From Cyanidium caldarium (lineage: Eukaryota; Rhodophyta; Bangiophyceae; Cyanidiales; Cyanidiaceae), in contig JANCYW010000009.1 in the NCBI GenBank assembly GCA_026184775.1, positions 248,001 through 312,000 of the forward strand: 64,000 nt of DNA. Direction: 5' to 3'. Below, piece by piece: positions 1-64,000 of the stretch. The notes under the pieces are model-generated. The model saw only the letters and a list, made by a program, of their open reading frames with translations. It made no database searches and was not told the origin of the DNA. Each line of letters opens with the position of its first letter. Positions within the stretch are counted from its first letter, which is position 1. A program made the position numbers and the translations under genes.

Positions 1-195
1 TGGCGCGCGCGAGGACGAGCGCATATTCCGATGTCGCGGGGATGATACGGCGTACTCTTCACAAGCTGGTCTATATACAGAGGCTAGGCAAAGAATGCAC
101 CTCCTCGATACACCTCTCATAGGTGCTTCACATCGGCATGTCCGCGCGCTGCCGATCGCCTGCCCGGGCAAGACCCGCTGACTCACCAACCTTCC

Positions 196-2661
196 TCAAC
201 ACATCACCCGCTCCTCTTCCTCCTCCTCCTCCTCCACTTCGTCCTCCTTTTTCGTGCGCCCACTCTCTTCGGAGCGGACGCTGGGCGGTCGAGTGCTGGA
301 GGTGCGCGAGTCGAGCGACGCGCGCCCACGCAATCGCGGACTGGCGTTGCGCAGGGCCGCTCGCCAGTTGGCCTCCGCACGAACGCCCGGTTGGACGTCG
401 CCATCGGGAGGCGTGCCGCCGGCGCGCGGCCTGGCATCTCCCGACCATGCCTGCGCTAACCATTCCTCCTCCTCCTCCTCGCCGGCAACACCGCTTAGCA
501 CGGCCGTCGGCGGCTCCACGTCCTCGATCACATCCAGCCGGCTCATCGACATTGTGGGCTTGTTGCCGCGAGCGCGACCGCCGGACCGAATCGGCACGTC
601 CTCCGGCGCCGGACTGTACGACGGTGAGCGACGGCCGCTGCCACTGCTACCCGCTGCCGCCGATGCCGACAGACCATACGAGTCGGCCGCCCAGAGCCAG
701 CTGGGCACGCGCAACAAGCGCCGCGTGCCACCGCCGATGCCGTCGCGTGCTGCTGACCCGGTCGCCGTCGCCCCGAGACGAGTCTCGCTCGCCTCCAGCA
801 TTCGTCGCCGGATGCGCTCGATACACCTGTCCAGGGTCGTCTCCAGCAGACAGTTGTGTCGTATCTCATCGAGCTTGTAAAAGGTGAGGCGCTCGCCCCG
901 CTGCACCGCCTGCAACAGCTCGCGGTGTGTCGGGTTGCGAAACAACTTGCGCAGATCCTCCCAATTCACGTCGCGCATGATGGTGACCGTGCCCTCGAAC
1001 GGCTGCGTCAGCACCGGGAACAGCGTGCGCGCCAGGCGCGGAATCAGTCCGAGCTCCTGCAGCTGCCAGTAACGCAGCTTCAGCTCCGCCTTGACGCATT
1101 TCGCCAGACGCGACTTCATCAGCGAGCTGCCGCGCGGTACAAAGTGCGGATTGGCCTGGCTCACGATGAAATGGTTCACGTTGAACATCTCGCCGATGCG
1201 CTGCAACGGCACATCCGCCTGCAGGCTGCCGTCCATCCAACGCACGCCCTCCGGGTGAAACGACACGATGTTGTCGTTCTCGTCCTTGGCGAATAGCTCC
1301 ACCGGCGCGAACACGATCGGCAACGCCGCCGACGCACATACCGCGCTCCACACCAACACGTTGGGCGCGGTGAGGTAATTGAGCAATACGGGCGGGCCGT
1401 ACTGCGGCGTCACCGTCACGTTGATGATGCGCTTGGTGCGTGCGTACGCCTCTTGAAACGTGAAATCGCCCAGGTTGCCGCGCATGCACGTCTGCAGGCG
1501 GCGCACGTCGAACAGCACGCCGCGCTTGGCCAGGCGGCGCAGCGCCCGGCGCCACGACAGGTGCGGGCCGAAGATCTCGAAGCAAAACGGCCGGCCGGTG
1601 AGCGGATTGGCCAGCGTGTCCAGACAGTGGCGCAGCTCGGCATCGGTGAAGATGCCGGCGAACGACACCACCACCGCTCCGGCACTGGCACCGGAGAGCA
1701 CCCGCGGCAGCAGCTGCTGCTCCAGCAGCGCCTTGAGCGCCCCGAAATGGCTCAGGCCCATGGTGCTGCCGCCCGACAGCAGCAACGCGGTGCGGCCGTA
1801 CGCATGTCGCACCTCGTTGAAGAAGGTGAGTTTCTGCGGCAGCGGCACGGCGCTATCGCGTTCGTCGGCGAGGTCGTCCAGCAGCCACGACACCACGTTG
1901 ATGAAATCCTCCACCTCCACCTTGGTGCCCACCCGCGAATGCCGATGCAGCTCCGGCCGCCCGATGCCGCAGAAATCGCGCGACAGACAGCCGCGCAGAC
2001 AGAACATGAGGCGCGGGATGTCGCCCTCGCGATACAGAGCCGCCAACTGCTCCAACCGCTGTAGCAAAGCGGCACGGTCGTAGAGGCGGCGGGCATCGCG
2101 TCGCGACGCCTTCCACACCGCGCCGCCTTCCAGCGCATCCAACGCGAGTGCCGCCTCGTAAAACGCGCCGTAAGTGTCGGCCTCGGCCAGCCGTCGCTCC
2201 AGTTCGCCCTGGCGCCGCTGCCGATAATAACGCGCCAGCGGTGCCCGCGCCAACGGCGACGCACCCGATATCAGCCGCAGCCGCAACGCCAACAGCAGTA
2301 TCAGCGCATCATACACCCGCAGCAGTAGCGCCACGAAATACGCTGCCCAGTCCCAAGCGGCGCCCGTGCACCGCCATAGCAGCGGCAGCTCGGCGTCGTC
2401 CAAGCCATCGCGCGCCTGTAGCGCCTCGGCCATTCCCGGCGACGCCGCCGCACCGACTTTACCCTCGCCGGACAACCATCGTTGCAGCGACGCCACTCGC
2501 GACCGCTCGTGCACATCCTCCGGGGAGTCGTGCCCTCCGACGCCCTTGCCACTGCCGTCCAGGGCGTGGAGGGCGCCTTCGCGGCCGTCCGCGCTCGTCA
2601 GCGTGACACTCTCCGTTGCGCGCCTCCCACGCCAGAATTTCACGCCACTCCACCACCTCAT
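196..2661 (-). CDS. Patatin-domain triacylglycerol lipase (SDP1/TGL-type)
   Basis: About 821 aa. The central region carries the patatin nucleophile site: a glycine-rich oxyanion segment (SGGSTMGLSHFGALKALL), then the G-x-S-x-G serine elbow as GASAG, and further on an Asp-Gly pair (WMDGSLQADVPLQRI) followed by NVNHFIVSQANPHFVPR, as in plant SDP1 and yeast Tgl3/4/5 lipid-droplet lipases. The family hydrolyses stored triacylglycerol at the lipid-droplet surface. The N-terminal third holds a hydrophobic stretch typical of the DUF3336 region that precedes patatin in these lipases. The C-terminus is low-complexity and ends in a run of glutamates. The open frame continues upstream to 3156, but that would run into the divergent GTPase gene; the ATG at 2661 (MRWWSGVKFW) is preferred. 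Family assignment is firm; the N-terminus is an inference. Confidence 0.88.
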   Translation of the reverse strand: MRWWSGVKFWRGRRATESVTLTSADGREGALHALDGSGKGVGGHDSPEDVHERSRVASLQRWLSGEGKVGAAASPGMAEALQARDGLDDAELPLLWRCTGAAWDWAAYFVALLLRVYDALILLLALRLRLISGASPLARAPLARYYRQRRQGELERRLAEADTYGAFYEAALALDALEGGAVWKASRRDARRLYDRAALLQRLEQLAALYREGDIPRLMFCLRGCLSRDFCGIGRPELHRHSRVGTKVEVEDFINVVSWLLDDLADERDSAVPLPQKLTFFNEVRHAYGRTALLLSGGSTMGLSHFGALKALLEQQLLPRVLSGASAGAVVVSFAGIFTDAELRHCLDTLANPLTGRPFCFEIFGPHLSWRRALRRLAKRGVLFDVRRLQTCMRGNLGDFTFQEAYARTKRIINVTVTPQYGPPVLLNYLTAPNVLVWSAVCASAALPIVFAPVELFAKDENDNIVSFHPEGVRWMDGSLQADVPLQRIGEMFNVNHFIVSQANPHFVPRGSSLMKSRLAKCVKAELKLRYWQLQELGLIPRLARTLFPVLTQPFEGTVTIMRDVNWEDLRKLFRNPTHRELLQAVQRGERLTFYKLDEIRHNCLLETTLDRCIERIRRRMLEASETRLGATATGSAARDGIGGGTRRLLRVPSWLWAADSYGLSASAAAGSSGSGRRSPSYSPAPEDVPIRSGGRARGNKPTMSMSRLDVIEDVEPPTAVLSGVAGEEEEEEWLAQAWSGDARPRAGGTPPDGDVQPGVRAEANWRAALRNASPRLRGRASLDSRTSSTRPPSVRSEESGRTKKEDEVEEEEEEEERVMC

Positions 2662-2917
2662 AGACTCTATGGAATGGGGCGCTGACTCACTTATGAGCAG
2701 CAATTCCAATGAAGGCTGCCTCTTCCGTCGCCATGAACGCCCGACGGGCAACGCCACCTGCCCAAAGGCGGCGCGCGAACGAACGAACGAACGAACGAAC
2801 GGAAGGCGTCGCGTGCGGTGCGCGAGACACCGGCTCTCCAGTCGGTCGGCATGCCCACCGACGAGAACATGGAAGGCGAGGGACGGCGACCTACCTCCTA
2901 GGACACCGTGAGGAGGT
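2662..2917. promoter_or_regulatory. Divergent intergenic promoter region with (GAAC)6 microsatellite
   Basis: This 256 bp gap separates the head-to-head lipase and Rab-like GTPase genes and must hold both promoters. It contains six perfect GAAC units at 2777-2800. No TATA box or other motif could be assigned with confidence. Confidence 0.5.
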
Positions 2918-4669
2918 ATGGGAGTCGAAACGGCTGTCGAGGAGGACAAGACGGTGGCGACGGTGGCGACGGTGCCGGTGAGGGTGCGGGTGCTGGTGCT
3001 GGGCGACGCTGGCGTGGGCAAGACACGTCTGTGCGCGACGCTGTGTGCCCGCCTGAGTCGGGCAACAGCCGTAGATGACCCGGTGATTCGCGGAGAGCGC
3101 GGCGCGTCTGGAGGCGATGTGGGCGTTGGATGGGGAGGGGGTGCGGTTCCGGGCACGAGGCCACGGGAGCCGGTTTCAAGGCGGGGGGACTCGGGCGGGA
3201 TGGCGGAGCACCGCGCTATGGGCTGGCGAGTGGCGGCGGCAACTTGTCAGTGGTTGTTGTGGATTCTGGTGCTACTGGTGCAGCGGCCGATGCAGGGGTT
3301 GTCGCGGGGCGCCCGTGCCATGCGGTTGCGCTGGCAGCGCCGACGGCGACAACGACACCGACAGCAGCGGCAACGGAGACGGCAACGAGAGCAGCAGCGG
3401 CAGACACCGTCACCCGGCGGGCACGACGGCATCGCACCGCTGGGTGCGGCACTGGAAACACCGTGGGCGGCGGAGCGCGGAGGCAGCATCATCGACGGCG
3501 GTGCGGAGGTACGGGCGCGGGAGCGTCGACCGGGCGAGGCGTCGGAGGTGGTGCGGCGCTCCCGGAGTTGGTCGGACGGCCGATCAACGGACGCGCTCGA
3601 GTCGGATACCGCGACGGACAGTGAAAGCGACCTCGAACACGGTAACGACGCGCCGGATATTCGGGATCGCGGTGGGCGCTCGCGTTCCCGCATCGTCTCC
3701 ACCATGCCTCGCCCGACGCACGGCTGCGTGCTGCACCTGTGCGCCCCGACGCAGGCCGTGCGCGGCAACACCGCGGTGGTGATCGAGTTTTACGATGTGG
3801 ACGGTCACGAGGCACACGCGCTGGCGTCGCAAGTGTTTCTGCGGCGTTGCAGCCCGGTCGACGCCATCCTCTTCGTGTACGACCTGACCTGGACGGAGAG
3901 TCGTGCCAGCATCGTGCAGCACTGGTTGCCAGCGTGCTGGGCACTGGTGAATCGCCTGGATTGGGGCGGCGACTGCGAGTCCGGTCGGGCCATTCACCGC
4001 GAACACTTTCACCAGTTTTGGCAATTTCGCGAGCAGCACCACCCCGACGGCGGCGAGAGCGCCTGGGGAGAGGCGAGCACCACTGCCGACCCGAGTGCCG
4101 ATGGCGGTGCTCGCATGCCGATGGGCAAATTTGTGGGCGGCTTTTGGCGGCGTGCGAGCGGCGTGGACATGCTCGAGCCATGGCCCCACCCGATGGAAGC
4201 GGCAGCCGGCGGACGATGTTATCGTCTGTGGCACCGCTGCTGCGGACGCTTATGCCATATCGTCGGCAAGCAGCTGCAGCTCATACGACAGTTGGTGTAC
4301 GAGTTTTTCTCTTTCGGCACGCTGGACCAGATCCGCGAACAGCGCCTGCTGACAGAACTGCGGCGTTCGCGCCGCCGACATCAGCCGTTATCAGCAGTCG
4401 GAGACATCGATGACGTTGTCGACCCCGATCCGCACGTGCCGGTGCTCATCTACATCGGCAGCAAGGCCGACCTCGCCGGACGTTCCGAGCGCCGGGCATC
4501 CGCCCGCCTAGCGCCACCCAGCCATCTAGCGCTGTTCGCCGAGTGTTCCTCCGAGACCCACAGCGGCCTCGGCAAGTTGGTGTACTGGGTCGAGCGCCTC
4601 ATCGAGCGCCGCTTGCAGCACGTCGAGAAGCTGTCCTCCAAGGGCACCGACGACGAGAGGTGCCGGTAA
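2918..4669 (+). CDS. Rab-like small GTPase (RABL3/LIP1-like) with a long internal insertion
   Basis: About 583 aa. A P-loop (GDAGVGKT, residues 29-36) starts a Ras-like fold, but the next recognisable element, the switch-II-like segment (FYDVDGHE, near residue 293), follows only after about 250 residues of low-complexity, Arg/Gln-rich sequence with one hydrophobic patch (WLLWILVLLV). Then come ILFVYDLTW (beta-4), and YIGSKADL near residue 512 as a variant of the NKxD guanine-specificity loop. The order, and the DVxGHE plus HDL/YDL-type signatures, are those of RABL3 and plant LIP1. A normal Rab is about 200 aa. The C-terminus (DDERCR) has no clear prenylation CaaX box. The role in this organism cannot be told from sequence; RABL3/LIP1 homologues act in signalling and clock or microtubule control. 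Confidence 0.65.
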   Translation: MGVETAVEEDKTVATVATVPVRVRVLVLGDAGVGKTRLCATLCARLSRATAVDDPVIRGERGASGGDVGVGWGGGAVPGTRPREPVSRRGDSGGMAEHRAMGWRVAAATCQWLLWILVLLVQRPMQGLSRGARAMRLRWQRRRRQRHRQQRQRRRQREQQRQTPSPGGHDGIAPLGAALETPWAAERGGSIIDGGAEVRARERRPGEASEVVRRSRSWSDGRSTDALESDTATDSESDLEHGNDAPDIRDRGGRSRSRIVSTMPRPTHGCVLHLCAPTQAVRGNTAVVIEFYDVDGHEAHALASQVFLRRCSPVDAILFVYDLTWTESRASIVQHWLPACWALVNRLDWGGDCESGRAIHREHFHQFWQFREQHHPDGGESAWGEASTTADPSADGGARMPMGKFVGGFWRRASGVDMLEPWPHPMEAAAGGRCYRLWHRCCGRLCHIVGKQLQLIRQLVYEFFSFGTLDQIREQRLLTELRRSRRRHQPLSAVGDIDDVVDPDPHVPVLIYIGSKADLAGRSERRASARLAPPSHLALFAECSSETHSGLGKLVYWVERLIERRLQHVEKLSSKGTDDERCR

Positions 4670-4998
4670 CAGACAGGACAGAGGAGGCACGTCTCTGAGG
4701 CTTTGTAAATTATCGCACGCGGTGGCCGTTCCCTCCGGGGATGCTTCTCACGTTCCCGGTTCGCCCTCGCGTTCTCACCCGACCACACGGAGGTGCCGCC
4801 GCGGAGAGACGCGCTCTCCGTTCGCGCCATGTCGCGTCGACCGCAGCGCGCGTTCCGGTCGAGTGCCCAGCGACCGTGGGTGGGAAGCGTGGAGCCGGTT
4901 CGTGTCCGGCGGACCGGGAATCGGGGAGAATGACCGGGGTGTGGCGACGCCTAATTCGTTTTCTCGTATTGGAGGAGGAGATCCGACGTCCTGCATGA
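4670..4998. other. Intergenic region between the GTPase and AFG1 genes
   Basis: These 329 bp hold the 3' end of the upstream gene and the promoter of AFG1. A 5-bp stem with a 7-nt TTCGTGT loop near 4890 resembles a tRNA T-arm, but no D-arm, anticodon arm or acceptor stem fits around it. Nothing else stands out. Confidence 0.4.
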
Positions 4999-6600
4999 AT
5001 GTGGCCAAGGCTTTCGTTGAGCGCCTGGAGGGGGAGAGGGATCCGGGCGGGTCGGGCGTCGGCGCTCCGGCTACCGCTTCGAACGGGCGGTCCGTCAGCG
5101 GGGGCGACTGCCTGGAGGCCGCGAGATATTTCCAGCTTTCACGCAACTTTAGGGACTCACTGTAGGAATGAGCTGTGGCACCGTGAGTTCGACTGCGGGG
5201 TCGCGTTCAGTGACTCGATCGCTCCGCTGCAGCGGTACTGCACCTCGTCGCCCGAACGCAAGCCAGCGCCCGACGTGTCGCCTCATAACGGACCGCTTTT
5301 ACGGGCTTACCGCAAAATGGTACGCGCGAACGGTCTTGAAGATGATCCGGCACAAGAGCAAGCAGTGCAGGTCATGCAGGCGTCTTTCCAGGAGATCGTC
5401 GCGTGGGAGGCGCGCGGACACACCGCGGCCGATCCGACGGCATCTGGCGTCCGGGGGGTATATTTATGGTCGGAGCGCCCGGGCACTGGCAAGACGGCAC
5501 TGATGGATTTTTTCTATGAGACACTGCCGGTGCCCGCCAAACAGCGTTGGCACTTTCACGCGTTCATGTTGGACATCCAGCGGCGACTGCATCAGCTGCG
5601 CGCCGCCGCCGCCGGTAGACGACCGCCGACGACCATCACGGCGCGCGACCCCGGTGCGGACCGTTGGTGGTCGCATTGGTGGAAGCAGTGGGCGCGGCAC
5701 TTGGGTCTGACGTCGGCCACCTCAGCGACGACCGGACCGCTGGAGGCGGTGGCGCAGGGTATCATCGCCGACGGCTGGGTGTTGTGTCTCGACGAACTGC
5801 AAGTCACCGACGTGGCCGACGCGATGGTGCTACGGCGTTTGTTCCGCTCGCTTATCGCGCGCGGGCTGGTGCTGGTGGCCACCTCGAACCGCCCGCCGGA
5901 AGCGCTCTACGCCAACGGTCTGCAGCGCGACCTGTTTATACCTTTCATTACACAGTTGCAGCGGGTGTGTCGGGTGCATCCATTGCTCTCACCGACGGAC
6001 TATCGGGTGCGGGCGCTGTTACGTGAGAGCGTCCACACCGATCGCCTGCCGCTCTACCTCTGTCCGGATGGCCCTGAGACGCAACGGCGCTTGGACCAGT
6101 GTTTCGCGCAGCTGACCGGCAGGGGCAGCGACGACCCCGCAGCGGCCACGCCCCGTTATGAACCGGTGTCGCTGCCCACCTTCGGCCGCATCTTGCGCGT
6201 ACCGCGAGCGATACCCGCGGCACAGGCGGCGCGCTTCTACTTTGACGAGCTGTGCGATCGGCCGCTGTCCGCGGCCGATTACCTGCTCATCGCGCAGCAT
6301 TTCCGGGTGGTGTTTGTGGAGCGCGTGCCGGTCGGCATCACCGACCGCAACATTGCGCGCCGCTGGATCACCCTCATCGACACGCTGTACGATCAACGGG
6401 TGACGCTGGTGTGCGCGGCGGCCGGTCCGCCCGAGACACTCTTCCGCCTGCCAGACCGCGCCAGCGACGAGGCGTTTGCCGCTCAGCGGTGCATCTCGCG
6501 GCTGTACGAGATGCAGACGGTGCACTACCTGTCGCGGCATATGATCGGCGTTCACGAGCGGGACGATCGGCGGAAAAACACACCCGTCCCAACGCCGTGA
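4999..6600 (+). CDS. AFG1: AFG1/LACE1-family mitochondrial AAA-type ATPase
   Basis: About 533 aa. Walker A (RPGTGKTALMDFF, near residue 160), Walker B with acidic pair (LCLDELQVTDVADA, near residue 260) and the sensor segment ATSNRPPEALYANGLQRDLF define the AFG1/ZapE family. Yeast Afg1 and human LACE1 act in the mitochondrial matrix on misassembled respiratory-chain subunits; ZapE is the bacterial counterpart. The N-terminus is rich in Arg and Ser/Ala with almost no acidic residues, consistent with a mitochondrial presequence, which supports the ATG at 4999. Ends 130 bp from the convergent malic enzyme gene. Complete and typical in length. Confidence 0.92.
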   Translation: MWPRLSLSAWRGRGIRAGRASALRLPLRTGGPSAGATAWRPRDISSFHATLGTHCRNELWHREFDCGVAFSDSIAPLQRYCTSSPERKPAPDVSPHNGPLLRAYRKMVRANGLEDDPAQEQAVQVMQASFQEIVAWEARGHTAADPTASGVRGVYLWSERPGTGKTALMDFFYETLPVPAKQRWHFHAFMLDIQRRLHQLRAAAAGRRPPTTITARDPGADRWWSHWWKQWARHLGLTSATSATTGPLEAVAQGIIADGWVLCLDELQVTDVADAMVLRRLFRSLIARGLVLVATSNRPPEALYANGLQRDLFIPFITQLQRVCRVHPLLSPTDYRVRALLRESVHTDRLPLYLCPDGPETQRRLDQCFAQLTGRGSDDPAAATPRYEPVSLPTFGRILRVPRAIPAAQAARFYFDELCDRPLSAADYLLIAQHFRVVFVERVPVGITDRNIARRWITLIDTLYDQRVTLVCAAAGPPETLFRLPDRASDEAFAAQRCISRLYEMQTVHYLSRHMIGVHERDDRRKNTPVPTP

Positions 6601-6730
6601 ACGCGGCGGCAGTCCATGTGGTGTATCGCTTTCGAGCGGATCGGTGGTTGCCTAGCGAACCGTCTTGGTCGATATGGGTACATTCCGCACGTCCACACTC
6701 TGCCTCCAACGGGTCCTCCTGTCACGCTCC

Positions 6731-8647
6731 TCATATTCCGTACACCGGGTCGTATTGCCATTGACACGCGTCCTCAAACGTGAACGTGCCTTTCGGTCCG
6801 CTGCCGCTCTTGGTGGCGTATCCAGCGCGGTGCGCCTCGTTGGCCACCGCCACGGCGATGCGGGCGCTCACCTCGCGGATTTTCTCCAGGGGCGGAAACA
6901 CGCGCCCGCTCTCCAGATCCTCCGCCTGCACCATCCCCGCCACGGCATTGGCCGCGTCCAGAAACATGGCGTCGGTGAAACACGTGGCGCCGGCCATCAC
7001 CACTCCGAAACCACAACCGGGAAAGCAGTACGAGTTGTTGGCCTGGCCGGGCAAGAAGCGCTGCTCTTCGGCGCCGCCCTCCGCGCGTATCACCACCGGG
7101 TCGAAGGGCGAGCCGGAGGCGAACACCGCGCGCGCGTCGGTAAACTCGTACGCCTCGCGCGCCGTGCACTCGCTCTTGGAGGTGGGGTTGGAGAGCGCGA
7201 ATACGATCGGGCGCTCCTGGTACGACGCCATGTAGCTGAGGATACTGTGGGTGAACGCTTTGGGGATGGTGCTGACGCCGATCAGGCCGGTCGGCCGCAG
7301 CATGCGCACCGCATCCTCCAGTTCGATGCGTCGCTGCGGCGTCGTCCGGGCGCCATCCGCGGCAGCCACATTGCCGTGGCCACCGTCGGCCGCGGTGCCG
7401 TGCTCCAGCAAGCGCTCCGCCGGCACCGCGTGCGCGTAGCGCGCTTTCTCGTCGGTGACCAGCGCGCGGCCGCGGTAGATCAACCCTTTCGAATCCACAA
7501 ACCAGCAACGCTCGCGAGCCTCCGCCTCATCAGCCGCCTCGCCGTGCTTGAGCATGTACGCCACGATGAGGTCGGCGATGCCCAGGCCCGCCGAGCCCGC
7601 CCCGTAAAACAGAAACCGATGCTGCCGCAGCTGCGACGGCACCCGCGGCATGCGCAGCGCCCCCAACAGACCGGCCAGCGCCACCGCCGCCGTGCCCTGG
7701 ATGTCGTCGTTGAACGAACACTGTACGTGGCGGAAGCGCTGCAGCAGACGGAAGGCGTTGGCGTTGGCAAAGTCCTCCCACTGAATCAGACACTTTTCGC
7801 CCCACTTGTCCTTCACTGCCAGCACAAACTCCTCCACAAACGCGTCGTACTCCTCGCCGCGCACGCGCCGCTGCAGCAGCCCCGGGTAGAGCGGGTCGTC
7901 CAGCATCTCGAAGTTCTCGGTGCCGACGTCCAGCATCACCGGCAGCGTCTTCTCCGGCATGATGCCACCACACGCCACATACAGCAACAGCTTGCCGATG
8001 GGTATACCCATGCCAGACGCACCCAGATCACCCAGGCCGAGGATGCGTTCGCCGTCGGTGGCCACGATGACGCTCACGTCCGCCTCCGGCCAGTTGTCCA
8101 GCAGCTGCCGCACGCGACCCCGATCCGCATAGGAGATGAACAGGCCGCGCGGTGTCTTGAAGATGTGCCCAAAACGCTGACACGCCTCGCCCACCGTGGG
8201 CGTGTACACGTACGGCATCAGCTCGGTGACGTTGTCGATCAGAACCCGGAAGAAGAGCGCCTCGTTCCGCTGCAACAACGATATCAACTGTACATACCGA
8301 TCCAAATCCGTCGCACACCTCCTCAAGTTCTCCATAATGCGCATCTTCTGTGCCTCCATATCCAACACGCGCGCCGGCAACAGCCCCCGCAGTCCCAGCC
8401 GCTCGCGCTCCTCCTCCGTAAAGGCCATGCCGCGGTTCAGCCGCGGGTTGCGCAGCAACTCCACCCCGCGCAACCGAGTCTGCTCCCAAATCGGTGCGCG
8501 CTGCTTGGCACTGCTCATGGCGAACTGTCCGATACGTCGCGGCGCGTTGCGGGTCGGTCCGAAAGCGGTGACCAGGCGTTTCCACGGCGGCGCCAGACGG
8601 CCACCGAAGCGCATGAGCGCACCGCGGACGAGCGGCAATGCGCGCAT
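6731..8647 (-). CDS. Malic enzyme (oxidative decarboxylating malate dehydrogenase)
   Basis: About 638 aa. The signature YTPTVGEACQRFGHIF and the following FISYADRG, the malate-site region (GERILGLGDLGASGMGIPIGK), the dinucleotide fold FLFYGAGSAGLGIAD and the NPTSKSECTAREAYEFT segment are all intact. The enzyme converts malate to pyruvate and CO2 while reducing NAD(P)+. The first 45 or so residues (MRALPLVRGALMRFGGRL...) are Arg-rich and look like an organelle presequence; an internal ATG just before SSAKQ would give a cytosolic form. NADP versus NAD preference cannot be decided safely from the sequence. Confidence 0.95.
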   Translation of the reverse strand: MRALPLVRGALMRFGGRLAPPWKRLVTAFGPTRNAPRRIGQFAMSSAKQRAPIWEQTRLRGVELLRNPRLNRGMAFTEEERERLGLRGLLPARVLDMEAQKMRIMENLRRCATDLDRYVQLISLLQRNEALFFRVLIDNVTELMPYVYTPTVGEACQRFGHIFKTPRGLFISYADRGRVRQLLDNWPEADVSVIVATDGERILGLGDLGASGMGIPIGKLLLYVACGGIMPEKTLPVMLDVGTENFEMLDDPLYPGLLQRRVRGEEYDAFVEEFVLAVKDKWGEKCLIQWEDFANANAFRLLQRFRHVQCSFNDDIQGTAAVALAGLLGALRMPRVPSQLRQHRFLFYGAGSAGLGIADLIVAYMLKHGEAADEAEARERCWFVDSKGLIYRGRALVTDEKARYAHAVPAERLLEHGTAADGGHGNVAAADGARTTPQRRIELEDAVRMLRPTGLIGVSTIPKAFTHSILSYMASYQERPIVFALSNPTSKSECTAREAYEFTDARAVFASGSPFDPVVIRAEGGAEEQRFLPGQANNSYCFPGCGFGVVMAGATCFTDAMFLDAANAVAGMVQAEDLESGRVFPPLEKIREVSARIAVAVANEAHRAGYATKSGSGPKGTFTFEDACQWQYDPVYGI

Positions 8648-8796
8648 GAATGCAGGAACGCGCTTTCGACGCTGCGGCGGGGCGCAATGCGCGGGCCGCG
8701 GAGACGGTTCTGGGCGGCGTGGAGGTGTGTGGTGTGGCGATGGAGGGGCAAAGGGAGAGTGGAGAGAGGTGATGACAGAATGGGAATGGGTTCAGG

Positions 8797-11673
8797 ATGG
8801 TGGAAGATCACGGGAGTGGTGTTGATGGGGAGGGAGGTTCGGAGGAGGGTGTCGCTTTACGGTCTCCGAATCCGCCTCGGGCGATCATGTATCGGATCGT
8901 GCCTTCCCCGCTCTGGGACGCCGCTTGGGAGGCAGAGTGGCGGAATAGTCGACGACGCGCGGTGTACGCTTCTTCGGCACGCGGCCTGTGGGCGGGTGTG
9001 AGCGGGCGGCGGCCGTCCGAGGTGCAGCTGGCAGTGCGGTCAGAGGGAGGCGAGTGGCGCTGGACGCGGTTGGTGAGCATGTTTCAACGGGTGGAGTACT
9101 TGCAGGTTGCCGTGCTGAGCGATTCGGTTGCTGGGAGACACTGCATCGAATGGCGGCCGTGTTGGATGCTGTTGGCGGTGGGCCAAACCGGTGGCAAGAG
9201 CCCGGCGCGAAAGGCCCGCGAGCTGAGGCGCTTCGCGGTGCAATGTTTTATCGTGCCGCAGTGGCCGGCCGCCTCAACAGCAGCCGATACCGATACGCCA
9301 CTCTATGCGGGCGTGTCTGAGGCATGGGAAGGCGTGCCGTTGTCGCTGTCGGAAGAGTGGCACGTCGAATGGTCCACCGCCGATGCAACGCACGGTCGCA
9401 CGCCCACGTCGCTGGCGTTGCACGCTGGCGGCGGCGCCGCGCTTCTCGGCATGCAAGACGGTTCGGTGTTGTTATTGCGCGGCAACCTGTGGCGCAGCGG
9501 ATGGCTGACCAAGACCTGGCTATCGGTGGCGTCATCGTCGCCGATTCGCGCGGTGGCTTTGTCAAGGCACGACTGCGGCATTGCCACCGGCGAACACGGC
9601 CTGGTGCGCCTGCACTGGGGCGGCAGCAGTCACCGCCAGAGCGTGGGAGCGGATGGCGAGCGCGCTACCGAGGCCAATGGGCGCGACGCGAAGGCGCCGA
9701 CGCCGCGGTGCACACCGGTGGAGGAGCGGCCGGTGGTGGCGGCGGTCGTGGTGTCCACTGGCGCCGGCTGTTGTGCCGCTCCCACCAGCGATAGCGATAT
9801 GCTGGAGGACGGCGTGTTGGTGTACCGCGTTCGCCGCATACACGCTCTGGTGTCGCTCGGATGCGGATTTTACGCGACAATACCCGAGAGCGGCGACGAA
9901 GTCTGCATTCGGTCGGTGTTGCAGGACACCTATACGCAAGTTTTCACAGCCGCCGACCTGTTCGGGACGGCAGACGACGTTTCCACCACACCCACAAACG
10001 TCACCAACGTGAACGCTTCGGATTCCCTGGCAGAAAGGCGTGGCCGGCCCGCATCGCCGCCGACTTGTGCGCAGGTGGTGCCACTGGGCGATGGCGAGCG
10101 TGTGGCAGTGATCGCCGGCGAGGGCGGCAGCAACAGCATCACGTACTTGCAGCGACTTCCGTTGACGCAAGCGGTGGCCGAGGCCGTGCACGGTGCGCAT
10201 TTCGCCCTGGCCGAAGGACTGGCGCAAGCCGCCACGCCGGACAGCGATGAGTGTGGCCAACCGGCGTCGTCGCTGTTGGCATCCACCATCGAGCAGCATG
10301 CGCGCCACTTGGCAGAAAGCGGCGACTGGTCGGCGGCCGCAGCTCGCCTGGCGGACGGCATACCGCGTGGCGTGCGGGCGTGCGTTGCGATGTCCATCCT
10401 AGCACCTCAACCAGGCGCACTGCACGGTTTCCTGCGAGCGTGGCAGACGGCGCATCCCTCTGCGGAGGGTGCGCTCGCCGCCGGCTGGAGTCGCGCCGCC
10501 CTGCAGCCGTTGTATGTGGCGTTGCGCTCCCGGGCGTTGTTGGATGCGTCGGGCGCGGTCGACGAGCAGTGCGTTCGCGCTTGTTACGAAGCTGGCGCGG
10601 TAGATTTGGCGTTGACGTTGGCGACGGAATCGGGGCAAGCGCGGGCGGTGCTGCGCATGGCCGCGCGAGAGGCACACGGACGGGCCGTCCGCAATTCACA
10701 AGACGACAAGGCGGCAGTAACACCCTCAGCGGACGATCTCGGCCATCCGGCAGCACTGCGCGCCTACGTCGAACGCGAGCTGGAACGCTTGCCGCCGGCG
10801 GACGCCGTTGCCCTGTTGCGCGACGGCATCCGCCGCTTCGAGCCGATCGATCGGCTCGTTGGCGTGGTGCAGCGCGCCCTGCACCGCGAACACGCCGCAA
10901 CCGGCGACCTCCCGAACGGCAGCCTGTTGCAGTCCTCCAAAGTGCGCGCATCGCTGCTGGCGCTGCTGCAACCGGTGGCCGACCGACCCGAGACGGTCAT
11001 TGCGCTTCTGCAACCGTTGGGCGATGGGCTGCATCGAGACGCCGAACTGCAGCGTTTCTATTTTGAGGCGCTGTGCCGCGCCCAACGTTCAGAGGCGCTG
11101 CAGCAGCTCCTCCGCGAGTGGGGGACACGCGTGCCGCCCAGCGCGCAACGGGCCGAACAGGAGCGCGCGTTTCTGGAGCTGGCCGAGTTGTATGCCCTCA
11201 CTCCGATCATGGCGCAGCTGTACGACATGCGCGGCATGTACGAGGCGTTGGCGCGCTTGCTGCTGAGCACCGACCAGGGCGACGCGCTGCTCGCCCTGTG
11301 TAAGCAGCACGGCGCCGCGCATCCGCGCTTGTGGTCGTACGCCCTGCAACATACCCTCGCCGCCGTCGTGTGTGGCCTGCACGCCGACGAGTGCCCCGTC
11401 GACAGGTCGACCGACGCGGATGTCGCCTACGACGTGTACGAGCGCCTGGATCACGTGCTCAACGCTATGCGCGAGGCGCAACTGTTGTCGGCGACCGATG
11501 TCATCGAGTTGTGGATCGAGGTGGTGCGGTCCGCGCCCGCCAACACCGCCCCGGGGCGACTGCAGCGGATGCGCCAATGTGTGGAGGAGTCGTTGGAGCA
11601 TCTGCTGGGCGACATCCACCGTCAAGCAGTGGAGACGCTTCTCCCGGAGGACGGCGACGAACCGATCCGCTGA
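8797..11673 (+). CDS. VPS11: VPS11 homologue (HOPS/CORVET core subunit) lacking the C-terminal RING
   Basis: About 958 aa. The N-terminal third is predicted beta-rich (propeller-like) and the rest alpha-solenoid. Two segments align by eye with VPS11: ARHLAESGDWSAAAARLADGI (family: YGDHLYSKGNHDGAV...) and, near the end, LLALCKQHGAAHPRLWSYAL (family: VISVCERHGEQDPSLWEQAL), followed by a helix matching the segment before the RING finger. VPS11 is a scaffold of the endosome/vacuole tethering complexes. Here the protein stops just after that helix (RMRQCVEESLEHLLGDIHRQ...) with no Cys/His cluster, so the RING present in yeast and animal VPS11 is missing. The stop lies 15 bp from the convergent NAA40 stop. 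VPS18 was considered, but the C-terminal match favours VPS11. Confidence 0.75.
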   Translation: MVEDHGSGVDGEGGSEEGVALRSPNPPRAIMYRIVPSPLWDAAWEAEWRNSRRRAVYASSARGLWAGVSGRRPSEVQLAVRSEGGEWRWTRLVSMFQRVEYLQVAVLSDSVAGRHCIEWRPCWMLLAVGQTGGKSPARKARELRRFAVQCFIVPQWPAASTAADTDTPLYAGVSEAWEGVPLSLSEEWHVEWSTADATHGRTPTSLALHAGGGAALLGMQDGSVLLLRGNLWRSGWLTKTWLSVASSSPIRAVALSRHDCGIATGEHGLVRLHWGGSSHRQSVGADGERATEANGRDAKAPTPRCTPVEERPVVAAVVVSTGAGCCAAPTSDSDMLEDGVLVYRVRRIHALVSLGCGFYATIPESGDEVCIRSVLQDTYTQVFTAADLFGTADDVSTTPTNVTNVNASDSLAERRGRPASPPTCAQVVPLGDGERVAVIAGEGGSNSITYLQRLPLTQAVAEAVHGAHFALAEGLAQAATPDSDECGQPASSLLASTIEQHARHLAESGDWSAAAARLADGIPRGVRACVAMSILAPQPGALHGFLRAWQTAHPSAEGALAAGWSRAALQPLYVALRSRALLDASGAVDEQCVRACYEAGAVDLALTLATESGQARAVLRMAAREAHGRAVRNSQDDKAAVTPSADDLGHPAALRAYVERELERLPPADAVALLRDGIRRFEPIDRLVGVVQRALHREHAATGDLPNGSLLQSSKVRASLLALLQPVADRPETVIALLQPLGDGLHRDAELQRFYFEALCRAQRSEALQQLLREWGTRVPPSAQRAEQERAFLELAELYALTPIMAQLYDMRGMYEALARLLLSTDQGDALLALCKQHGAAHPRLWSYALQHTLAAVVCGLHADECPVDRSTDADVAYDVYERLDHVLNAMREAQLLSATDVIELWIEVVRSAPANTAPGRLQRMRQCVEESLEHLLGDIHRQAVETLLPEDGDEPIR

Positions 11674-11688
11674 GCCTCGTCTTCGACT

Positions 11689-12513
11689 TCATAACGGCCG
11701 CCAGAGGATTTGGTAAGCAGACGCCTCGTCGTCGCCCGGGCAGTGCGGTGCGCGCTGGTATCCCAGCCGGCGATACCACCGCAACGCATCCGCGTTACTC
11801 TTCAAACAAGTTAGCATCACCGCGTCGAGTTGCATCGCTCGCGCGATGTCCTCCAGGGCGCGCATGAGTGCCGCGCCGATGCCGACGCCGCGACAAGACC
11901 GGATGCAGTGGATTTCGTACAGGTACAACACAGAAACAGCGCGTGGTGCTGCCGGCGTGTTCGAGTATGGCGACGATGCGGTGCCGCTCTCGTCGCCATC
12001 GAGGAGATGCTCGGTGTCCACGCGGTAGCAGGCGAAAGCCACCGGAGTCGCCGCCGAGAGGGAAGGCAGCGGGGACGACCAATCGAGCTGGCTCGCGTCT
12101 GGTACGCTGCGATCGCTGGCCGGCAACTCGGACTTGCCATTCGCCGCCAGTGGCACCGCCCATATCGTGCGGCTGGCGCGGGCGAACAGCTGCCGTCGCT
12201 TGGCCGTCGCATTCCACCGCGGCCATCCACCTGGCAGACCTCTTCTTGTAGCATGCACCGCCGCCGCCGCCGCCGCATTGTACTGGTCGCGCATGTGCGT
12301 GGCCACCAACTGCACAGCCCATCGTTTCCACGCCTCGGGCACCATGGCCGCATCCGCCGCAAACACCCATCGACAAGAAGTCGCCTGTCCCGCTCGCTCC
12401 TCTTCCTCCCAGCACTCCCGCATCACCCCCGCCACGTGCTCCACTCCTTCCGCCCCCTCTGTTTCGCCCCGAGCCTCCCGGCCGGTTAGTCGCCCGTCTG
12501 CCCCCCGCCGCAT
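11689..12513 (-). CDS. NAA40: NAA40/NatD histone N-alpha-acetyltransferase
   Basis: About 274 aa. The GNAT core has the acetyl-CoA motif RGVGIGAALMRALEDIA (R/Q-x-x-G-x-G/A), preceded by PVAFACYRVDTEH and VLYLYEIHCI, and followed by VMLTCLKSNADALRWYRRLGY and YQILWR, the order and wording of NAA40. NAA40 acetylates the N-terminal Ser of histones H4 and H2A. A W-x-x-x-x-x-A-x-x-x-x-x-x-M-R-D-x-Y segment upstream matches the family's N-terminal helix, so the start must be at or before 12423; ATG at 12513 is used, 12423 is the alternative. An Ala/His-rich insertion is unusual. Tail to tail with VPS11. Confidence 0.82.
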   Translation of the reverse strand: MRRGADGRLTGREARGETEGAEGVEHVAGVMRECWEEEERAGQATSCRWVFAADAAMVPEAWKRWAVQLVATHMRDQYNAAAAAAVHATRRGLPGGWPRWNATAKRRQLFARASRTIWAVPLAANGKSELPASDRSVPDASQLDWSSPLPSLSAATPVAFACYRVDTEHLLDGDESGTASSPYSNTPAAPRAVSVLYLYEIHCIRSCRGVGIGAALMRALEDIARAMQLDAVMLTCLKSNADALRWYRRLGYQRAPHCPGDDEASAYQILWRPL

Positions 12514-13085
12514 CTGTCCGAGGCCGATGCGTCCACACTGCTCCTCGCGAACGACACGCCCAAACGCCGACGCGTTCTTCAAAGACGCCGACTGCCCAGA
12601 CACACCGTCGCTCGCAGTCTAGATAGCGACCGCTCGTCCGTTCGCTCTCGCCACAGTGGGTATGGGCCGTGCGCACCGACCGTGCGAGAGCCACCGGCCC
12701 GACGAACACCTGATGAAACGCCCGTCCTGGCCCGCTCCGACCCGACCATATACCGTGGCTGGAGATTTTCTTCGAGACGACTTGCTCTTAACGGGTGTTG
12801 CCCGCCGCCACGAGCAACATCCTCCAGGTCAGCCCGACGGCCCGACGGGACGGCCGTCCACACGTCCCGCAACGAGCGCCGAGAGGGCGCGCGCGCGCGC
12901 GCCGCGTCGAGAGCGCCGATGCGGCGCGCGATGTCGATGGCTGCGCGCGGGGACGCGTTCGGTGAGGTGCACACGCGCGCGCGTCCCTCATGGCGTCGTG
13001 ATCGATATTCTGGGGGTACGCTGAGGGAGAAGCGTGTGGTTGCCGGCGTTGCCGAGTCGGGGCGTGTGTGTGTGTGTGTGGTAGG
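12514..13085. other. Intergenic promoter region with Z-DNA-type and (GT)n repeats
   Basis: This 572 bp gap lies upstream of both NAA40 (leftward) and the rightward 919-aa gene. It contains an alternating GC tract near 12888-12905 and a (GT)n tract near 13064-13080, immediately before the start codon at 13086. No RNA gene was recognised. Confidence 0.45.
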
Positions 13086-15845
13086 ATGGGTGAGGTGTCT
13101 ATGTCGGAGTCGGAGCGGGGATCGGCCGGGCCGGGGGAGGGACGGGGTGCGGCTACGACGGCGGGAACGACGGACAGTGCGTTGTCGCGCAAGACCGAGG
13201 CGCTTCCGGTGCCGGTTCCCAACCGGAATGCGGTCGGAGTCGTGGCTGCTGGTGGTGTGTACGGCGGGTCGGACCGGTGGGGTGCGCCGAGCTGGTGGTC
13301 GTCGGCGTCGGCGTCGCCGTCGTCTTCGTTGGGCGCGGGCGCCCAGCATCTATCCCCGTGGGGCGGGCGCGAGCGGTTGTCGTGGCTATTGTCGCCAGTG
13401 ACCGGGGAAGAGCGCCAGGAGGGATATGTGGCGGGAGGTGGTGGTTTCGGCGGGATGGAGGAGGTGCGAGGTGCAGCGCGGCCGATGCGGGCGGCGCCGT
13501 GGGCGGCCCACCTGGGGAACGCGGCCGGCTCGGCGCCGTCGGCAGGACGTTGGCTGCCCACGGAACGGTCGATGGCGCCAATGGGGGCGCCGTATTGGTC
13601 AGCAGCAGGGACCAGCATGCCTAGTGGACGCCAGATGCCAGCGCCACACATTCATATGCCCACCGCTTATCCCCGGCCGCTCGCCAACACGGCCCATTCG
13701 GCACCGCCAGTGCCGCCGCCGCCGCCGCCCATGCCACATCACCAACCGCCGATGCCATGGACGGCTGGCGGCGAGTACGGCGCCTCGACGGGCGCCACTT
13801 CGGTGAGGGCGGTATCTGCGGCGAGCACGCCGAACTCGGCGTCGGCTGCCGTAATTGGTGCTTCCAGCCGGCTGTGGGATCGCCACGGCGCCTGCTTGCC
13901 GGAGATGCCGTCGTTGGTGCACTTTTATGACCACGACGGTGAGTGTATCCGCCGCGCGGGCAACTGCTTGGCCAACGGCCAGATCGAGTCGCTCGAAGCG
14001 CCGGCGGTCGACGACGAGCACGTCACCGTGTGGAATCCGGACAACGGCAAGACGGTGGCCGGCAATGCCGCACCGTATCGCCGCAACCTCAACATTTGGC
14101 TGGAGAAGAACCCCGGCTGGGTGGAGAAGTTCGATTCGGAGAAGAGCACCAAGCGTCAGAGCGCGGCGCGGCGCTCCAAAGCCGCGGCCAATGCATTTGC
14201 GTTGTTGTGCACCACCAACGGCCGCATCCGCGAGATACTGAAAGAGGTAGACCGAGCGTACGAGCGGGCCATGGGCGATGCTGTCGGAGAGGAAATGCCA
14301 TGGGAGGCGGCGGGACTGCGGACAGGCGGCAGCGGGGCGGTGAGCGAGTCGCCCACCGCCACCGCTCCCTCGTTGCGTGGCCCCGACGGCCGAGCGGCCA
14401 TCGCCGCAGCCTGTCTACGTGAATGGACCTCGGACGAGGTGGTGCGGCTGCAAGAGCTGCTGGTGCGGTATGCGGACGAGTTGGCCCAGGCGGGTGGCGC
14501 TTTGGGCAGCGATGATGGTGATGATGACGACGATGACGATATCATGGAAGACGGGTCGCAAGACGCAGCAGACGCGCCCGATACCGTCGAAGAGGGCGCG
14601 GTGTTCCCGCTGCCCCCACAGGAGCAGACTGCTGCGGGAATGAGCGAGCGCGGCCGATCACATTCGGAGACAGCAGCGCCGTCGGAGGCGCTGCCGCTGA
14701 GCGACAGCATTCAGCAAAGTCCGCTGGGCGCGTTGGTGACCGCCATGGATCTGGATGTGGGGAGCCCGCTGCCGACGCCAGCATCGCGACGGTCGGCGCG
14801 ACGAGCGTTGCCACCCGCCGACGAGTCGCCCGACCTCAGCGGCTGGCACAGTATATTGGAAACGCTGCGCAACAAGCCGCCGCGCTCGATCATCATACGG
14901 TCGCGCGCCCTGTTCGGCCGCACGTTGGCGGCGGCGGCGCAGCTGGGATCGCACCGGCCGATGCCGCCGGGCGGCACCCCCACGGCCGCGCCGGACAGCA
15001 GCGGCGACGTGACCCCGCCGTCCGCCTCGGCGTTGGCGCGCGAATGGGTGGACTGGCGTGCGGCACCGCCACCGTTGTCATCGCATGCCGCACCGCCGAT
15101 ATCAACGCAACCGCCGCACGCCCCGACGGTCTCCTCGTCTTCATCGTCGATGGCGCCGTCGCGGCGACAATCGCCGAGCAGCGCCGACCACCACCTATCC
15201 GGCGTCGCGGCGCTCCATCTCGGCTCGCACTCGTTGTCGTCCTCGCCCACCGCCGACACCTGGAGCCTGCAGACGACAGCGGCCGGTAGCGTCAGCGCCT
15301 CGTTGCGCGAGGAGCGCGTGACCGTATGGGAACCCGCAACCGGCCGCACCGTCTCCGGCAATGCGGCGCCGTGTCGTCGCAACGCAGAGCAGTGGCTGCG
15401 CGATCACCCCGGCTGGTGCGTGAAACACGAAGACGAGCTGAGTGCGGCGCGGCGTCTGCGCTATCATCGTCTGCGGGAACAACAACAGCAACAAGTGGCG
15501 GGTTATCGGCCGCCGCAGAGCCGACCCTACGCGATGCCGGAAGCAGCGCGCCCGGACGCCGCAACGCTGTGGCGATCGGCACCGGATCACAACAACACCT
15601 TTCTGTACGCCTCGCCGGTGTCACATCCGCACGGCATGCCGGTGGCAGCGTCGCCGGCAGAGAGCGTCTGTATCGAGGGTTTGTTGTTGATGCGTCATGG
15701 GAGCAGCGGCAACAGCGACGGCGCGACCACTCCCACGGCTGCAACGCCAACTGTGCACGCCTCGGCATCGGCGGCAGCAGCAGCAGCCAAACGGCCACCG
15801 CGGCCGCCGACTGCATCCCATTCGGAGGCCACCACACCGCGTTGA
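13086..15845 (+). CDS. Large low-complexity protein with a duplicated W-x-P...G-N-A-A-P motif
   Basis: About 919 aa, product not recognised. Most of the chain is Ala/Pro/Ser/Gly-rich and probably disordered, with an Asp run in the middle (DDGDDDDDDD). Two copies of one motif stand out, residues about 313-345 and 745-777. Shared residues are V-T-V-W-x-P-x-x-G-[KR]-T-V-[AS]-G-N-A-A-P-x-R-R-N-x-x-x-W-L-x-x-[NH]-P-G-W. The first copy is followed by a basic Ser/Lys/Arg region (STKRQSAARRSKAAA), the second by ARRLRYHRLREQQQQQ, each compatible with DNA or RNA contact. I believe similar short motifs occur in assorted plant, algal and oomycete nuclear proteins, but I cannot name a family. Starts at 13086 or 13101 are both possible. 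Confidence 0.7.
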   Translation: MGEVSMSESERGSAGPGEGRGAATTAGTTDSALSRKTEALPVPVPNRNAVGVVAAGGVYGGSDRWGAPSWWSSASASPSSSLGAGAQHLSPWGGRERLSWLLSPVTGEERQEGYVAGGGGFGGMEEVRGAARPMRAAPWAAHLGNAAGSAPSAGRWLPTERSMAPMGAPYWSAAGTSMPSGRQMPAPHIHMPTAYPRPLANTAHSAPPVPPPPPPMPHHQPPMPWTAGGEYGASTGATSVRAVSAASTPNSASAAVIGASSRLWDRHGACLPEMPSLVHFYDHDGECIRRAGNCLANGQIESLEAPAVDDEHVTVWNPDNGKTVAGNAAPYRRNLNIWLEKNPGWVEKFDSEKSTKRQSAARRSKAAANAFALLCTTNGRIREILKEVDRAYERAMGDAVGEEMPWEAAGLRTGGSGAVSESPTATAPSLRGPDGRAAIAAACLREWTSDEVVRLQELLVRYADELAQAGGALGSDDGDDDDDDDIMEDGSQDAADAPDTVEEGAVFPLPPQEQTAAGMSERGRSHSETAAPSEALPLSDSIQQSPLGALVTAMDLDVGSPLPTPASRRSARRALPPADESPDLSGWHSILETLRNKPPRSIIIRSRALFGRTLAAAAQLGSHRPMPPGGTPTAAPDSSGDVTPPSASALAREWVDWRAAPPPLSSHAAPPISTQPPHAPTVSSSSSSMAPSRRQSPSSADHHLSGVAALHLGSHSLSSSPTADTWSLQTTAAGSVSASLREERVTVWEPATGRTVSGNAAPCRRNAEQWLRDHPGWCVKHEDELSAARRLRYHRLREQQQQQVAGYRPPQSRPYAMPEAARPDAATLWRSAPDHNNTFLYASPVSHPHGMPVAASPAESVCIEGLLLMRHGSSGNSDGATTPTAATPTVHASASAAAAAAKRPPRPPTASHSEATTPR

Positions 15846-16094
15846 ACTGCGGATGCCGGTGAATGGTGGACGCCGCGGTCACTCGGTGTGTCCATGCCCG
15901 TGATGTTGAGGTGAGGAAGGGGGTTGGGTTTACCGCGCATCCCCTATGATATTTCTCGTCGGTAACGACCACCTTTTTCATACCCCTGGACGTTCCCCGT
16001 CAAGGCCACAATGGATCGTCGGGGCAGCCCCTCTGTGCATATCGATAAATACAGATCTCGCAGCAGCGACTGAAAACTCCCCCACCTCCGCTCG
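15846..16094. other. Convergent 3' intergenic spacer
   Basis: These 249 bp lie between two converging genes. Nothing recognisable beyond likely 3' UTRs. Confidence 0.4.
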
Positions 16095-18401
16095 CTACCT
16101 CCCCACCTCCTCCTCTTCGTCGTCGTCGTCGTCGTCGTCGTCTGCATACAGCCGGGCGACGCGCTCCACCTGCTCGGTCGAGTATTCGCTCAGGCGGGCG
16201 GCGCGGCGGGCGCGCTTGGACGAACCCTCCAACACCCGACACACCTCCACCTCGGCGCCAGCCCGTTGCAGCTCGCACAGCCAGGCACGCTGTCGTTCAT
16301 TGAGGCGGTCGCGAGCGCCCTTCACTTCCACAAATTTGCACTGCGGCGGGTCGGCGTCGCGCCACAGGATCAGATCCGGTGCGCCGCCGCGCCAGTAGGC
16401 ATAATCATCGGCCAGGCGCTCCAAAACGGCACACAGCACCGTAGCGCCCATGCCGGCCACGATGACATCCCATGGCAGGGAGAGGTCGTGCCCGCAGCTT
16501 ATCGTTTGTCGCACGTATTCGCGCAGTTCGGCGGCGCTCAACGCTCGCAACCGCCGCAGCTGCTCTCGCATGCCGACCGACCGCCGCACGGCAAACACCT
16601 CGGTGCCCCAGTCTAGCGGCCGCGTCTGACACGGCGCGTGAAACGCATCCGATACATCAGCGTGCATCACTGCGGGCACCGCCAGGAACATCTCGAACAG
16701 GGCGGTGAAGAGCGCGCCCTCGGTGTGTCGCCCGCGATACCCGCCATCGGCGGCATAGCTCTGCAGCGCCAGCTGCTCTACGGACAAGTTCAGGCGGCCG
16801 TCGAATCCGATGAATGCTGATGGCTTGGCGGCCTGCCGATGCGCGTCGAGGGCGCGCGCGTACAGCACTCGCTCGGGGATGCGGGTGGCGAGGCGCCAGT
16901 GCCGCAGCGCCGGTTTGAGCGACGCATCCCAGCGTTGCGCGCGCTGTGCCACCTCCACGCTCTCGCCGACGCGCACAAACTCGTCTGCCAGCGCCGCCCG
17001 ACACACCTGCAACGCCCGTTGCGGCTGTTGCAATCGCCGCCATAGCAGCAGCGACAGGCGGTGGTATTGTCGACCGCGCCGGTGCAACGCCAGATTGGCA
17101 TCCAGCAGCAGCTCCAGTCGTTGCACAACCTCGGCGTACTGTGTCTGCCTCTCCAACAGCGCCACCGAGTGCCAGACGATGCTGGCGGCGACGCCGACTG
17201 CCGTAAACGCGCTGCGATACAGCACCGTCGGGTCGGGCAGGTCTTGATAGCGAGTGATTCGGGGCGTTGAGGAGCGTGTCACGTGCGACCGCAGAGCAGC
17301 GCCGGCGCGTTCGGCCACCGCCAACGCTAGCGGCGCCCCTGACGGCTGCGTCAACGCCTCTTCAAAGGAGCGTTCCCATTCCGCCGCCTCCTGGTAGGCG
17401 TCCAGGGCGGCACGCGTCTCGAACAGCGGCCGCGCCGGGCGACCCGCCCACTGAATGGCCGCGTCTGGCGTGTTTGGCAGCGGCGACGCGATGCATTGTC
17501 CGGTCTGGAACACCGTCTCCAACCCCAGCGGTTGCAGAATTCGAAACGCCACCTGGCAGGCCTGCCAAGCGCTCGCCGCCAACCGCACCGCCGGCAACGC
17601 CATGGTCGCCAGCCGCTGCTGCGCCGGCGACCATCCCGCGCTCTGCCCACTACCCATCGGCTGGCGCACAGCCGTCTCCAGCATGCTGTCGGTGCGCAGT
17701 TGCAATTGAACACATAGCTCGCGACGCTCCGGTGCCGTCAACGTTGGCAACAGCGCGGTCCAATCCGCGGCGTCGATCGGTTCCGCCCGCGCCAGCTTCG
17801 CGGCGACCAATTCCCGCACCGCTACCGGCACGTCGGTGTCCGCATACCGCCGCACCATATCCGAGAAGCGAATCCACCGCCCGTCGCCCACGCCCTGTCG
17901 CCGCAGGAGGCGCGCCAACAGCCAACGCGCCGGCCTCGCCAGCTGCAACACTTGCCGCAGCACGTCCGCCTCCTCGGCGTGCAACAAGTGCGCCTCATAC
18001 TGCAACACCCACTGCACTGCGAAAAGCAACGCCCGCGCCGCGTACGGGCCCACGCGACACTCGTCTGCAGCCTCCCCACTCCATATTCGAGCGGGAGCCG
18101 ACGCGTCGCCCATCTCCGCTCCCAACCGCTCCCGACAACCCCCACCCATCACCCCCGCCCGAGAGCGCTCCCACCGCCCTAACACCTCCCGTTGGTCCAG
18201 ACACACGTCCAAGTGGCCGTCCACACCAGCCAATGTCATTCGTTCCGCACACACCGGACACTGCACCCATCGCCCGGGCCATGCCTCCCGCGGCGCCTCA
18301 CCAGCGGCGCAAGACGCGCTCGACGCGGCACTCCCCTTCCGTCGCGCTCCCAAGTATTTGCGTATATCCGCTTGTTTTGCATTCTGCACCATCTCGCTCA
18401 T
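16095..18401 (-). CDS. FAN1: FAN1 structure-specific nuclease
   Basis: About 768 aa. Near the N-terminus lies a UBZ-type zinc finger (CPVCAERMTLAGVDGHLDVCL: C-x2-C...H-x3-C), the ubiquitin-binding module that recruits FAN1 to crosslinked DNA. A SAP-like segment (LPTLTAPERRELCVQLQL) and a long helical TPR-like region follow, then a C-terminal VRR-NUC domain with the catalytic pattern APDLILW...KFVEVKGARDRL (PD-x13-17-ExK). FAN1 cleaves 5' flaps and unhooks interstrand crosslinks. The tail is a run of Asp and Glu encoded by a (TCG/CTC)n simple repeat at about 16100-16145. Divergent from DLST with a 279 bp gap. Complete. Confidence 0.9.
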   Translation of the reverse strand: MSEMVQNAKQADIRKYLGARRKGSAASSASCAAGEAPREAWPGRWVQCPVCAERMTLAGVDGHLDVCLDQREVLGRWERSRAGVMGGGCRERLGAEMGDASAPARIWSGEAADECRVGPYAARALLFAVQWVLQYEAHLLHAEEADVLRQVLQLARPARWLLARLLRRQGVGDGRWIRFSDMVRRYADTDVPVAVRELVAAKLARAEPIDAADWTALLPTLTAPERRELCVQLQLRTDSMLETAVRQPMGSGQSAGWSPAQQRLATMALPAVRLAASAWQACQVAFRILQPLGLETVFQTGQCIASPLPNTPDAAIQWAGRPARPLFETRAALDAYQEAAEWERSFEEALTQPSGAPLALAVAERAGAALRSHVTRSSTPRITRYQDLPDPTVLYRSAFTAVGVAASIVWHSVALLERQTQYAEVVQRLELLLDANLALHRRGRQYHRLSLLLWRRLQQPQRALQVCRAALADEFVRVGESVEVAQRAQRWDASLKPALRHWRLATRIPERVLYARALDAHRQAAKPSAFIGFDGRLNLSVEQLALQSYAADGGYRGRHTEGALFTALFEMFLAVPAVMHADVSDAFHAPCQTRPLDWGTEVFAVRRSVGMREQLRRLRALSAAELREYVRQTISCGHDLSLPWDVIVAGMGATVLCAVLERLADDYAYWRGGAPDLILWRDADPPQCKFVEVKGARDRLNERQRAWLCELQRAGAEVEVCRVLEGSSKRARRAARLSEYSTEQVERVARLYADDDDDDDDEEEEVGR

Positions 18402-18680
18402 TCAACACCTGCTGTGCGATATGTCCTGCATCCGCACGGCTGTCTCCTGTCCGTGTACCGTATCGCCCTCGGCGTGATGAAGAGGCGGCCGTTTCGACGA
18501 CCGCGCGTGCGCGGAAGCCGCGCGATCGATGCGCGCATCGCTGCGCGACGGTGGAGGTTTCGGTTCGGGGCAGGGCGACGGTCTCCATAGCGACCGTTGT
18601 GGGAGAAGTGGCGGTGCCGCGTGAGGAACACAACAGGCGCCAGCAGTTCGTTCGAGGGTGCACACCGACAACAGTGGACG

Positions 18681-20219
18681 ATGTGGGCAGGTCGATCGGC
18701 GGTAGGACGCCTTGTGGGGCGCTGTTGGCGGGCGGTGGATGGGGTGCGGGATCGGTCTGCGATGCGGACGGCGGCGGAACGGGCGATGCTGACGGGTTGG
18801 CGGACGGTACGGACGCGATGGGGTGTGGCTTTGGGAGCGCGTCCGGTGTCGGAAGTGCCGTTGGCGGCTATGGCGGCGACGCGACTGCGAGTGGAGCAGT
18901 TGGGTTGGCGGCGTGATGGATTGGCGTCGACGACCGGTGGACAGGGTTGGGGACGGCCGATGCGCCGTTACGCGGCCACTTCTGCGCACCCAAAGGCGGC
19001 TGCCAACGCCGAGGCGGTGCAACTGGTGTCGGTGCCGACTATGGGGGAGTCGATCACCGAGGGCACCGTGGTGGCGCTGTTGAAACAGCCGGGTGATCCC
19101 GTCGAGGAGGATGAAGTGGTGGTGCAGCTGGAGACCGACAAGGTGACGGTGGACGTGCGCTCTCCGGCGGCGGGGGTGGTGCGGGAGGTACTGGCGGCTG
19201 AGGGTGATAACGTGGAGGTCGGTGCTGGTTTGTTCAAGGTGGAGGTGGGCGCCGAGGCCGCTGCACGTCCGCGACCGAAACCGGCCAAGGAGTCGGAAGC
19301 CGCCGAGTCCGACGATCGGCCGGCGGCGGCATCCATGGATCCGCCAGAGGAGCCGGCACCGACGTACGCGACACCGCCACCGCCGCCACCCGATGTGGAA
19401 AAGGGCGAAGAGCACGCCGAGGCGGCGGCCGCGCAACTGAACGGGCGTTCGGTGGTGCAGCGCGGCTCGGCGGCGGCAGCGGCCGGCCAAGCCATGCTGC
19501 AGACGGACACCTTTGGCGAGCGCCGCGTGCCCATGAGTCGCATGCGTCGTCGCATCGCCGAACGATTGAAGCAGGCGCAGAACACCGCCGCCATGCTGAC
19601 CACCTTCAACGAATGCGACCTGTCCAGCCTGGCGGAGATGCGCTCCAGCTTCAAAGAGTCGTTCGAGAAGCGCTACGGCACCAAACTCGGGTACATGAGC
19701 GCGTTCGTCAAGGCGGCCGCCATCGCCCTGGAGGAGCAGGCCGAGGTGAACGCGCTGATCGACGGCAACGACATTGTGTACCGCGACTATATCGACATCT
19801 CGGTGGCGGTGAGCACCCCCACCGGTCTCATGGCACCGGTGTTGCGCGGCGTGGAGAACATGAGCTTTGCCGACATCGAGCGGCAGCTGGCGGACTTTGG
19901 CAAACGCGCCCGCGACGGCCAAATCCAGTTGGAGGAGCTGCAAGGCGGCACCTTTACCATATCCAACGGCGGCGTGTTCGGCAGTCTGCTCAGCACACCC
20001 ATTATCAACATGCCGCAGTCGGCCATTCTGGGCATGCACGCCATCCAGCGCCGTCCGGTCGCGGTGAACGAGCAGATCGTGGTCCGGCCCATGATGTACC
20101 TGGCGCTCTCCTACGACCATCGCCTCATCGACGGCCGGGAGGCGGTCACCTTTCTGCGGCGCATCAAGGCGCTTATCGAAGACCCCAGACGCATGCTGGT
20201 GGGCGTGTACGGATTCTGA
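18681..20219 (+). CDS. DLST: Dihydrolipoamide succinyltransferase (2-oxoglutarate dehydrogenase E2)
   Basis: About 512 aa. Order: mitochondrial-type presequence, one lipoyl domain with the lipoylated Lys in [10 protein letters not shown], a long Pro/Ala/Glu linker, and the catalytic acyltransferase domain ending with [20 protein letters not shown], which contains the active-site His and Asp. The linker has no peripheral-subunit-binding domain, as expected for eukaryotic DLST and unlike PDH E2. The enzyme transfers succinyl groups to CoA in the TCA cycle. ATG 18681 ([15 protein letters not shown]) gives an Arg-rich N-terminus; an upstream in-frame ATG at 18597 cannot be ruled out. Confidence 0.95.
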
Positions 20220-20292
20220 ACGCCTGTGCTTCTGTGGGTACCCCAGCAGTGTGTAGCTGAACCTCCCTCCCCGAATACAGTTGGCGTCCACC

Positions 20293-20298
20293 AAAAAA
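20293..20298 (-). terminator. RNA polymerase III terminator of the permuted tRNA gene
   Basis: A run of six T on the minus strand lies 11 nt after the last nucleotide of the tRNA 5' half, the expected place for Pol III termination. Confidence 0.75.
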
Positions 20299-20308
20299 GC
20301 ACGGCCCG

Positions 20309-20425
20309 TGGGAATCTTCCATGTTGCCACTACACCAGCAGCGCGGTCGCTCTGCGCTGCCCGGGAATCGTGGGGGGCGCTCCACAGGGTACTCGTACCC
20401 GCAGCGCGAACCCGGGGCAGAAGAA
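20309..20425 (-). tRNA. trnG-CCC: Permuted tRNA-Gly(CCC) gene with an additional intron in the T-loop
   Basis: Read on the minus strand, the 3' half comes first. It starts with T38 (20425), then anticodon-stem TCTTC, variable loop TGCC, T-stem CCGGG and loop TTCG; after a 38-nt intron (20406-20369) it resumes with ATT, T-stem CCCGG, acceptor GCAGCGC and discriminator A (20353). An 8-nt spacer (20352-20345) follows. Then comes the 5' half: acceptor GCGCTGC (20344), D-arm TGGTGTAGTGGCAACATG, anticodon stem GAAGA and loop TTCCCA ending at A37 (20309). Acceptor stem (7/7), anticodon stem (5/5) and T-stem (5/5) pair perfectly, and the 71-nt mature form matches tRNA-Gly-CCC. The permutation joint is at the canonical intron site 37/38. 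The T-loop intron contains a perfect hairpin (GGGTAC/GTACCC) and splits the B box. Confidence 0.9.
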
Positions 20426-20570
20426 GACTCCGCGGCATGTATTAGACCCGTGGCCACCGAACAAGCTATAAAGCACCGCGGCGCGACCGTCTCGGGTGCG
20501 CGTTTCGAGTCCCAGGTGGTGCCTCTCCCACCATCACTTCTCCCGTGTTCCGTCGCCGCCATTTCGCTTC

Positions 20571-21401
20571 ATGTTTCCTGCTGGCAAGCGTCCGAGTGTG
20601 CAGGGCGTGTCGGTGCTGCGGCGTTACGAGCGGGAGTTGTTGGAGGTGTTGGGCAAGGGCCGCTCCGCGCTCCACATCCTGCAGCGCGGCGGTGGCGCGG
20701 CGACGGCGGATGAGTCGCTACGGGCGGCACAGATGGCGCTGCAGGTAGCCAACGACATCTTGGCGCAGATGGAGTTGGAGGTGCGTACTTGTGAGGGCGA
20801 CGAGGATGAGCGGGCGGCGGCGGACACCCTGATGGACACCTGTCGGCAGTTGGTGGCGCGGTATCGGCGCGAATTGGGCACCACGCGCAGTACCGCACTG
20901 CGGGCGCAACTGTTGGGCAACGGACACGGAGCCTCGTCCGCAGTACCGCTGCTGAACGGGGAGGCGGCAGCGGCGGCGGCGGCGGCAGACGGAGAGCCCG
21001 GGGCGGACGCGGCGACGGTGTCCCGAGGGCAGCGACGTCAGATGACCGACGCCAGCACCAAGTTGCTCAAGGCGTCGCGACAACTGCAGGACTCCAAGCG
21101 GGTGCTGACGGAGACGGAGCACCTCGGTGCGGATATTCTGATGGATCTCGAGGCTCAGGGGCAGACGCTGGAAAAGTCGCGCGATCGACTCCAGGGCACC
21201 GACGGCCGATTGCAGACTGGTCGCGGCCTTATCTCTGCCATGGAGCGCACCGAGCGTGCACGGCGCTTGCTGTATATCGGGCTAATCGGTGTGGCCATTT
21301 TGGTGCTGGCGGTGGTGCTGGGGCGACACTTTTGGCCGGCAAGCAAACCGGCGGCGGTGAGTGCGGCGCCGGGTACCCTCCAGAATCACACCAAACCGTG
21401 A
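20571..21401 (+). CDS. VTI1: VTI1-type Qb-SNARE
   Basis: About 276 aa. An N-terminal helical region (YERELLEVLGKGRSALHIL and two further helices with internal low-complexity Ala) precedes a SNARE motif: LLKASRQLQDSKRVLTETEH, then LGADILMDLEAQGQTLEKSR, then DRLQGTDGRL. A single C-terminal membrane span follows (LLYIGLIGVAILVLAVVLG). The ET-E-x-(I/L)-G-x-x-I-L spacing around the zero layer is that of VTI1. VTI1 works in Golgi-to-endosome and vacuole fusion, the same pathway as VPS11 and VPS4 in this window. ATG 20571 follows a TATAAA-like sequence at about 20466. GOSR2/membrin is the alternative but fits less well. Confidence 0.8.
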   Translation: MFPAGKRPSVQGVSVLRRYERELLEVLGKGRSALHILQRGGGAATADESLRAAQMALQVANDILAQMELEVRTCEGDEDERAAADTLMDTCRQLVARYRRELGTTRSTALRAQLLGNGHGASSAVPLLNGEAAAAAAAADGEPGADAATVSRGQRRQMTDASTKLLKASRQLQDSKRVLTETEHLGADILMDLEAQGQTLEKSRDRLQGTDGRLQTGRGLISAMERTERARRLLYIGLIGVAILVLAVVLGRHFWPASKPAAVSAAPGTLQNHTKP

Positions 21402-22155
21402 ATAGACATCGAGTCTGTGTACAGAGTTGTTGGTGGGGAGAGGGGTGTGGCGACTGGCGGTGCACTGTTGGCCTTCGCGGTGGGCACCTTGGCAGGAGCT
21501 CGCTGGGTGTCTTGTCGCAGTCGAATGCGTCTACATCGTCTGGTTGATACAACGATGATGTTCGCCGGCAGGGATGTTGACGACAAACGAGGGCATCGAG
21601 CCGGACGTCTCTGCCATGGGTGAGGACAGGATCGATCGGCAGCGTTCTTACGTGGAGCGTCCTCTGTTGCACTTTCGCGTTGTCCACCATCCTGCTCATG
21701 CGGTTGCCTGCTCCACCATGCGTGGTTGGTGCGGCGTAAAGAAACGCTCTCCGTAGTTCGACGAGCGCTGGCTGCTGTGTATCCACCGCCGACGCAACCT
21801 ACCGGTACGCATTTTGGAGACGTCGCACACGACCACCACCGGCAAGCCGTCGTAGGCAAGGTGCGTCGATAATCCCCGCACAGCGAACTCCACGCCCCAT
21901 TATAGGCACCCTCAGGCGCGGTAGACGTCGATATCGTGCTTTGTCGCCGGCGAGGGAATGTGGAGCGCGTTGGCCGTCGGGGTTGCCCGTGAGAACGGCA
22001 CCGCCACAGCGCATCCATCAAGGGACTGAACATTTTCTGCAGTGTTTGGGGAAATCCTCGATCTGGACTCATTTCGCGCATGCGGCTCAGTGATTAGGGA
22101 CTTGTCGAGGCCCACGAGCGGCCGCGAGCATTCTGGTCCGCGAGGTGTCGCTGCG
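21402..22155. other. 754-bp intergenic region upstream of HEMA
   Basis: The stretch lies between VTI1 and HEMA, both rightward. It contains only short non-ATG or random frames on both strands. No tRNA or known RNA was recognised. It may include the HEMA promoter and 5' UTR; upstream of the chosen ATG the HEMA frame stays open back to 22042. Confidence 0.4.
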
Positions 22156-24024
22156 ATGTGCGCTCGCTGTTTCACCGATCTGCGCGGACGGTGCCGTGAC
22201 GCACGCCTCGGCGGCGACAGATTCTCAGAGGGCGCTACCAGCTTGTGTGGGTGCGGGGCGAACGTGTTGGGACGGCGTTTGGGTAGGGCGTGTTTTGTGA
22301 TAGTGTGCGACGGCGCCGACGAGCTGGCGATGCGCGAGCTAGGGGCAGCCACGGCCGGAGCGCGTTGCGAAATGTTGGGTTATGTGGCCGCGCCGGTGCA
22401 TCGCTTGCCGGGGGTGGCTGGCGGTCGACGAGCGCTCTCTACTTGTTGGATGGCTGGTCGGCCACGAGACCTCAGCGCGTTTTGGGGCGCGTTACTCCCG
22501 CAACGTAGAGCACACATCCTGCCACGCTCGGTGAACGCCACCGGGCTGCAGATGGCCGCGACGCACCCGGACGCTCCGGCGGCCAAGATGCCGGGCGACG
22601 GTCCCGAGAAGACCGAAGACGGAGCGGCGGCGGTGGCGGCGGCGCGCTCTACACCTGAACCGACCCGTCAGCGCAACGACGGCAGTCTGGCCGGCGACGG
22701 CTCGGTGGTAGTCATAGGCTTGTCCCACCACACCGCCAAAGTGGAAGTGCGGGAGCGCCTGGCGGTGCCGGAAGAGTTGTGGAAGAGCGCTGCGGTGCAC
22801 CTGACCGAGGCGTGTCCGTCGGTGACCGAGGTGGCGTTGCTGTCGACGTGCAACCGCTTCGAGGTGTACCTGGTGTGCAGCGACATCAAGCAGGGCATCT
22901 GGGAAGTGACGCGCTGTCTGAGCCAGCGGAGCGGCATCCCGCTGCCGGAGCTGCGTCAGAGCCTGTTCATGCTCATCAACGATGACGCGGTGTGGCATCT
23001 GTTGCGCGTGTCCGCCGGCCTCGACTCGCTGGTTGTGGGCGAGGGCCAGATTCTGTCGCAGGTGAAGCGCTGTTACGAGCTGGCGATTGAGAAAGGTGGA
23101 ATGGCGGGCAAACTGCTGACGCGCCTGTTGAACGCGTCGGTGTCGGCGGGAAAGCGGGTGCGCACCGAGACCGGCATCGCCAAGGGCGCCGTGTCCATCA
23201 GTTCGGCGGCGGTGGAGTTGATGACCATGCGCTTTGCTGAAGATCTGCTGGGCGTCGAAGACGGTTCGGAGGATTGGGAAGAACAGATGAAGCAGTCGCG
23301 CGTGTGTGTGGTCGGCGCCGGGGCCATGGCCCGCCTGCTGGTCACGCACCTGTTGGCGCGCGGTGCGCGCGCCATCACCATCGTGAACCGCAGTGCCGAA
23401 CGCGCCGAAGAGCTGATCCGCCAGTTCCCCGACGCCTCCATCGAGCGGCGCCCGATGACCGAGCTGCTGGATTGCGTGGCCGAGGCCGACGTGGTGTTCA
23501 CCTCCACCTCGGCCACCGAACCGATCCTGGACGAGTCGGCGTTGCGAGGCCATCCAGCCGTGCTCAGTGACGAGCCACGCAACCGCATGTTCATCGATAT
23601 TTCGGTGCCGCGCAACATCGCCGAAGACGTCGCCAACGTGCCCGGCGTTTACGCGTACAACGTGGACGACCTGAAAGCGGTGGTAGCGCGCAACCAGCGC
23701 CGCCGCCGTCGGCTGGTGCTGCAGGCTGAGGAACTGCTGCGTCATGAGCTGCGACAGTTCCGCAACTGGCAGTCGAGTCTGGGCTGCATCCCGGCCATCA
23801 CCAGACTGCAGGACCGCGCGGAGGAGATCCGCCTAGAGGAGCTGTCCAAGGTGATGGGCAAGCTGCACGGTATGAGCGACAAGGAGCGCGGAGTGGTAGA
23901 GCGGCTGACCAAGGGCATTGTGAACAAGCTCTTGCACGGTCCGTTGAGTCACCTTCGGGGTCTTCAAGACGTAGACGAGAGGCGTGAGACGCTTCGCAGC
24001 CTCGAGAACATGTTCAAGCTGTAA
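22156..24024 (+). CDS. HEMA: Glutamyl-tRNA reductase (plastid, tetrapyrrole synthesis)
   Basis: About 622 aa from ATG 22156. The mature enzyme begins near VVVIGLSHHTAKVEVRERLA; the catalytic cysteine sits in LLSTCNRFEVYLV, followed by VVGEGQILSQVKRCYELA, the NADPH fold (VCVVGAGAMARLLVTHL) and the C-terminal dimerisation helices. It reduces glutamyl-tRNA to glutamate-1-semialdehyde, the first committed step of plastid 5-aminolevulinate synthesis for heme and chlorophyll. Roughly 170 residues precede the catalytic domain, more than a normal transit peptide; internal ATGs at 22330 and about 22372 would give shorter, more typical leaders. The presence of this C5-pathway gene marks the host as plastid-bearing. 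Confidence 0.95.
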   Translation: MCARCFTDLRGRCRDARLGGDRFSEGATSLCGCGANVLGRRLGRACFVIVCDGADELAMRELGAATAGARCEMLGYVAAPVHRLPGVAGGRRALSTCWMAGRPRDLSAFWGALLPQRRAHILPRSVNATGLQMAATHPDAPAAKMPGDGPEKTEDGAAAVAAARSTPEPTRQRNDGSLAGDGSVVVIGLSHHTAKVEVRERLAVPEELWKSAAVHLTEACPSVTEVALLSTCNRFEVYLVCSDIKQGIWEVTRCLSQRSGIPLPELRQSLFMLINDDAVWHLLRVSAGLDSLVVGEGQILSQVKRCYELAIEKGGMAGKLLTRLLNASVSAGKRVRTETGIAKGAVSISSAAVELMTMRFAEDLLGVEDGSEDWEEQMKQSRVCVVGAGAMARLLVTHLLARGARAITIVNRSAERAEELIRQFPDASIERRPMTELLDCVAEADVVFTSTSATEPILDESALRGHPAVLSDEPRNRMFIDISVPRNIAEDVANVPGVYAYNVDDLKAVVARNQRRRRRLVLQAEELLRHELRQFRNWQSSLGCIPAITRLQDRAEEIRLEELSKVMGKLHGMSDKERGVVERLTKGIVNKLLHGPLSHLRGLQDVDERRETLRSLENMFKL

Positions 24025-24262
24025 AAAGTGCAGTCCATGTTGCTGGTCTATGGGGGCGAGGAACGTCTGGTGCGCACCGCGCCGTCGCTGGCGGGGCGCG
24101 AGGGAGACGACCATCCACGAGTCATTCTGCAAGCGATGTTTATCACGTCGGCCACTGGCAGATCTGTGTCCGCGCCGGTGGCTGTTGGCCGTGAGCGTGG
24201 AACGCACGAGCTGGGGCGTTCGAGAATCCCGACGCGCGCTGCACATCTTTCACGCTCGCCGT

Positions 24263-24919
24263 TCACTCGTTGCTCTCGGCGCGGCGCGTGCGCCTTCGGC
24301 GCGACTTCTCGCCCGCCGCCCCGGTCTCGGCCCGCTTCATCTCCTCGGCGGTGAGGCCGATCTCTTTCAGACGACGCTCCTCGGCGCGGTGCGCCTTGCG
24401 CTCGCGGACCATCTTGTTCTTAATGCGGCGCGCCTCCAGCTGCTCCGCGATGACCTTCTCGCGGGCCTTCTCGGCTTGCGCACGATGAATGTGATCCATC
24501 AGCACCCGCTTGTTTTTGAACACGTTCCCCTTGCAACGCAAGTATAGCTCGTGATAGAGATGGCGGTCGATCTTGCCCTTGGCGCGGTATTTCCGCAGCA
24601 TATGCCGCAACACGCGCTGCCGCCGCATCCACACCACCTTTTGCGGCAGACGCGCGTCGCGCGTACCCTTGCGCTTACCGGGGCCGCTGTGCCGGCCCTT
24701 ACGCTTGGCCGCCAGGCGCTCGCGCACCCGCGCCCGCGAGTGCATCGCCGGCGGCTTGACGATGAGCAATCCATCTTTCAGCAGCTTGCGCACGGACTGG
24801 CGCGAATTGGCGAGTGCGATGCTTTTGATCTCGCGCGGATCAGCCCAGATTTTGTTGCGGCCCACGCTGCGCACGGACGCTGCCAGACGCTTTTGCAGCG
24901 CCAGCGACACGGTCACCAT
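24263..24919 (-). CDS. RPL19: 60S ribosomal protein L19 (eL19)
   Basis: 218 aa from ATG 24919. The start [16 protein letters not shown], the segment [40 protein letters not shown] and [16 protein letters not shown] are diagnostic of eL19. The extended basic C-terminal helix ([20 protein letters not shown]...) is complete. It is a structural protein of the large cytosolic ribosomal subunit. The frame is open upstream to 25165, but the family start fits 24919 exactly. No intron. Convergent with HEMA. Confidence 0.96.
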
Positions 24920-25179
24920 CGCGGGCGCTCCGACACACGACGGAGTGTGGGCGTTTCCAGAGCAGTGTGGGCGCTGCGCTGAGGGTAAGAACCAAAGAAG
25001 ACGCGAGGATGCTTTGCAGTAAGCTCCCCCTGGGATTCTCACGGTCTTCCCTGCACCCACCTCACCGAGTGACGCGTCCAGGTGACGGCGTGCCGGGCTG
25101 CCAGGAGCCGCGACAACGGAAACGGTAGCGATGACCGCGAGGGAGCCACGCGCGGCGCCAGACACGACGGAGCCGAACT

Positions 25180-26448
25180 ATGACAAAGTTACCCCGCATG
25201 GCGAACGAGCGTTTCGAGTGGGCTGGACCTGCCGCGCGACCTTCGCCTCCCTCTACCGTGGACATATCGTTTCCAAGTCTGCCCACATTCCTTGAGCACA
25301 GCAACCGCTGCCGCATGCCCGGCGGTGAGCCGCCGAACGCTGCTGCCGCAGATGATGCACAGGGCGAACACCGGCGGGGAATAGAGAGCTACACCGACGC
25401 GTTCGACGCATGGGCGAGGGCAAGAAACGAACTGGAGCAGCAGTTGCGCACCCGCGAACAGCAGCTGGCGGCGGTGCAGCGGCTGCTCAGCGAAAAGCAA
25501 CGGCCGAACGGTGACGCGATTCGGTTCAGTTTGGCGGAATTGTCGACGGCACAGGGCAAGCTAGAGGCGGAACGTGGGGTGCTGCGAAGAACGCTGGTGG
25601 AGCACGAGCACCAGCGACCGCGGCCAACGGCTGCGCCCAAGTTGCCGTTGGCGGAAATTGACCGAGTACTGGGCATTGTGGGCAGCGAGCGCAGTGCTCA
25701 CGATGGCGGTGACGAGGGGCCAGAACCGGCCGGCGCCCAATCGCCGACGACACTCGCGCTGGCACAGCTGCACACGGAGGAGGTGGCTGCGCGGTTTGTC
25801 GAGACGCGGGAGACGGTTCAGGCAGCGCTGCAGGTGGCCCAAACCATGTTCAGTGCGCGCAGCACGACAGATGGGAAGGACGATGGCACGGAGGGTGCGG
25901 TCGGCGCCGAGTACACGGTCATGCTACCCGATATGGATGCGGCGAAGCTGGCACAGGCTCCGTCGCCTTGGCCGCGCATCGGTCTGCAACACCTGCAAGC
26001 GGCACACGGCAAGACGGCCGCGCGGCTGCACGGCGAGTACGCCGCCATTCTGCAGCCGGATGTGCGTACACCGTTTCAGAGCGTGGACGATGTGTGGAAC
26101 CGGCTGCTGCCGTATCACCTTTTCTACGGCCAACTGGCGCCGGACCAGCAGCAGCAAACCGTGAATGCAGCTGAGCTGTCAAGGGCCGATGCCAAGGGGC
26201 AACAAGAGCAGCCCGGTGAGACAACGCCGCAGACGGTGTCGCGCCTGACGGTGCTGGAACAACGTCTCGGTCGATATCTGGAGCGGGTTGGTGACTCGGA
26301 GGCCTCTTGTCAGCTGCTCGTCGATCAAGCGGCGCTACAGGGGAGTCGAAGGGAAGCACACGGTGTGCCGAGCGCCGCCGCCGAGGCAGTGCGGGAATCG
26401 CAGTATGTGGCGGCCGGGAAGCAGGTACCTGCGCCCGCGCTGCCCTGA
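25180..26448 (+). CDS. GLTSCR1-domain protein (putative SWI/SNF subunit)
   Basis: About 422 aa. A segment near residues 275-330 (LHGEYAAILQPDVRTPFQSVDDVWNRLLPYHLFYG) matches the conserved GLTSCR1 (BICRA) region, whose core is ...P-D-x-x-T-P-F-x-S-x-x-D-x-x-x-R-L-L-P-Y-H. In animals this domain marks non-canonical BAF complexes, and plant BRIP1/2 carry it in BRM-containing complexes. The rest is coiled coil (residues about 75-115) and low-complexity sequence. The start is uncertain: ATGs at 25180, 25198 and 25315 are in frame. Nuclear function is inferred from the family. Confidence 0.65.
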   Translation: MTKLPRMANERFEWAGPAARPSPPSTVDISFPSLPTFLEHSNRCRMPGGEPPNAAAADDAQGEHRRGIESYTDAFDAWARARNELEQQLRTREQQLAAVQRLLSEKQRPNGDAIRFSLAELSTAQGKLEAERGVLRRTLVEHEHQRPRPTAAPKLPLAEIDRVLGIVGSERSAHDGGDEGPEPAGAQSPTTLALAQLHTEEVAARFVETRETVQAALQVAQTMFSARSTTDGKDDGTEGAVGAEYTVMLPDMDAAKLAQAPSPWPRIGLQHLQAAHGKTAARLHGEYAAILQPDVRTPFQSVDDVWNRLLPYHLFYGQLAPDQQQQTVNAAELSRADAKGQQEQPGETTPQTVSRLTVLEQRLGRYLERVGDSEASCQLLVDQAALQGSRREAHGVPSAAAEAVRESQYVAAGKQVPAPALP

Positions 26449-26614
26449 CCCGAGCGCTTGCCGAGAGCGCACGGTCGGGGTGACTGTGTGGCGACGCCGT
26501 GCAAAAGATCGCCTGCGCTCCATCGCTACGAGTTCATTTTTTACCTTTTTGACACGAGCATGAATCGGCGTCGATTGTCTTCGAAAATGGCGACGTCGAC
26601 GACGACGGCCTCGT

Positions 26615-28024
26615 CTAGGCCAGCGCCAGATGCGTTGGCGGCTGAATGTTGGCGTAGAAGCGGGCGCGCTCGGGGCTCACCAGTCGGCTTTGGATTTTCG
26701 ACCGGAATCCGCTTTTCATGACGCCGTCGCGGTAATATCGGCGCATGCACGGCAGCACCTCCACGGGCGAGGCCGGTGCTACCACCACGCGCGCGATGGT
26801 GGGCAGGCGACAGACGCCGTGACCCTCGTACTCGACGGTCTCGCCGCGCCAGAAGCGCAAGACGCGGAAACGCCGGCGCTTGCGGACGCCGCCGATGTCG
26901 TCGTGCGTGAGCGGCACCTCCACCTGCGTCCGATTGGCGAGGTACGCGTCGATCTCGGCCGGCTTCATAAACGCGGAGGTGTGTGAACGCGGCCGACGCG
27001 CCGGCTTTGGCGTGTTTGTCGCCGCATGCTCCGGCTTCGCACACGCTTCCAGCAACGCTCGTTCATCGTGATCCGAACGAGATAGCTGGTCGGCAAACGC
27101 GTCGGCGCTGGTGTCTTCCACGCTCGACATCGGTCCGGGGCTCTCGACATCGATCGTGGAGAGGAACGAGCTCATCGGCGGCGGTGTGCGCAGCGCGGCC
27201 AACTGCGGCGAGTCGGGCGCCGGCGTCATCGCCCCCAGGGAGCCGCGACGCGACTGCTCGTAATAAGCATCGGCGGCGCCGTCGTCCGAAATGGGCTGCC
27301 CCTCCGTCTTGGTGGCGTTGGGTGATTCCACTCGCGGACTCCACTCGGCAGCCGCCGAGGTGTCCATCACGGCGGTGTGCGCCCGCTTCCGCCCGCGCCG
27401 AAATCGCAAGCCGCATTCGACATGTACGGCATCCACAGCGTGCTCGGTGGTCAGGCTAGTGACGTCGTCGCAGCCAGCATCGCCACCCCATCCAAATTGC
27501 AGCGCTTGTGCCACTGGATCGCTTGGACTGTCGCCGACCTGGTGGGCGCTCTGCGGACGGTGAGCTGCAGTGCCGCCATCTCGTTGAGCGGAAGCTTGGA
27601 CGCGGAAACTGCGACACGCCGTCCAAAACTCGCGCACATCCTCCAAGCCATAAACATCCACGCGCAAGCGCCTAGGTGGCACCAGCCCGGTGCGCCGCCC
27701 GCGCAACACCCGGCGCGCAGGACCGACGCCCTTGGCGTCCTGTGCCAGTTCGCCGTGGGTGACGTCGGAGGTGTCCGACTCCCAGGAGCAGTCGCTCAAC
27801 GCCGGCGAACCGGAGGCCGTCTGACGACCCGTGTCCGGCAAGTGCCCCACTACCTTGGCCAAGCGGTCGAGCCGCTCCCGAGCCGCTATGCCGGCGCCTG
27901 CGCCATGCTCTTGGCGACGTCGGCTCCAGGTCGAGCCCTGCGACAGCGAGAATGCCGCTGCGCTCTCCTCCTCCTGAAAGTTACGTAGACGAACAAGTTC
28001 GGCAAGCGTCAACCGAGAATCCAT
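26615..28024 (-). CDS. CENP-C-like centromere protein candidate
   Basis: About 469 aa. Most of the chain is disordered and Ser/Ala-rich. Near the C-terminus lies VRKRRRFRVLRFWRGETVEY, which resembles the CENP-C motif (R-R-S-x-R-x-x-x-x-P-x-x-[YFW]-W-x-x-E-x-x-x-Y), followed by VCRLPTIARVVV where CENP-C proteins begin a cupin domain; only about 60 residues follow, too few for a full cupin. An N-terminal amphipathic helix (MDSRLTLAELVRLRNFQEEE) could be a kinetochore-binding segment. CENP-C links CENP-A nucleosomes to the kinetochore. The assignment rests on one short motif in which the usual Ser and Pro are replaced; the alternative is an unrelated basic nuclear protein. ATG 28024 chosen; the frame opens further upstream. 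Confidence 0.45.
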   Translation of the reverse strand: MDSRLTLAELVRLRNFQEEESAAAFSLSQGSTWSRRRQEHGAGAGIAARERLDRLAKVVGHLPDTGRQTASGSPALSDCSWESDTSDVTHGELAQDAKGVGPARRVLRGRRTGLVPPRRLRVDVYGLEDVREFWTACRSFRVQASAQRDGGTAAHRPQSAHQVGDSPSDPVAQALQFGWGGDAGCDDVTSLTTEHAVDAVHVECGLRFRRGRKRAHTAVMDTSAAAEWSPRVESPNATKTEGQPISDDGAADAYYEQSRRGSLGAMTPAPDSPQLAALRTPPPMSSFLSTIDVESPGPMSSVEDTSADAFADQLSRSDHDERALLEACAKPEHAATNTPKPARRPRSHTSAFMKPAEIDAYLANRTQVEVPLTHDDIGGVRKRRRFRVLRFWRGETVEYEGHGVCRLPTIARVVVAPASPVEVLPCMRRYYRDGVMKSGFRSKIQSRLVSPERARFYANIQPPTHLALA

Positions 28025-28308
28025 GTTGCCGGCGGTTTCGGACGAATCTCGACACACGCTGCGTGCGCAACACCAACGCCAGCAACTGCAACCGCAGACC
28101 CGGGGGTGGGCAGCGGAGGTTCGCCAGTCGCTCCGCGGAATAACGGCCACTTGCGGCGGTGCCGATTTGGCGCCAACAAATTCGTAACGGTTCGATTTCG
28201 GTCCGTTTCCCCAAGCGCCCATCTGGAGCCCGCAGACGACTGCCCGACCCGGGTGCGGGGGCAACCAGCGTTTTCTTGTACAGCCACTTTGCAGTGTCCA
28301 TTTTCTGC

Positions 28309-30018
28309 ATGTACAGCACGGGCCTGAGAGTTATCGGGCAATTTCTGTCACGGGAGGTAGGGAGCGGTGCCCTCGCCCAGGTCAGCAATTTCGGCGGGGC
28401 CACTCCGTTTCTCCCCAGACTGCCATCCAGCGCCCGCCGTTTCCAAGCGCGTCGCCTGAGCGCCCAGTCCAAGGAGCGCGCGGGAGACAACGTCCAGTCG
28501 AGGAACGCTGCACTTGATTCCGCACCCTCGGCAGCGTGTACAGAGGCCGATGCGGCCGAGCGCGTACGGGCGATCCGTTTCGCCAAGCAGGCGCCAGCGA
28601 CGTTGGTGTTTACGGTATCGAACCGGCCGGGCGCCCTGAAGCAGGCGCTCGATGCGCTCGAGAACGAAGGCGTGAATATTCTGAAAATAAGGAGCGGGCT
28701 GGCGCCGGCGTCGTCGCTTTCGGATAACACGCACGAGATCACCGCCGACGTAGAGTTGGCAGCCGACCATGGCTCGGTGGCGGCCGCCCCACCAGCAGCT
28801 GGCTTGTCCGGCGCCCTGCGCACCGTGTCCAACAGATTGACACAGCTGGGCGCCCAGGTGACCGTGCTGGTGTCTCGCTCTGAGCGGCGGCCGAGGCAGC
28901 GCACGCGCGCCCTCGGCGAATCGAATGCCGCGCCCGCGGCGGATGCGGCGGCGCCGGTCACCACGCCGCAAGCCGAGCACACGGCGCCCTGGTTTCCGCG
29001 CCGCCTCTCCGACCTCGACCAGTTCGCTTCGCGGTGCCTGCAATATGGCGCCGAGCTGGACGCTAACCACCCCGGTTTCTCGGATCCAGAGTATCGAGCG
29101 CGGCGCGCGCAAATCACCCGCAACGCCGCGCTGCACAAGCACGGCATGCGGCTGCCGACGGTCGACTATACCGAGCAGGAGACGGCGACGTGGCGCACCG
29201 CGTACACCGAGCTGGCCAAGCTCCGGAAAACGCACACCAGTGCGAGATACCAGCACATTTTTCCGCTGCTGGAGCGCGAGGTTGGGTTTGGCCCGAACCG
29301 GATCCCGCAGCTGCAAGAAGTGAGCGACTTTTTGCGCGAGTGCACTGGCTGGACGCTGCGCCCGGTGATGGGACTGCTGTCGCCGCGCGACTTTCTCAAC
29401 GGCCTCGCGTTTCGGGTGTTTCACTCGACGCAATACATTCGCCACCACTCACGGCCGCTGTACACGCCCGAGCCGGACGTGTGCCACGAGCTGCTCGGGC
29501 ATGCGCCCATGTTGTGCAACGAGTCGTTCGCCGATCTGAGCCACGTCATCGGACTGGCATCGCTGGGCGCCAGCGACGAGGATATCGAGCGACTGGCCAA
29601 GTGCTATTGGTTCAGCATCGAGTTCGGCCTCTGCCGCGAGCCGCGAACCGGAGAGGTGCGCGCGTACGGAGCAGGATTGCTTTCGTCATACGGCGAGTTG
29701 CAACACTGCCTGAGCGATGCGCCAGAGAAGCGCACCTGGGACCCATTCGACGCAGCCAAGCAGGCCTACCCAATCACCGAGTATCAGCCGCTGTATTACG
29801 TGGCCGACTCGCTGGACAGTGCCACCGAGAAGTTGCGGATTTTCTCCGAGACGCTGGAGCGGCCCTTCAGCGTCCACTACAACGCCTACTCGCAGACGGT
29901 GCATGTGTTGGACGAGGCGGCCAAGCTGGCCAAACTGACCGGCAATATGCGCACCGAGATCAACGCCCTGTCGCGGGCGCTCCTCCGGTTGGAAGCAACG
30001 CGCGAACATGCTCCATAA
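28309..30018 (+). CDS. PAH: Pterin/folate-dependent aromatic amino acid hydroxylase
   Basis: About 569 aa. An organelle-type leader (MYSTGLRVIGQFLSR..., Arg/Ser-rich) is followed by an ACT regulatory domain (ATLVFTVSNRPGALKQALDA...) and the catalytic domain. The iron ligands are visible as the two His of DVCHELLGHAPML and the Glu of FSIEFGLCRE; FAGIRSGL-type and RPFSVHYNAYSQTV segments follow. Animal PAH converts phenylalanine to tyrosine with tetrahydrobiopterin; plastid homologues in moss, conifers and green algae use folate. A plastid or mitochondrial form is inferred. The 3' end overlaps the convergent kinase gene by 59 bp. Confidence 0.92.
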   Translation: MYSTGLRVIGQFLSREVGSGALAQVSNFGGATPFLPRLPSSARRFQARRLSAQSKERAGDNVQSRNAALDSAPSAACTEADAAERVRAIRFAKQAPATLVFTVSNRPGALKQALDALENEGVNILKIRSGLAPASSLSDNTHEITADVELAADHGSVAAAPPAAGLSGALRTVSNRLTQLGAQVTVLVSRSERRPRQRTRALGESNAAPAADAAAPVTTPQAEHTAPWFPRRLSDLDQFASRCLQYGAELDANHPGFSDPEYRARRAQITRNAALHKHGMRLPTVDYTEQETATWRTAYTELAKLRKTHTSARYQHIFPLLEREVGFGPNRIPQLQEVSDFLRECTGWTLRPVMGLLSPRDFLNGLAFRVFHSTQYIRHHSRPLYTPEPDVCHELLGHAPMLCNESFADLSHVIGLASLGASDEDIERLAKCYWFSIEFGLCREPRTGEVRAYGAGLLSSYGELQHCLSDAPEKRTWDPFDAAKQAYPITEYQPLYYVADSLDSATEKLRIFSETLERPFSVHYNAYSQTVHVLDEAAKLAKLTGNMRTEINALSRALLRLEATREHAP

Positions 30019-30670
30019 ACGCTCGCGGGTCAATATCGGGTGCGAGGGACACGCGCGCCGCCAAGTTCACATCAGCCAGCTCACGGTATCGCTGTCGGCG
30101 CCACCGCAGCAGATCCGGGTAGCAGCGACGGAGAGCGCGCTGCCCGTCGCCCTCATCCTCCGGCTGCAATGAGAACAGCGGCCCCCAGATGACCGGTTTC
30201 GGCGACTGGAAGTATCGTTCGATCATCTCACCCAACATCTCATCGGTGGCCTCGAGATGCACCACCAGGTAGGCAGTTGAGAGCTGCCGGCGACAGGATT
30301 CGCTGAGGTACACCACGCTGCCAGTCGTGTCCAGGGCGAAATTGGCAGCGCTCGGCAGCGAGGCGCCGCCGGTCAGCTGCTCCTCGAGCTGCAAGTAGCG
30401 GGCCTCGCGCTCGCGAAAATGTCTCTCGTACGGAAAGCCCATCCACTTGGCGATGCCGCCAATGCCTTGGTGCCCCAGCGCCTGCAGTTCTGTGTCCAGG
30501 TGCTTTTCGATTTCGGCGTCCACGCTGCGCAACTGGAAACCCAGCGCATCTGCCAGCTGCGTCGACCGGAACGACTTGCCACAGTTGGACATGCCCACGA
30601 ACGCCACTCGTAGCTGTTGCTGTGCCAGCGCCTCGTCAAACTGCACTTGGCTAAGCAACCTGGCGCGCAT
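29960..30670 (-). CDS. P-loop kinase, shikimate-kinase-like
   Basis: About 236 aa from ATG 30670. A Walker A motif (FVGMSNCGKSFRST) starts the fold, followed by FQLRSVDAEIEKHL, where shikimate-kinase-like enzymes have their D-x-D/E, and by FALDTTGSVVYLSESCRRQL and AYLVVHLEA, as in P-loop nucleoside/shikimate kinases. The SK-specific GGG motif is absent, so the substrate is unknown. An upstream in-frame extension would add about 73 residues with a hydrophobic start. Overlaps the 3' end of the hydroxylase gene on the other strand by 59 bp. Confidence 0.6.
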   Translation of the reverse strand: MRARLLSQVQFDEALAQQQLRVAFVGMSNCGKSFRSTQLADALGFQLRSVDAEIEKHLDTELQALGHQGIGGIAKWMGFPYERHFREREARYLQLEEQLTGGASLPSAANFALDTTGSVVYLSESCRRQLSTAYLVVHLEATDEMLGEMIERYFQSPKPVIWGPLFSLQPEDEGDGQRALRRCYPDLLRWRRQRYRELADVNLAARVSLAPDIDPRAFMEHVRALLPTGGAPATGR

Positions 30671-31393
30671 TGCGAAGGCGCCTTTCTGGGCGCGCAAAGT
30701 CGGCGGCCGGGCGTTGCGTGCCGGGCTCGGTCTCTCTGTCCGGCCCGGGCACCGCCCCGCCGTCAGGCCGCCGCATCCTCTTCGAGCGGCAGGATCGGCA
30801 ACAGGAGTGCTCACAAAGAGCAACGGCAACTCAGTGTCCAATATATGCCTCATTGCTTTCTCAGGCGATATGTCGCTCAGGGGATCCAATGATGGGGAGC
30901 GCTCGCGAACGCCAAGCGATCAGCCGCGCTCGCCTGCTCGGTCCGATCCGATGAGGGCATCGGTTGCAACTTGCGTTGGATACACCTTGGAGACGGCGAA
31001 ACGTCCGCCGGAGATGCAACCATTGAACCCGTTGAGGTGCGGAAAGTTCTTTGAGTCTTGATCGTAGCCGCGAACACCTTCGTAAGAGTACTGAATCCCC
31101 GAGCTGGAGGCACATACGGTTGCGAGGAGTGTCGGCGACTCTCAGCGCATCCTCGGCTGCGCTTCTCGCCAACTGTCCGTTCGCTCTTTCTTGACGGGCG
31201 CACGCAAGCCGGCTTTACGCAGTACCATCAAAGATCTTCATCGACAGCAGTTACAACTTGTGGCTCCATAGCCAGAGTTCCTTTTGCGGCCCTGCCCGCT
31301 GCCACCGACGAGACGGTCGACTGCTGCACCGAAACCGCCTCTCCTGCAAAGATGTTGCCGCGCACGCATGGGAGCGTTCTCCTAAAGTGCCCC
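30671..31393. other. 723-bp intergenic region between two leftward genes
   Basis: Holds the 3' end of Miro and the promoter of the kinase gene. Small frames are present on both strands but lack ATG or recognisable content. No RNA gene was recognised. Confidence 0.4.
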
Positions 31394-33385
31394 TCAGGTG
31401 CTCTCCCCGACATTCTGCGCATTTCTCACCATGGCGGCCACCTTCCGGACGACCCAGTAGGTGCATCCGATGGCGCCGCCGACCAGCAGCACCTTGCCCG
31501 TCAGCCACAGATAACGCTCCAAGACGGTCTCCTCGTCGCTCAGCTGCACGAAGCGTGAAGGCATCAGACACGCCAAAGCGGTCTGTGTGTACAACGCGCT
31601 GGCCTGTCTCTGTTTCACGCTGATCATCAGCGGCGGCGGCAGGTTGTTCTTCTCGCAAAGGCTGGCGGGGCTCTCCGGCCAGTCTTGCTCAGCGGCAGGC
31701 AAGTCGCTTTTGGAGCCTACAAACAGGCACGGCATGTCCGGTCGCAGCTTTTTCAGAGTGTCGTAGAAACGCGCAACGTATGCGAACGAGCCCGAATCAC
31801 TCGCGTCGTACACCAGCAGTGCCGCATCACTGGCTTCGAGTTCCTCCACAGAGGCAAGCAGCGCATCCACAGCGCTATCCGGAACCTCGGTGAGCACCAG
31901 CGTACGCTTCACGCTCTCCGCTGCGCCCGCGTCGGTACCCTTGGGCAGGGCGATGGTCACGGCGCTGGCGGCGGAGATACGCGCGGCCGTCGAGTCGAGG
32001 TTGCTCAGGAAAGGCAGGTCGACCAGACCGCGGAGAATGCTCGTCTTGCCAGAACCCGATTGCCCGAGCACCAACGCATGGAACGACGATCTGGAACTCA
32101 TCTTGAGGCGGCGTTCCCTGCGCCTCCGCTTGCCCACCTTGCATGCCGTGAGCGCGGCACTGTCGTAGCCGATGTAGAGCAGGTTCAGCAGCGCGTTTTC
32201 CGGATCCACCAAAAACCGCTGTGCCCACGCCGCAAAGAACGCCTCCCGGTCCATGTATCCTTTGGGCGTCACCCGCGTCATGCACGGCACACGCGTGTTC
32301 GACAGGGGCGGTTCCAATTTGACGTTGGCCCCCAGCAGCCGCAGAAAACTGACATCCGCCGGCACCGGGCTGAACAGCTCGGCCAATTCAGATGGCGATA
32401 GGGCGCCGTCGCCATCAGCATCGGCCAGCCGAAAGTTCTGCTCCAGACACTCGACGCCACGCTCGGATAGCTCCACGCTCTGCTCGGATTGGCGTCGAAT
32501 GGGTGGCACCGTCTCAGCAGCATTCAACCGCAGATTATCGTCGTAACCGAAACGGCGAAACACAGTCCAGCACGTCTCCGCACGGCCTTTGATGACGAAT
32601 AGCGTATGCAGATAGAGGTAACCATCCAGCGTCAGTTTGCCGTCGGAGTCGAGCCCGTTACGCGTGTTCTCCCGCACCACGTTCTTCACGCCCACCAACT
32701 CCTCGTTGCGTAAATGCACGTTGAAACAGCGGTACTGGAACTCGTTCAGCTCCTCGTCGTTCAGTTTGCCGTCGTGATCTACATCGCAAAGGCGGAAGAT
32801 GCGCTTCAGCGCTGCCACGGCCGCCGGCGTCAGGCGGTGCTCTTTGACATCGTAAATGGGTGCCGTCGGATGCAGCACCGCCTTCTGCGCAAAGTAAAAC
32901 ACCTCCGCAACGTTGAACAACTGTTTCGAGGATGCCTCTATGCAGGTCTCTAGGTTTTTGTGCTCGTTCATGATGGGCATGATCTCGCTCTCGAGGGAGC
33001 GCGCCGTCCCCTCGGGTGAAGCGTTGCGCAAGTCCATCTTATTTCCCACCAGCACCACCGGTTTGTCCAAGTTGAGCCTCTGAAACTCTGGTAGCCAGTG
33101 GTGTTGCACGCGTTGCAACGTCTCGCCCCGAGAAACATCGTACACCAGTACGATGACATCGGCGCGCTGCAGCTCGTTCTCCACCTGGGATCTATCCGCC
33201 GGCCTCGAGGAGGTGTCCACGATAGACACGTTAACCTTCTCGGGCACCACCTCCGGTGGGATGACCACCGTCGGGAGCGTGGCGGGCACACGCTCGTCGA
33301 ACTCCTCGGAGATGAGCGTCTTGATCAGCGACGTCTTGCCTGCCGCCCGGTCGCCCACCACGGCGATGCGGACTGACTCTTTCAT
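31394..33385 (-). CDS. MIRO: Miro GTPase (mitochondrial outer membrane)
   Basis: About 663 aa from ATG 33385. Order: first GTPase domain (VVGDRAAGKTSLIKTL; VLVGNKMDL), two EF-hand units (CDVDHDGKLNDEELNEF and ADADGDGALSPSELAELF) each with a preceding ELM-type partner, a second GTPase domain (LVLGQSGSGKTSIL; FVGSKSDLP), and a C-terminal membrane anchor (VLLVGGAIGCTYWVVRKVAAMV). This is the full Miro/Gem1 architecture and length. The switch-II segment of the first domain reads VDTSSRP instead of the usual DT(A/S)GR. Miro controls mitochondrial distribution and ER contacts. Confidence 0.95.
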   Translation of the reverse strand: MKESVRIAVVGDRAAGKTSLIKTLISEEFDERVPATLPTVVIPPEVVPEKVNVSIVDTSSRPADRSQVENELQRADVIVLVYDVSRGETLQRVQHHWLPEFQRLNLDKPVVLVGNKMDLRNASPEGTARSLESEIMPIMNEHKNLETCIEASSKQLFNVAEVFYFAQKAVLHPTAPIYDVKEHRLTPAAVAALKRIFRLCDVDHDGKLNDEELNEFQYRCFNVHLRNEELVGVKNVVRENTRNGLDSDGKLTLDGYLYLHTLFVIKGRAETCWTVFRRFGYDDNLRLNAAETVPPIRRQSEQSVELSERGVECLEQNFRLADADGDGALSPSELAELFSPVPADVSFLRLLGANVKLEPPLSNTRVPCMTRVTPKGYMDREAFFAAWAQRFLVDPENALLNLLYIGYDSAALTACKVGKRRRRERRLKMSSRSSFHALVLGQSGSGKTSILRGLVDLPFLSNLDSTAARISAASAVTIALPKGTDAGAAESVKRTLVLTEVPDSAVDALLASVEELEASDAALLVYDASDSGSFAYVARFYDTLKKLRPDMPCLFVGSKSDLPAAEQDWPESPASLCEKNNLPPPLMISVKQRQASALYTQTALACLMPSRFVQLSDEETVLERYLWLTGKVLLVGGAIGCTYWVVRKVAAMVRNAQNVGEST

Positions 33386-34141
33386 GAGAGGGCTAGGGCC
33401 GACTACGCCGCGACAGGTAGCAACGCGCACTGGGAGATGCTACTCACTAGAGGGAAAGGCTCTTGACGGGGTGCCGCAGCAGCCTCGTTTGCAAAGAGCC
33501 ACCGGGTGCACTGCAGAGCGCGCCGAGACCAATTGACGCCGCCGAGAGCGCGCGAACTGTCAAATCGTTGCCGCAGCGAAGCGTTTCTGGATGAGGGAAA
33601 GCGAGGGCAATTGAAACGGTGCGGCGACAACCGGACGACAACAAAGGAAGAGTGACACGCTCCACGCGCTGCACGCAACCGATGAGGATGCGGGAGCGCT
33701 TGAACGACGAGAGCAAAAGTCAAAAAAGGATCCCCTGGGAGTGTCCGGCTCATCGCCACCACATTAAGCGGGAGTTCTTGCGAGGCTCTGCCCCGAGTTT
33801 AAGACTCGTTGCAGTCATAGGTATGCAGGAAGGCCTCCGTGCGGACCATTCAACCCCACGGCAACAACCCTGTCACCACCGGCGCTCGCCGGCCTTGCGT
33901 AATTCAAAGCTCTGACTGAATTCTCAGGAAAGCATCAAAAAATTTCATCGGAAATTTTTGGAATTTCCAGCGACTCGCTGAATTTCTGACTTAAAGTTTC
34001 CACCCAGTGCAGGCGAACTACCATTGGTGAAAATAACACCCGTGACAAACGTCGCTCCCTGAGGCTTCTCCACAGCATTCAACGGGCCGCCTCAGCATTC
34101 CGCGCACTGCCCAAGAACACGCAACCCGCATCTAAAATCGT
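33386..34141. other. Intergenic region with an AT-rich structured island
   Basis: 756 bp upstream of Miro and downstream of the RAMA gene, both leftward. At about 33900-34010 it becomes strikingly AT-rich against a GC-rich background. Within it, GGAAATT (33950-33956) pairs with AATTTCC (33962-33968), overlapping an AATTTTTG sequence, and is followed directly by CAGCG-ACT-CGCTG (33968-33980). This resembles an snRNA Sm site with a terminal hairpin, but no snRNA core was recognised. Confidence 0.35.
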
Positions 34142-36814
34142 TTACGTCGCCATCGGTGCCTCTGGCGGTGCCTTTCCATGACCCGACTGAGAGCTCTCCG
34201 AGTGTACGGAGCCGTGGCTAGTGGCGCCACGTGGATGTTCGGGATACACAGGCGGCCCGCTCAGATTCTCACGCGGTGCATCAACGGCATGCGGGCCGGC
34301 GGAAGCCTCAGCGCCCGCCGGCATGCTGAACTCGTACTGCGGAGGCGGCGCGCCTTCAAACGGCATCATCGACTGGCCCTGCATCGGCATGTAATCGTAT
34401 CCCGGCTGGAACGCACCCGGATACATGGCGGGCGATTGATACATCCCCGGCAACATGTTCGATGGCATTCCCATGTACATTATGGGCCCGCCGACAGCCA
34501 TGCGGAAATCCGGCCAGACCGCCTGCTCGGGCATTCCCGTCAGGAATGGCGCTGCCTGCGGCGTCAACTGCGGCAGTTGCGTTGCGGGCAGTGGCGCCGC
34601 CAGCTCTCTACGATGCTGTGATGGTGCCGTTGCCATCGCCTCTTCCCGTGGGAGCTGGCGCTTGCGCGCGCTGCGGGGACCGGCGACGGCGTTCTGCCTC
34701 TCGCGCTCCTTGCGGCGCTCAGTCACAGTGCGCAGGTCGTGCAAGTCCGACTCCAGGCGATTCTTGGAGTCGCACAACACGGTGCGCACCCGCCGTTCAG
34801 CGGCCAGCATATCGCTCCACTCATGCAGTTCGCGTTCGAGCGCGACGAGGCGGCCCCTCAGAAGATCGGTCTCCCGCGGCAAGCATGCATCGTGCTGATT
34901 TGCGGCAGCATCCGCATGTCGGCCGTTACCCTCCGACTTGGCTGCGGGCGCCTTAGCAGCGGCTGCATTCCCCTGATCGACGGGCGTTCCCGTATCTTCC
35001 TTCAGAATCACGTCAGCGGTGAGCGCGCCTTTGAATTGCGAAATTCTCAACCGCGCCCGCTCCAGTCGATTGTGCAAATGAGCCTGTCCCAGGCGCGCTG
35101 CCTCCAATTCGCTCTCCGTGGCACGCCGTCTCTTGATCTCCCGCGACAGGGCTCGCTGTAGGTCACCCACTTGCAGCAGCAGCGAACGCCGCTCCGCGTC
35201 CACCTCGCGCCGTGTTTTCATCTCTGCGTCGAGTTTCGCTTTCAGCTCATCAACCTCCATGTGTTGCAACTTGCCCGATTTGGCCATGTCATTCGTGGCC
35301 GCCTTCAGCTCCTCTTTCAGTTCTCCGGCCTCGCCGGTCCGACCGTTTGGCCCACCGCCCGCAGTTGTCGCTCCCTCATGCTGTCTGGAACGGTCGGCGG
35401 CGGCACCTCGTCCGTCATTGTGCGTGCCCGTCACAACGGCATCATCATGACGCTCTCCCGTCGTGTCCGCAGCGCCCTCTTCGGCTCCGGCTCTCATGGC
35501 TACAACTGCCGCTGAAGGTGCAAACGAATGGGCGGACTCGAGCAGCGCGGTGAGGTAGCCGGACGAGAATGCACTCAGCATATCGTCAGTCTCGCCCATC
35601 GCCGTGGAGAGCTCCCGGGCAGCGAACAGCGCCGGCGCCAACAGCCGCTCAATCTCTGCGGGCGATTTGCCACGCAGTGCTGTCGAAAGGCGCGACGGCT
35701 CCGCAGACCTCTCCGCGAGAAGCGCTCGCGCCAGCTGCCGTTGCTCGTCGCTGGCCCAGGCGCTTACCATTGATGCGGCGCGCGGTGGCTCTCCGCTGGC
35801 GCTGCGAGTGCGCGATTTGCTCGTAGCTCCGTGGTTATCGTTGTCGCGGGACGACGGGCGGGTAGTCGACGATCGCCACGAGCCCATATCCTCTCCGACA
35901 GGGTCCGCTGAGGATCTTGATGGACGCCGGTGGCTAACTGGCGTCGTGGACCCCTCCTCTGGTGGCTCATTTGCTTCGGCAGGCACATTCGCGGTATCTC
36001 CTTTCGATACTGCTGGGGCGTTGTTGTGCCCGGCACTCGCGGCGGCACCTGACGTGGCCGGTGTGCCGCCACTCGACAGCTGCCGCGTGGTGCGCCGGAG
36101 CGTGCCGGCCATTTCCAGCTCATCCAACTCACGCCCGATGCGCTCGGCTTCTAGTGCCGCCAGTCGCTCAGCCTCCTCCGTTTCGGAGTCGCTGGCCCGT
36201 CCAGCAGCGAGCGCCTCTTCTGGCATGCCCGTGTGGGCAGCGCTGCCTCCCCGTCTGCCACCGCGGCGTGACCTCGTCGACGGCGACTCACCGCCACCGG
36301 CGAGAGCGGCTGCTGTGCCCGGAGCACCGTTTTCGCTGCGGTTCGGCGTCTTGTTCTCCCTTCGCTCGAGCTGTCCCGCCAGCTGCTCCAGCGTCTGCCC
36401 CAGGCGCTCCGCCGTGAATGCCGACCACGCGTCGATGTGCACTTTCCCACGGCGGCCTCGGTAGCGTGTCTGGTGTGACTTGGCGAGCGCGGTCGTAAAC
36501 GCCTCGGGAGTGTCAAACGTCGATCCCACCAATTCCTTGCCCGGCGCTGCTGACTCCTTGCTGCCACTGGCACCGCGCACCTCGCGCAGCAGCAACCCTC
36601 CATTGGCAGTGATCTCCGCAACGTAGTTGTCCCGTCGGTACTGCAATCTGACCGTGTCGCCCCTCTTCAACACCTTCGCCTCCAAGAGTGGCCCAACGCT
36701 GCGGCCCGCGTTTGCCGCGCTGGAGCCCTCGCGTGCCCTTCCCTGCTGTCCCGCTCCGTCACCTTCACTCCCATCGCCATCGGATGGCGTTATCGATGTG
36801 CCGCGGCGACTCAT
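34142..36814 (-). CDS. RAMA-like domain protein with coiled coil
   Basis: About 890 aa from ATG 36814. Near the N-terminus (residues about 45-140) lies GDTVRLQYRRDNYVAEIT..GGLLLREV, then STFDTPEAFTTAL and a basic end with DAWSAF. The pattern of a beta-rich start, a G-x-L loop, an F-x-[ST]-P-x-A-[FW] step and an aromatic end resembles the RAMA domain found in chromatin- and DNA-modification proteins. The middle is disordered and Ser/Arg-rich. A coiled coil follows (MEVDELKAKLDAEMKTRREV and onwards), with a Pro/Met/Gln-rich tail. The domain call is tentative; function unknown. Confidence 0.5.
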   Translation of the reverse strand: MSRRGTSITPSDGDGSEGDGAGQQGRAREGSSAANAGRSVGPLLEAKVLKRGDTVRLQYRRDNYVAEITANGGLLLREVRGASGSKESAAPGKELVGSTFDTPEAFTTALAKSHQTRYRGRRGKVHIDAWSAFTAERLGQTLEQLAGQLERRENKTPNRSENGAPGTAAALAGGGESPSTRSRRGGRRGGSAAHTGMPEEALAAGRASDSETEEAERLAALEAERIGRELDELEMAGTLRRTTRQLSSGGTPATSGAAASAGHNNAPAVSKGDTANVPAEANEPPEEGSTTPVSHRRPSRSSADPVGEDMGSWRSSTTRPSSRDNDNHGATSKSRTRSASGEPPRAASMVSAWASDEQRQLARALLAERSAEPSRLSTALRGKSPAEIERLLAPALFAARELSTAMGETDDMLSAFSSGYLTALLESAHSFAPSAAVVAMRAGAEEGAADTTGERHDDAVVTGTHNDGRGAAADRSRQHEGATTAGGGPNGRTGEAGELKEELKAATNDMAKSGKLQHMEVDELKAKLDAEMKTRREVDAERRSLLLQVGDLQRALSREIKRRRATESELEAARLGQAHLHNRLERARLRISQFKGALTADVILKEDTGTPVDQGNAAAAKAPAAKSEGNGRHADAAANQHDACLPRETDLLRGRLVALERELHEWSDMLAAERRVRTVLCDSKNRLESDLHDLRTVTERRKERERQNAVAGPRSARKRQLPREEAMATAPSQHRRELAAPLPATQLPQLTPQAAPFLTGMPEQAVWPDFRMAVGGPIMYMGMPSNMLPGMYQSPAMYPGAFQPGYDYMPMQGQSMMPFEGAPPPQYEFSMPAGAEASAGPHAVDAPRENLSGPPVYPEHPRGATSHGSVHSESSQSGHGKAPPEAPMAT

Positions 36815-36973
36815 GCCCACGCTCGCCGCAATCGACGTGCACCCGCTCGGCTCAACGACGCTCGCGCCCGGAGCCAGGTGGTGCGCCGTGCGAGAGCCGG
36901 GCGCGATCCCATTTTCGGAACGCGGGTGGAGGGGCCGCTGCGTCTCGATCGGTTGTGCCAGGGCGCCGCAAGG

Positions 36974-37972
36974 ATGGTTGCACTTCACGGCCGCAGCGAG
37001 GCGGCGCGGGTATTTTCGTATGTGCATGGCGTTGCGACGCGTTCTGCATGGAATTGGCGGCGTTACAGTGGCTGCCTATCTCGACGAGGACCGCGTCGTT
37101 GGCGGCTGCGGCGTGCCTTCTTCATGATGGATGCAAGTCGGCGGCGATTCCTGCTCACTGCGGGAGTGGTGTTGTCTAGTGTGCTCCATGCGCGTTTCAC
37201 GGCAGCTGCCGATAACGAACTGCGGCGACGGCAGCCGCTGACAGATTCGCGCTATGACCAGTGGGCAGCGCGGTACGATATGCTGAACGGTGGCCACGAG
37301 TCGGCGCTGCCGCGGTTTTTCGGGTTAGAGCAATTGCGTCGCGAGGCCGCTCAGGCTGCGCGCGGTGACGTGCTGGAGATTGGAATGGGTACGGGTCTGA
37401 CGCTGCCACTGTACAGTGAGAGAATGCATCTGCCCTACCATGCGAGCCCTGGCAGCGTGGACACTGACTCGATCCATCGAGTGGTGGGCATCGATGCCAG
37501 TGCCGGCATGTTGCGAGAAGCACGACGACGACGGCAGGCGTTGCCGAAAGCGCAGCGGGACCAGGTCACGCTGCTGCAAGCGGATGCATCGGAGCGCTTG
37601 CCGTTTGAGGATGCGTCGTTTGATGTGGCGGTGATGCTGTATGTTTTAAGCGTGGCGGATGATCCCGGACAGATTCTCCGCGAATCGCTGCGCGTCTTGC
37701 GCCCTGGCGGGCACATTGTGGTGGCGGACCACGTCCGCTCGTACTTGCCCCTCGTTGCCGCGTATCAAAACGTCACCGCCGACGCGGTTCGCGCCCTCTC
37801 CAAGGGCTGCCGCTGGAATCTCGACCTCGAACGCTTGCTGCATGTTGCCGCCGGCGATCAGATACAAGTGGCCAGCCGCAAACGCATTCTCGGCGGCACT
37901 GTGGAGCTGATTATTGCGCGACTTTGTCTCCCGCCACAGCCAGCACCAGCATCTCCTCTTGCTCGGTTATGA
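36974..37972 (+). CDS. SAM-dependent methyltransferase with twin-arginine signal (plastid lumen candidate)
   Basis: About 332 aa. The N-terminus looks bipartite: an Arg/Ala/Ser-rich leader of about 50 residues, then SRRRFLLTAGVVLSSVLH, a twin-arginine motif plus hydrophobic core, then an Ala-x-Ala cleavage region (ARFTAAA). The remainder is a class I methyltransferase: VLEIGMGTGLTLPLY (motif I), VVGIDASAGML, FDVAVMLYVLSVADDP and LRVLRPGGHIVVADHV. The closest general look is the UbiE/METTL7-type Methyltransf_11 family; the substrate is unknown. Thylakoid Tat targeting is inferred from the leader. The stop overlaps the convergent coiled-coil gene by 62 bp. Confidence 0.8.
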   Translation: MVALHGRSEAARVFSYVHGVATRSAWNWRRYSGCLSRRGPRRWRLRRAFFMMDASRRRFLLTAGVVLSSVLHARFTAAADNELRRRQPLTDSRYDQWAARYDMLNGGHESALPRFFGLEQLRREAAQAARGDVLEIGMGTGLTLPLYSERMHLPYHASPGSVDTDSIHRVVGIDASAGMLREARRRRQALPKAQRDQVTLLQADASERLPFEDASFDVAVMLYVLSVADDPGQILRESLRVLRPGGHIVVADHVRSYLPLVAAYQNVTADAVRALSKGCRWNLDLERLLHVAAGDQIQVASRKRILGGTVELIIARLCLPPQPAPASPLARL

Positions 37973-39011
37973 TGCGACGTCTGAGCTCGAGCTGGTGTCG
38001 CAGCCATGCGCACTCGTCCTGCAACGCAGTCATGGAAAGCTGCTCGGCGTGGCTGCCGGGAATGCCAGCGCTGCCTCGCCTCTGGTGCGTTTGCTCCCGC
38101 AGCTGTTTCAAGAGGGCGTACAGGTGCCTGTCAACGGCAACAAGGTCGCCCGCGTTGCCGATGCCGGCGATATTCGCCTTCTCGTCCTCAACGACCGGAT
38201 GCGCTGTGGCGTTTGGCGAGAGCACGATGCTCTGGAGCTCGACTTGAACCATCTGCACCGTCTCCCACAGCAGCGCGTTCTGTTGCGTGGCTCGGTCGAG
38301 TTCATTGACGTCGCCCTGTTGGATGCCGACGCCCACCGCCTCAGAGCCTAGTGGCTGGTCGCCTGATGGCGATACCACCTTGGCAGCTCCGACATTCGCA
38401 ACAGACCGCGGCTGCAGTCTCGGCTTGGTCTGCCGTATCTCGAGTCGGCGCATGCGGTGCGCCTGCACGTTGATTTCGTCTGCCAGTCGGGCGTTGTCGA
38501 CGCGCAGCGTTTCGGCTCGGGCTAGCGCCGCCCGCAGTGCTGCTTGACTGCGCTCCAACTCGAGCTCCAGCTGCGCCACTCGCTTGCGGAGCTGCTGCTC
38601 CCGTGCGAGCGCCGCGTGGTCGATGCGTCGAATCTCCCGGTTGTCGTCGTGGATTTGCTTGCGCAGCGCACTAATCTGGGCGCAGCTGTAGTTTTGTCGC
38701 TCGGCGGTGCTCTCGACATCACGCAGTAGGCGATAAATCACGTTCAGCGCCGCCGCCAGTGCCTCCTCCACCCGCCCTTGATCGACGCCTTTTGAAGGCG
38801 GCTGTTCCACAGTCTCCACGAGTGGTTCGCCACAGTTCTGGCGCGCCGCCAGCGGTCGTGCTGGCCGCGTCAGCTTCTCATCGAACGCTGGTTTCGGCGG
38901 CCGCAACGACGGTCGGTATCCCAGCGAGGCCAGGCTGTCGTTCAGAAACGCCGTGCATGCCGACAAGGAGTTGGTCGTGCAGAACTCACTCACGCCAGAT
39001 GGCTCTTTCAT
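37911..39011 (-). CDS. ADIP/SSX2IP/Msd1-type coiled-coil protein
   Basis: About 366 aa from ATG 39011. The N-terminal SEFCTTNSLSACTAFLNDSL then ASLGYRPSL matches the ADIP family start (FCTEDNLEECIQYLDQEL then V-x-x-G-F-x-S-L). A helix VEEALAAALNVIYRLLRDVE and a long coiled coil (ISALRKQIHDDNREIRRIDH...) follow in the family order. Animal SSX2IP and fission-yeast Msd1 anchor microtubule minus ends at centrosomes or spindle poles. Red algae have no centrioles, so a spindle-pole role is inferred. Head to head, at distance, with the bZIP gene. Confidence 0.68.
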   Translation of the reverse strand: MKEPSGVSEFCTTNSLSACTAFLNDSLASLGYRPSLRPPKPAFDEKLTRPARPLAARQNCGEPLVETVEQPPSKGVDQGRVEEALAAALNVIYRLLRDVESTAERQNYSCAQISALRKQIHDDNREIRRIDHAALAREQQLRKRVAQLELELERSQAALRAALARAETLRVDNARLADEINVQAHRMRRLEIRQTKPRLQPRSVANVGAAKVVSPSGDQPLGSEAVGVGIQQGDVNELDRATQQNALLWETVQMVQVELQSIVLSPNATAHPVVEDEKANIAGIGNAGDLVAVDRHLYALLKQLREQTHQRRGSAGIPGSHAEQLSMTALQDECAWLRHQLELRRRIITEQEEMLVLAVAGDKVAQ

Positions 39012-39947
39012 GTTTTTGCCTCGGCCAGCGACGTGACGCCCATCGGGCTGCAGCGTGCGGCCAGCCCCCTGGGGCAAAACACCGCCACGCAAACCTGCTG
39101 AGAGCGCAGGGGTGAATCGAAAATTTTTCGAAACGGTCATCCGGCCGAAAAAAAACCGGAATGGTCCACCAGACTGCCAGTCGGTCGACATTCCCACCCA
39201 CACGGTATGTTGAAGCGCGCTTGCCCAGTATGCGCCCTCAATGCAAGGACACCTCTACTGAGAGTGATAACACAGTATGTCGGCGGAGGTGGCGCCATGC
39301 GCCTTGGGTGTCTCCGCAGGGAGACATAGTTTTACCGAAGGATCTCGACGCCTCTCACCGCCCGCCTGCAACGCTGAGACGGCCTTGAGAGCACCCATCT
39401 TTGGGATGTTGCTCCACAGAGAATGACTAACAGTGCTCCTCAGAGCATCCTGTTGCTAAGGCTACCGTGTCTCACTGCTTTGACTGCCCACAATTCCGGG
39501 CTCGACCGTCACTTTCTCTCCAGCACAGCAGCGCGCACCCTTGCTCCGCAACCACACACTCGCGTCGGCAAGTGCGCCCTACCCACTCTGCCGGGAGCGC
39601 ACCAGTTCTTATCCTCATCTCTCGTGCACCCCGCCATTCCCTCCCGCCTCCGGCCGCAACGTCAGCGTTGCACCGCCCCGTCACAGCCGTCGCCCACCGC
39701 ATGATCCTCCCCAACCGTGACTGCCTCTCCTGCGTGAATAGACTTCGATAAGCACGTGGCACGCGCCCACTCGAGCACGCTATACAGCCCACGTGCAGGC
39801 GCTAAACTGGGCATCGGCCAGGAAGGCGAACACGTGGCACGCCCAGCGGCATTTTGCCTGCAATGTGCCAGCGTTCGCCGCTTCAGACTCGCGGGTAAGC
39901 GCCCGTTGCGGAAGACGACGTGCAAACGTGCCAAGAAGCGCGAAAGT
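39012..39947. promoter_or_regulatory. 936-bp divergent region with three CACGTG boxes and paired hairpins
   Basis: Lies between the leftward coiled-coil gene and the rightward bZIP gene. CACGTG (G-box/E-box) occurs at 39753-39758, 39790-39795 and 39831-39836; the first and third share the longer CACGTGGCACGC. Two hairpins lie further left: 39389-39414 (GAGCA-CCCA...TGGG...TGCTC) and 39431-39452 (CAG-GCTC...GAGC-CTG), separated by a linker containing AGAGAA. No gene was found. Confidence 0.55.
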
Positions 39948-41393
39948 ATGCCCAAACGCGCGAGTGCGGCAGATGGTGCTGGCGGGGGCGGGGGCGCCTC
40001 TGGTAGCGAGGGCGGAGAAGGCGTGGACGAGCGCCGAACGCGGTTGCGGAGCTCGTTGCGGCCATCCGGAGACGCTCTGCGTGCAATGGGCGCGGGCGGG
40101 ACAGAGGGTACAGTGCCGACAGCAGCGGCGGCCGTATTCGCGTCCATGGCGAGCGGCATGGAGGCGTCGGAGCGTCCGCGGCAGACGCGTCGGGAGCGAA
40201 GGGTGAGTTTCGAGAATTTGGACTTTAGCGACCTGCCGCCGATAGTGAGCGCGGGCGACGTGTCCACTCCGGCGATGCCAACACTGTCTCAGGGTGAGTT
40301 GATGGTCGGGGCGCATGGCTCGTTGGAAGTGGCGGCGAACGCGATAACGCCGAGGATTCTGGCGGCGATACAGGAGCAGCAACAGCAGCACGAGTTGGCC
40401 GCGATGCCGCCGCCGCAGACGCCGACGAGACTGACGATGGAGCCGCCGGAGCTGGAGACTCCGCGAGGGCCATCACGTCTGGCGCCCGAGCTGAGACAGC
40501 CCGATCCTGCTGAGGTGCCGGGCGAGTTGCTCGGCACGCCATCGACCACCGACACCACCTGCAATGCGTTGCAGAAATGCCGTGAGAACGCGCGGCAGCT
40601 GAGCTTGGCGTTTATTCGGGAACGCCGCAGGGCGACCTCAGATCCACAAGGCCGCGGTCGTGCAGCGGTGCTGGACAGCAAATACGCCGACAGCGACGAG
40701 GCCAGCGTCATGTCGCCGTCGACACGACGCAGCGCCAAGAACCGAGAAACGGCCGCCGTGTCACGTTACCGGAAGCGAGTCTACATGGAAAGCCTGGAGG
40801 AGACGGTGATGAATTTGGAACGGCAGTGCGTGGAGCTGAGTCGCGACAACACCATGTTGCAGCGACAAATTGAACTACTGTATCGGCAGATGGCCCGGAG
40901 CGAGGCGCTCTCCGCATTGGAGAGGGGCGACATGCACGCTGGCGCGGAGGCGGCGCCCGATGCATCCAACTCGCTGTACGCCACTGCCGGCACACCGTTA
41001 GAAGGGCTGGAGTCCGGCGAGGCGAAAATGCATGCCGCCGAACTGCCGCCGAGAGCGGCGTCGACGGCAGCGGCCGCTGCGGGGCGCGAGCACGACACCG
41101 CGCTGGAGGGGCATTTGCGCATGCTGCTGGCCAAGTGCGGCATTTACGGCGAGCGCGCCAGTGCTGCCATAACCGCCGCCGTGGCCGCCACCCGCACCGA
41201 CTCGGAGGCGTCGCAAGCGTTGCGCTACGCGCTGTCGCTCTCGCTCGGAGGCGCGTCTGCCTCCCAGGAAATGGGCGCCATACCGACCACGACCTCGCTG
41301 AACGTGGGCGCGGATGCGGATATGGCTTATACAACGGCCACGACGACCGGCAGCGACCCCATCGCTGACTCCAATTTAAAAAACTTTGACTAG
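39948..41393 (+). CDS. bZIP transcription factor
   Basis: About 481 aa. The basic region SAKNRETAAVSRYRKRVYME (N-x7-R spacing: N-R-E-T-A-A-V-S-R) is followed by a leucine-zipper heptad series (LEETVMNLERQCVELSRDNT then MLQRQIELLYRQM). The flanks are Ala/Gly/Ser-rich and disordered. The N-x-x-A-A-x-x-S-R core differs from the usual S at the fourth place but keeps the DNA-contact Asn and Arg. ATG 39948 is used; no earlier in-frame ATG is well supported. Three CACGTG boxes lie 110-195 bp upstream, a plausible bZIP site and hence possible autoregulation. Confidence 0.88.
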   Translation: MPKRASAADGAGGGGGASGSEGGEGVDERRTRLRSSLRPSGDALRAMGAGGTEGTVPTAAAAVFASMASGMEASERPRQTRRERRVSFENLDFSDLPPIVSAGDVSTPAMPTLSQGELMVGAHGSLEVAANAITPRILAAIQEQQQQHELAAMPPPQTPTRLTMEPPELETPRGPSRLAPELRQPDPAEVPGELLGTPSTTDTTCNALQKCRENARQLSLAFIRERRRATSDPQGRGRAAVLDSKYADSDEASVMSPSTRRSAKNRETAAVSRYRKRVYMESLEETVMNLERQCVELSRDNTMLQRQIELLYRQMARSEALSALERGDMHAGAEAAPDASNSLYATAGTPLEGLESGEAKMHAAELPPRAASTAAAAAGREHDTALEGHLRMLLAKCGIYGERASAAITAAVAATRTDSEASQALRYALSLSLGGASASQEMGAIPTTTSLNVGADADMAYTTATTTGSDPIADSNLKNFD

Positions 41394-41425
41394 ATCGGCG
41401 GCAACCGACGACTGCCCCCGCCGTG

Positions 41426-41539
41426 TGACCTCGGCCTCTGCCTAACCAAAAACATTCACCACCTTGCCCGGCAAGCGATTGCTGCGCTTCTCAGCTGACC
41501 TCGGTTTCTACCTAACCAAAAATATTCACCACCTTGCCC
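41426..41539. repeat. Tandem duplication of the V-ATPase d gene terminus
   Basis: Two 44-bp units, 41426-41469 and 41496-41539, lie 70 bp apart and match at 40 of 44 positions. The right-hand unit contains the last codons and stop of the V-ATPase d gene (KVVNIFG-stop on the minus strand); the left-hand unit repeats the same codons as KVVNVFG-stop. All four differences are transitions. Confidence 0.85.
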
Positions 41540-42564
41540 AAATGCGCACGCTGCCGCTGGGCAATGCACTCCGCCAGCCACACCAGGTTGCGCACTTCCT
41601 GTTCGCGCAACCGAAAGTATGCGTAGAAGACGCCGTAGTGAAACTGCTGGTCGAAGGCCTCGCGCAGCAGCTTCACCTCGTGCTCGAAGAACTCGTCTTC
41701 CAAACTGCGCTCCGGATGGTCGGCTGCCCGCTGGAACAGCGCGCGAAACACGGGGCTGCGGTCCAGCGCCACGGCCACCGCCGGCTCATCATCCGCCCGA
41801 GCCAGTAGGTGCACGATCTCGGCGTCGAGACTGTTCGGCACATGGGGAAACAGTGCCGCCCGCTGCTCCTTGGTCAGATCGGTGCCTAGCGAGTTGAGCG
41901 TGATGTTGACGATACGCCGGCCAGCCTCGAAGCCGAGAACCGGCGCCATGACTTGCGCGGTGATACCGCCTATGCGCCGCGCGCACAAGTCCGCAAAGTC
42001 CTCCAGGTACGCCTTGTACAACAGATTGCGAATGATCTCGATGTTGAGCTCGCTGAGGTCCTGGATGGACACACAATCCACAAAGTAGGAGGCCAGCGGG
42101 GTGTCCACAATCACATCCCGATACAGCTCCTCGGGCGTGGCCACGATAGACAGCGTGCCCATGCCCTCAAACATGCCCAACGGGTGACACTTGTCGATCA
42201 GGTCCGACAGCTCGCGGTTGCGCAAAGCACCGGTGATGAGCAACACCAGGTTGTCGATCATGTAAGGGTAAGTGAGATAGTCCAGAAAGGTAGCCAGGGG
42301 CTCGTACGCGCTGCTACGAATGCCCGCAAAGTCGCTCACGATACGCTCCGTGAGTCGCGTCACTAGCGCCGCCGTCTGCAGCGGCACCGGCTCGTTCTGC
42401 AGGTAGGGCGCGTAATCGGTCCCGTTCAGGGTCATGCGAATGTCCTCGGTGGTCTCGCACTGCATGATATTGTTGTACTCGGAAGCCGTTAGGATGGACG
42501 CCCGTAAGCCGCGCATCATGGCCTCCAAGTAGCCGTCGCTGGCGTTGAACGTGAGCATCTCCAT
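41512..42564 (-). CDS. VMA6: V-type ATPase V0 subunit d
   Basis: 350 aa from ATG 42564, the usual family length. MEMLTFNASDGYLEAMMRGL, YNNIMQCETTEDIRMTLNGT, DYAPYLQNEP, LTYPYMIDNLVLLITG, CHPLGMFEGMGTLSI and YFVDCVSIQDLSELNIEII are standard VMA6 segments. Subunit d couples the central rotor of V1 to the proteolipid ring in vacuolar and endosomal membranes. The frame is open upstream but begins with GTG; ATG 42564 (or 42558) fits the family N-terminus. Its final codons are duplicated downstream. Confidence 0.96.
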   Translation of the reverse strand: MEMLTFNASDGYLEAMMRGLRASILTASEYNNIMQCETTEDIRMTLNGTDYAPYLQNEPVPLQTAALVTRLTERIVSDFAGIRSSAYEPLATFLDYLTYPYMIDNLVLLITGALRNRELSDLIDKCHPLGMFEGMGTLSIVATPEELYRDVIVDTPLASYFVDCVSIQDLSELNIEIIRNLLYKAYLEDFADLCARRIGGITAQVMAPVLGFEAGRRIVNITLNSLGTDLTKEQRAALFPHVPNSLDAEIVHLLARADDEPAVAVALDRSPVFRALFQRAADHPERSLEDEFFEHEVKLLREAFDQQFHYGVFYAYFRLREQEVRNLVWLAECIAQRQRAHLGKVVNIFG

Positions 42565-42864
42565 CTCGACGAAGTCGTACGATAGCACGGCTGCCGTGGA
42601 CGATCCCTTCGAGTCGGGACAAGGTAACCGCCGCAGTGGTCACGAACCGCCGTCAGATGCCACAGCTCTAGCCAAAAAAAACTCCTGTGCCGTGTGCGCT
42701 ACCAGGCGTTCACCCTTGATAGGACCCCCTCATCGCAGTGCACTCCCCACAGACCCGTCTCTCTGCCCGCGTTTTCCAACGCCCCCCTCGGGATGCCGCT
42801 GCGACGAGCGCGACGCGAGTGCGGTTTCGTGTAGTTCACGCGTTGTCGACGGGGGCGTTCGCTC
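42565..42864. promoter_or_regulatory. Divergent promoter region V-ATPase d / guanine deaminase
   Basis: 300 bp between two start codons. A run of eight A lies near 42675-42682. A minus-strand TGGTAGCGC sequence beside it recalls a tRNA D-loop but no tRNA can be built around it. Confidence 0.4.
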
Positions 42865-43473
42865 ATGGGGTGCGAGGAAGACGGCGGTGATGGTATCGGA
42901 AGAAAAGAAGATTTTCCAGGGTGCGGTGCAGCGGCATCAACTATCCCAGCGCCAGCAACGCCGCAAAGTCTGCTAACACTGGCCATAGAGGAGGCGTGCC
43001 GGGGGGTGCAGGCGGCGCACGGCGGTCCGTTCGGGGCGCTGGTGGTGCGTCCAGTGAGCGGAGCGCCGTCGAGTGGTCGCGACGCGGAGGTGGCCGTGCT
43101 GGCGCAGTGTCACAACGAGGCTGTGCGGCAGCTGGATCCGACGGCACACGCGGAGGTGGTGGCCATACGGACGGCGTGTCGGCGGCTGGGGACGCGGAAG
43201 CTGGACGGCTGCGTGCTGTACACGTCGTGTTATCCGTGCCCTATGTGCCTGTGTGCCATTCTCTGGTCTGGCATTCGACACGTATACTATGCGGCAACGA
43301 GTGCGGAGGCGAGCCGGGCCGGCTTTGACGATGGCAGGTTTTCCAGCGCCCTGCAGGCGCAACCGCAGCTGGTCCAGCTCTGCACGCTGCAGCACGTTGA
43401 GCACGCTCGGGCGCGAGCGCCGTTCGAGGCTTACCGAGCTGCGGTGAATAGTGGCCGCCTTGAGCCCTATTAG
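42865..43473 (+). CDS. Guanine deaminase (cytidine-deaminase fold)
   Basis: About 202 aa. The zinc and catalytic residues are intact: the HAE of DPTAHAEVVAIRTACRRLG and the CxxC of LYTSCYPCPMCLCAILWSGI, followed by HVYYAATSAEASRAGFDD. The wording is close to bacterial and plant guanine deaminase (GuaD/GDA), which converts guanine to xanthine; the C-terminal FEAYRAA segment also fits. The more distant tRNA-adenosine and deoxycytidylate deaminases are less likely. The N-terminal 30 residues are low-complexity. A bacterial-type enzyme, but common in plants and algae. Confidence 0.85.
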   Translation: MGCEEDGGDGIGRKEDFPGCGAAASTIPAPATPQSLLTLAIEEACRGVQAAHGGPFGALVVRPVSGAPSSGRDAEVAVLAQCHNEAVRQLDPTAHAEVVAIRTACRRLGTRKLDGCVLYTSCYPCPMCLCAILWSGIRHVYYAATSAEASRAGFDDGRFSSALQAQPQLVQLCTLQHVEHARARAPFEAYRAAVNSGRLEPY

Positions 43474-43710
43474 GAGCAGAGAGACCGGTAGGTGCATAGG
43501 TAGGGATGGCATGTGCACAACGAGCCATCTTGCAACATTTTGTCCGAGAGGGACAGATTTGCGAACCGTCCGTCAGCTGCAATGGATGCGTAGGATATGC
43601 GCCCGCTCACCAAGAATACTGCTTTGCACAGCACCTCTTACCTAGGTACGGAAGCTGACGCAACTGGCACTCATCTGCACACCGTGCCCGTTTCTTCGTG
43701 TCGCCGCATT

Positions 43711-45150
43711 TCAGGCGGCACGCTGGGCCAGCTGATAAAACGCGCGAACTGTGTAGAGGAACGAGCCGACGGCGGCACTCAGGCCGATCGCGTAGACGAC
43801 CGTGTCGAGGCGTTCGCGAACGCCGCCGCCGCCGCCGCCGAGCCAAGCGCTCGGCCATCGTTTTCGTCTCGATGGCGCTGCCGGCTCGGCATCCGCGCTG
43901 GCGGCCATGCGTGCGGCCACCACGTGCGCTCCGCGCAGGCCGAGGTCTTCGGCCAACACCACGCGGACCGGAATGCGCGCCAACACCGGGCTGACGCGAC
44001 CCTTGCTGCGGAAGCGCTCCATAAAGTCCGACTTTCCGGTCGACAGCCACTCCAAGTTCTTGGGCGCGATGCCGCCGGTGATGTACAGGCCGCCAAACGG
44101 CAGATACTTGAGGGCCACGTTGCCGCATTCAGAGCCGTACGCGTCCATCATGATTTTCATGGCTTGCGAGCACAGGGCGCACTCGTAAGCGTACTTGGCG
44201 ATGGCCGCGGCTCCGTCCGCCGCCTCCAGGATCGCCTCGTCGATTCGCGGCGTAACCTTGTCCGGGAACGCCTGACGCAGAAACTCGTACACATTCACCA
44301 GACCGCGACCGCTGACAATGCGCTCCACGGAAACGCGGTTGCCGCTCTCGCTAAACTTGTGCTGCAAAAAGAGCAACATATCCGTCTCCAACTCGGTGGT
44401 GGGCGCAAACTCCACGTGGCCGCCCTCAGTGGGATACGCATCGTAACCGAACTGCAACGACGATGCGGGTGGGCCGGAGTTGTGGGCTGCATCCAACGCG
44501 TTCGAGTTTTGCTGCTGGCGCGTGCCGCCGGCAGGTGAATCGCTCAACGCAGATGCCGACAGCGTCAAGTAACACTCGCCCAATCCGGTTCCGGCGCCCA
44601 CGCAGGCCATCGGGGCGCCGGCCACGGGCTCCCCGGCTTGCAACAAATAACACTCGTTGCGCTCATCCAGCGTCAGCAGTCCGTAGCCGTTGGCCACAAA
44701 ATCGTTCACAAACCGCGCCTGCCGTACGCTCAGCGCGTCGCGCAACTCGGCCGCGTCCAGAATCCACTGCTTGCGGTTCGTGAAATCCACCCGGTCGCCC
44801 GTGACCGGTCCGGCCACCGCAAAACACACCGACACGATCAGATCGCCGCCACCCACCAGCGACACCCCCGATTCGCGAAGAAACGTGTGCACCAGATCGT
44901 GAAACTGCTCAAAGTCGTCGTTACGGTACGCCGCCCGGTGCACACACGCCTGCTGCGTCGGATCGCTGGCCATCGACGCATCGTACAACGCCATCCGCGC
45001 ATTGGTGCCGCCGATATCCCCAGCCACCAACAGCTTCCGCATAGGCACTTTCGGGATAGAGTCCCGGTGCGCCAGGAGCCCACGCTCGATGCAGGGCGGC
45101 AGGCGCTCGCGGAGAGCGCCCGTGCAGTTGTCCCGAACGGCGTTGCACAT
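43711..45150 (-). CDS. GLK: Bacterial-type glucokinase with a C-terminal membrane anchor
   Basis: About 479 aa from ATG 45150 (443 aa from ATG 45042). The phosphate loop LLVAGDIGGTNARMALYD, the segment VCFAVAGPVTGDRVDFTN, FVNDFVANGYGLL, the adenosine-site VGAGTGLGECYL, EGGHVEF and GGLYITGGIAPKN identify the ROK-independent bacterial GlcK (COG0837) family, which phosphorylates glucose. The last 35 residues hold a hydrophobic span (TVVYAIGLSAAVGSFLYTV) after a low-complexity Gly linker, so the protein appears tail-anchored; ordinary GlcK ends soon after the GG[I/V]A region. Anchoring at the outer mitochondrial or plastid membrane is a guess. Confidence 0.9.
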   Translation of the reverse strand: MCNAVRDNCTGALRERLPPCIERGLLAHRDSIPKVPMRKLLVAGDIGGTNARMALYDASMASDPTQQACVHRAAYRNDDFEQFHDLVHTFLRESGVSLVGGGDLIVSVCFAVAGPVTGDRVDFTNRKQWILDAAELRDALSVRQARFVNDFVANGYGLLTLDERNECYLLQAGEPVAGAPMACVGAGTGLGECYLTLSASALSDSPAGGTRQQQNSNALDAAHNSGPPASSLQFGYDAYPTEGGHVEFAPTTELETDMLLFLQHKFSESGNRVSVERIVSGRGLVNVYEFLRQAFPDKVTPRIDEAILEAADGAAAIAKYAYECALCSQAMKIMMDAYGSECGNVALKYLPFGGLYITGGIAPKNLEWLSTGKSDFMERFRSKGRVSPVLARIPVRVVLAEDLGLRGAHVVAARMAASADAEPAAPSRRKRWPSAWLGGGGGGVRERLDTVVYAIGLSAAVGSFLYTVRAFYQLAQRAA

Positions 45151-45315
45151 CGAATCAGAGGACGTCACGCGCACGCATTCGGTCACACAAGGGATCAGTC
45201 TGGTGGGGCGTTGCGTGCGAGGCTCGTTCCGGTGCTCCGACTTGACCACGGTGATCGCGTCGCCAACCGAAACAGCACCCGTCGGTCACGCCACTGGCAG
45301 GCGTTGTTGAGCAGT

Positions 45316-46554
45316 ATGGCGAGCGCGCTATGGCAACAGGGAGTCGGGCGGGTGTGGTTGTCAGGGTGGTGGCGCGCCGCCGGTACGGCGGCGGCGGCGG
45401 CGGCTTCGCCGGGCGTCGAATTTGTGTACGAGCGACACGGCCCGGTGGAGGAGGTGTTGCAGCGGCGGCAGGTGCCGCGGAGGCGCGTCGAAAAGTTGCA
45501 TGGTGATCAGGTGGCGTTGGAGTTGCTGGCGTTTCCGGTGACGGCGGCGGACGTGGCCACCGTGGAGCGCGGCACTGCCGCCGCCGCGGCGTCCGCCGGA
45601 GAGATGGGAGCGGCGGCGGCGAGCGGCATAGGTGGCCACGAGGGTCTGGCCGCGGTGGTGGCAGCGGGCCCGTTGAGTGCATTCAAGGCGGGAGATTTCG
45701 TGCTGGCGGCGCGCACGTTGCGAGGCACTTGGCGAGAGCACGCGGTGGTGGACGACGGTAGCACTTGTCTGGTGTCGTTGCCGATGGAGCTGCGCGACGC
45801 GCTGCAGCGGCGATCGAAAGCCGCGTTGGAGCGTGCCGCCACCTTAATGGGTGCACCTGCTGTGGCCTATCGCCTGCTGACCGACTACGGCTTGCAGAAG
45901 GGCGACGTGCTGGTGCAGAACGCCGGCGCAACGCCTGTCGGCTTGGCGGTGGTGCAGCTGGCGGCCGAGCGCGGCTTACGAACGCTATCGGTCGTGGACG
46001 AGCTGCCGCCGGACGCCACTGCGGGCAGTGGGCCAGCTCTGGAAGACTACGGAGTCAAGGCGGAGCGCGTCAAGGCGCTGGGCGGCGACGTGGTCGTCTC
46101 CTCGTCGTTTGCGCGCCGAGTGCCCGAAGTGCGCAAGATGATCGCCGACTTGTCCGGCGGCGTGACGGGTGGCGCCAAGTTGGCGTTGAACGGCGTCGGC
46201 GGCGACTCGGCCACGTCGTTGCTCAAGTTCGTCGGCCACGGCGGCACAATGGTGACATATGCTGGCTGGCGCGGCACCATGCCGGTGATTGCGCCCACGT
46301 CGGCGTTTGTGGAGCGAGACCTCGTGCTGCGCGGTTTCAGCATGCTGCAGTGGGTGCAACACGCCGACATCGAGTCGATCCAGTCGATGGTGAACGAACT
46401 GGGCAGCATGGCCGCCCGCGGCGCCCTCACTGGCTGGCTGGAGCGCAAGCCGCTGTCGGCGCTGCAGACCGACGACTTTGCGTCCGCGCGCGAACTACAC
46501 CGCGCACGGCAGATTGTGGCGGTGACTCCTGCTGGCGAGCGTTTCGCTGCGTGA
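45316..46554 (+). CDS. MECR: Mitochondrial trans-2-enoyl-CoA/ACP reductase
   Basis: About 412 aa from ATG 45316. A medium-chain dehydrogenase fold with the nucleotide site VLVQNAGATPVGLAVVQLA followed by RGLRTLSVV, and ANLALNGVGG-type and GTMVTYAGWRGTMPVI segments, as in MECR/ETR1. The N-terminus (MASALWQQGVGRVWLSGWWR) is suitable as a mitochondrial leader. The enzyme completes each elongation cycle of mitochondrial fatty acid synthesis, which supplies octanoate for lipoylation of proteins such as the DLST in this window. Poly-Ala inserts are present. Divergent from glucokinase. Confidence 0.88.
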   Translation: MASALWQQGVGRVWLSGWWRAAGTAAAAAASPGVEFVYERHGPVEEVLQRRQVPRRRVEKLHGDQVALELLAFPVTAADVATVERGTAAAAASAGEMGAAAASGIGGHEGLAAVVAAGPLSAFKAGDFVLAARTLRGTWREHAVVDDGSTCLVSLPMELRDALQRRSKAALERAATLMGAPAVAYRLLTDYGLQKGDVLVQNAGATPVGLAVVQLAAERGLRTLSVVDELPPDATAGSGPALEDYGVKAERVKALGGDVVVSSSFARRVPEVRKMIADLSGGVTGGAKLALNGVGGDSATSLLKFVGHGGTMVTYAGWRGTMPVIAPTSAFVERDLVLRGFSMLQWVQHADIESIQSMVNELGSMAARGALTGWLERKPLSALQTDDFASARELHRARQIVAVTPAGERFAA

Positions 46555-46768
46555 ACCACCCGTTCCGGTACTGCCCGAGGGTGACCATAATGTCCGCCGG
46601 TCGAGCAGCGCTGCGTCCGGTCGACTTCCCGTGCGTAACGCACCATTCCGTTTATACATGGCCACGCGGCGCGGTATGCACTTTGACCGCCACTACTCGG
46701 TTTTGTGGTAGCGCCAACGCACTATCGCTGCCCTCGCCACACGGCTCGCACATGCACCGCAGCGTCCC

Positions 46769-48310
46769 CTACACCCCCTCTTGTCCGTACTCTTGCGTGA
46801 AGCGCTCGTACGCGTCCAGGTCCCTCTTGGCCACCGACGGCCGGGCAGTACACAGCACCTCCTCAAAGTCGGCGGCGCACACGTCCGGTACTAGCAGCCG
46901 ATCGGGCGGAACGTCCAGCAGGCTCATTTCTACGGCACCCGGTGCACCTGGAGAGCATGGCGTCCACATCCAGTCGGGTGGGGTGTTGCCGCTGGCTTTG
47001 CCCGGAGCGACACTGCCGTTGCTGCGCGACGCCGCCGAAGCCGCTGCTGCCGCCGCCGAGCCGTTGGACGCGTCGCCGACCGGAGCGAAATGACTGCGCA
47101 CGCGCCGGAAATGGGTGGCGCTCTGCAGTCGGCGAACCGGCTGCATGATAGCGTCGCGCACCACGATGCTGATATCGGAGCCACTGTAGCCCTCGGTTTG
47201 CGCAGCGAAACGCCCGTAATCCGACAGAGCGAGCGTGTTCGGGGTGCTGCCCACGTGCGTCTCGAAGATGCGCTTGCGGGCAGGAGCATCGGGCAGTGGG
47301 ATGTAGACGCGCCGCTCAAAGCGCCGCCGAATTGCCGAATCCAGCTGCCACGGCAAGTTGGTGGCGCCCAACACCAGCACGTGTTTGGCGAGGCCATCTT
47401 CGCCACGCACCTGACCGACGCCCTCCTGCATCTGAATGAGAAACTCGGTCTTGATTCGCCGCATGGAGTCGGCCTCGCCCTCGGCGCGCGACGAGCACAG
47501 CGCATCCACCTCGTCGATGAACACAATCGAGGGGGCGGCATCGCGCGCCATGATGAACAGCTGGCGCACCAACTTTTCCGACTCGCCCTGCCATTTGCTC
47601 ACCAAGTCGGCCGAGGAAATGCTGAAGAAGGAGGCATCGCTCTCGGTGGCGACCGCCTTGGCCAGGAACGATTTGCCCGTACCTGGCGGGCCGTACAGCA
47701 GGATGCCCTTCCACGGCTCCCGCTTGCCGGTGAACAGGTGCGGGAAACGGATCGGCAGCACCACGGCCTCCCGAAGCGCATCTTTGGCACCCTCCAGGCC
47801 GGCCACATCCGCCCAGTGGACATTGGGCTTCTCTCGCACGATCACCGACGACAACTGCTCGCGTAACCGTTCCGCCTCATCCGCGTGCGACGGCACGCCG
47901 CCGGGTGCGCTTGCCGGACGACGCGCCAACGGTGCCCGCCGACTCGCGTTTGGCGCGGCGGCAGCCGATGGCGCCACGTTGCCGCCGCCCTCGGGCTGTG
48001 GGTCCGCGTATAGCATGTGCGACGCGTCGACATGGCCGTTGGCCCCGTTCAGCGCGTCCACTTCGCCTCGCTTGAGCTGCTCTTTCAGAAACTCCGCCCG
48101 CACGATATACTCTCGCACCCGCGTCTGCAACAGCTGCTTGGTCTTGTCGGACTTTTCCCACCGTATCGCCGTCAACAAGTACTCCACCGCCCGCAGGTAG
48201 CAGCGGTACGCCTCCTCGAACGCATCCTGGCTGCCCGTCTTCCGCGCCTCCCGGTCAGCCTGCGTCGCCTTGGTGGCAAACTCCACCCCCCTCTCCACAA
48301 AGTTCGCCAT
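46769..48310 (-). CDS. VPS4: VPS4 AAA ATPase (ESCRT-III disassembly)
   Basis: About 513 aa from ATG 48310. An N-terminal MIT domain ([20 protein letters not shown]...) is followed by a linker and the AAA cassette: Walker [15 protein letters not shown], Walker [16 protein letters not shown], the pore-loop region [16 protein letters not shown], sensor [20 protein letters not shown] and a C-terminal helix segment. VPS4 recycles ESCRT-III polymers at multivesicular bodies and during cytokinesis. A low-complexity Ala/Ser insert sits between the AAA core and the C-terminus. Longer than yeast Vps4 (437 aa). Confidence 0.95.
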
Positions 48311-48672
48311 GACCGTTGCGGTTACGGCCGAGCGCGCCCGTGAACGTCGGCGAGTGGCGCGGGACAAGGCGCGGCCCACAACGACGACGTCTCCGCTGTC
48401 GTCAGCACCTCGCGGCCCCCAGATGAAAGCGTCAGCGTCCGCAACCGCAAAGGCGACTCGCTGTCACGTATCTCCTGCTCCAAAACGTCAAGCACTAGTG
48501 CCTCGAGCCTACCAGACGCCCGGGACAGGCCCTCAGCATCGACAGTACCTCTGTCCGCGCTACCGCTGAAAACGGCCCGTTGCCGCACCACTCGTCATCC
48601 GTGCCCGCCGAGACAGCATTTCGCGCGCGCGCGCGCGCTGTCTCGTTTTCGGGCGGCGCGGCTGCGGCCGCG
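48311..48672. promoter_or_regulatory. Divergent promoter region with (CG)n hairpin
   Basis: 362 bp between VPS4 and the ABC permease. GAGACAGC (48610-48617) and GCTGTCTC (48635-48642) form a perfect 8-bp inverted repeat around a loop made of alternating CG, a potential cruciform or Z-DNA element 30 bp before the permease ATG. Confidence 0.5.
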
Positions 48673-51201
48673 ATGGGGGAAGGCGGTTCGCGGAGGGGTC
48701 AAGGGTGCCCGCCCGATGCGCCGCTGCAGCCAGGTATGATCATATCCGGGGCAGATCCGCACGGGAATGCAAGTGAATGTTTTCGGAGGAGATTTCGTGT
48801 GGCTTTTCTGGCGCCGTGGGGGAGGCAACCTTGCCGACGAAATGACGTGAAGCAACCCACTGAAGCGCGGAGGTGCCGGGCGTTCCGTCTGTGGGCGTGC
48901 TCGCTCGTGTCAGGACGAGAGGTCGTCCCGTGGCAACGGCTTTCGGGTGGAGGGCAAAGCGCTCTCGTCAGCAACGCCGCACGATATCGACGTCGACGGC
49001 AACACCGAGCGCGCCCCGTCACCTGCCTGGCCGATACGAGCAACTCGCCCAGCGGCTGGGGGGATCAGGCTACGCCAACGCCTCCTCGCCCTCCTGGGAA
49101 TGACGCGACACTGACGCGACGATTGGCACTGCCTAGCCTGAGTAGCTGGGCGGTGCGGGATGTGCTGGCGTTGGTAGCACTGTTGGCGGTGGTATACGCG
49201 ATGGCAAGCACCTGCTCCCGTGCCGTGGGCATGCGGTACGACGCGTCGATTGTGATTTCGTCGAGCGCGGCGGTGTTGCCATCGTATGCGCTGCAGTCGC
49301 TGACGCGCATTGTGGTAGCGTATGGGATATCGCTGATCTTCTCGCTGGTGTACGCGTACATCGCCTACCGGGCCACGTTCGCCGCCCAAATCCTGTTGCT
49401 GGCGATCGACGTGTTACAGTCCATTCCGCTGCTGGCGTTTGTGCCGTCGGCGGTGCTGGGCCTGATCGCGCTCTTCCCCGGACAGCGGCTGGGCGTGGAA
49501 TTGGCCGCCATTCTGCTGCTGTTCACCTCGATGGCGTGGAACATGCTGCTCGGTTTTTATCAGTCGCTGATATCCATACCACGCGACCTGGACGAGGCGG
49601 CTCAGGTGTTCCGGCTGTCAGCGTGGCGGCGCTTCTGGTTGTTGGAGTTGCCGCATGGCGCGTTCTCGCTGGTGTGGAACTCGATCATATCGGTGGCAAG
49701 CGGTTGGTTCTTCCTGATCAGCATCGAGAGCTTCTCACTGGGGCCGGGCCGGGAGTATCGGCTGCCGGGACTGGGCAGTTTTTTGGCCACGGCAGCGGAT
49801 CGCGGTCAGATGCGATCGGTGTCGTTTGGCCTGGCGACGGTGGTGGCGGTGATCATTTTGGTGGATTTTCTGGTGTGGAGGCCGCTCATCGTTTGGTGTG
49901 AGCGATTCAAGATGTCGGCGGCATCGGCCAGCGCCGCAGCCGACGAGAAGCGCACCCCGGCAGGCGGCACCGCGGCTGCGCCAGTGCCTCGGGAGAAGCG
50001 TGTGCAACAACAACAACAGCAGCAACAGCGGGGCAATAATCTGACCGGCCGACGCCGGACTCGGGCGACGGTGGTGCACCCTAGTCGCGTGTTCGATTTC
50101 CCCAATGCGTGGAGCTTGGCACATGCCCCGACGCTCCGCACCGAGTTTATCGACGATCAGGAAGACGAAGCCGTGGACGGCATGGTCGACGACGTCGCGG
50201 AACGCAACCTGAACAACACGCATCAGAGCGCCGTGTTCGCGTACTTGCAGCGATCGCCGCTGATGCGCCAACTGACACGGCGCATGCTCCAACCCGGCTG
50301 GGAGGCGCTTCTGAATCTGGATCGCCTGTGGGTGCCGCAGCGGCAGGCGCGGCCGATGTCAGGCGGCGGCGCCCTGTCGTGGCCGCGCATTGCCGGGGCG
50401 TGGGCTCAGATGCGGCCATTGCGACAGGCGCTGCTATTCGCCGTCCGCGCGCTACTGGCCCTGCTCACGCTGGCGGCTTCGCTGTGGGCCAGTCATCGTG
50501 CAGCTCGCGTGCTCAGCGCCATACCGCCGTCCGCGTGGGTGCACATCGTGGTGGGCGCGGCGTACACTTTTGGGCGGGTCTTGGCGGCGCTGGGCATGTC
50601 GATGCTGTGGACGGTGCCGGTCGGGGTGGCGATTGGGCGGTCGCCAGCGCTGGCCCGCACGCTGCAGCCGCTGGTGCAGATCGCCGCGTCAGTGCCGGCC
50701 ACCGCCATTTTCCCGTTTCTGCTACTGGGACTGGCGCGCCTGGGCGGACCCGGGCTGCAGATCGGGTCGGTGGTGTTGATGATGCTCGGCACCATGTGGT
50801 ACGTTCTGTTCAACGTGATCGCTGGTGCGTCGGCGATCCCGGCCGATTTCTGGGAAGTCGACGCCGTCTACAATCCACCGACGGGCCCGCACTGGCGGCG
50901 CTTGTGGCAGCGATGGCGCCTGCTCATCCTGCCGGGTATCTTTCCGTATCTGGTCACCGGCATCGTGACCGCCGTGGGCGGCGCCTGGAACGCCAGCATC
51001 GTCAGCGAGTACGTGCAGTTTCAGGGTACCACGCTGCAGACCATCGGACTCGGCGCCATCATATCGGACGCGGCGGCGCGCGGCGACCTGGCGATGTTGT
51101 TGGCGGGCACGCTGGTGATGGCGGCGCTGGTGTTGCTGACCAACAAATTCGTCTGGTCGCCGCTCTACAAGTTGGCCCGAGAGCGATTCTCTCTGAACTA
51201 G
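48673..51201 (+). CDS. Duplicated ABC-type anion transporter permease (two BPD_transp_1 domains fused)
   Basis: About 842 aa from ATG 48673 (an alternative ATG is at 48736). After a basic, Ser/Gly-rich leader of about 150 residues come two permease units. The first (from WAVRDVLALVALLAVVYAMA) carries the cytoplasmic EAA loop as DLDEAAQVFRLSAWRRFWLL. A Gln-rich linker near residue 445 separates it from the second (from LLFAVRALLALLTLAASLWA), whose EAA loop is degenerate (ADFWEVDAVY). This double-permease layout is that of prokaryotic COG4986 proteins related to nitrate/sulfonate/taurine permeases. No ATPase or binding-protein gene is nearby. A plastid or cell-surface location and horizontal origin are inferences. 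Confidence 0.82.
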   Translation: MGEGGSRRGQGCPPDAPLQPGMIISGADPHGNASECFRRRFRVAFLAPWGRQPCRRNDVKQPTEARRCRAFRLWACSLVSGREVVPWQRLSGGGQSALVSNAARYRRRRQHRARPVTCLADTSNSPSGWGDQATPTPPRPPGNDATLTRRLALPSLSSWAVRDVLALVALLAVVYAMASTCSRAVGMRYDASIVISSSAAVLPSYALQSLTRIVVAYGISLIFSLVYAYIAYRATFAAQILLLAIDVLQSIPLLAFVPSAVLGLIALFPGQRLGVELAAILLLFTSMAWNMLLGFYQSLISIPRDLDEAAQVFRLSAWRRFWLLELPHGAFSLVWNSIISVASGWFFLISIESFSLGPGREYRLPGLGSFLATAADRGQMRSVSFGLATVVAVIILVDFLVWRPLIVWCERFKMSAASASAAADEKRTPAGGTAAAPVPREKRVQQQQQQQQRGNNLTGRRRTRATVVHPSRVFDFPNAWSLAHAPTLRTEFIDDQEDEAVDGMVDDVAERNLNNTHQSAVFAYLQRSPLMRQLTRRMLQPGWEALLNLDRLWVPQRQARPMSGGGALSWPRIAGAWAQMRPLRQALLFAVRALLALLTLAASLWASHRAARVLSAIPPSAWVHIVVGAAYTFGRVLAALGMSMLWTVPVGVAIGRSPALARTLQPLVQIAASVPATAIFPFLLLGLARLGGPGLQIGSVVLMMLGTMWYVLFNVIAGASAIPADFWEVDAVYNPPTGPHWRRLWQRWRLLILPGIFPYLVTGIVTAVGGAWNASIVSEYVQFQGTTLQTIGLGAIISDAAARGDLAMLLAGTLVMAALVLLTNKFVWSPLYKLARERFSLN

Positions 51202-51362
51202 AAGACGGTATCGCTTTGGGGTGCTCACAGTGTCACCAACGGCGACATGGCGACGACACCGCATTCTTGGGCGGCACCACCGGCTCGTAAAGACAGTTGC
51301 ACTGACCCCGCCCGTGGCGTCGCCACATTCGTCAGCAATACTCCTAGTCGGTATGCACAGCT

Positions 51363-52235
51363 TTACCGGCGGCGTCCCGACGTGGCCGCTCGGCGAGTTC
51401 GCGGGCGCGGCTGCCGACTCGCCAGCCGCCGGGACGGGTCGGGAAAGAAGGCGTTCCGATGCAGTTTGGCGTACTCCGGAAAAGTGGCCAGATACCATTG
51501 GTGGTTGGTGCGCGCTCGCGGATACAAATTGCAAAACGTCCATAGCGCAAACGACCACGCGGTGCGGGTGCGAGCGGCCAACGCGAAACCGCACCACTCC
51601 ACCCACTCGCCGAAATAGTTGGGCGCGCTGATGTACCGAAACATGCCGCCGTATGGAATAGCGTAATGCGTGCCCGCCTTGGCGGATCTATCGCGCGCCC
51701 GACGCAGCTGCCGCGTGATGTCGTCGCTGTGATAGTTCACCGCCCAGCCGACGGCCCACATCGCCACGCCCATCACCAAACTGGCATCCACACCACGTCC
51801 GCTGCGCACCACCTCCTCGCGCACGAACAGCGCGTACGCGTTCAAGTAGGTGTTGTACACGCAGAACAATATGGCGGTGCTCACCACCACCCAGGTGGTC
51901 GGTTTGGAGCCGCCGCGCATCCGCAACGGGAACACAAACGCGCGGTTCGCATAGTGCACCAGCCAACATCCCGCCAACAACAACGTCATCCACTCTGCAG
52001 ACCGTACGTCCTGCACGCCCTTCCACGTGCGACGCCGTAACCACTGCGCGCCATACCCCGCCATGATGAAAAAGGACGGCGATTCCTGGATCACCCAGCC
52101 CCAGTTGCTGGGCAGTGTCGGTCCCCAGCCGGTTCGCAAGTGTCGCCCATAAGGTGCCGACACCAACAACAAAACCGGGAACACCAACAAGCCCGACCCA
52201 ATCCAAGCGTACAATAGCCAGTCGTAAAACTCCAT
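51363..52235 (-). CDS. Steroid 5-alpha-reductase (SRD5A/DET2 type)
   Basis: 290 aa from ATG 52235. The segments SAPYGRHLRTGWGPTLPSNW, VIQESPSFFIM, HYANRAFVFPLRMRGG, the NADPH-site region (YAIPYGGMFRYISAPNYFGE, then WVEWCGFALA) and the closing NHQWYLATFPEYAKLHRNAF are diagnostic. The protein is a multi-span ER membrane enzyme that saturates the delta-4 bond of 3-oxo-steroids; in plants (DET2) it acts in brassinosteroid synthesis. In this alga the substrate is unknown. Complete and of usual length. Confidence 0.93.
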   Translation of the reverse strand: MEFYDWLLYAWIGSGLLVFPVLLLVSAPYGRHLRTGWGPTLPSNWGWVIQESPSFFIMAGYGAQWLRRRTWKGVQDVRSAEWMTLLLAGCWLVHYANRAFVFPLRMRGGSKPTTWVVVSTAILFCVYNTYLNAYALFVREEVVRSGRGVDASLVMGVAMWAVGWAVNYHSDDITRQLRRARDRSAKAGTHYAIPYGGMFRYISAPNYFGEWVEWCGFALAARTRTAWSFALWTFCNLYPRARTNHQWYLATFPEYAKLHRNAFFPDPSRRLASRQPRPRTRRAATSGRRR

Positions 52236-52471
52236 GCTGCACTGTTTCCCACCGCAGGCAATGAGACGGTCGCAGCGGTGAACGCGCCAGCGACGGGCAT
52301 GGGGGGCGCCGCCCGCGATCGTTTTCGCAGCGCGCTGGTGGCCCGCGCTGCCGGAGCCGAGCACGGGGAGGCGGTGCGCAGAGTGGGTCCGATCGGCGTG
52401 CGAGAGGATCGGAAACCGCCTGAGGAGCGCACAGAGAGGATCTGCGCATTGTGTTACGGACGCTGAATGGA

Positions 52472-54079
52472 ATGGTTCAGTTGCAGTTCGACTTGAGTGC
52501 GGTGAGCCGGGGCGGCGTGCGGCAGCGGGTGGAGGTCGGGCCGGGCACGCTGATATCGGAGGCGCTGGCGCAGGCGGTGCGGGCGGCGTGTCGAGGCAAT
52601 AGCGACCAGTGGCCAGGAGCAGGGTGTGTGCCGGAGGTGTCGGAGTTGGCGGTTCGGCACGGCGGGCGGGTTGTGGACCTGTCGTTGCCGTTTCGATTGA
52701 GCGGGCTGTCGGCCAACGCGCGGCTGGAGGTGGTGTGGCGGCGAGCGGCGCCGCACGGCACTACGCGCACGGCGGCGGCGGGTCCGGGTGTGCGGACAGT
52801 GCGCGTGGCGGTACAGTTTGGTGGCAAGGCGGGTGAACGCATTGAGGTGACCGCGGCGTTGGATCAGACGCTGTGGCAGGTGTTGTCAGCGGCGGACGGC
52901 GCCTATCTGTGGAGTCTACGGCCGCGGCGGTTGACCGCGCGGTACTTGAACGTGGAACGAGTGGGTGTGCGGGCGATGTGTGCCACCAGGCTGATGGAGC
53001 TGGGGCTGGCGGGTGGCGCACGAGCGCTCATCCGGGTGGAGGCGCATGAGAGCGCGGAGGACGTCGAAGGATGGGAGGCGGTGCGCGAGGTCGATGGGAC
53101 ATGGAGCGCGTCACCCAGCGTGGCGAATGCGACAGCGCCGGCAGTCGAGAACGGATCGGCCTCGACTTTGGCAGTAGTGAGGAGGAACGATGCGAGGGGT
53201 GCGCAGCAGAGCGACCCGGTCGGTGCCTTGGGCGAGAAGACGGAGACGCCCCAAGCGGTGGCGGGCACCGCCACGCCGTCGATGCCGAGACCAACATCGA
53301 ATGCCGTGCAATCGACTGCTGACGCTACGACGGAGCACCCGGCACGCGAGGTGCGGCCTTTCCGGGTGTATCGGCCGTCGGAGAGTAGTGTGTACAGCTC
53401 GAAGCTGGATCTGCCCGAGGCATTCTACGAGCTGACGCCCGAGGAACTACGCGCGTTGCTGGCCGAGCGGCAGGTGCGGCGCGAAGAGGAGCGCACGCTG
53501 AGGTTGCGCCACAGTCGACCGCCGAGCCAAAACATAGCCACCACCGCCACCACCACCGCCACATCGCCATGCCTGATCCGCGTGCGCATGCCCGACCGCG
53601 TGGTGCTGGAGGGGACGTTCGCCGCCGACGAGACCGCCGAGGATGTGTATGTCTTTGTGCGTGCGCATTTGCGAACACCGCTGACACACGCTAGCGACTT
53701 TGAGTTGCATCAGGCGCGCCCGCGGCGGGTCATTCAGCGGTGCAATGGGCGTTTGGAGGCGCTGGGACTGGCGCCGGCGTCGCTGCTGCATTTCCGCTTG
53801 CGCCACCAGGAGGGCGAATTGGCCGCGGAGGCGAGCAATGGGTCATACTTGTCAGAGGAGACGCTGTCGCGTATGGAGGCATCGCCATGGGAGCTGCGCT
53901 TCCAGAACGAGGTGGCCGCCGCCGCACAATGCCGAGGGCATGCCGGGGAGCAGGAGGAAGAGACGGCAACAGCAGCCGCTGCTGCGGAGTCGATCGCGAC
54001 CCACACGTCGGTTGCGGACAAGTCGGCGGCCGACTCGTCCAACTCCACGCCGAGGATGCCCAAGTGGTTTCGGCGGTGA
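52472..54079 (+). CDS. ASPSCR1: TUG/ASPSCR1/Ubx4-type UBX-domain protein
   Basis: About 535 aa from ATG 52472. The N-terminal ubiquitin-like domain has the TUG hallmark VVDLSLPFRLSGLSANARLE; a second UBL-like unit (VRVAVQFGGKAGERIEV) follows. In the middle lies the conserved RPFRVYRPSESSVYSSKLDL and PEAFYELTPEELRALL, then a C-terminal UBX domain (CLIRVRMPDRVVLEGTFAAD, TAEDVYVFVRAHL). These proteins bind p97/Cdc48 and disassemble its hexamer. Between the UBL and UBX parts the chain is disordered. Confidence 0.88.
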   Translation: MVQLQFDLSAVSRGGVRQRVEVGPGTLISEALAQAVRAACRGNSDQWPGAGCVPEVSELAVRHGGRVVDLSLPFRLSGLSANARLEVVWRRAAPHGTTRTAAAGPGVRTVRVAVQFGGKAGERIEVTAALDQTLWQVLSAADGAYLWSLRPRRLTARYLNVERVGVRAMCATRLMELGLAGGARALIRVEAHESAEDVEGWEAVREVDGTWSASPSVANATAPAVENGSASTLAVVRRNDARGAQQSDPVGALGEKTETPQAVAGTATPSMPRPTSNAVQSTADATTEHPAREVRPFRVYRPSESSVYSSKLDLPEAFYELTPEELRALLAERQVRREEERTLRLRHSRPPSQNIATTATTTATSPCLIRVRMPDRVVLEGTFAADETAEDVYVFVRAHLRTPLTHASDFELHQARPRRVIQRCNGRLEALGLAPASLLHFRLRHQEGELAAEASNGSYLSEETLSRMEASPWELRFQNEVAAAAQCRGHAGEQEEETATAAAAAESIATHTSVADKSAADSSNSTPRMPKWFRR

Positions 54080-54313
54080 CCATGGGTTGCGCCTACGGCA
54101 GCCGAGCAGGCCGAATCGAAGGCCAGCGCTGCACCCAACGAACACGACTCGGACGGGTGTCTCATCTGTATAGACTTTCATAAACAAGCATGTCGCACGA
54201 CAATTCCCACCGCTTCGATACGCTGGCCCGGTGCCCTGTCCGCCGGCGATGTGCGCGCCGATGGCGCCGGACGCTTCCCGCAGTCTGATGGAGTGCACAC
54301 GCCTGCGGTCCGA

Positions 54314-54973
54314 ATGAGCAAGCGGAAAACACGAGGGCGAGAGTGGGATCTGGAGGTGGATGTGGCGGCGGAGGAGAACCGATTGCCCAGAAAGTTGCTG
54401 CAGCTGCTGGCGTTGCGAGACCGGCACACTAGCGGGTCTGGCTCGGTCCGGGCCACCGAACAGCGAGGACGTGCCACACAGACGCCGCGTCGCGACGGGA
54501 AAGCCGCACGCAAAGTACACGGGCAGGCCGTAAGCAATTTAAGTAGTGGGGCCAATGGGGGCGCCAGCGCCGTCACTCCGAGCAGAGGTCATCGACGTCG
54601 CGACGGTGTCCGCCAGACGGCCGCACCGCGATCAGCAGCGGCGCGGCCGCCGTCCGCTGCCCTCACACCGACACCGGAGCGCAAGTCGCTGTCCCAGCGG
54701 CGCAAGGCGTATCTCCTTGCTCGCAAGCGACGGAAGAAAGACAGACGCGAAGACCGCCCTCCGTCCACAGCGGACGTCGATGCGTACCTGCCCGAACATT
54801 TGTTATACGTACCGCTGGCCACCGCGGAGCGGCGCGCCCGCCAGCAAGCGCTGGGGAAACTGGACGGGCGCGCCGCGGACGTGCCGGCCTTTGGTGAGCG
54901 CGCCGAGGCGCCGCCGCAATTGCCGCGCCTGCCCGACCGACTGCTCCGCTCCGGTGGAACCGCCACTCGGTGA
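54314..54973 (+). CDS. Small basic nuclear protein, CCDC137-like
   Basis: 219 aa from ATG 54314. Highly basic, with MSKRKTRGREWDLEVD at the start, a basic helix (SLSQRRKAYLLARKRRKKDR) and a closing DVPAFGERAEAPPQLPRLP. The last segment resembles the V-x-F-G-E-x-x-x-x-P-P-x-L motif that I associate with CCDC137 and similar nucleolar proteins. That would suggest ribosome biogenesis or nucleolar function, but the match is short. Confidence 0.5.
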   Translation: MSKRKTRGREWDLEVDVAAEENRLPRKLLQLLALRDRHTSGSGSVRATEQRGRATQTPRRDGKAARKVHGQAVSNLSSGANGGASAVTPSRGHRRRDGVRQTAAPRSAAARPPSAALTPTPERKSLSQRRKAYLLARKRRKKDRREDRPPSTADVDAYLPEHLLYVPLATAERRARQQALGKLDGRAADVPAFGERAEAPPQLPRLPDRLLRSGGTATR

Positions 54974-55074
54974 TACGGGTGAGCGATGCGCGCAGAGTCT
55001 TCGCTTTTAAACATTCCCCGCAGTCGAGGCCTTGGCGCCGCGACTCCCGCCGGTCCTATCCCCGGATCGTCTGC

Positions 55075-55581
55075 TCACAACTGTCCGCACGAGGCGATGG
55101 TCACGTCGGTCTTGGGCTTGCCCGATTGCGTGCCCTGCGCCTCCACCTTGTCCAACACATCGAGGCCGTCGACCACTTTGCCGAACACCACGTGCTTGCC
55201 GTCCAGCCACGGCGTCTTGGCAAAGGTGATAAAGAACTGCGAGCCGTTGGTGTTGGGGCCGGCGTTGGCCATGGACAGCAGGCCGCGTTCGGTGTGCTTC
55301 TTGGTGAAGTTCTCGTCGGGAAACTTGCCGCCGTAGATGCTGCGGCCGCCAGTGCCGTTCCGTCGCTCATAATCGCCAGCCTGCATCATGAACCCGGTGA
55401 TGATGCGGTGCGCCGGGCAGCCCTTGTACCAACCGCCGGCGGTGCTGGCCGCCTCACCGGTGCACAGCTGCCGAAAGTTCTCCGCAGTGCGCGGGGTCAC
55501 GTCGGCGAACAGCTCGCAGACGATACGGCCCGCTGGCTTTCCGGCGATGTCAACGTCCAGGTATACTTTGGGATTGGACAT
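55075..55581 (-). CDS. Cyclophilin A-type peptidyl-prolyl isomerase
   Basis: 168 aa, complete. [13 protein letters not shown]-type ([15 protein letters not shown]), the active-site Arg of [31 protein letters not shown] and [12 protein letters not shown] (with the cyclosporin-binding Trp) are all present. No signal or tail, so cytosolic or nuclear. It catalyses proline isomerisation. Both this gene and uS17 upstream are leftward. Confidence 0.97.
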
Positions 55582-56102
55582 GGTGCACAGGAAGCGAGGA
55601 GAGCGCTGGAAGATGTGGTGCGGTGAGCGTGCGCGCGCGGGGAAGCGATGCAGCGGTGAATAACAGGGTGCCGCTCGGGTGCACGCAGCGAGGCAGAGAA
55701 GAGCGCGTCAGACCGATCCGCAGAGCAGGCACTGAGCAGATGTCTCTGTCGAGGTGATCGCTTTTGTCACGAGCGTTGAACCGACGTCGCCGCGGTCTGC
55801 ACACGATCGCCTCGTGCACCCACTGAGCCGAAAGAACGGCGGCGGGATCGCCCGGCCGCCGAAAGGAATCTGCGGAGAGACTCGGAATGAGAAGCGCCCG
55901 TTGCGGGAGGGACCCGTTTGCGCGTCCCGCAAGCAGTGGCTCGGACAGAAGCTGATCTAGTGCAGTGCTCGACATGACCCAGCTCGACATTTATGGGGTG
56001 ACACGCGTCCCCCATTCGCCGCCATCGCCTGATCTCTTCAGGCCGAAGCCCCCGCAGCAAACGCACTCGCCTCCTTTCCCTCTCTCTCTCTCACTCACTC
56101 AC
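55582..56102. other. 521-bp intergenic region with strong hairpins
   Basis: Between uS17 (3' end) and cyclophilin (5' end), both leftward. TTGCGGGA (55901-55908) and TCCCGCAA (55925-55932) form a perfect stem, and another GC hairpin lies at about 55840-55862 (GGCGGC...GCCGCC). A (CTCT)n/(CACT)n repeat at about 56080-56105 runs into the end of uS17. No known RNA was recognised. Confidence 0.4.
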
Positions 56103-56579
56103 TCACAGACCGGTGAACATCTTCCGGCCCGCCGCCTCGCTGGCGGAGGCGGCGCGATCCACTCGGATCACGTTAAAGCGCACCGTCTTGCTGAGCGGGC
56201 GGCACTGGCCGATGGTGACAATATCGCCCTCGTGAAGTCGGAAGCACGGCGAGGCGTGGCAGGGAATGTTGCGGTGGCGCTTCTCGTAGCGCTTGTATTT
56301 GGGACACCAGTGGAGATAGTCCCGCCGCACGATCACCGTGCGGGTCATCTTGGTGCTCACCACTACGCCGCGCAGGATCCTGCCGCGTATACTCACATCG
56401 CTAGTAAACGGGCACTTTTTGTCGATGTAGCTGCCTTCGACGGCCTCTCGCGGCGTCTTGACGCCCAGGCCGATCGACTTGTACCAACGCTTGCGGGCGC
56501 CGCGCAGCCGCACCGCCGGCCCGTTGAGCGACACCGCATCTTGCTTCTGAAACGCGCGCTCTGTCTGCACGTCAGTCAT
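56103..56579 (-). CDS. RPS11: 40S ribosomal protein S11 (uS17)
   Basis: 158 aa from ATG 56579. [59 protein letters not shown] and [18 protein letters not shown] through [19 protein letters not shown] are standard uS17 segments. A structural protein of the small cytosolic subunit. It shares a 408-bp region with the divergent eL20 gene. Confidence 0.96.
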
Positions 56580-56987
56580 GGGTGCAGGGTGCACAGGTGG
56601 GAAGAGCCGGCGCTCGCAGCGGCTGAGGAGTAGGGCGCGCGGACGAGCGTTGCGGAAAGGCAGAGGGCGTCGACGGGATGGCGACGCGCAGCGGGGCGGC
56701 GACATACCGTCACGTTCGTGACACAATCCCTCGATTCCGTCACGTTACGTTTGCGCCGCTCGCCGCGCCCGCGATGGGCGCCCTCGGTCAGGTGGGCGCG
56801 GCGCACGTCTCCGTGTTCCTCCAGTCGGCGACGTATCGCTCATCCGCCCTGCCTCACGCCGGGGCGACCGATCCAGGGTGCGCTGTTGCTGCCGCCAGCG
56901 GTGAATTTCCGACGGAAGTGCGTACGGGTGGCGCGCTGGGTGCTTGGCAGCAACGACTGCGGAGCGCCGAGGACGTTTTCACGCGGC
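56580..56987. promoter_or_regulatory. Bidirectional ribosomal-protein promoter with repeated CCGTCACGTT
   Basis: This gap separates the start codons of uS17 and eL20. CCGTCACGTT occurs at 56707-56716 and again, in the same orientation, at 56737-56746, near the middle of the gap. The 30-bp spacing is about three helical turns. It is a candidate binding site for a shared regulator of ribosomal-protein genes. Confidence 0.5.
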
Positions 56988-57533
56988 ATGCCTTTCAAGC
57001 AGTACGTCATCGTCGGCAGGCGCTTGCCGGACCCGAAGCGCCCACACAAGGCCGCAGATGACGCGCTGTACAAGATGATCATTTACGCGCCGGACCCCAT
57101 CAAGGCCAAATCCAAGTACTACTACTTTCTGTCGCAGCTGCTCAAGACCAAGCGGTCGACCGCGGAGGTGGTGTCGGTGACCGAGGTGCAGGAGCGCAAC
57201 ACCACGCGCGTGAAGAACTACACCGTGTGGCTGCGGTATCAGTCGCGCACCGGGCAGGTGAATATGCTGAAGGAGGCGCGAGCGACGTCGGTGGCTGCGG
57301 CGGTGGAGTCTATCTACCAGGACATGGCCGGGCGGCACCGGGCGCGCTACGAATCGATCCAGATCCTGCGGGTGCAAGAGACGCCGAGCAACCAGTGCAA
57401 GCGTCCGGCGACGCTACAGATGATCGATCCGCACATCCGGTTCCCGCTGCCGCACAAGCTGCAGAGGGCGTCCAGCAGGGCGCTGCGAACGACGTTCAAA
57501 GCCAAGCTGCCGGTCACGACCATCACCAAGTGA
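56988..57533 (+). CDS. RPL18A: 60S ribosomal protein L18a (eL20)
   Basis: 181 aa from ATG 56988. MPFKQYVIVGRRLPDPKRP, LYKMIIYAPDPIKAKSKYYY, FLSQLLKTKRSTAEVVSV, VWLRYQSRTGQVNMLKEAR and the end FKAKLPVTTITK match eL20. Large-subunit structural protein; complete, no intron. Divergent from uS17, giving one shared promoter for a small- and a large-subunit protein. Confidence 0.97.
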   Translation: MPFKQYVIVGRRLPDPKRPHKAADDALYKMIIYAPDPIKAKSKYYYFLSQLLKTKRSTAEVVSVTEVQERNTTRVKNYTVWLRYQSRTGQVNMLKEARATSVAAAVESIYQDMAGRHRARYESIQILRVQETPSNQCKRPATLQMIDPHIRFPLPHKLQRASSRALRTTFKAKLPVTTITK

Positions 57534-57649
57534 GCGGCCGAATGTGGGTGGGTGCGCGGGCAATGCCGCCGCGGTGCTAACCGCACTGTCCATCACGTTC
57601 GCGTTTCAGTGCGCGGGCGATTTCGTTGTGTGCGCGCCATGGCGTCGAC

Positions 57650-58828
57650 TCAGGCGCCGCGCGCTGCGGAGTACGAGGAGGGCGGCGCACCGAGCCACTC
57701 CCTCACTTTTTCGTAAACCGCAAAGCTGATGCCCACCGTCGGCGCCGTCTTTACGTAATTCAGACTGAGGCCGCGATACAGCGCCAGCACGCCCTCGCTG
57801 CGCACAATGTCCACCAGCGACCGCCAGACGCCTCGGCGGTGCGCGGCCGTGCTGGCGCGCAGCGGCTGCTGGCCTAGCGCGCTCTCCCAACCGTCCAGCG
57901 CCGGCACCGCCATGCTGTTCACGGTGGAAGCGGCCGCGGATGTCGCTGAGCGCTGCGGCGGGGAGCAGTGCGCCCGACGCCGCAGCGTCTCCAGCGGATA
58001 CGCCAGCGTCTGGCCGAACAGACCGGCCACGCCACCGCACGCCAGCGCCGACACCGTCGCATGTCGCTCCATGTGGCCGTGCGTCGTCAGGTATTGCCGC
58101 AACAGGCCGTAGGTGTAGAAATTCACCCCGGCGTACGGCACAATGCCCACGAGCGTGGCGGCCAATCCGGGGTACAGCGCCCGCAAGCCTCCCGAGTGAT
58201 GCAGCGAGCGCAACTCGTGGAGGATGCCGTGGCGCCGTGCCGTCCGACGGGCATGGTCTTCGGCGGCATGGGCGAGTTGTGTGAGCGTGTGCGCCGCTAA
58301 CCGCGTGCGCACCACGTCCAACGGGTAGGTGGCGATGACTGCGGTGGTGCCGGCCGCAGCGCCGGCCACAAATCGCAACGCGGTGGGCGGCGCCTGCGAC
58401 GCCTCATCGGTATGATCGCGTCGCCGCCAGGCTGTGTATCGTCGCGTCAGCAGCCCGTTGCAGGTTTCGAACGCGGAAAACTGTATGGCGGCATAGGGTG
58501 CAATACGTGTCAGGGTGGCCGAGTTGCCGCGAAAGAAACCGCGCACGCCCTCCTCGTGAAATATCGTGCGCACCGTGCTCAGCACCGATACGTACGCTCG
58601 GGTGTCGCCGTGGATCCGCGACACCTGCAGCAATATCTTCGTGCGATCGATGGGCGCCATGCACGTCTTGGCCACAGCGCCGGCCGCGCCGCCCGCCACC
58701 AGCGACTTGAGCGTGTCGCGTCGGGGGTCGGCGGTGGTCTCGGCAGACGCACTGGCGGTGATCGCCTCCGAAGGCGACGAGTCGCTCAGCGTGTCCACCG
58801 CCACACTACAAGCTCGGAAACGAGCCAT
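57650..58828 (-). CDS. Mitochondrial carrier (CoA/adenine-nucleotide type)
   Basis: About 392 aa from ATG 58828; the frame is open to 59017. Three repeats each carry a P-x-[DE]-x-x-[KR] signature: APIDRTKILLQV, YPLDVVRTRLAAH and YPLETLRRRAH. FFRGNSATLTRIAPYAAIQF and LYPGLAATLVGIVPYAGVNF are close to the SLC25A42/LEU5 (CoA) and SLC25A16/24 group. Substrate is inferred only at subfamily level. A Ser/Ala-rich insert lies in the third repeat. An inner-membrane protein. Confidence 0.88.
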   Translation of the reverse strand: MARFRACSVAVDTLSDSSPSEAITASASAETTADPRRDTLKSLVAGGAAGAVAKTCMAPIDRTKILLQVSRIHGDTRAYVSVLSTVRTIFHEEGVRGFFRGNSATLTRIAPYAAIQFSAFETCNGLLTRRYTAWRRRDHTDEASQAPPTALRFVAGAAAGTTAVIATYPLDVVRTRLAAHTLTQLAHAAEDHARRTARRHGILHELRSLHHSGGLRALYPGLAATLVGIVPYAGVNFYTYGLLRQYLTTHGHMERHATVSALACGGVAGLFGQTLAYPLETLRRRAHCSPPQRSATSAAASTVNSMAVPALDGWESALGQQPLRASTAAHRRGVWRSLVDIVRSEGVLALYRGLSLNYVKTAPTVGISFAVYEKVREWLGAPPSSYSAARGA

Positions 58829-59356
58829 CTTGTCGGGACACCTGTCGTCGGCGATAGGGAAAGCGTCAAGTCCGTGTCGCGGGCCCGTAGCCGTGCACGC
58901 GTCTGCCGCGGACTCCGTTCGTTCGATGTTGCCGATCCTCTCGCTGCCCGATGCCACTGCTCCTCGCGTCTCCGCCGTGATCGCTTCCACCGTTGACTCC
59001 CTTACAACCCTCTCCATTCCCTACAGTCCCCAATCTACTCTTCCCCGATCCCCTCCACGACCATCAAGCACCTCATCGTCGGTGCTCTACAGGTGTGATC
59101 CCAGCTGCCTCCTGCGAGCAACGGGTCGCGCTGTGAGAGAGCCGTTTCACGTGTCACCGCGATGTCACGCATATTGCGGAGGCATTTCGTCACACGCATT
59201 CCGCAAGTTCGGCGATGGGACGGCCCATGCGCCCGACCTCCCCCCGGGTGGTGCTCGCGCACTTGCCTCCCGTGGAGCGCGCCCGCGAGTAGGTAACCGT
59301 AGCGGTGTGAGAGAGATCTCACCGGCGCCGTCTGATAAAAGCCGCGAGTGGCATCC
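58829..59356. promoter_or_regulatory. Divergent region carrier / oxidoreductase
   Basis: 528 bp. Contains a hairpin AGCACC...GGTGCT on the minus strand near 59075-59095 and one CACGTG at 59148. No RNA gene could be supported. Confidence 0.4.
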
Positions 59357-60532
59357 ATGGTATACGGGGTCATAGGGCGGGCGTTGGCGGCGGGGCGGCG
59401 GGGTTTCTCTGCAGGCGCAACGATCGCCGCGGTGCAACCCGTCGCGCGGCGATGCACGAGCGTCACAGTGCCTTCAGGGTTGCTGCGGTGCTGGTCCAGC
59501 GTCTCGGCGTCGTCGACGGTCAACGTGGGAATTATCGGTGCAGGGCGGATCGGGCAGGTGCACTCGGAGACGTTGTCGCAGTTGCCCAACGCGCGTTGCG
59601 TGCACATTGCCGATTTTGTGGAGAGCGCGGCCAAGGCGGCGGCGACAAAATTTAACATACCGCGGGTATCGACCGATTACCGTAAGATCTTGGAGGACAA
59701 GGAGGTACACGCGGTGTTTATCTGTTCGCCGTCGTCGTTGCACACGGAGCAGATCAAGGCGGCGGCGGCCGTCGGCAAGCACATCTTCTGCGAGAAGCCG
59801 TTGGCGGTGACGCTGGCCGAAGCCGACGACGTGATCGCTACGGTAGAAAAGGCCGGCGTGAAGATGATGTTAGCGTTCCAGCGCCGCTTCGATCCGTTCT
59901 TCTCGGCGGCGCAGGCGGCCATCGCCCGCGGCGACATCGGCGAGCCGTACACCTTCAAACTGACGTCGCGCGACCCGGCACCGCCGCCCATCGATTATCT
60001 GAAAATGTCCGGCGGACAGGCCAACGACCAGGCGATTCACGATTTCGACGTGGCACGGTTCATGATGAACGGCGGCGAGTGCACCGAGGTGTTCACCGCG
60101 GGCGCGTGTCGCATCGACCCCAAGATCGCCAGTGAGGCCGGCGACACCGATGTGATGCTGATCATGCTCAAGTTTGACAACGGCGCTTTCGGCACCATCG
60201 AGGTGTCGCGCGCCTGCGCTTTCGGCTACGACCAGCGCGTGGAGGTGTTTGGCAGCAAGGGTCAGGTGTCGTTCGGCAACGCCTACCCGAACGACGTGCT
60301 GGTGGAGGATTCGGCGAGCGTGCGCCGCGCCGCCATGCCGTACTCGTTCTTCATGGATCGCTACAAGAGCGCTTACCGCAATGAAGTGTCGGCGTTTGTG
60401 GAATGCATTCTGAACAATACCGCGCCGCCGACCACCGCGCGCGATGGCAAGGCGGCCATGGTGTTGGCACGCGCCGCCAAGAGAAGCCTGCTGGAGGGCC
60501 GGCCCGTGAAGACCAGCGAGATTAGAGAATGA
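59357..60532 (+). CDS. Gfo/Idh/MocA oxidoreductase, inositol 2-dehydrogenase-like
   Basis: 391 aa from ATG 59357. After an organelle-type leader (MVYGVIGRALAAGRRGFSAG...) come the nucleotide fold VNVGIIGAGRIGQVHSETL, the catalytic-Lys motif IFCEKPLAV, and DQAIHDFDVARFMMNGGE, typical of IolG-like enzymes. RDPAPPPIDYLKMSGG and YGYDQRVEVFG-type segments are as in myo-inositol dehydrogenase. It would oxidise inositol or a related polyol with NAD(P)+. Substrate not provable. Leader suggests mitochondrial or plastid location. Confidence 0.85.
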   Translation: MVYGVIGRALAAGRRGFSAGATIAAVQPVARRCTSVTVPSGLLRCWSSVSASSTVNVGIIGAGRIGQVHSETLSQLPNARCVHIADFVESAAKAAATKFNIPRVSTDYRKILEDKEVHAVFICSPSSLHTEQIKAAAAVGKHIFCEKPLAVTLAEADDVIATVEKAGVKMMLAFQRRFDPFFSAAQAAIARGDIGEPYTFKLTSRDPAPPPIDYLKMSGGQANDQAIHDFDVARFMMNGGECTEVFTAGACRIDPKIASEAGDTDVMLIMLKFDNGAFGTIEVSRACAFGYDQRVEVFGSKGQVSFGNAYPNDVLVEDSASVRRAAMPYSFFMDRYKSAYRNEVSAFVECILNNTAPPTTARDGKAAMVLARAAKRSLLEGRPVKTSEIRE

Positions 60533-60623
60533 GGCGACAGAGGTGCGCGCATGTTGTAGAGGATAAACGACACTGGTGTGGCACAATGATCCGGTCGGCC
60601 GCCAATTGGCAGCTGCCCTCCCG

Positions 60624-61793
60624 CTAGAGGTAGAATTTCTGCGGCGGTTTGGAGGCTTTGGCGCGTTTCCGCAGCCCGCGCAACTCCAAACGGCGTCGCT
60701 GTTCATCGGTCAGCCGGCTGCGTCGCTCCTCGGCGCGTCTCCGGGCGTGCGCCGCCAGTTTCTCGTTACGGCGCTTGCGTTCGGTCTCGGCGACTTGCGC
60801 GCGCAACGTCGTCACCGTCTGCCGCGATGCCGCCGACAGACGCAGCGCACCGATGCGATCCACCATGTGGAAGCAGAACGCCAGCATATCGCGTAACACT
60901 TGCGGGTCGGCCGGCAATGTCGCTATCAGCTGGAACATGCGGGTGCAGCTTTCGGGTCTGGCGGCGGCGGCAGCGGCGGTGTCGCCCACCGCAGCGGTCC
61001 CGTCGGTCACCGGCTCGCTCTCGGGCATGTCCGGATCGTCGTCCTCGCGCCCTCCATCGTCATCATCTTGTTGGCCTTCCTCCGTCTGCAGGTGCTTTTC
61101 GCAGACATCGCTGATGCGGATGCGGCAGATGTACGCCTCGTATTGGTTCAGAAACTGCTTCTCGCGCCCGCCCAACAACGCGCTGGCCACCTCCTTGGTG
61201 TCGGCCAGCACACCATACGCCTCGTGCAATCCATCCACCACAGCGGTCACCTCCTCGGTGTACCTCTCCAGCTCCTGGTATGCGGTGTGCAACGCTTTCA
61301 GTTCCGCCTGCTTTCCCACGGCAAACACCATCCTCTCCATGGTCGGCGGCAGGAACACTTTGACGCGCACCTGATCGCTGTCCGACTCCAACAGCCACGA
61401 CCGCAACGTAGAGAACACATCGTGACGCATACGCAGGTTGAAACGCACCAGCATGCCCAACATGTTCCGCCTGCCGGTCACGTACAATTCGCAGCCGTTG
61501 GCGTCCACCTCCTTCCAACCGTCGCCGCTGGCAACACCACCGAATTCCGCACCTCCATCGGCCGCGCGCTGGGCTTCGTCCACGGCGTCCTCGCCCACCA
61601 GAGCACATTCGCCTTCAACGCGCTCCTGCACTGCTTGTTTCCAGCGCAGCAACAGCCGCCGATTCCACCAACGCCCGCCGACGGCCATCAGCAGGTACGC
61701 CGCGCACAGCCCAGCGCTCCAGGCCTCCGCCACCGCATAGGACGGCTGTGACGGTATGTTCGCCGCCGAAGACGCCGGCGTGCCCTTCACCAT
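60624..61793 (-). CDS. CCDC47: CCDC47/PAT-complex subunit (DUF1682)
   Basis: 389 aa. One membrane span near residues 21-38 (EAWSAGLCAAYLLMAVGG) is followed by a beta-rich region with ELYVTGRRNMLGMLVRFNLR and a long basic helix at the end (RNEKLAAHARRRAEERRSRL ... RRRLELRGLRKRAKASKPPQ). These match CCDC47, whose C-terminal basic helix reaches the ribosome exit tunnel. CCDC47 is part of the ER PAT complex that chaperones multi-pass membrane proteins. An acidic linker (DDDDGGREDDDPD) is internal. Confidence 0.78.
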   Translation of the reverse strand: MVKGTPASSAANIPSQPSYAVAEAWSAGLCAAYLLMAVGGRWWNRRLLLRWKQAVQERVEGECALVGEDAVDEAQRAADGGAEFGGVASGDGWKEVDANGCELYVTGRRNMLGMLVRFNLRMRHDVFSTLRSWLLESDSDQVRVKVFLPPTMERMVFAVGKQAELKALHTAYQELERYTEEVTAVVDGLHEAYGVLADTKEVASALLGGREKQFLNQYEAYICRIRISDVCEKHLQTEEGQQDDDDGGREDDDPDMPESEPVTDGTAAVGDTAAAAAARPESCTRMFQLIATLPADPQVLRDMLAFCFHMVDRIGALRLSAASRQTVTTLRAQVAETERKRRNEKLAAHARRRAEERRSRLTDEQRRRLELRGLRKRAKASKPPQKFYL

Positions 61794-62081
61794 GTCTAGG
61801 GCGCCGGGAATGCTGCGAGTGCGAACGGGAACAGGATAGGTCGGCGCGGCAACGCTCGCTTATGCCGTGCGTCGCACTGTGTGACGAAACTGCTATGGCA
61901 ACGCCGAGAATGCGTGACATGTCTGCAAGTCCGCACGCGGATGCGCCGATCTGATCGACGACGACGACGACGCTCGAGGCCGGGGCGGTACCGGGCGCGC
62001 GATGCGTCTTGCAAAGCACAGCCTTAGCCTCCCGATGAGCGTTATTCACGCCCAGTTCCGCGGACGCATCTGCTTCTCGCC

Positions 62082-62984
62082 ATGACACTCGCAGGAGGTG
62101 AGCAGGAGCAGCGGGTGTGGAAGCGCGGGCAGGAGTACGCGCAACAGTTGCGAGAATGCGGTGCCGACAGCACCGCTGCCGTCAAACTTGTCGAGGAGGC
62201 AGCGACGGACCCGCTGTTGCTATGTGGTTATGGGGCGCTACTGGCAGTGGCACGAAAGGGAAATTTGCCGGATGATTCGTTGGCGCTGCTGCGGTGGTTG
62301 GCGTGGGGCACGCTGCGGCAGCGGCCGTCGTTCCGAACGCTGTCACTGACCGAAGCACTGCTGGATAAGATGCGTCGACTGACGTTCCTAAGCCTGGCCA
62401 CGCAGAGCCTGTGGCTGCCGTATGCGGCACTGCGAGATGAACTGGAAATAGAGGAGCAGGAGGAGCTGGAGGAGTGGTTGATAGAGGTGGTGGAAGAGGG
62501 CGTCGTGGTGGGGCAGCTCGACACGGACCAGCAGGCGTTTCTGGTGCAGGCGCTGCCGTACGTGCGCGATGTGGACGAGCGGCGGCTGCAACAAATGGAG
62601 ACACGAGTCAATGAATGGGAGGCGAACATTCGGGCAACGCTGGAGGTGCTGGACCGCGCCATCGAGGCCATGCGCGCCGCTGCGCAAACTGCCCGAGCGA
62701 CATCGCGGCGCATGACGCCGGCTCCGGCGTATCCACAGGAGCGTCCAGGTGGTGCCGAGGGGTGTTCGGACGAGGAGAGCAGCGAGGAGGCAGGCAGCAT
62801 CGCGGCCGTGGACCCGGCCACCGCCGCAGCGGCAGCTAGTGTTGCACTCCCTCTCCGATCGCACAGAACCGTGCGCGAGCGGCCGACACTGACCAGTGAC
62901 GCAGAGACCAGCCCCGAGCAGATGGAGGCATCGCCAGGCCTGGCGACGGGCACCCGCAGGAAACGTCGATCCGGGCGGGATTGA
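62082..62984 (+). CDS. CSN7: COP9 signalosome subunit 7 (PCI domain)
   Basis: 300 aa. The PCI core has SLALLRWLAWGTLRQRPSFR, then TLSLTEALLDKMRRLTFLSL and WLPYAALRDELEIEEQEELE, followed by a winged-helix part (WLIEVVEEGVVVGQLDTDQQ) and a helix with RDVDERRLQQMETRVNEWEA, in the CSN7 order. CSN7 is a scaffold of the COP9 signalosome that removes NEDD8 from cullins. The C-terminus is disordered and ends in a basic patch. Confidence 0.85.
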   Translation: MTLAGGEQEQRVWKRGQEYAQQLRECGADSTAAVKLVEEAATDPLLLCGYGALLAVARKGNLPDDSLALLRWLAWGTLRQRPSFRTLSLTEALLDKMRRLTFLSLATQSLWLPYAALRDELEIEEQEELEEWLIEVVEEGVVVGQLDTDQQAFLVQALPYVRDVDERRLQQMETRVNEWEANIRATLEVLDRAIEAMRAAAQTARATSRRMTPAPAYPQERPGGAEGCSDEESSEEAGSIAAVDPATAAAAASVALPLRSHRTVRERPTLTSDAETSPEQMEASPGLATGTRRKRRSGRD

Positions 62985-63677
62985 GCAGCCGGGCATGAAA
63001 GGGATACTGCATGGTGCGACCGACTTGCTTGTCTGTCATTTCACGCCTGTGTTTTACCTCTGACGCTTCAGCATGACTTCGGTAAAGCGGTTGCACGCCG
63101 AGGCGGACGCCTCGGCACTCGCGGTTGTCGGTCAGGTGGAACGTCGCTTCGCACGACGTTGCCCAAAGGCGGAGACGACGCGGTGACGCCGGCGAACTTG
63201 ACTGTCACATTTTACCACTTGCGCAGACGCATGGGCGTATACCCGTTCGGGTGGTCTTGGCGGACCAAGGGCGGCGGTCGCGTGCAAGTGTACGGACTGT
63301 GGTTGACGCTGCCGCTGTTCGGTGGCAGCGGCTGGTGGTGGTGGTGGTGGCAGTCACACCGAGAGCCTGACCGGCAGCTGCGACACGAGCGAAAGAATGA
63401 CCCGTTGCCGACGACTCCCGGCCATGCGGAGGCGAGCGCGAGAGGCGGGTGGCCGTTGCCGAGTTCTAGCGACGACGCTCCCCGGCGACTGCCTTGACAG
63501 GGCGCACAACTCGCCTGGGGGAGAGGCAGTTGCGCCGAACCGAGGAGAACGAGTGGCTGATTCTGCTTTGTGCCTCGGTGCTCGCTCTCGTGTAAAGACC
63601 ACTGTGTCAACTGCTGACGATGCCAAACATGCCTCATCCGAACCTGCTTAGGGTTCCGCACCCGCTCCCGCGTCTCG
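62985..63677. other. 693-bp region with no supported gene
   Basis: Contains an open stretch on the plus strand (about 63160-63497) encoding a Trp-rich segment with WWWWWW from a (TGG)n repeat, but it has no ATG until an internal one at about 63230. A 37-codon ATG frame at 63073 ends at the codon TGA near 63184. No homology was recognised. Confidence 0.35.
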
Positions 63678-63962
63678 TCAGGCGATCAGCGGCCGTCGCT
63701 GCCGCAGTGCGTCGGCCATGCGAGCCGCACGAAAAGTCTGCTCCTGCTGCAGCAGCCCCAGTGCTTCTCGTGCAGCGTAGGCCTTGTCCGCCTCCTCTCG
63801 CAGCAGCTCCTGGGCGCTGCCGTTGAGCCAGCCTACCAGGTACGGCAGATTCACCACAAAGAGCACCATGAACATCAGCAGTATGTGTCCGTAAGGGAAT
63901 GGCACCTTGCTGAAGTACCAACCCAGGAAGTGTGCAATCTTCTCCCCTATCACCGGCTTCAT
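63678..63962 (-). CDS. Small single-span membrane protein, unknown
   Basis: 94 aa from ATG 63962. One membrane span (HILLMFMVLFVVNLPYLVGWL) lies between a short lumenal or matrix end (MKPVIGEKIAHFLGWYFSKV) and an amphipathic charged helix (LLREEADKAYAAREALGLLQ). The layout resembles small accessory subunits of mitochondrial respiratory complexes, but no family was recognised. It is the last gene in the window. Confidence 0.55.
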   Translation of the reverse strand: MKPVIGEKIAHFLGWYFSKVPFPYGHILLMFMVLFVVNLPYLVGWLNGSAQELLREEADKAYAAREALGLLQQEQTFRAARMADALRQRRPLIA

Positions 63963-64000
63963 GAGGTTGCACGGGAACAGCGGTTTGGACCGAAGTGGTC

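Follow-up and report, generated by a model that had tools for sequence, protein, structure and literature searches.

A permuted tRNA-Gly(CCC) gene split by a T-loop intron, probably nuclear and from a Cyanidium-like red alga

The window, as we call the whole 64,000-nucleotide stretch of DNA analysed here, carries on its minus strand, at 20425-20309, a tRNA-Gly(CCC) in permuted order, the 3' half standing ahead of the 5' half. With a probability of about 0.85, we regard it as a working nuclear permuted tRNA gene with an additional T-loop intron, from a Cyanidium-like red alga and orthologous to two genes of Cyanidioschyzon merolae. The combination of a permutation with a T-loop intron is already known from C. 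merolae, and the gene described here is a further example of it.

Anatomy and detection of the gene

Read along the minus strand, the gene opens with the first part of the 3' half (20407..20425, tRNA positions 38-57), which contains nucleotide 38, the 3' strand of the anticodon stem, the variable loop, the 5' strand of the T stem and the start of the T-loop. The second part of the 3' half (20353..20368) supplies the end of the T-loop, the 3' strands of the T and acceptor stems and the discriminator A73, and is separated by a spacer of 8 nt (20345..20352) from the 5' half (20309..20344), which comprises the acceptor, the D arm with its A box (TGGTGTAGTGG), the 5' strand of the anticodon stem and the anticodon loop to A37, including the anticodon CCC. 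The limits of these three tRNA parts follow from the sequence and from ARAGORN applied to the joined letters, and those of the spacer from the sequence. Downstream of A37 lie a trailer of 10 nt (20299..20308) and a run of six T (20293..20298), the putative RNA polymerase III terminator, all on the minus strand. The initial annotation had described the reversed order of the halves and the 8-nt spacer, and both hold base for base; the 37/38 junction, the T6 that follows and the 38-nt T-loop insert that splits the B box, all named there, likewise agree with the sequence.

Once the 71 nt are reordered, the acceptor (7/7), anticodon (5/5) and T (5/5) stems pair as had been claimed, and so does the D stem (4/4, with one G-U). 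The signature bases U8, A14, G15 with C48, G18G19, U33, U54U55C56 and A73 can all be read from the sequence. A14 and A73 are conserved tRNA bases. U8, R15:Y48, G18G19, U33 and U54U55C56 are also reported as conserved in tRNAs (PMC3978253). The motif TCTTC occurs twice, the second copy overlapping the 3' strand of the anticodon stem three bases upstream of the copy used in our model, which gives a 4-nt variable loop.

On the upstream side, a TATA-like box (TATA within TTTATAG, 20467..20470, minus strand) lies 45 nt ahead of the 3' half and no other TATA begins on this strand from 20380 to 20600; the window holds 58 TATA on both strands, against an expectation of 0.027 per 60 nt. The spacer lacks a terminator, and the upstream TATA-like box and the downstream T run are both present, as is expected of type II permuted tRNA genes.

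In genomic order, ARAGORN finds no tRNA gene in all 64,000 bases, and Rfam returns neither a match at the gathering score in the whole window nor, within the 1,101 bases from 19800 to 20900, any tRNA hit with an E value of 10 or below, just as had been expected of ordinary tRNA scanners. When the 71 nt are reordered and the insert is left out, ARAGORN calls tRNA-Gly(ccc), in agreement with the identity first proposed. Ordinary scanners overlook permuted genes, so algae that have them can seem to lack part of their tRNA set.

We also described the arrangement as a permuted-tRNA grammar, with a loose A box, a 7/7 acceptor, a spacer of 1-80, U33, a TTCRA T-loop with an optional insert of at most 60 nt, and 5/5 T and anticodon stems, G-U pairs being allowed. 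Applied to the window in both directions, it yields a single gene, in three rows that correspond to the possible split positions, and it finds nothing in any of 150 dinucleotide shuffles; a simpler pattern matches once in the window and in none of 100 shuffles. Since both were composed after the candidate had been seen, they show how rare the arrangement is but do not serve as blind tests. It is nonetheless extremely improbable that the locus is an assembly artefact or a chance juxtaposition of two unrelated tRNA pieces: while the case is based on a single sequence, the acceptor (7/7), anticodon (5/5) and T (5/5) strands are complementary across the permutation, a pattern recovered in 0 of the 150 shuffles, and an equal arrangement has been published for C. 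merolae (PMC3978253).

The T-loop intron and predicted splice-site folds

The two ends of the 38-nt T-loop intron share the letters CG, so that a split at 55/56, 56/57 or 57/58 is equally possible from the sequence; as delimited by the grammar and by bulge geometry, the intron would span 20408-20371 of the minus strand if cut at 55/56 and 20406-20369 if cut at 57/58. We favour 55/56, the position that best suits a bulge geometry and that is known from C. merolae. Two helices are possible within the intron, GCGCU:AGCGC and GGGUA:UACCC, and the 55/56 geometry combines the former with a bulge of three nucleotides (T54-T55-C), the central pairing GGG:CCC and a second bulge (CA-C56). This bulge form, which has three central pairs only, reaches -16.8 versus -20.6 for the more stable T-stem form. 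The idea that the insert is an unusually stable hairpin was rejected, given that, with a few flanking bases, its fold energy is lower than the mean of 300 shuffles by roughly one standard deviation (z -0.99); for the fold energy of the T arm the value is z -0.39 against 300 shuffles.

At the other joint, the predicted end of the leader (20426..20431, minus strand) consists of GGAG (20431-20428) and then UC before the 37/38 cut. The GGAG can pair with U32-C35 (GGAG:UUCC), with 3-nt bulges on each side, in a predicted bulge-helix-bulge, but a slipped pairing through the upstream TCTTC is the more stable of the two (-13.5 versus -7.9 kcal/mol). In the minimum-energy fold of the full precursor 7 of the 21 cloverleaf pairs are retained, at an energy little better than that of 300 shuffles (z -0.49), and the mature 71 nt fold with the acceptor, anticodon and T stems formed and the D stem absent.

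The search for bulge-helix-bulge folds at both joints that the initial annotation had proposed thus came out mixed: relaxed pairings are possible at each, but competing folds are more stable in the energy model. As folds compete and energies are close to those of shuffles, these motifs amount to a possible pairing and not to strong evidence, and we regard the splice-site folds predicted at the two joints as weak.

The energetic weakness of these motifs, together with the competing slipped anticodon stem, would fit a decayed or unexpressed relic, in which the two tRNA halves persist and the tRNA is no longer made. We hold this to be very unlikely, as against it stand four intact stems, intact invariant bases, and a TATA-like box and T6 where they are expected. 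As judged from these letters, the locus is probably still a source of normal glycine tRNA.

Precedents and a possible pathway

A review of permuted tRNA genes collects 34 of them in its Table 1, seven with an intron; a T-loop intron is given for only two of the 34. Both encode tRNA-Gly(CCC) in C. merolae, have their junction at 37/38 and combine a spacer of 7 bp with an intron of 13 nt at 55/56 (PMC3978253). The C. merolae entries trace to Soma et al. 2007 and 2013, and spacers of permuted genes are said to range over 1-74 (PMC3978253). The initial annotation had rightly pointed to C. merolae for permuted tRNA genes as such; it cited that alga for permutation only, but the union of permutation and T-loop intron is not new either, being found in two genes there.

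The likeness to these two genes extends to the isoacceptor and its anticodon, the type II permutation, the 37/38 junction, a very short spacer (7 in C. merolae, 8 in our gene), a T-loop intron at 55/56, which in our gene is one of three possible positions, and a TATA-like box upstream with a T run downstream, which in C. merolae are described for most permuted genes, the box lying within 50 bp (PMC3978253). They differ in the length of the intron, 13 nt as opposed to 38 in ours, in the GC-rich host of the latter, and in number, two genes in C. merolae and one in the window; processing is reported for the C. merolae genes and predicted for ours. It is from the likeness in isoacceptor, junction and spacer, and from a compatible intron position, as set against the published table, that we infer orthology.

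By analogy with C. merolae, RNA polymerase III would start at the upstream TATA-like box and stop at T6. The review suggests that C. merolae tRNA genes are transcribed from an upstream TATA box because the A box and the B box there are inverted or interrupted, and further reports, for the permuted genes of that alga, a circular intermediate, an order of steps and aminoacylation of the resulting tRNAs (PMC3978253). As to the T-loop intron, one passage has it removed ahead of processing at the 37/38 joint and another before the spacer is cut from the circle, both citing Soma 2013, so that the passages of the review differ between an intron that leaves first and one that is present in the circular intermediate (PMC3978253). 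In the precursor of our gene, once the T-loop intron has been spliced out, the same machinery would cut the leader and trailer at 37/38 and join the ends into a circle; RNase P and tRNase Z would then remove the 8-nt spacer, and CCA would be added.

Another gene of C. merolae, tRNA-Ile(UAU), resembles this order in that its T-arm intron is reported to be out before the anticodon-loop step, and is unlike the gene described here in not being permuted and in carrying introns in the D-, anticodon- and T-arm (PMC9602550). In precursors of that tRNA that still hold the T-arm intron, U55 is not modified by C. merolae Pus4 (PMC9602550), which suggests by analogy that the same constraint may apply to our tRNA-Gly(CCC).

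A 3' half preceding the 5' half is also found in the green-algal and nucleomorph genes of Ostreococcus, Micromonas and Bigelowiella natans and in those of Auxenochlorella, which were found later (PMC12633428) and stand outside Table 1; within the table, 20 of the 21 green-algal and nucleomorph genes have the 37/38 junction (PMC3978253). Unlike our gene, those in Table 1 encode Ser, Leu, Cys, iMet, Arg and Asn tRNAs and have no T-loop intron, and the review describes green algae as almost devoid of tRNA genes with atypical introns (PMC3978253). The permuted tRNA genes of Thermofilum pendens share with ours the coexistence of a permutation and a separate intron within one gene, but they are archaeal, with the junction at 59/60 and the intron at 37/38.

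Genomic setting, host and age

The tRNA gene sits in the gap between two plus-strand genes assigned by Pfam, one for a 2-oxoacid dehydrogenase acyltransferase (lipoyl acyltransferase; ORF 18591-20219, ending at 20219) and one for a SNARE (first Met at 20571). A minus-strand ORF (18402-20441) spans it; a location within coding sequence is unlikely, given that this ORF has no Pfam match and that the acyltransferase ORF, which faces the greater part of it, finishes at 20219, short of the tRNA. In the window, 49 ORFs reach a length of 300 aa or more, 38 of which were scanned against Pfam (one of them from its first Met), the other 11, which overlap, being left out; at E limits of 0.001, or 0.01 for one batch, 28 of the 38 gave a match, three of these below the curated cut-off only. 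Among the matches are sets of domains from eukaryotic and photosynthetic genes: a Miro-like GTPase, a Vps4-like ATPase, eL19, a FAN1-like nuclease and glutamyl-tRNA reductase. Many domains are near-complete in a single ORF, such as Biopterin_H (1-330 of 331), GlutR_N (1-151 of 151) and 2-oxoacid_dh (4-231 of 232), which indicates that introns are rare in the window; its mean GC content is 65% (16 tiles). Both properties are consistent with, and not specific to, the nuclear genome of Cyanidium caldarium, which is related to C. merolae; for that genome, 65.7% GC, 8.73-8.79 Mb, 4,870-4,930 genes and 44-46 introns are reported, the GC contents of C. merolae and Galdieria partita being 55.0% and 37.6% (PMC13353863). 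A second paper also reports fewer than 50 introns in Cyanidium (PMC9812998).

The gene could be just as genuine, intron included, and belong to some other GC-rich alga, green or red but not cyanidiophyte, and would then be either convergent with the C. merolae gene or far older than it. Micromonas, a green alga, and Porphyra, a red one, are GC-rich as well, the best PDB matches of eL19 appear, as we take them, to be from land plants, and in the tests run the window proteins did not separate red from green, all of which count for such a host. Permuted genes with 37/38 junctions do occur in green algae (PMC3978253, PMC12633428), but the 19 permuted genes listed for green algae in Table 1 of the review include no tRNA-Gly and no T-loop intron, tRNA genes with atypical introns are said there to be almost absent from green algae (PMC3978253), and the GC content and intron poverty of the window come close to the Cyanidium values (PMC13353863). 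We therefore consider another host unlikely, and a Cyanidium-like red alga remains our preferred reading.

If the host is Cyanidium, the permuted and T-loop-split gene would rather probably predate the split between Cyanidium and Cyanidioschyzon/Cyanidiococcus, with one ancient origin and stable inheritance since; this divergence is dated to about 0.3 billion years (PMC13353863). The length of the intron would then have shifted between 13 and 38 nt while the double disruption was kept. For a host outside the Cyanidiophyceae, the double disruption of one and the same isoacceptor would have arisen twice or come from a far older ancestor. The host looks like a second genus with a permutation plus T-loop intron, one earlier case having been found, and a comparison of neighbouring genes and introns across the Cyanidiales would make it possible to test how old and how stable scrambled tRNA genes are. 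We found no description of a permuted tRNA of Cyanidium in those parts of the permuted-tRNA and Cyanidium genome literature that were accessible to us, and the word tRNA is absent from the main text, as available, of one Cyanidium genome paper (PMC9812998).

Several other genes of the window deserve mention. A protein with a GLTSCR1 domain (25135-26445, plus strand) and one with two BRK stretches (13002-15842, plus) occur together in it, both domains being known from chromatin-remodelling subunits. At 28144-30015 (plus), a biopterin-dependent aromatic amino acid hydroxylase (E 5e-151) is encoded in what is a photosynthetic eukaryote. A glucokinase-family protein of PF02685, a family presumably bacterial in type, is found at 43714-45285 (minus) in this eukaryotic window, and a 900-aa ORF at 48499-51198 (plus) has two stretches that match BPD_transp_1, a binding-protein-dependent transport permease domain that we take to be of prokaryotic or plastid type, in a eukaryotic nuclear setting.

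Beyond the window, an exact glycine-specific pattern had no match in a prokaryote genome collection. In viral contigs, a pattern that joins the end of a T arm to an A box hit 20 loci, one of which, L007 (3760-4056; IMGVR_UViG_3300049048_000035), has a 7/7 complementary acceptor and was again the only one found with a stricter pattern. We rejected it as an instance of the same arrangement, since its ARAGORN model is an unusual tRNA-Leu and not a glycine tRNA. The region lies beside 10 ARAGORN tRNA genes and contains two tRNA-like 3' halves; a 5' half comes no more than about 10 nt after each, with complementary acceptors of 7/7 and 6/7. On the doubled stretches ARAGORN builds unusual tRNA-Leu(cag) models, of which the second lacks U33. 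The element TTTTRGGWTCRTTKCAGCA occurs three times nearby and also at seven other loci. The arrangement had no match in an annotated phage collection, and these halves may represent permuted or recombined phage tRNA genes.
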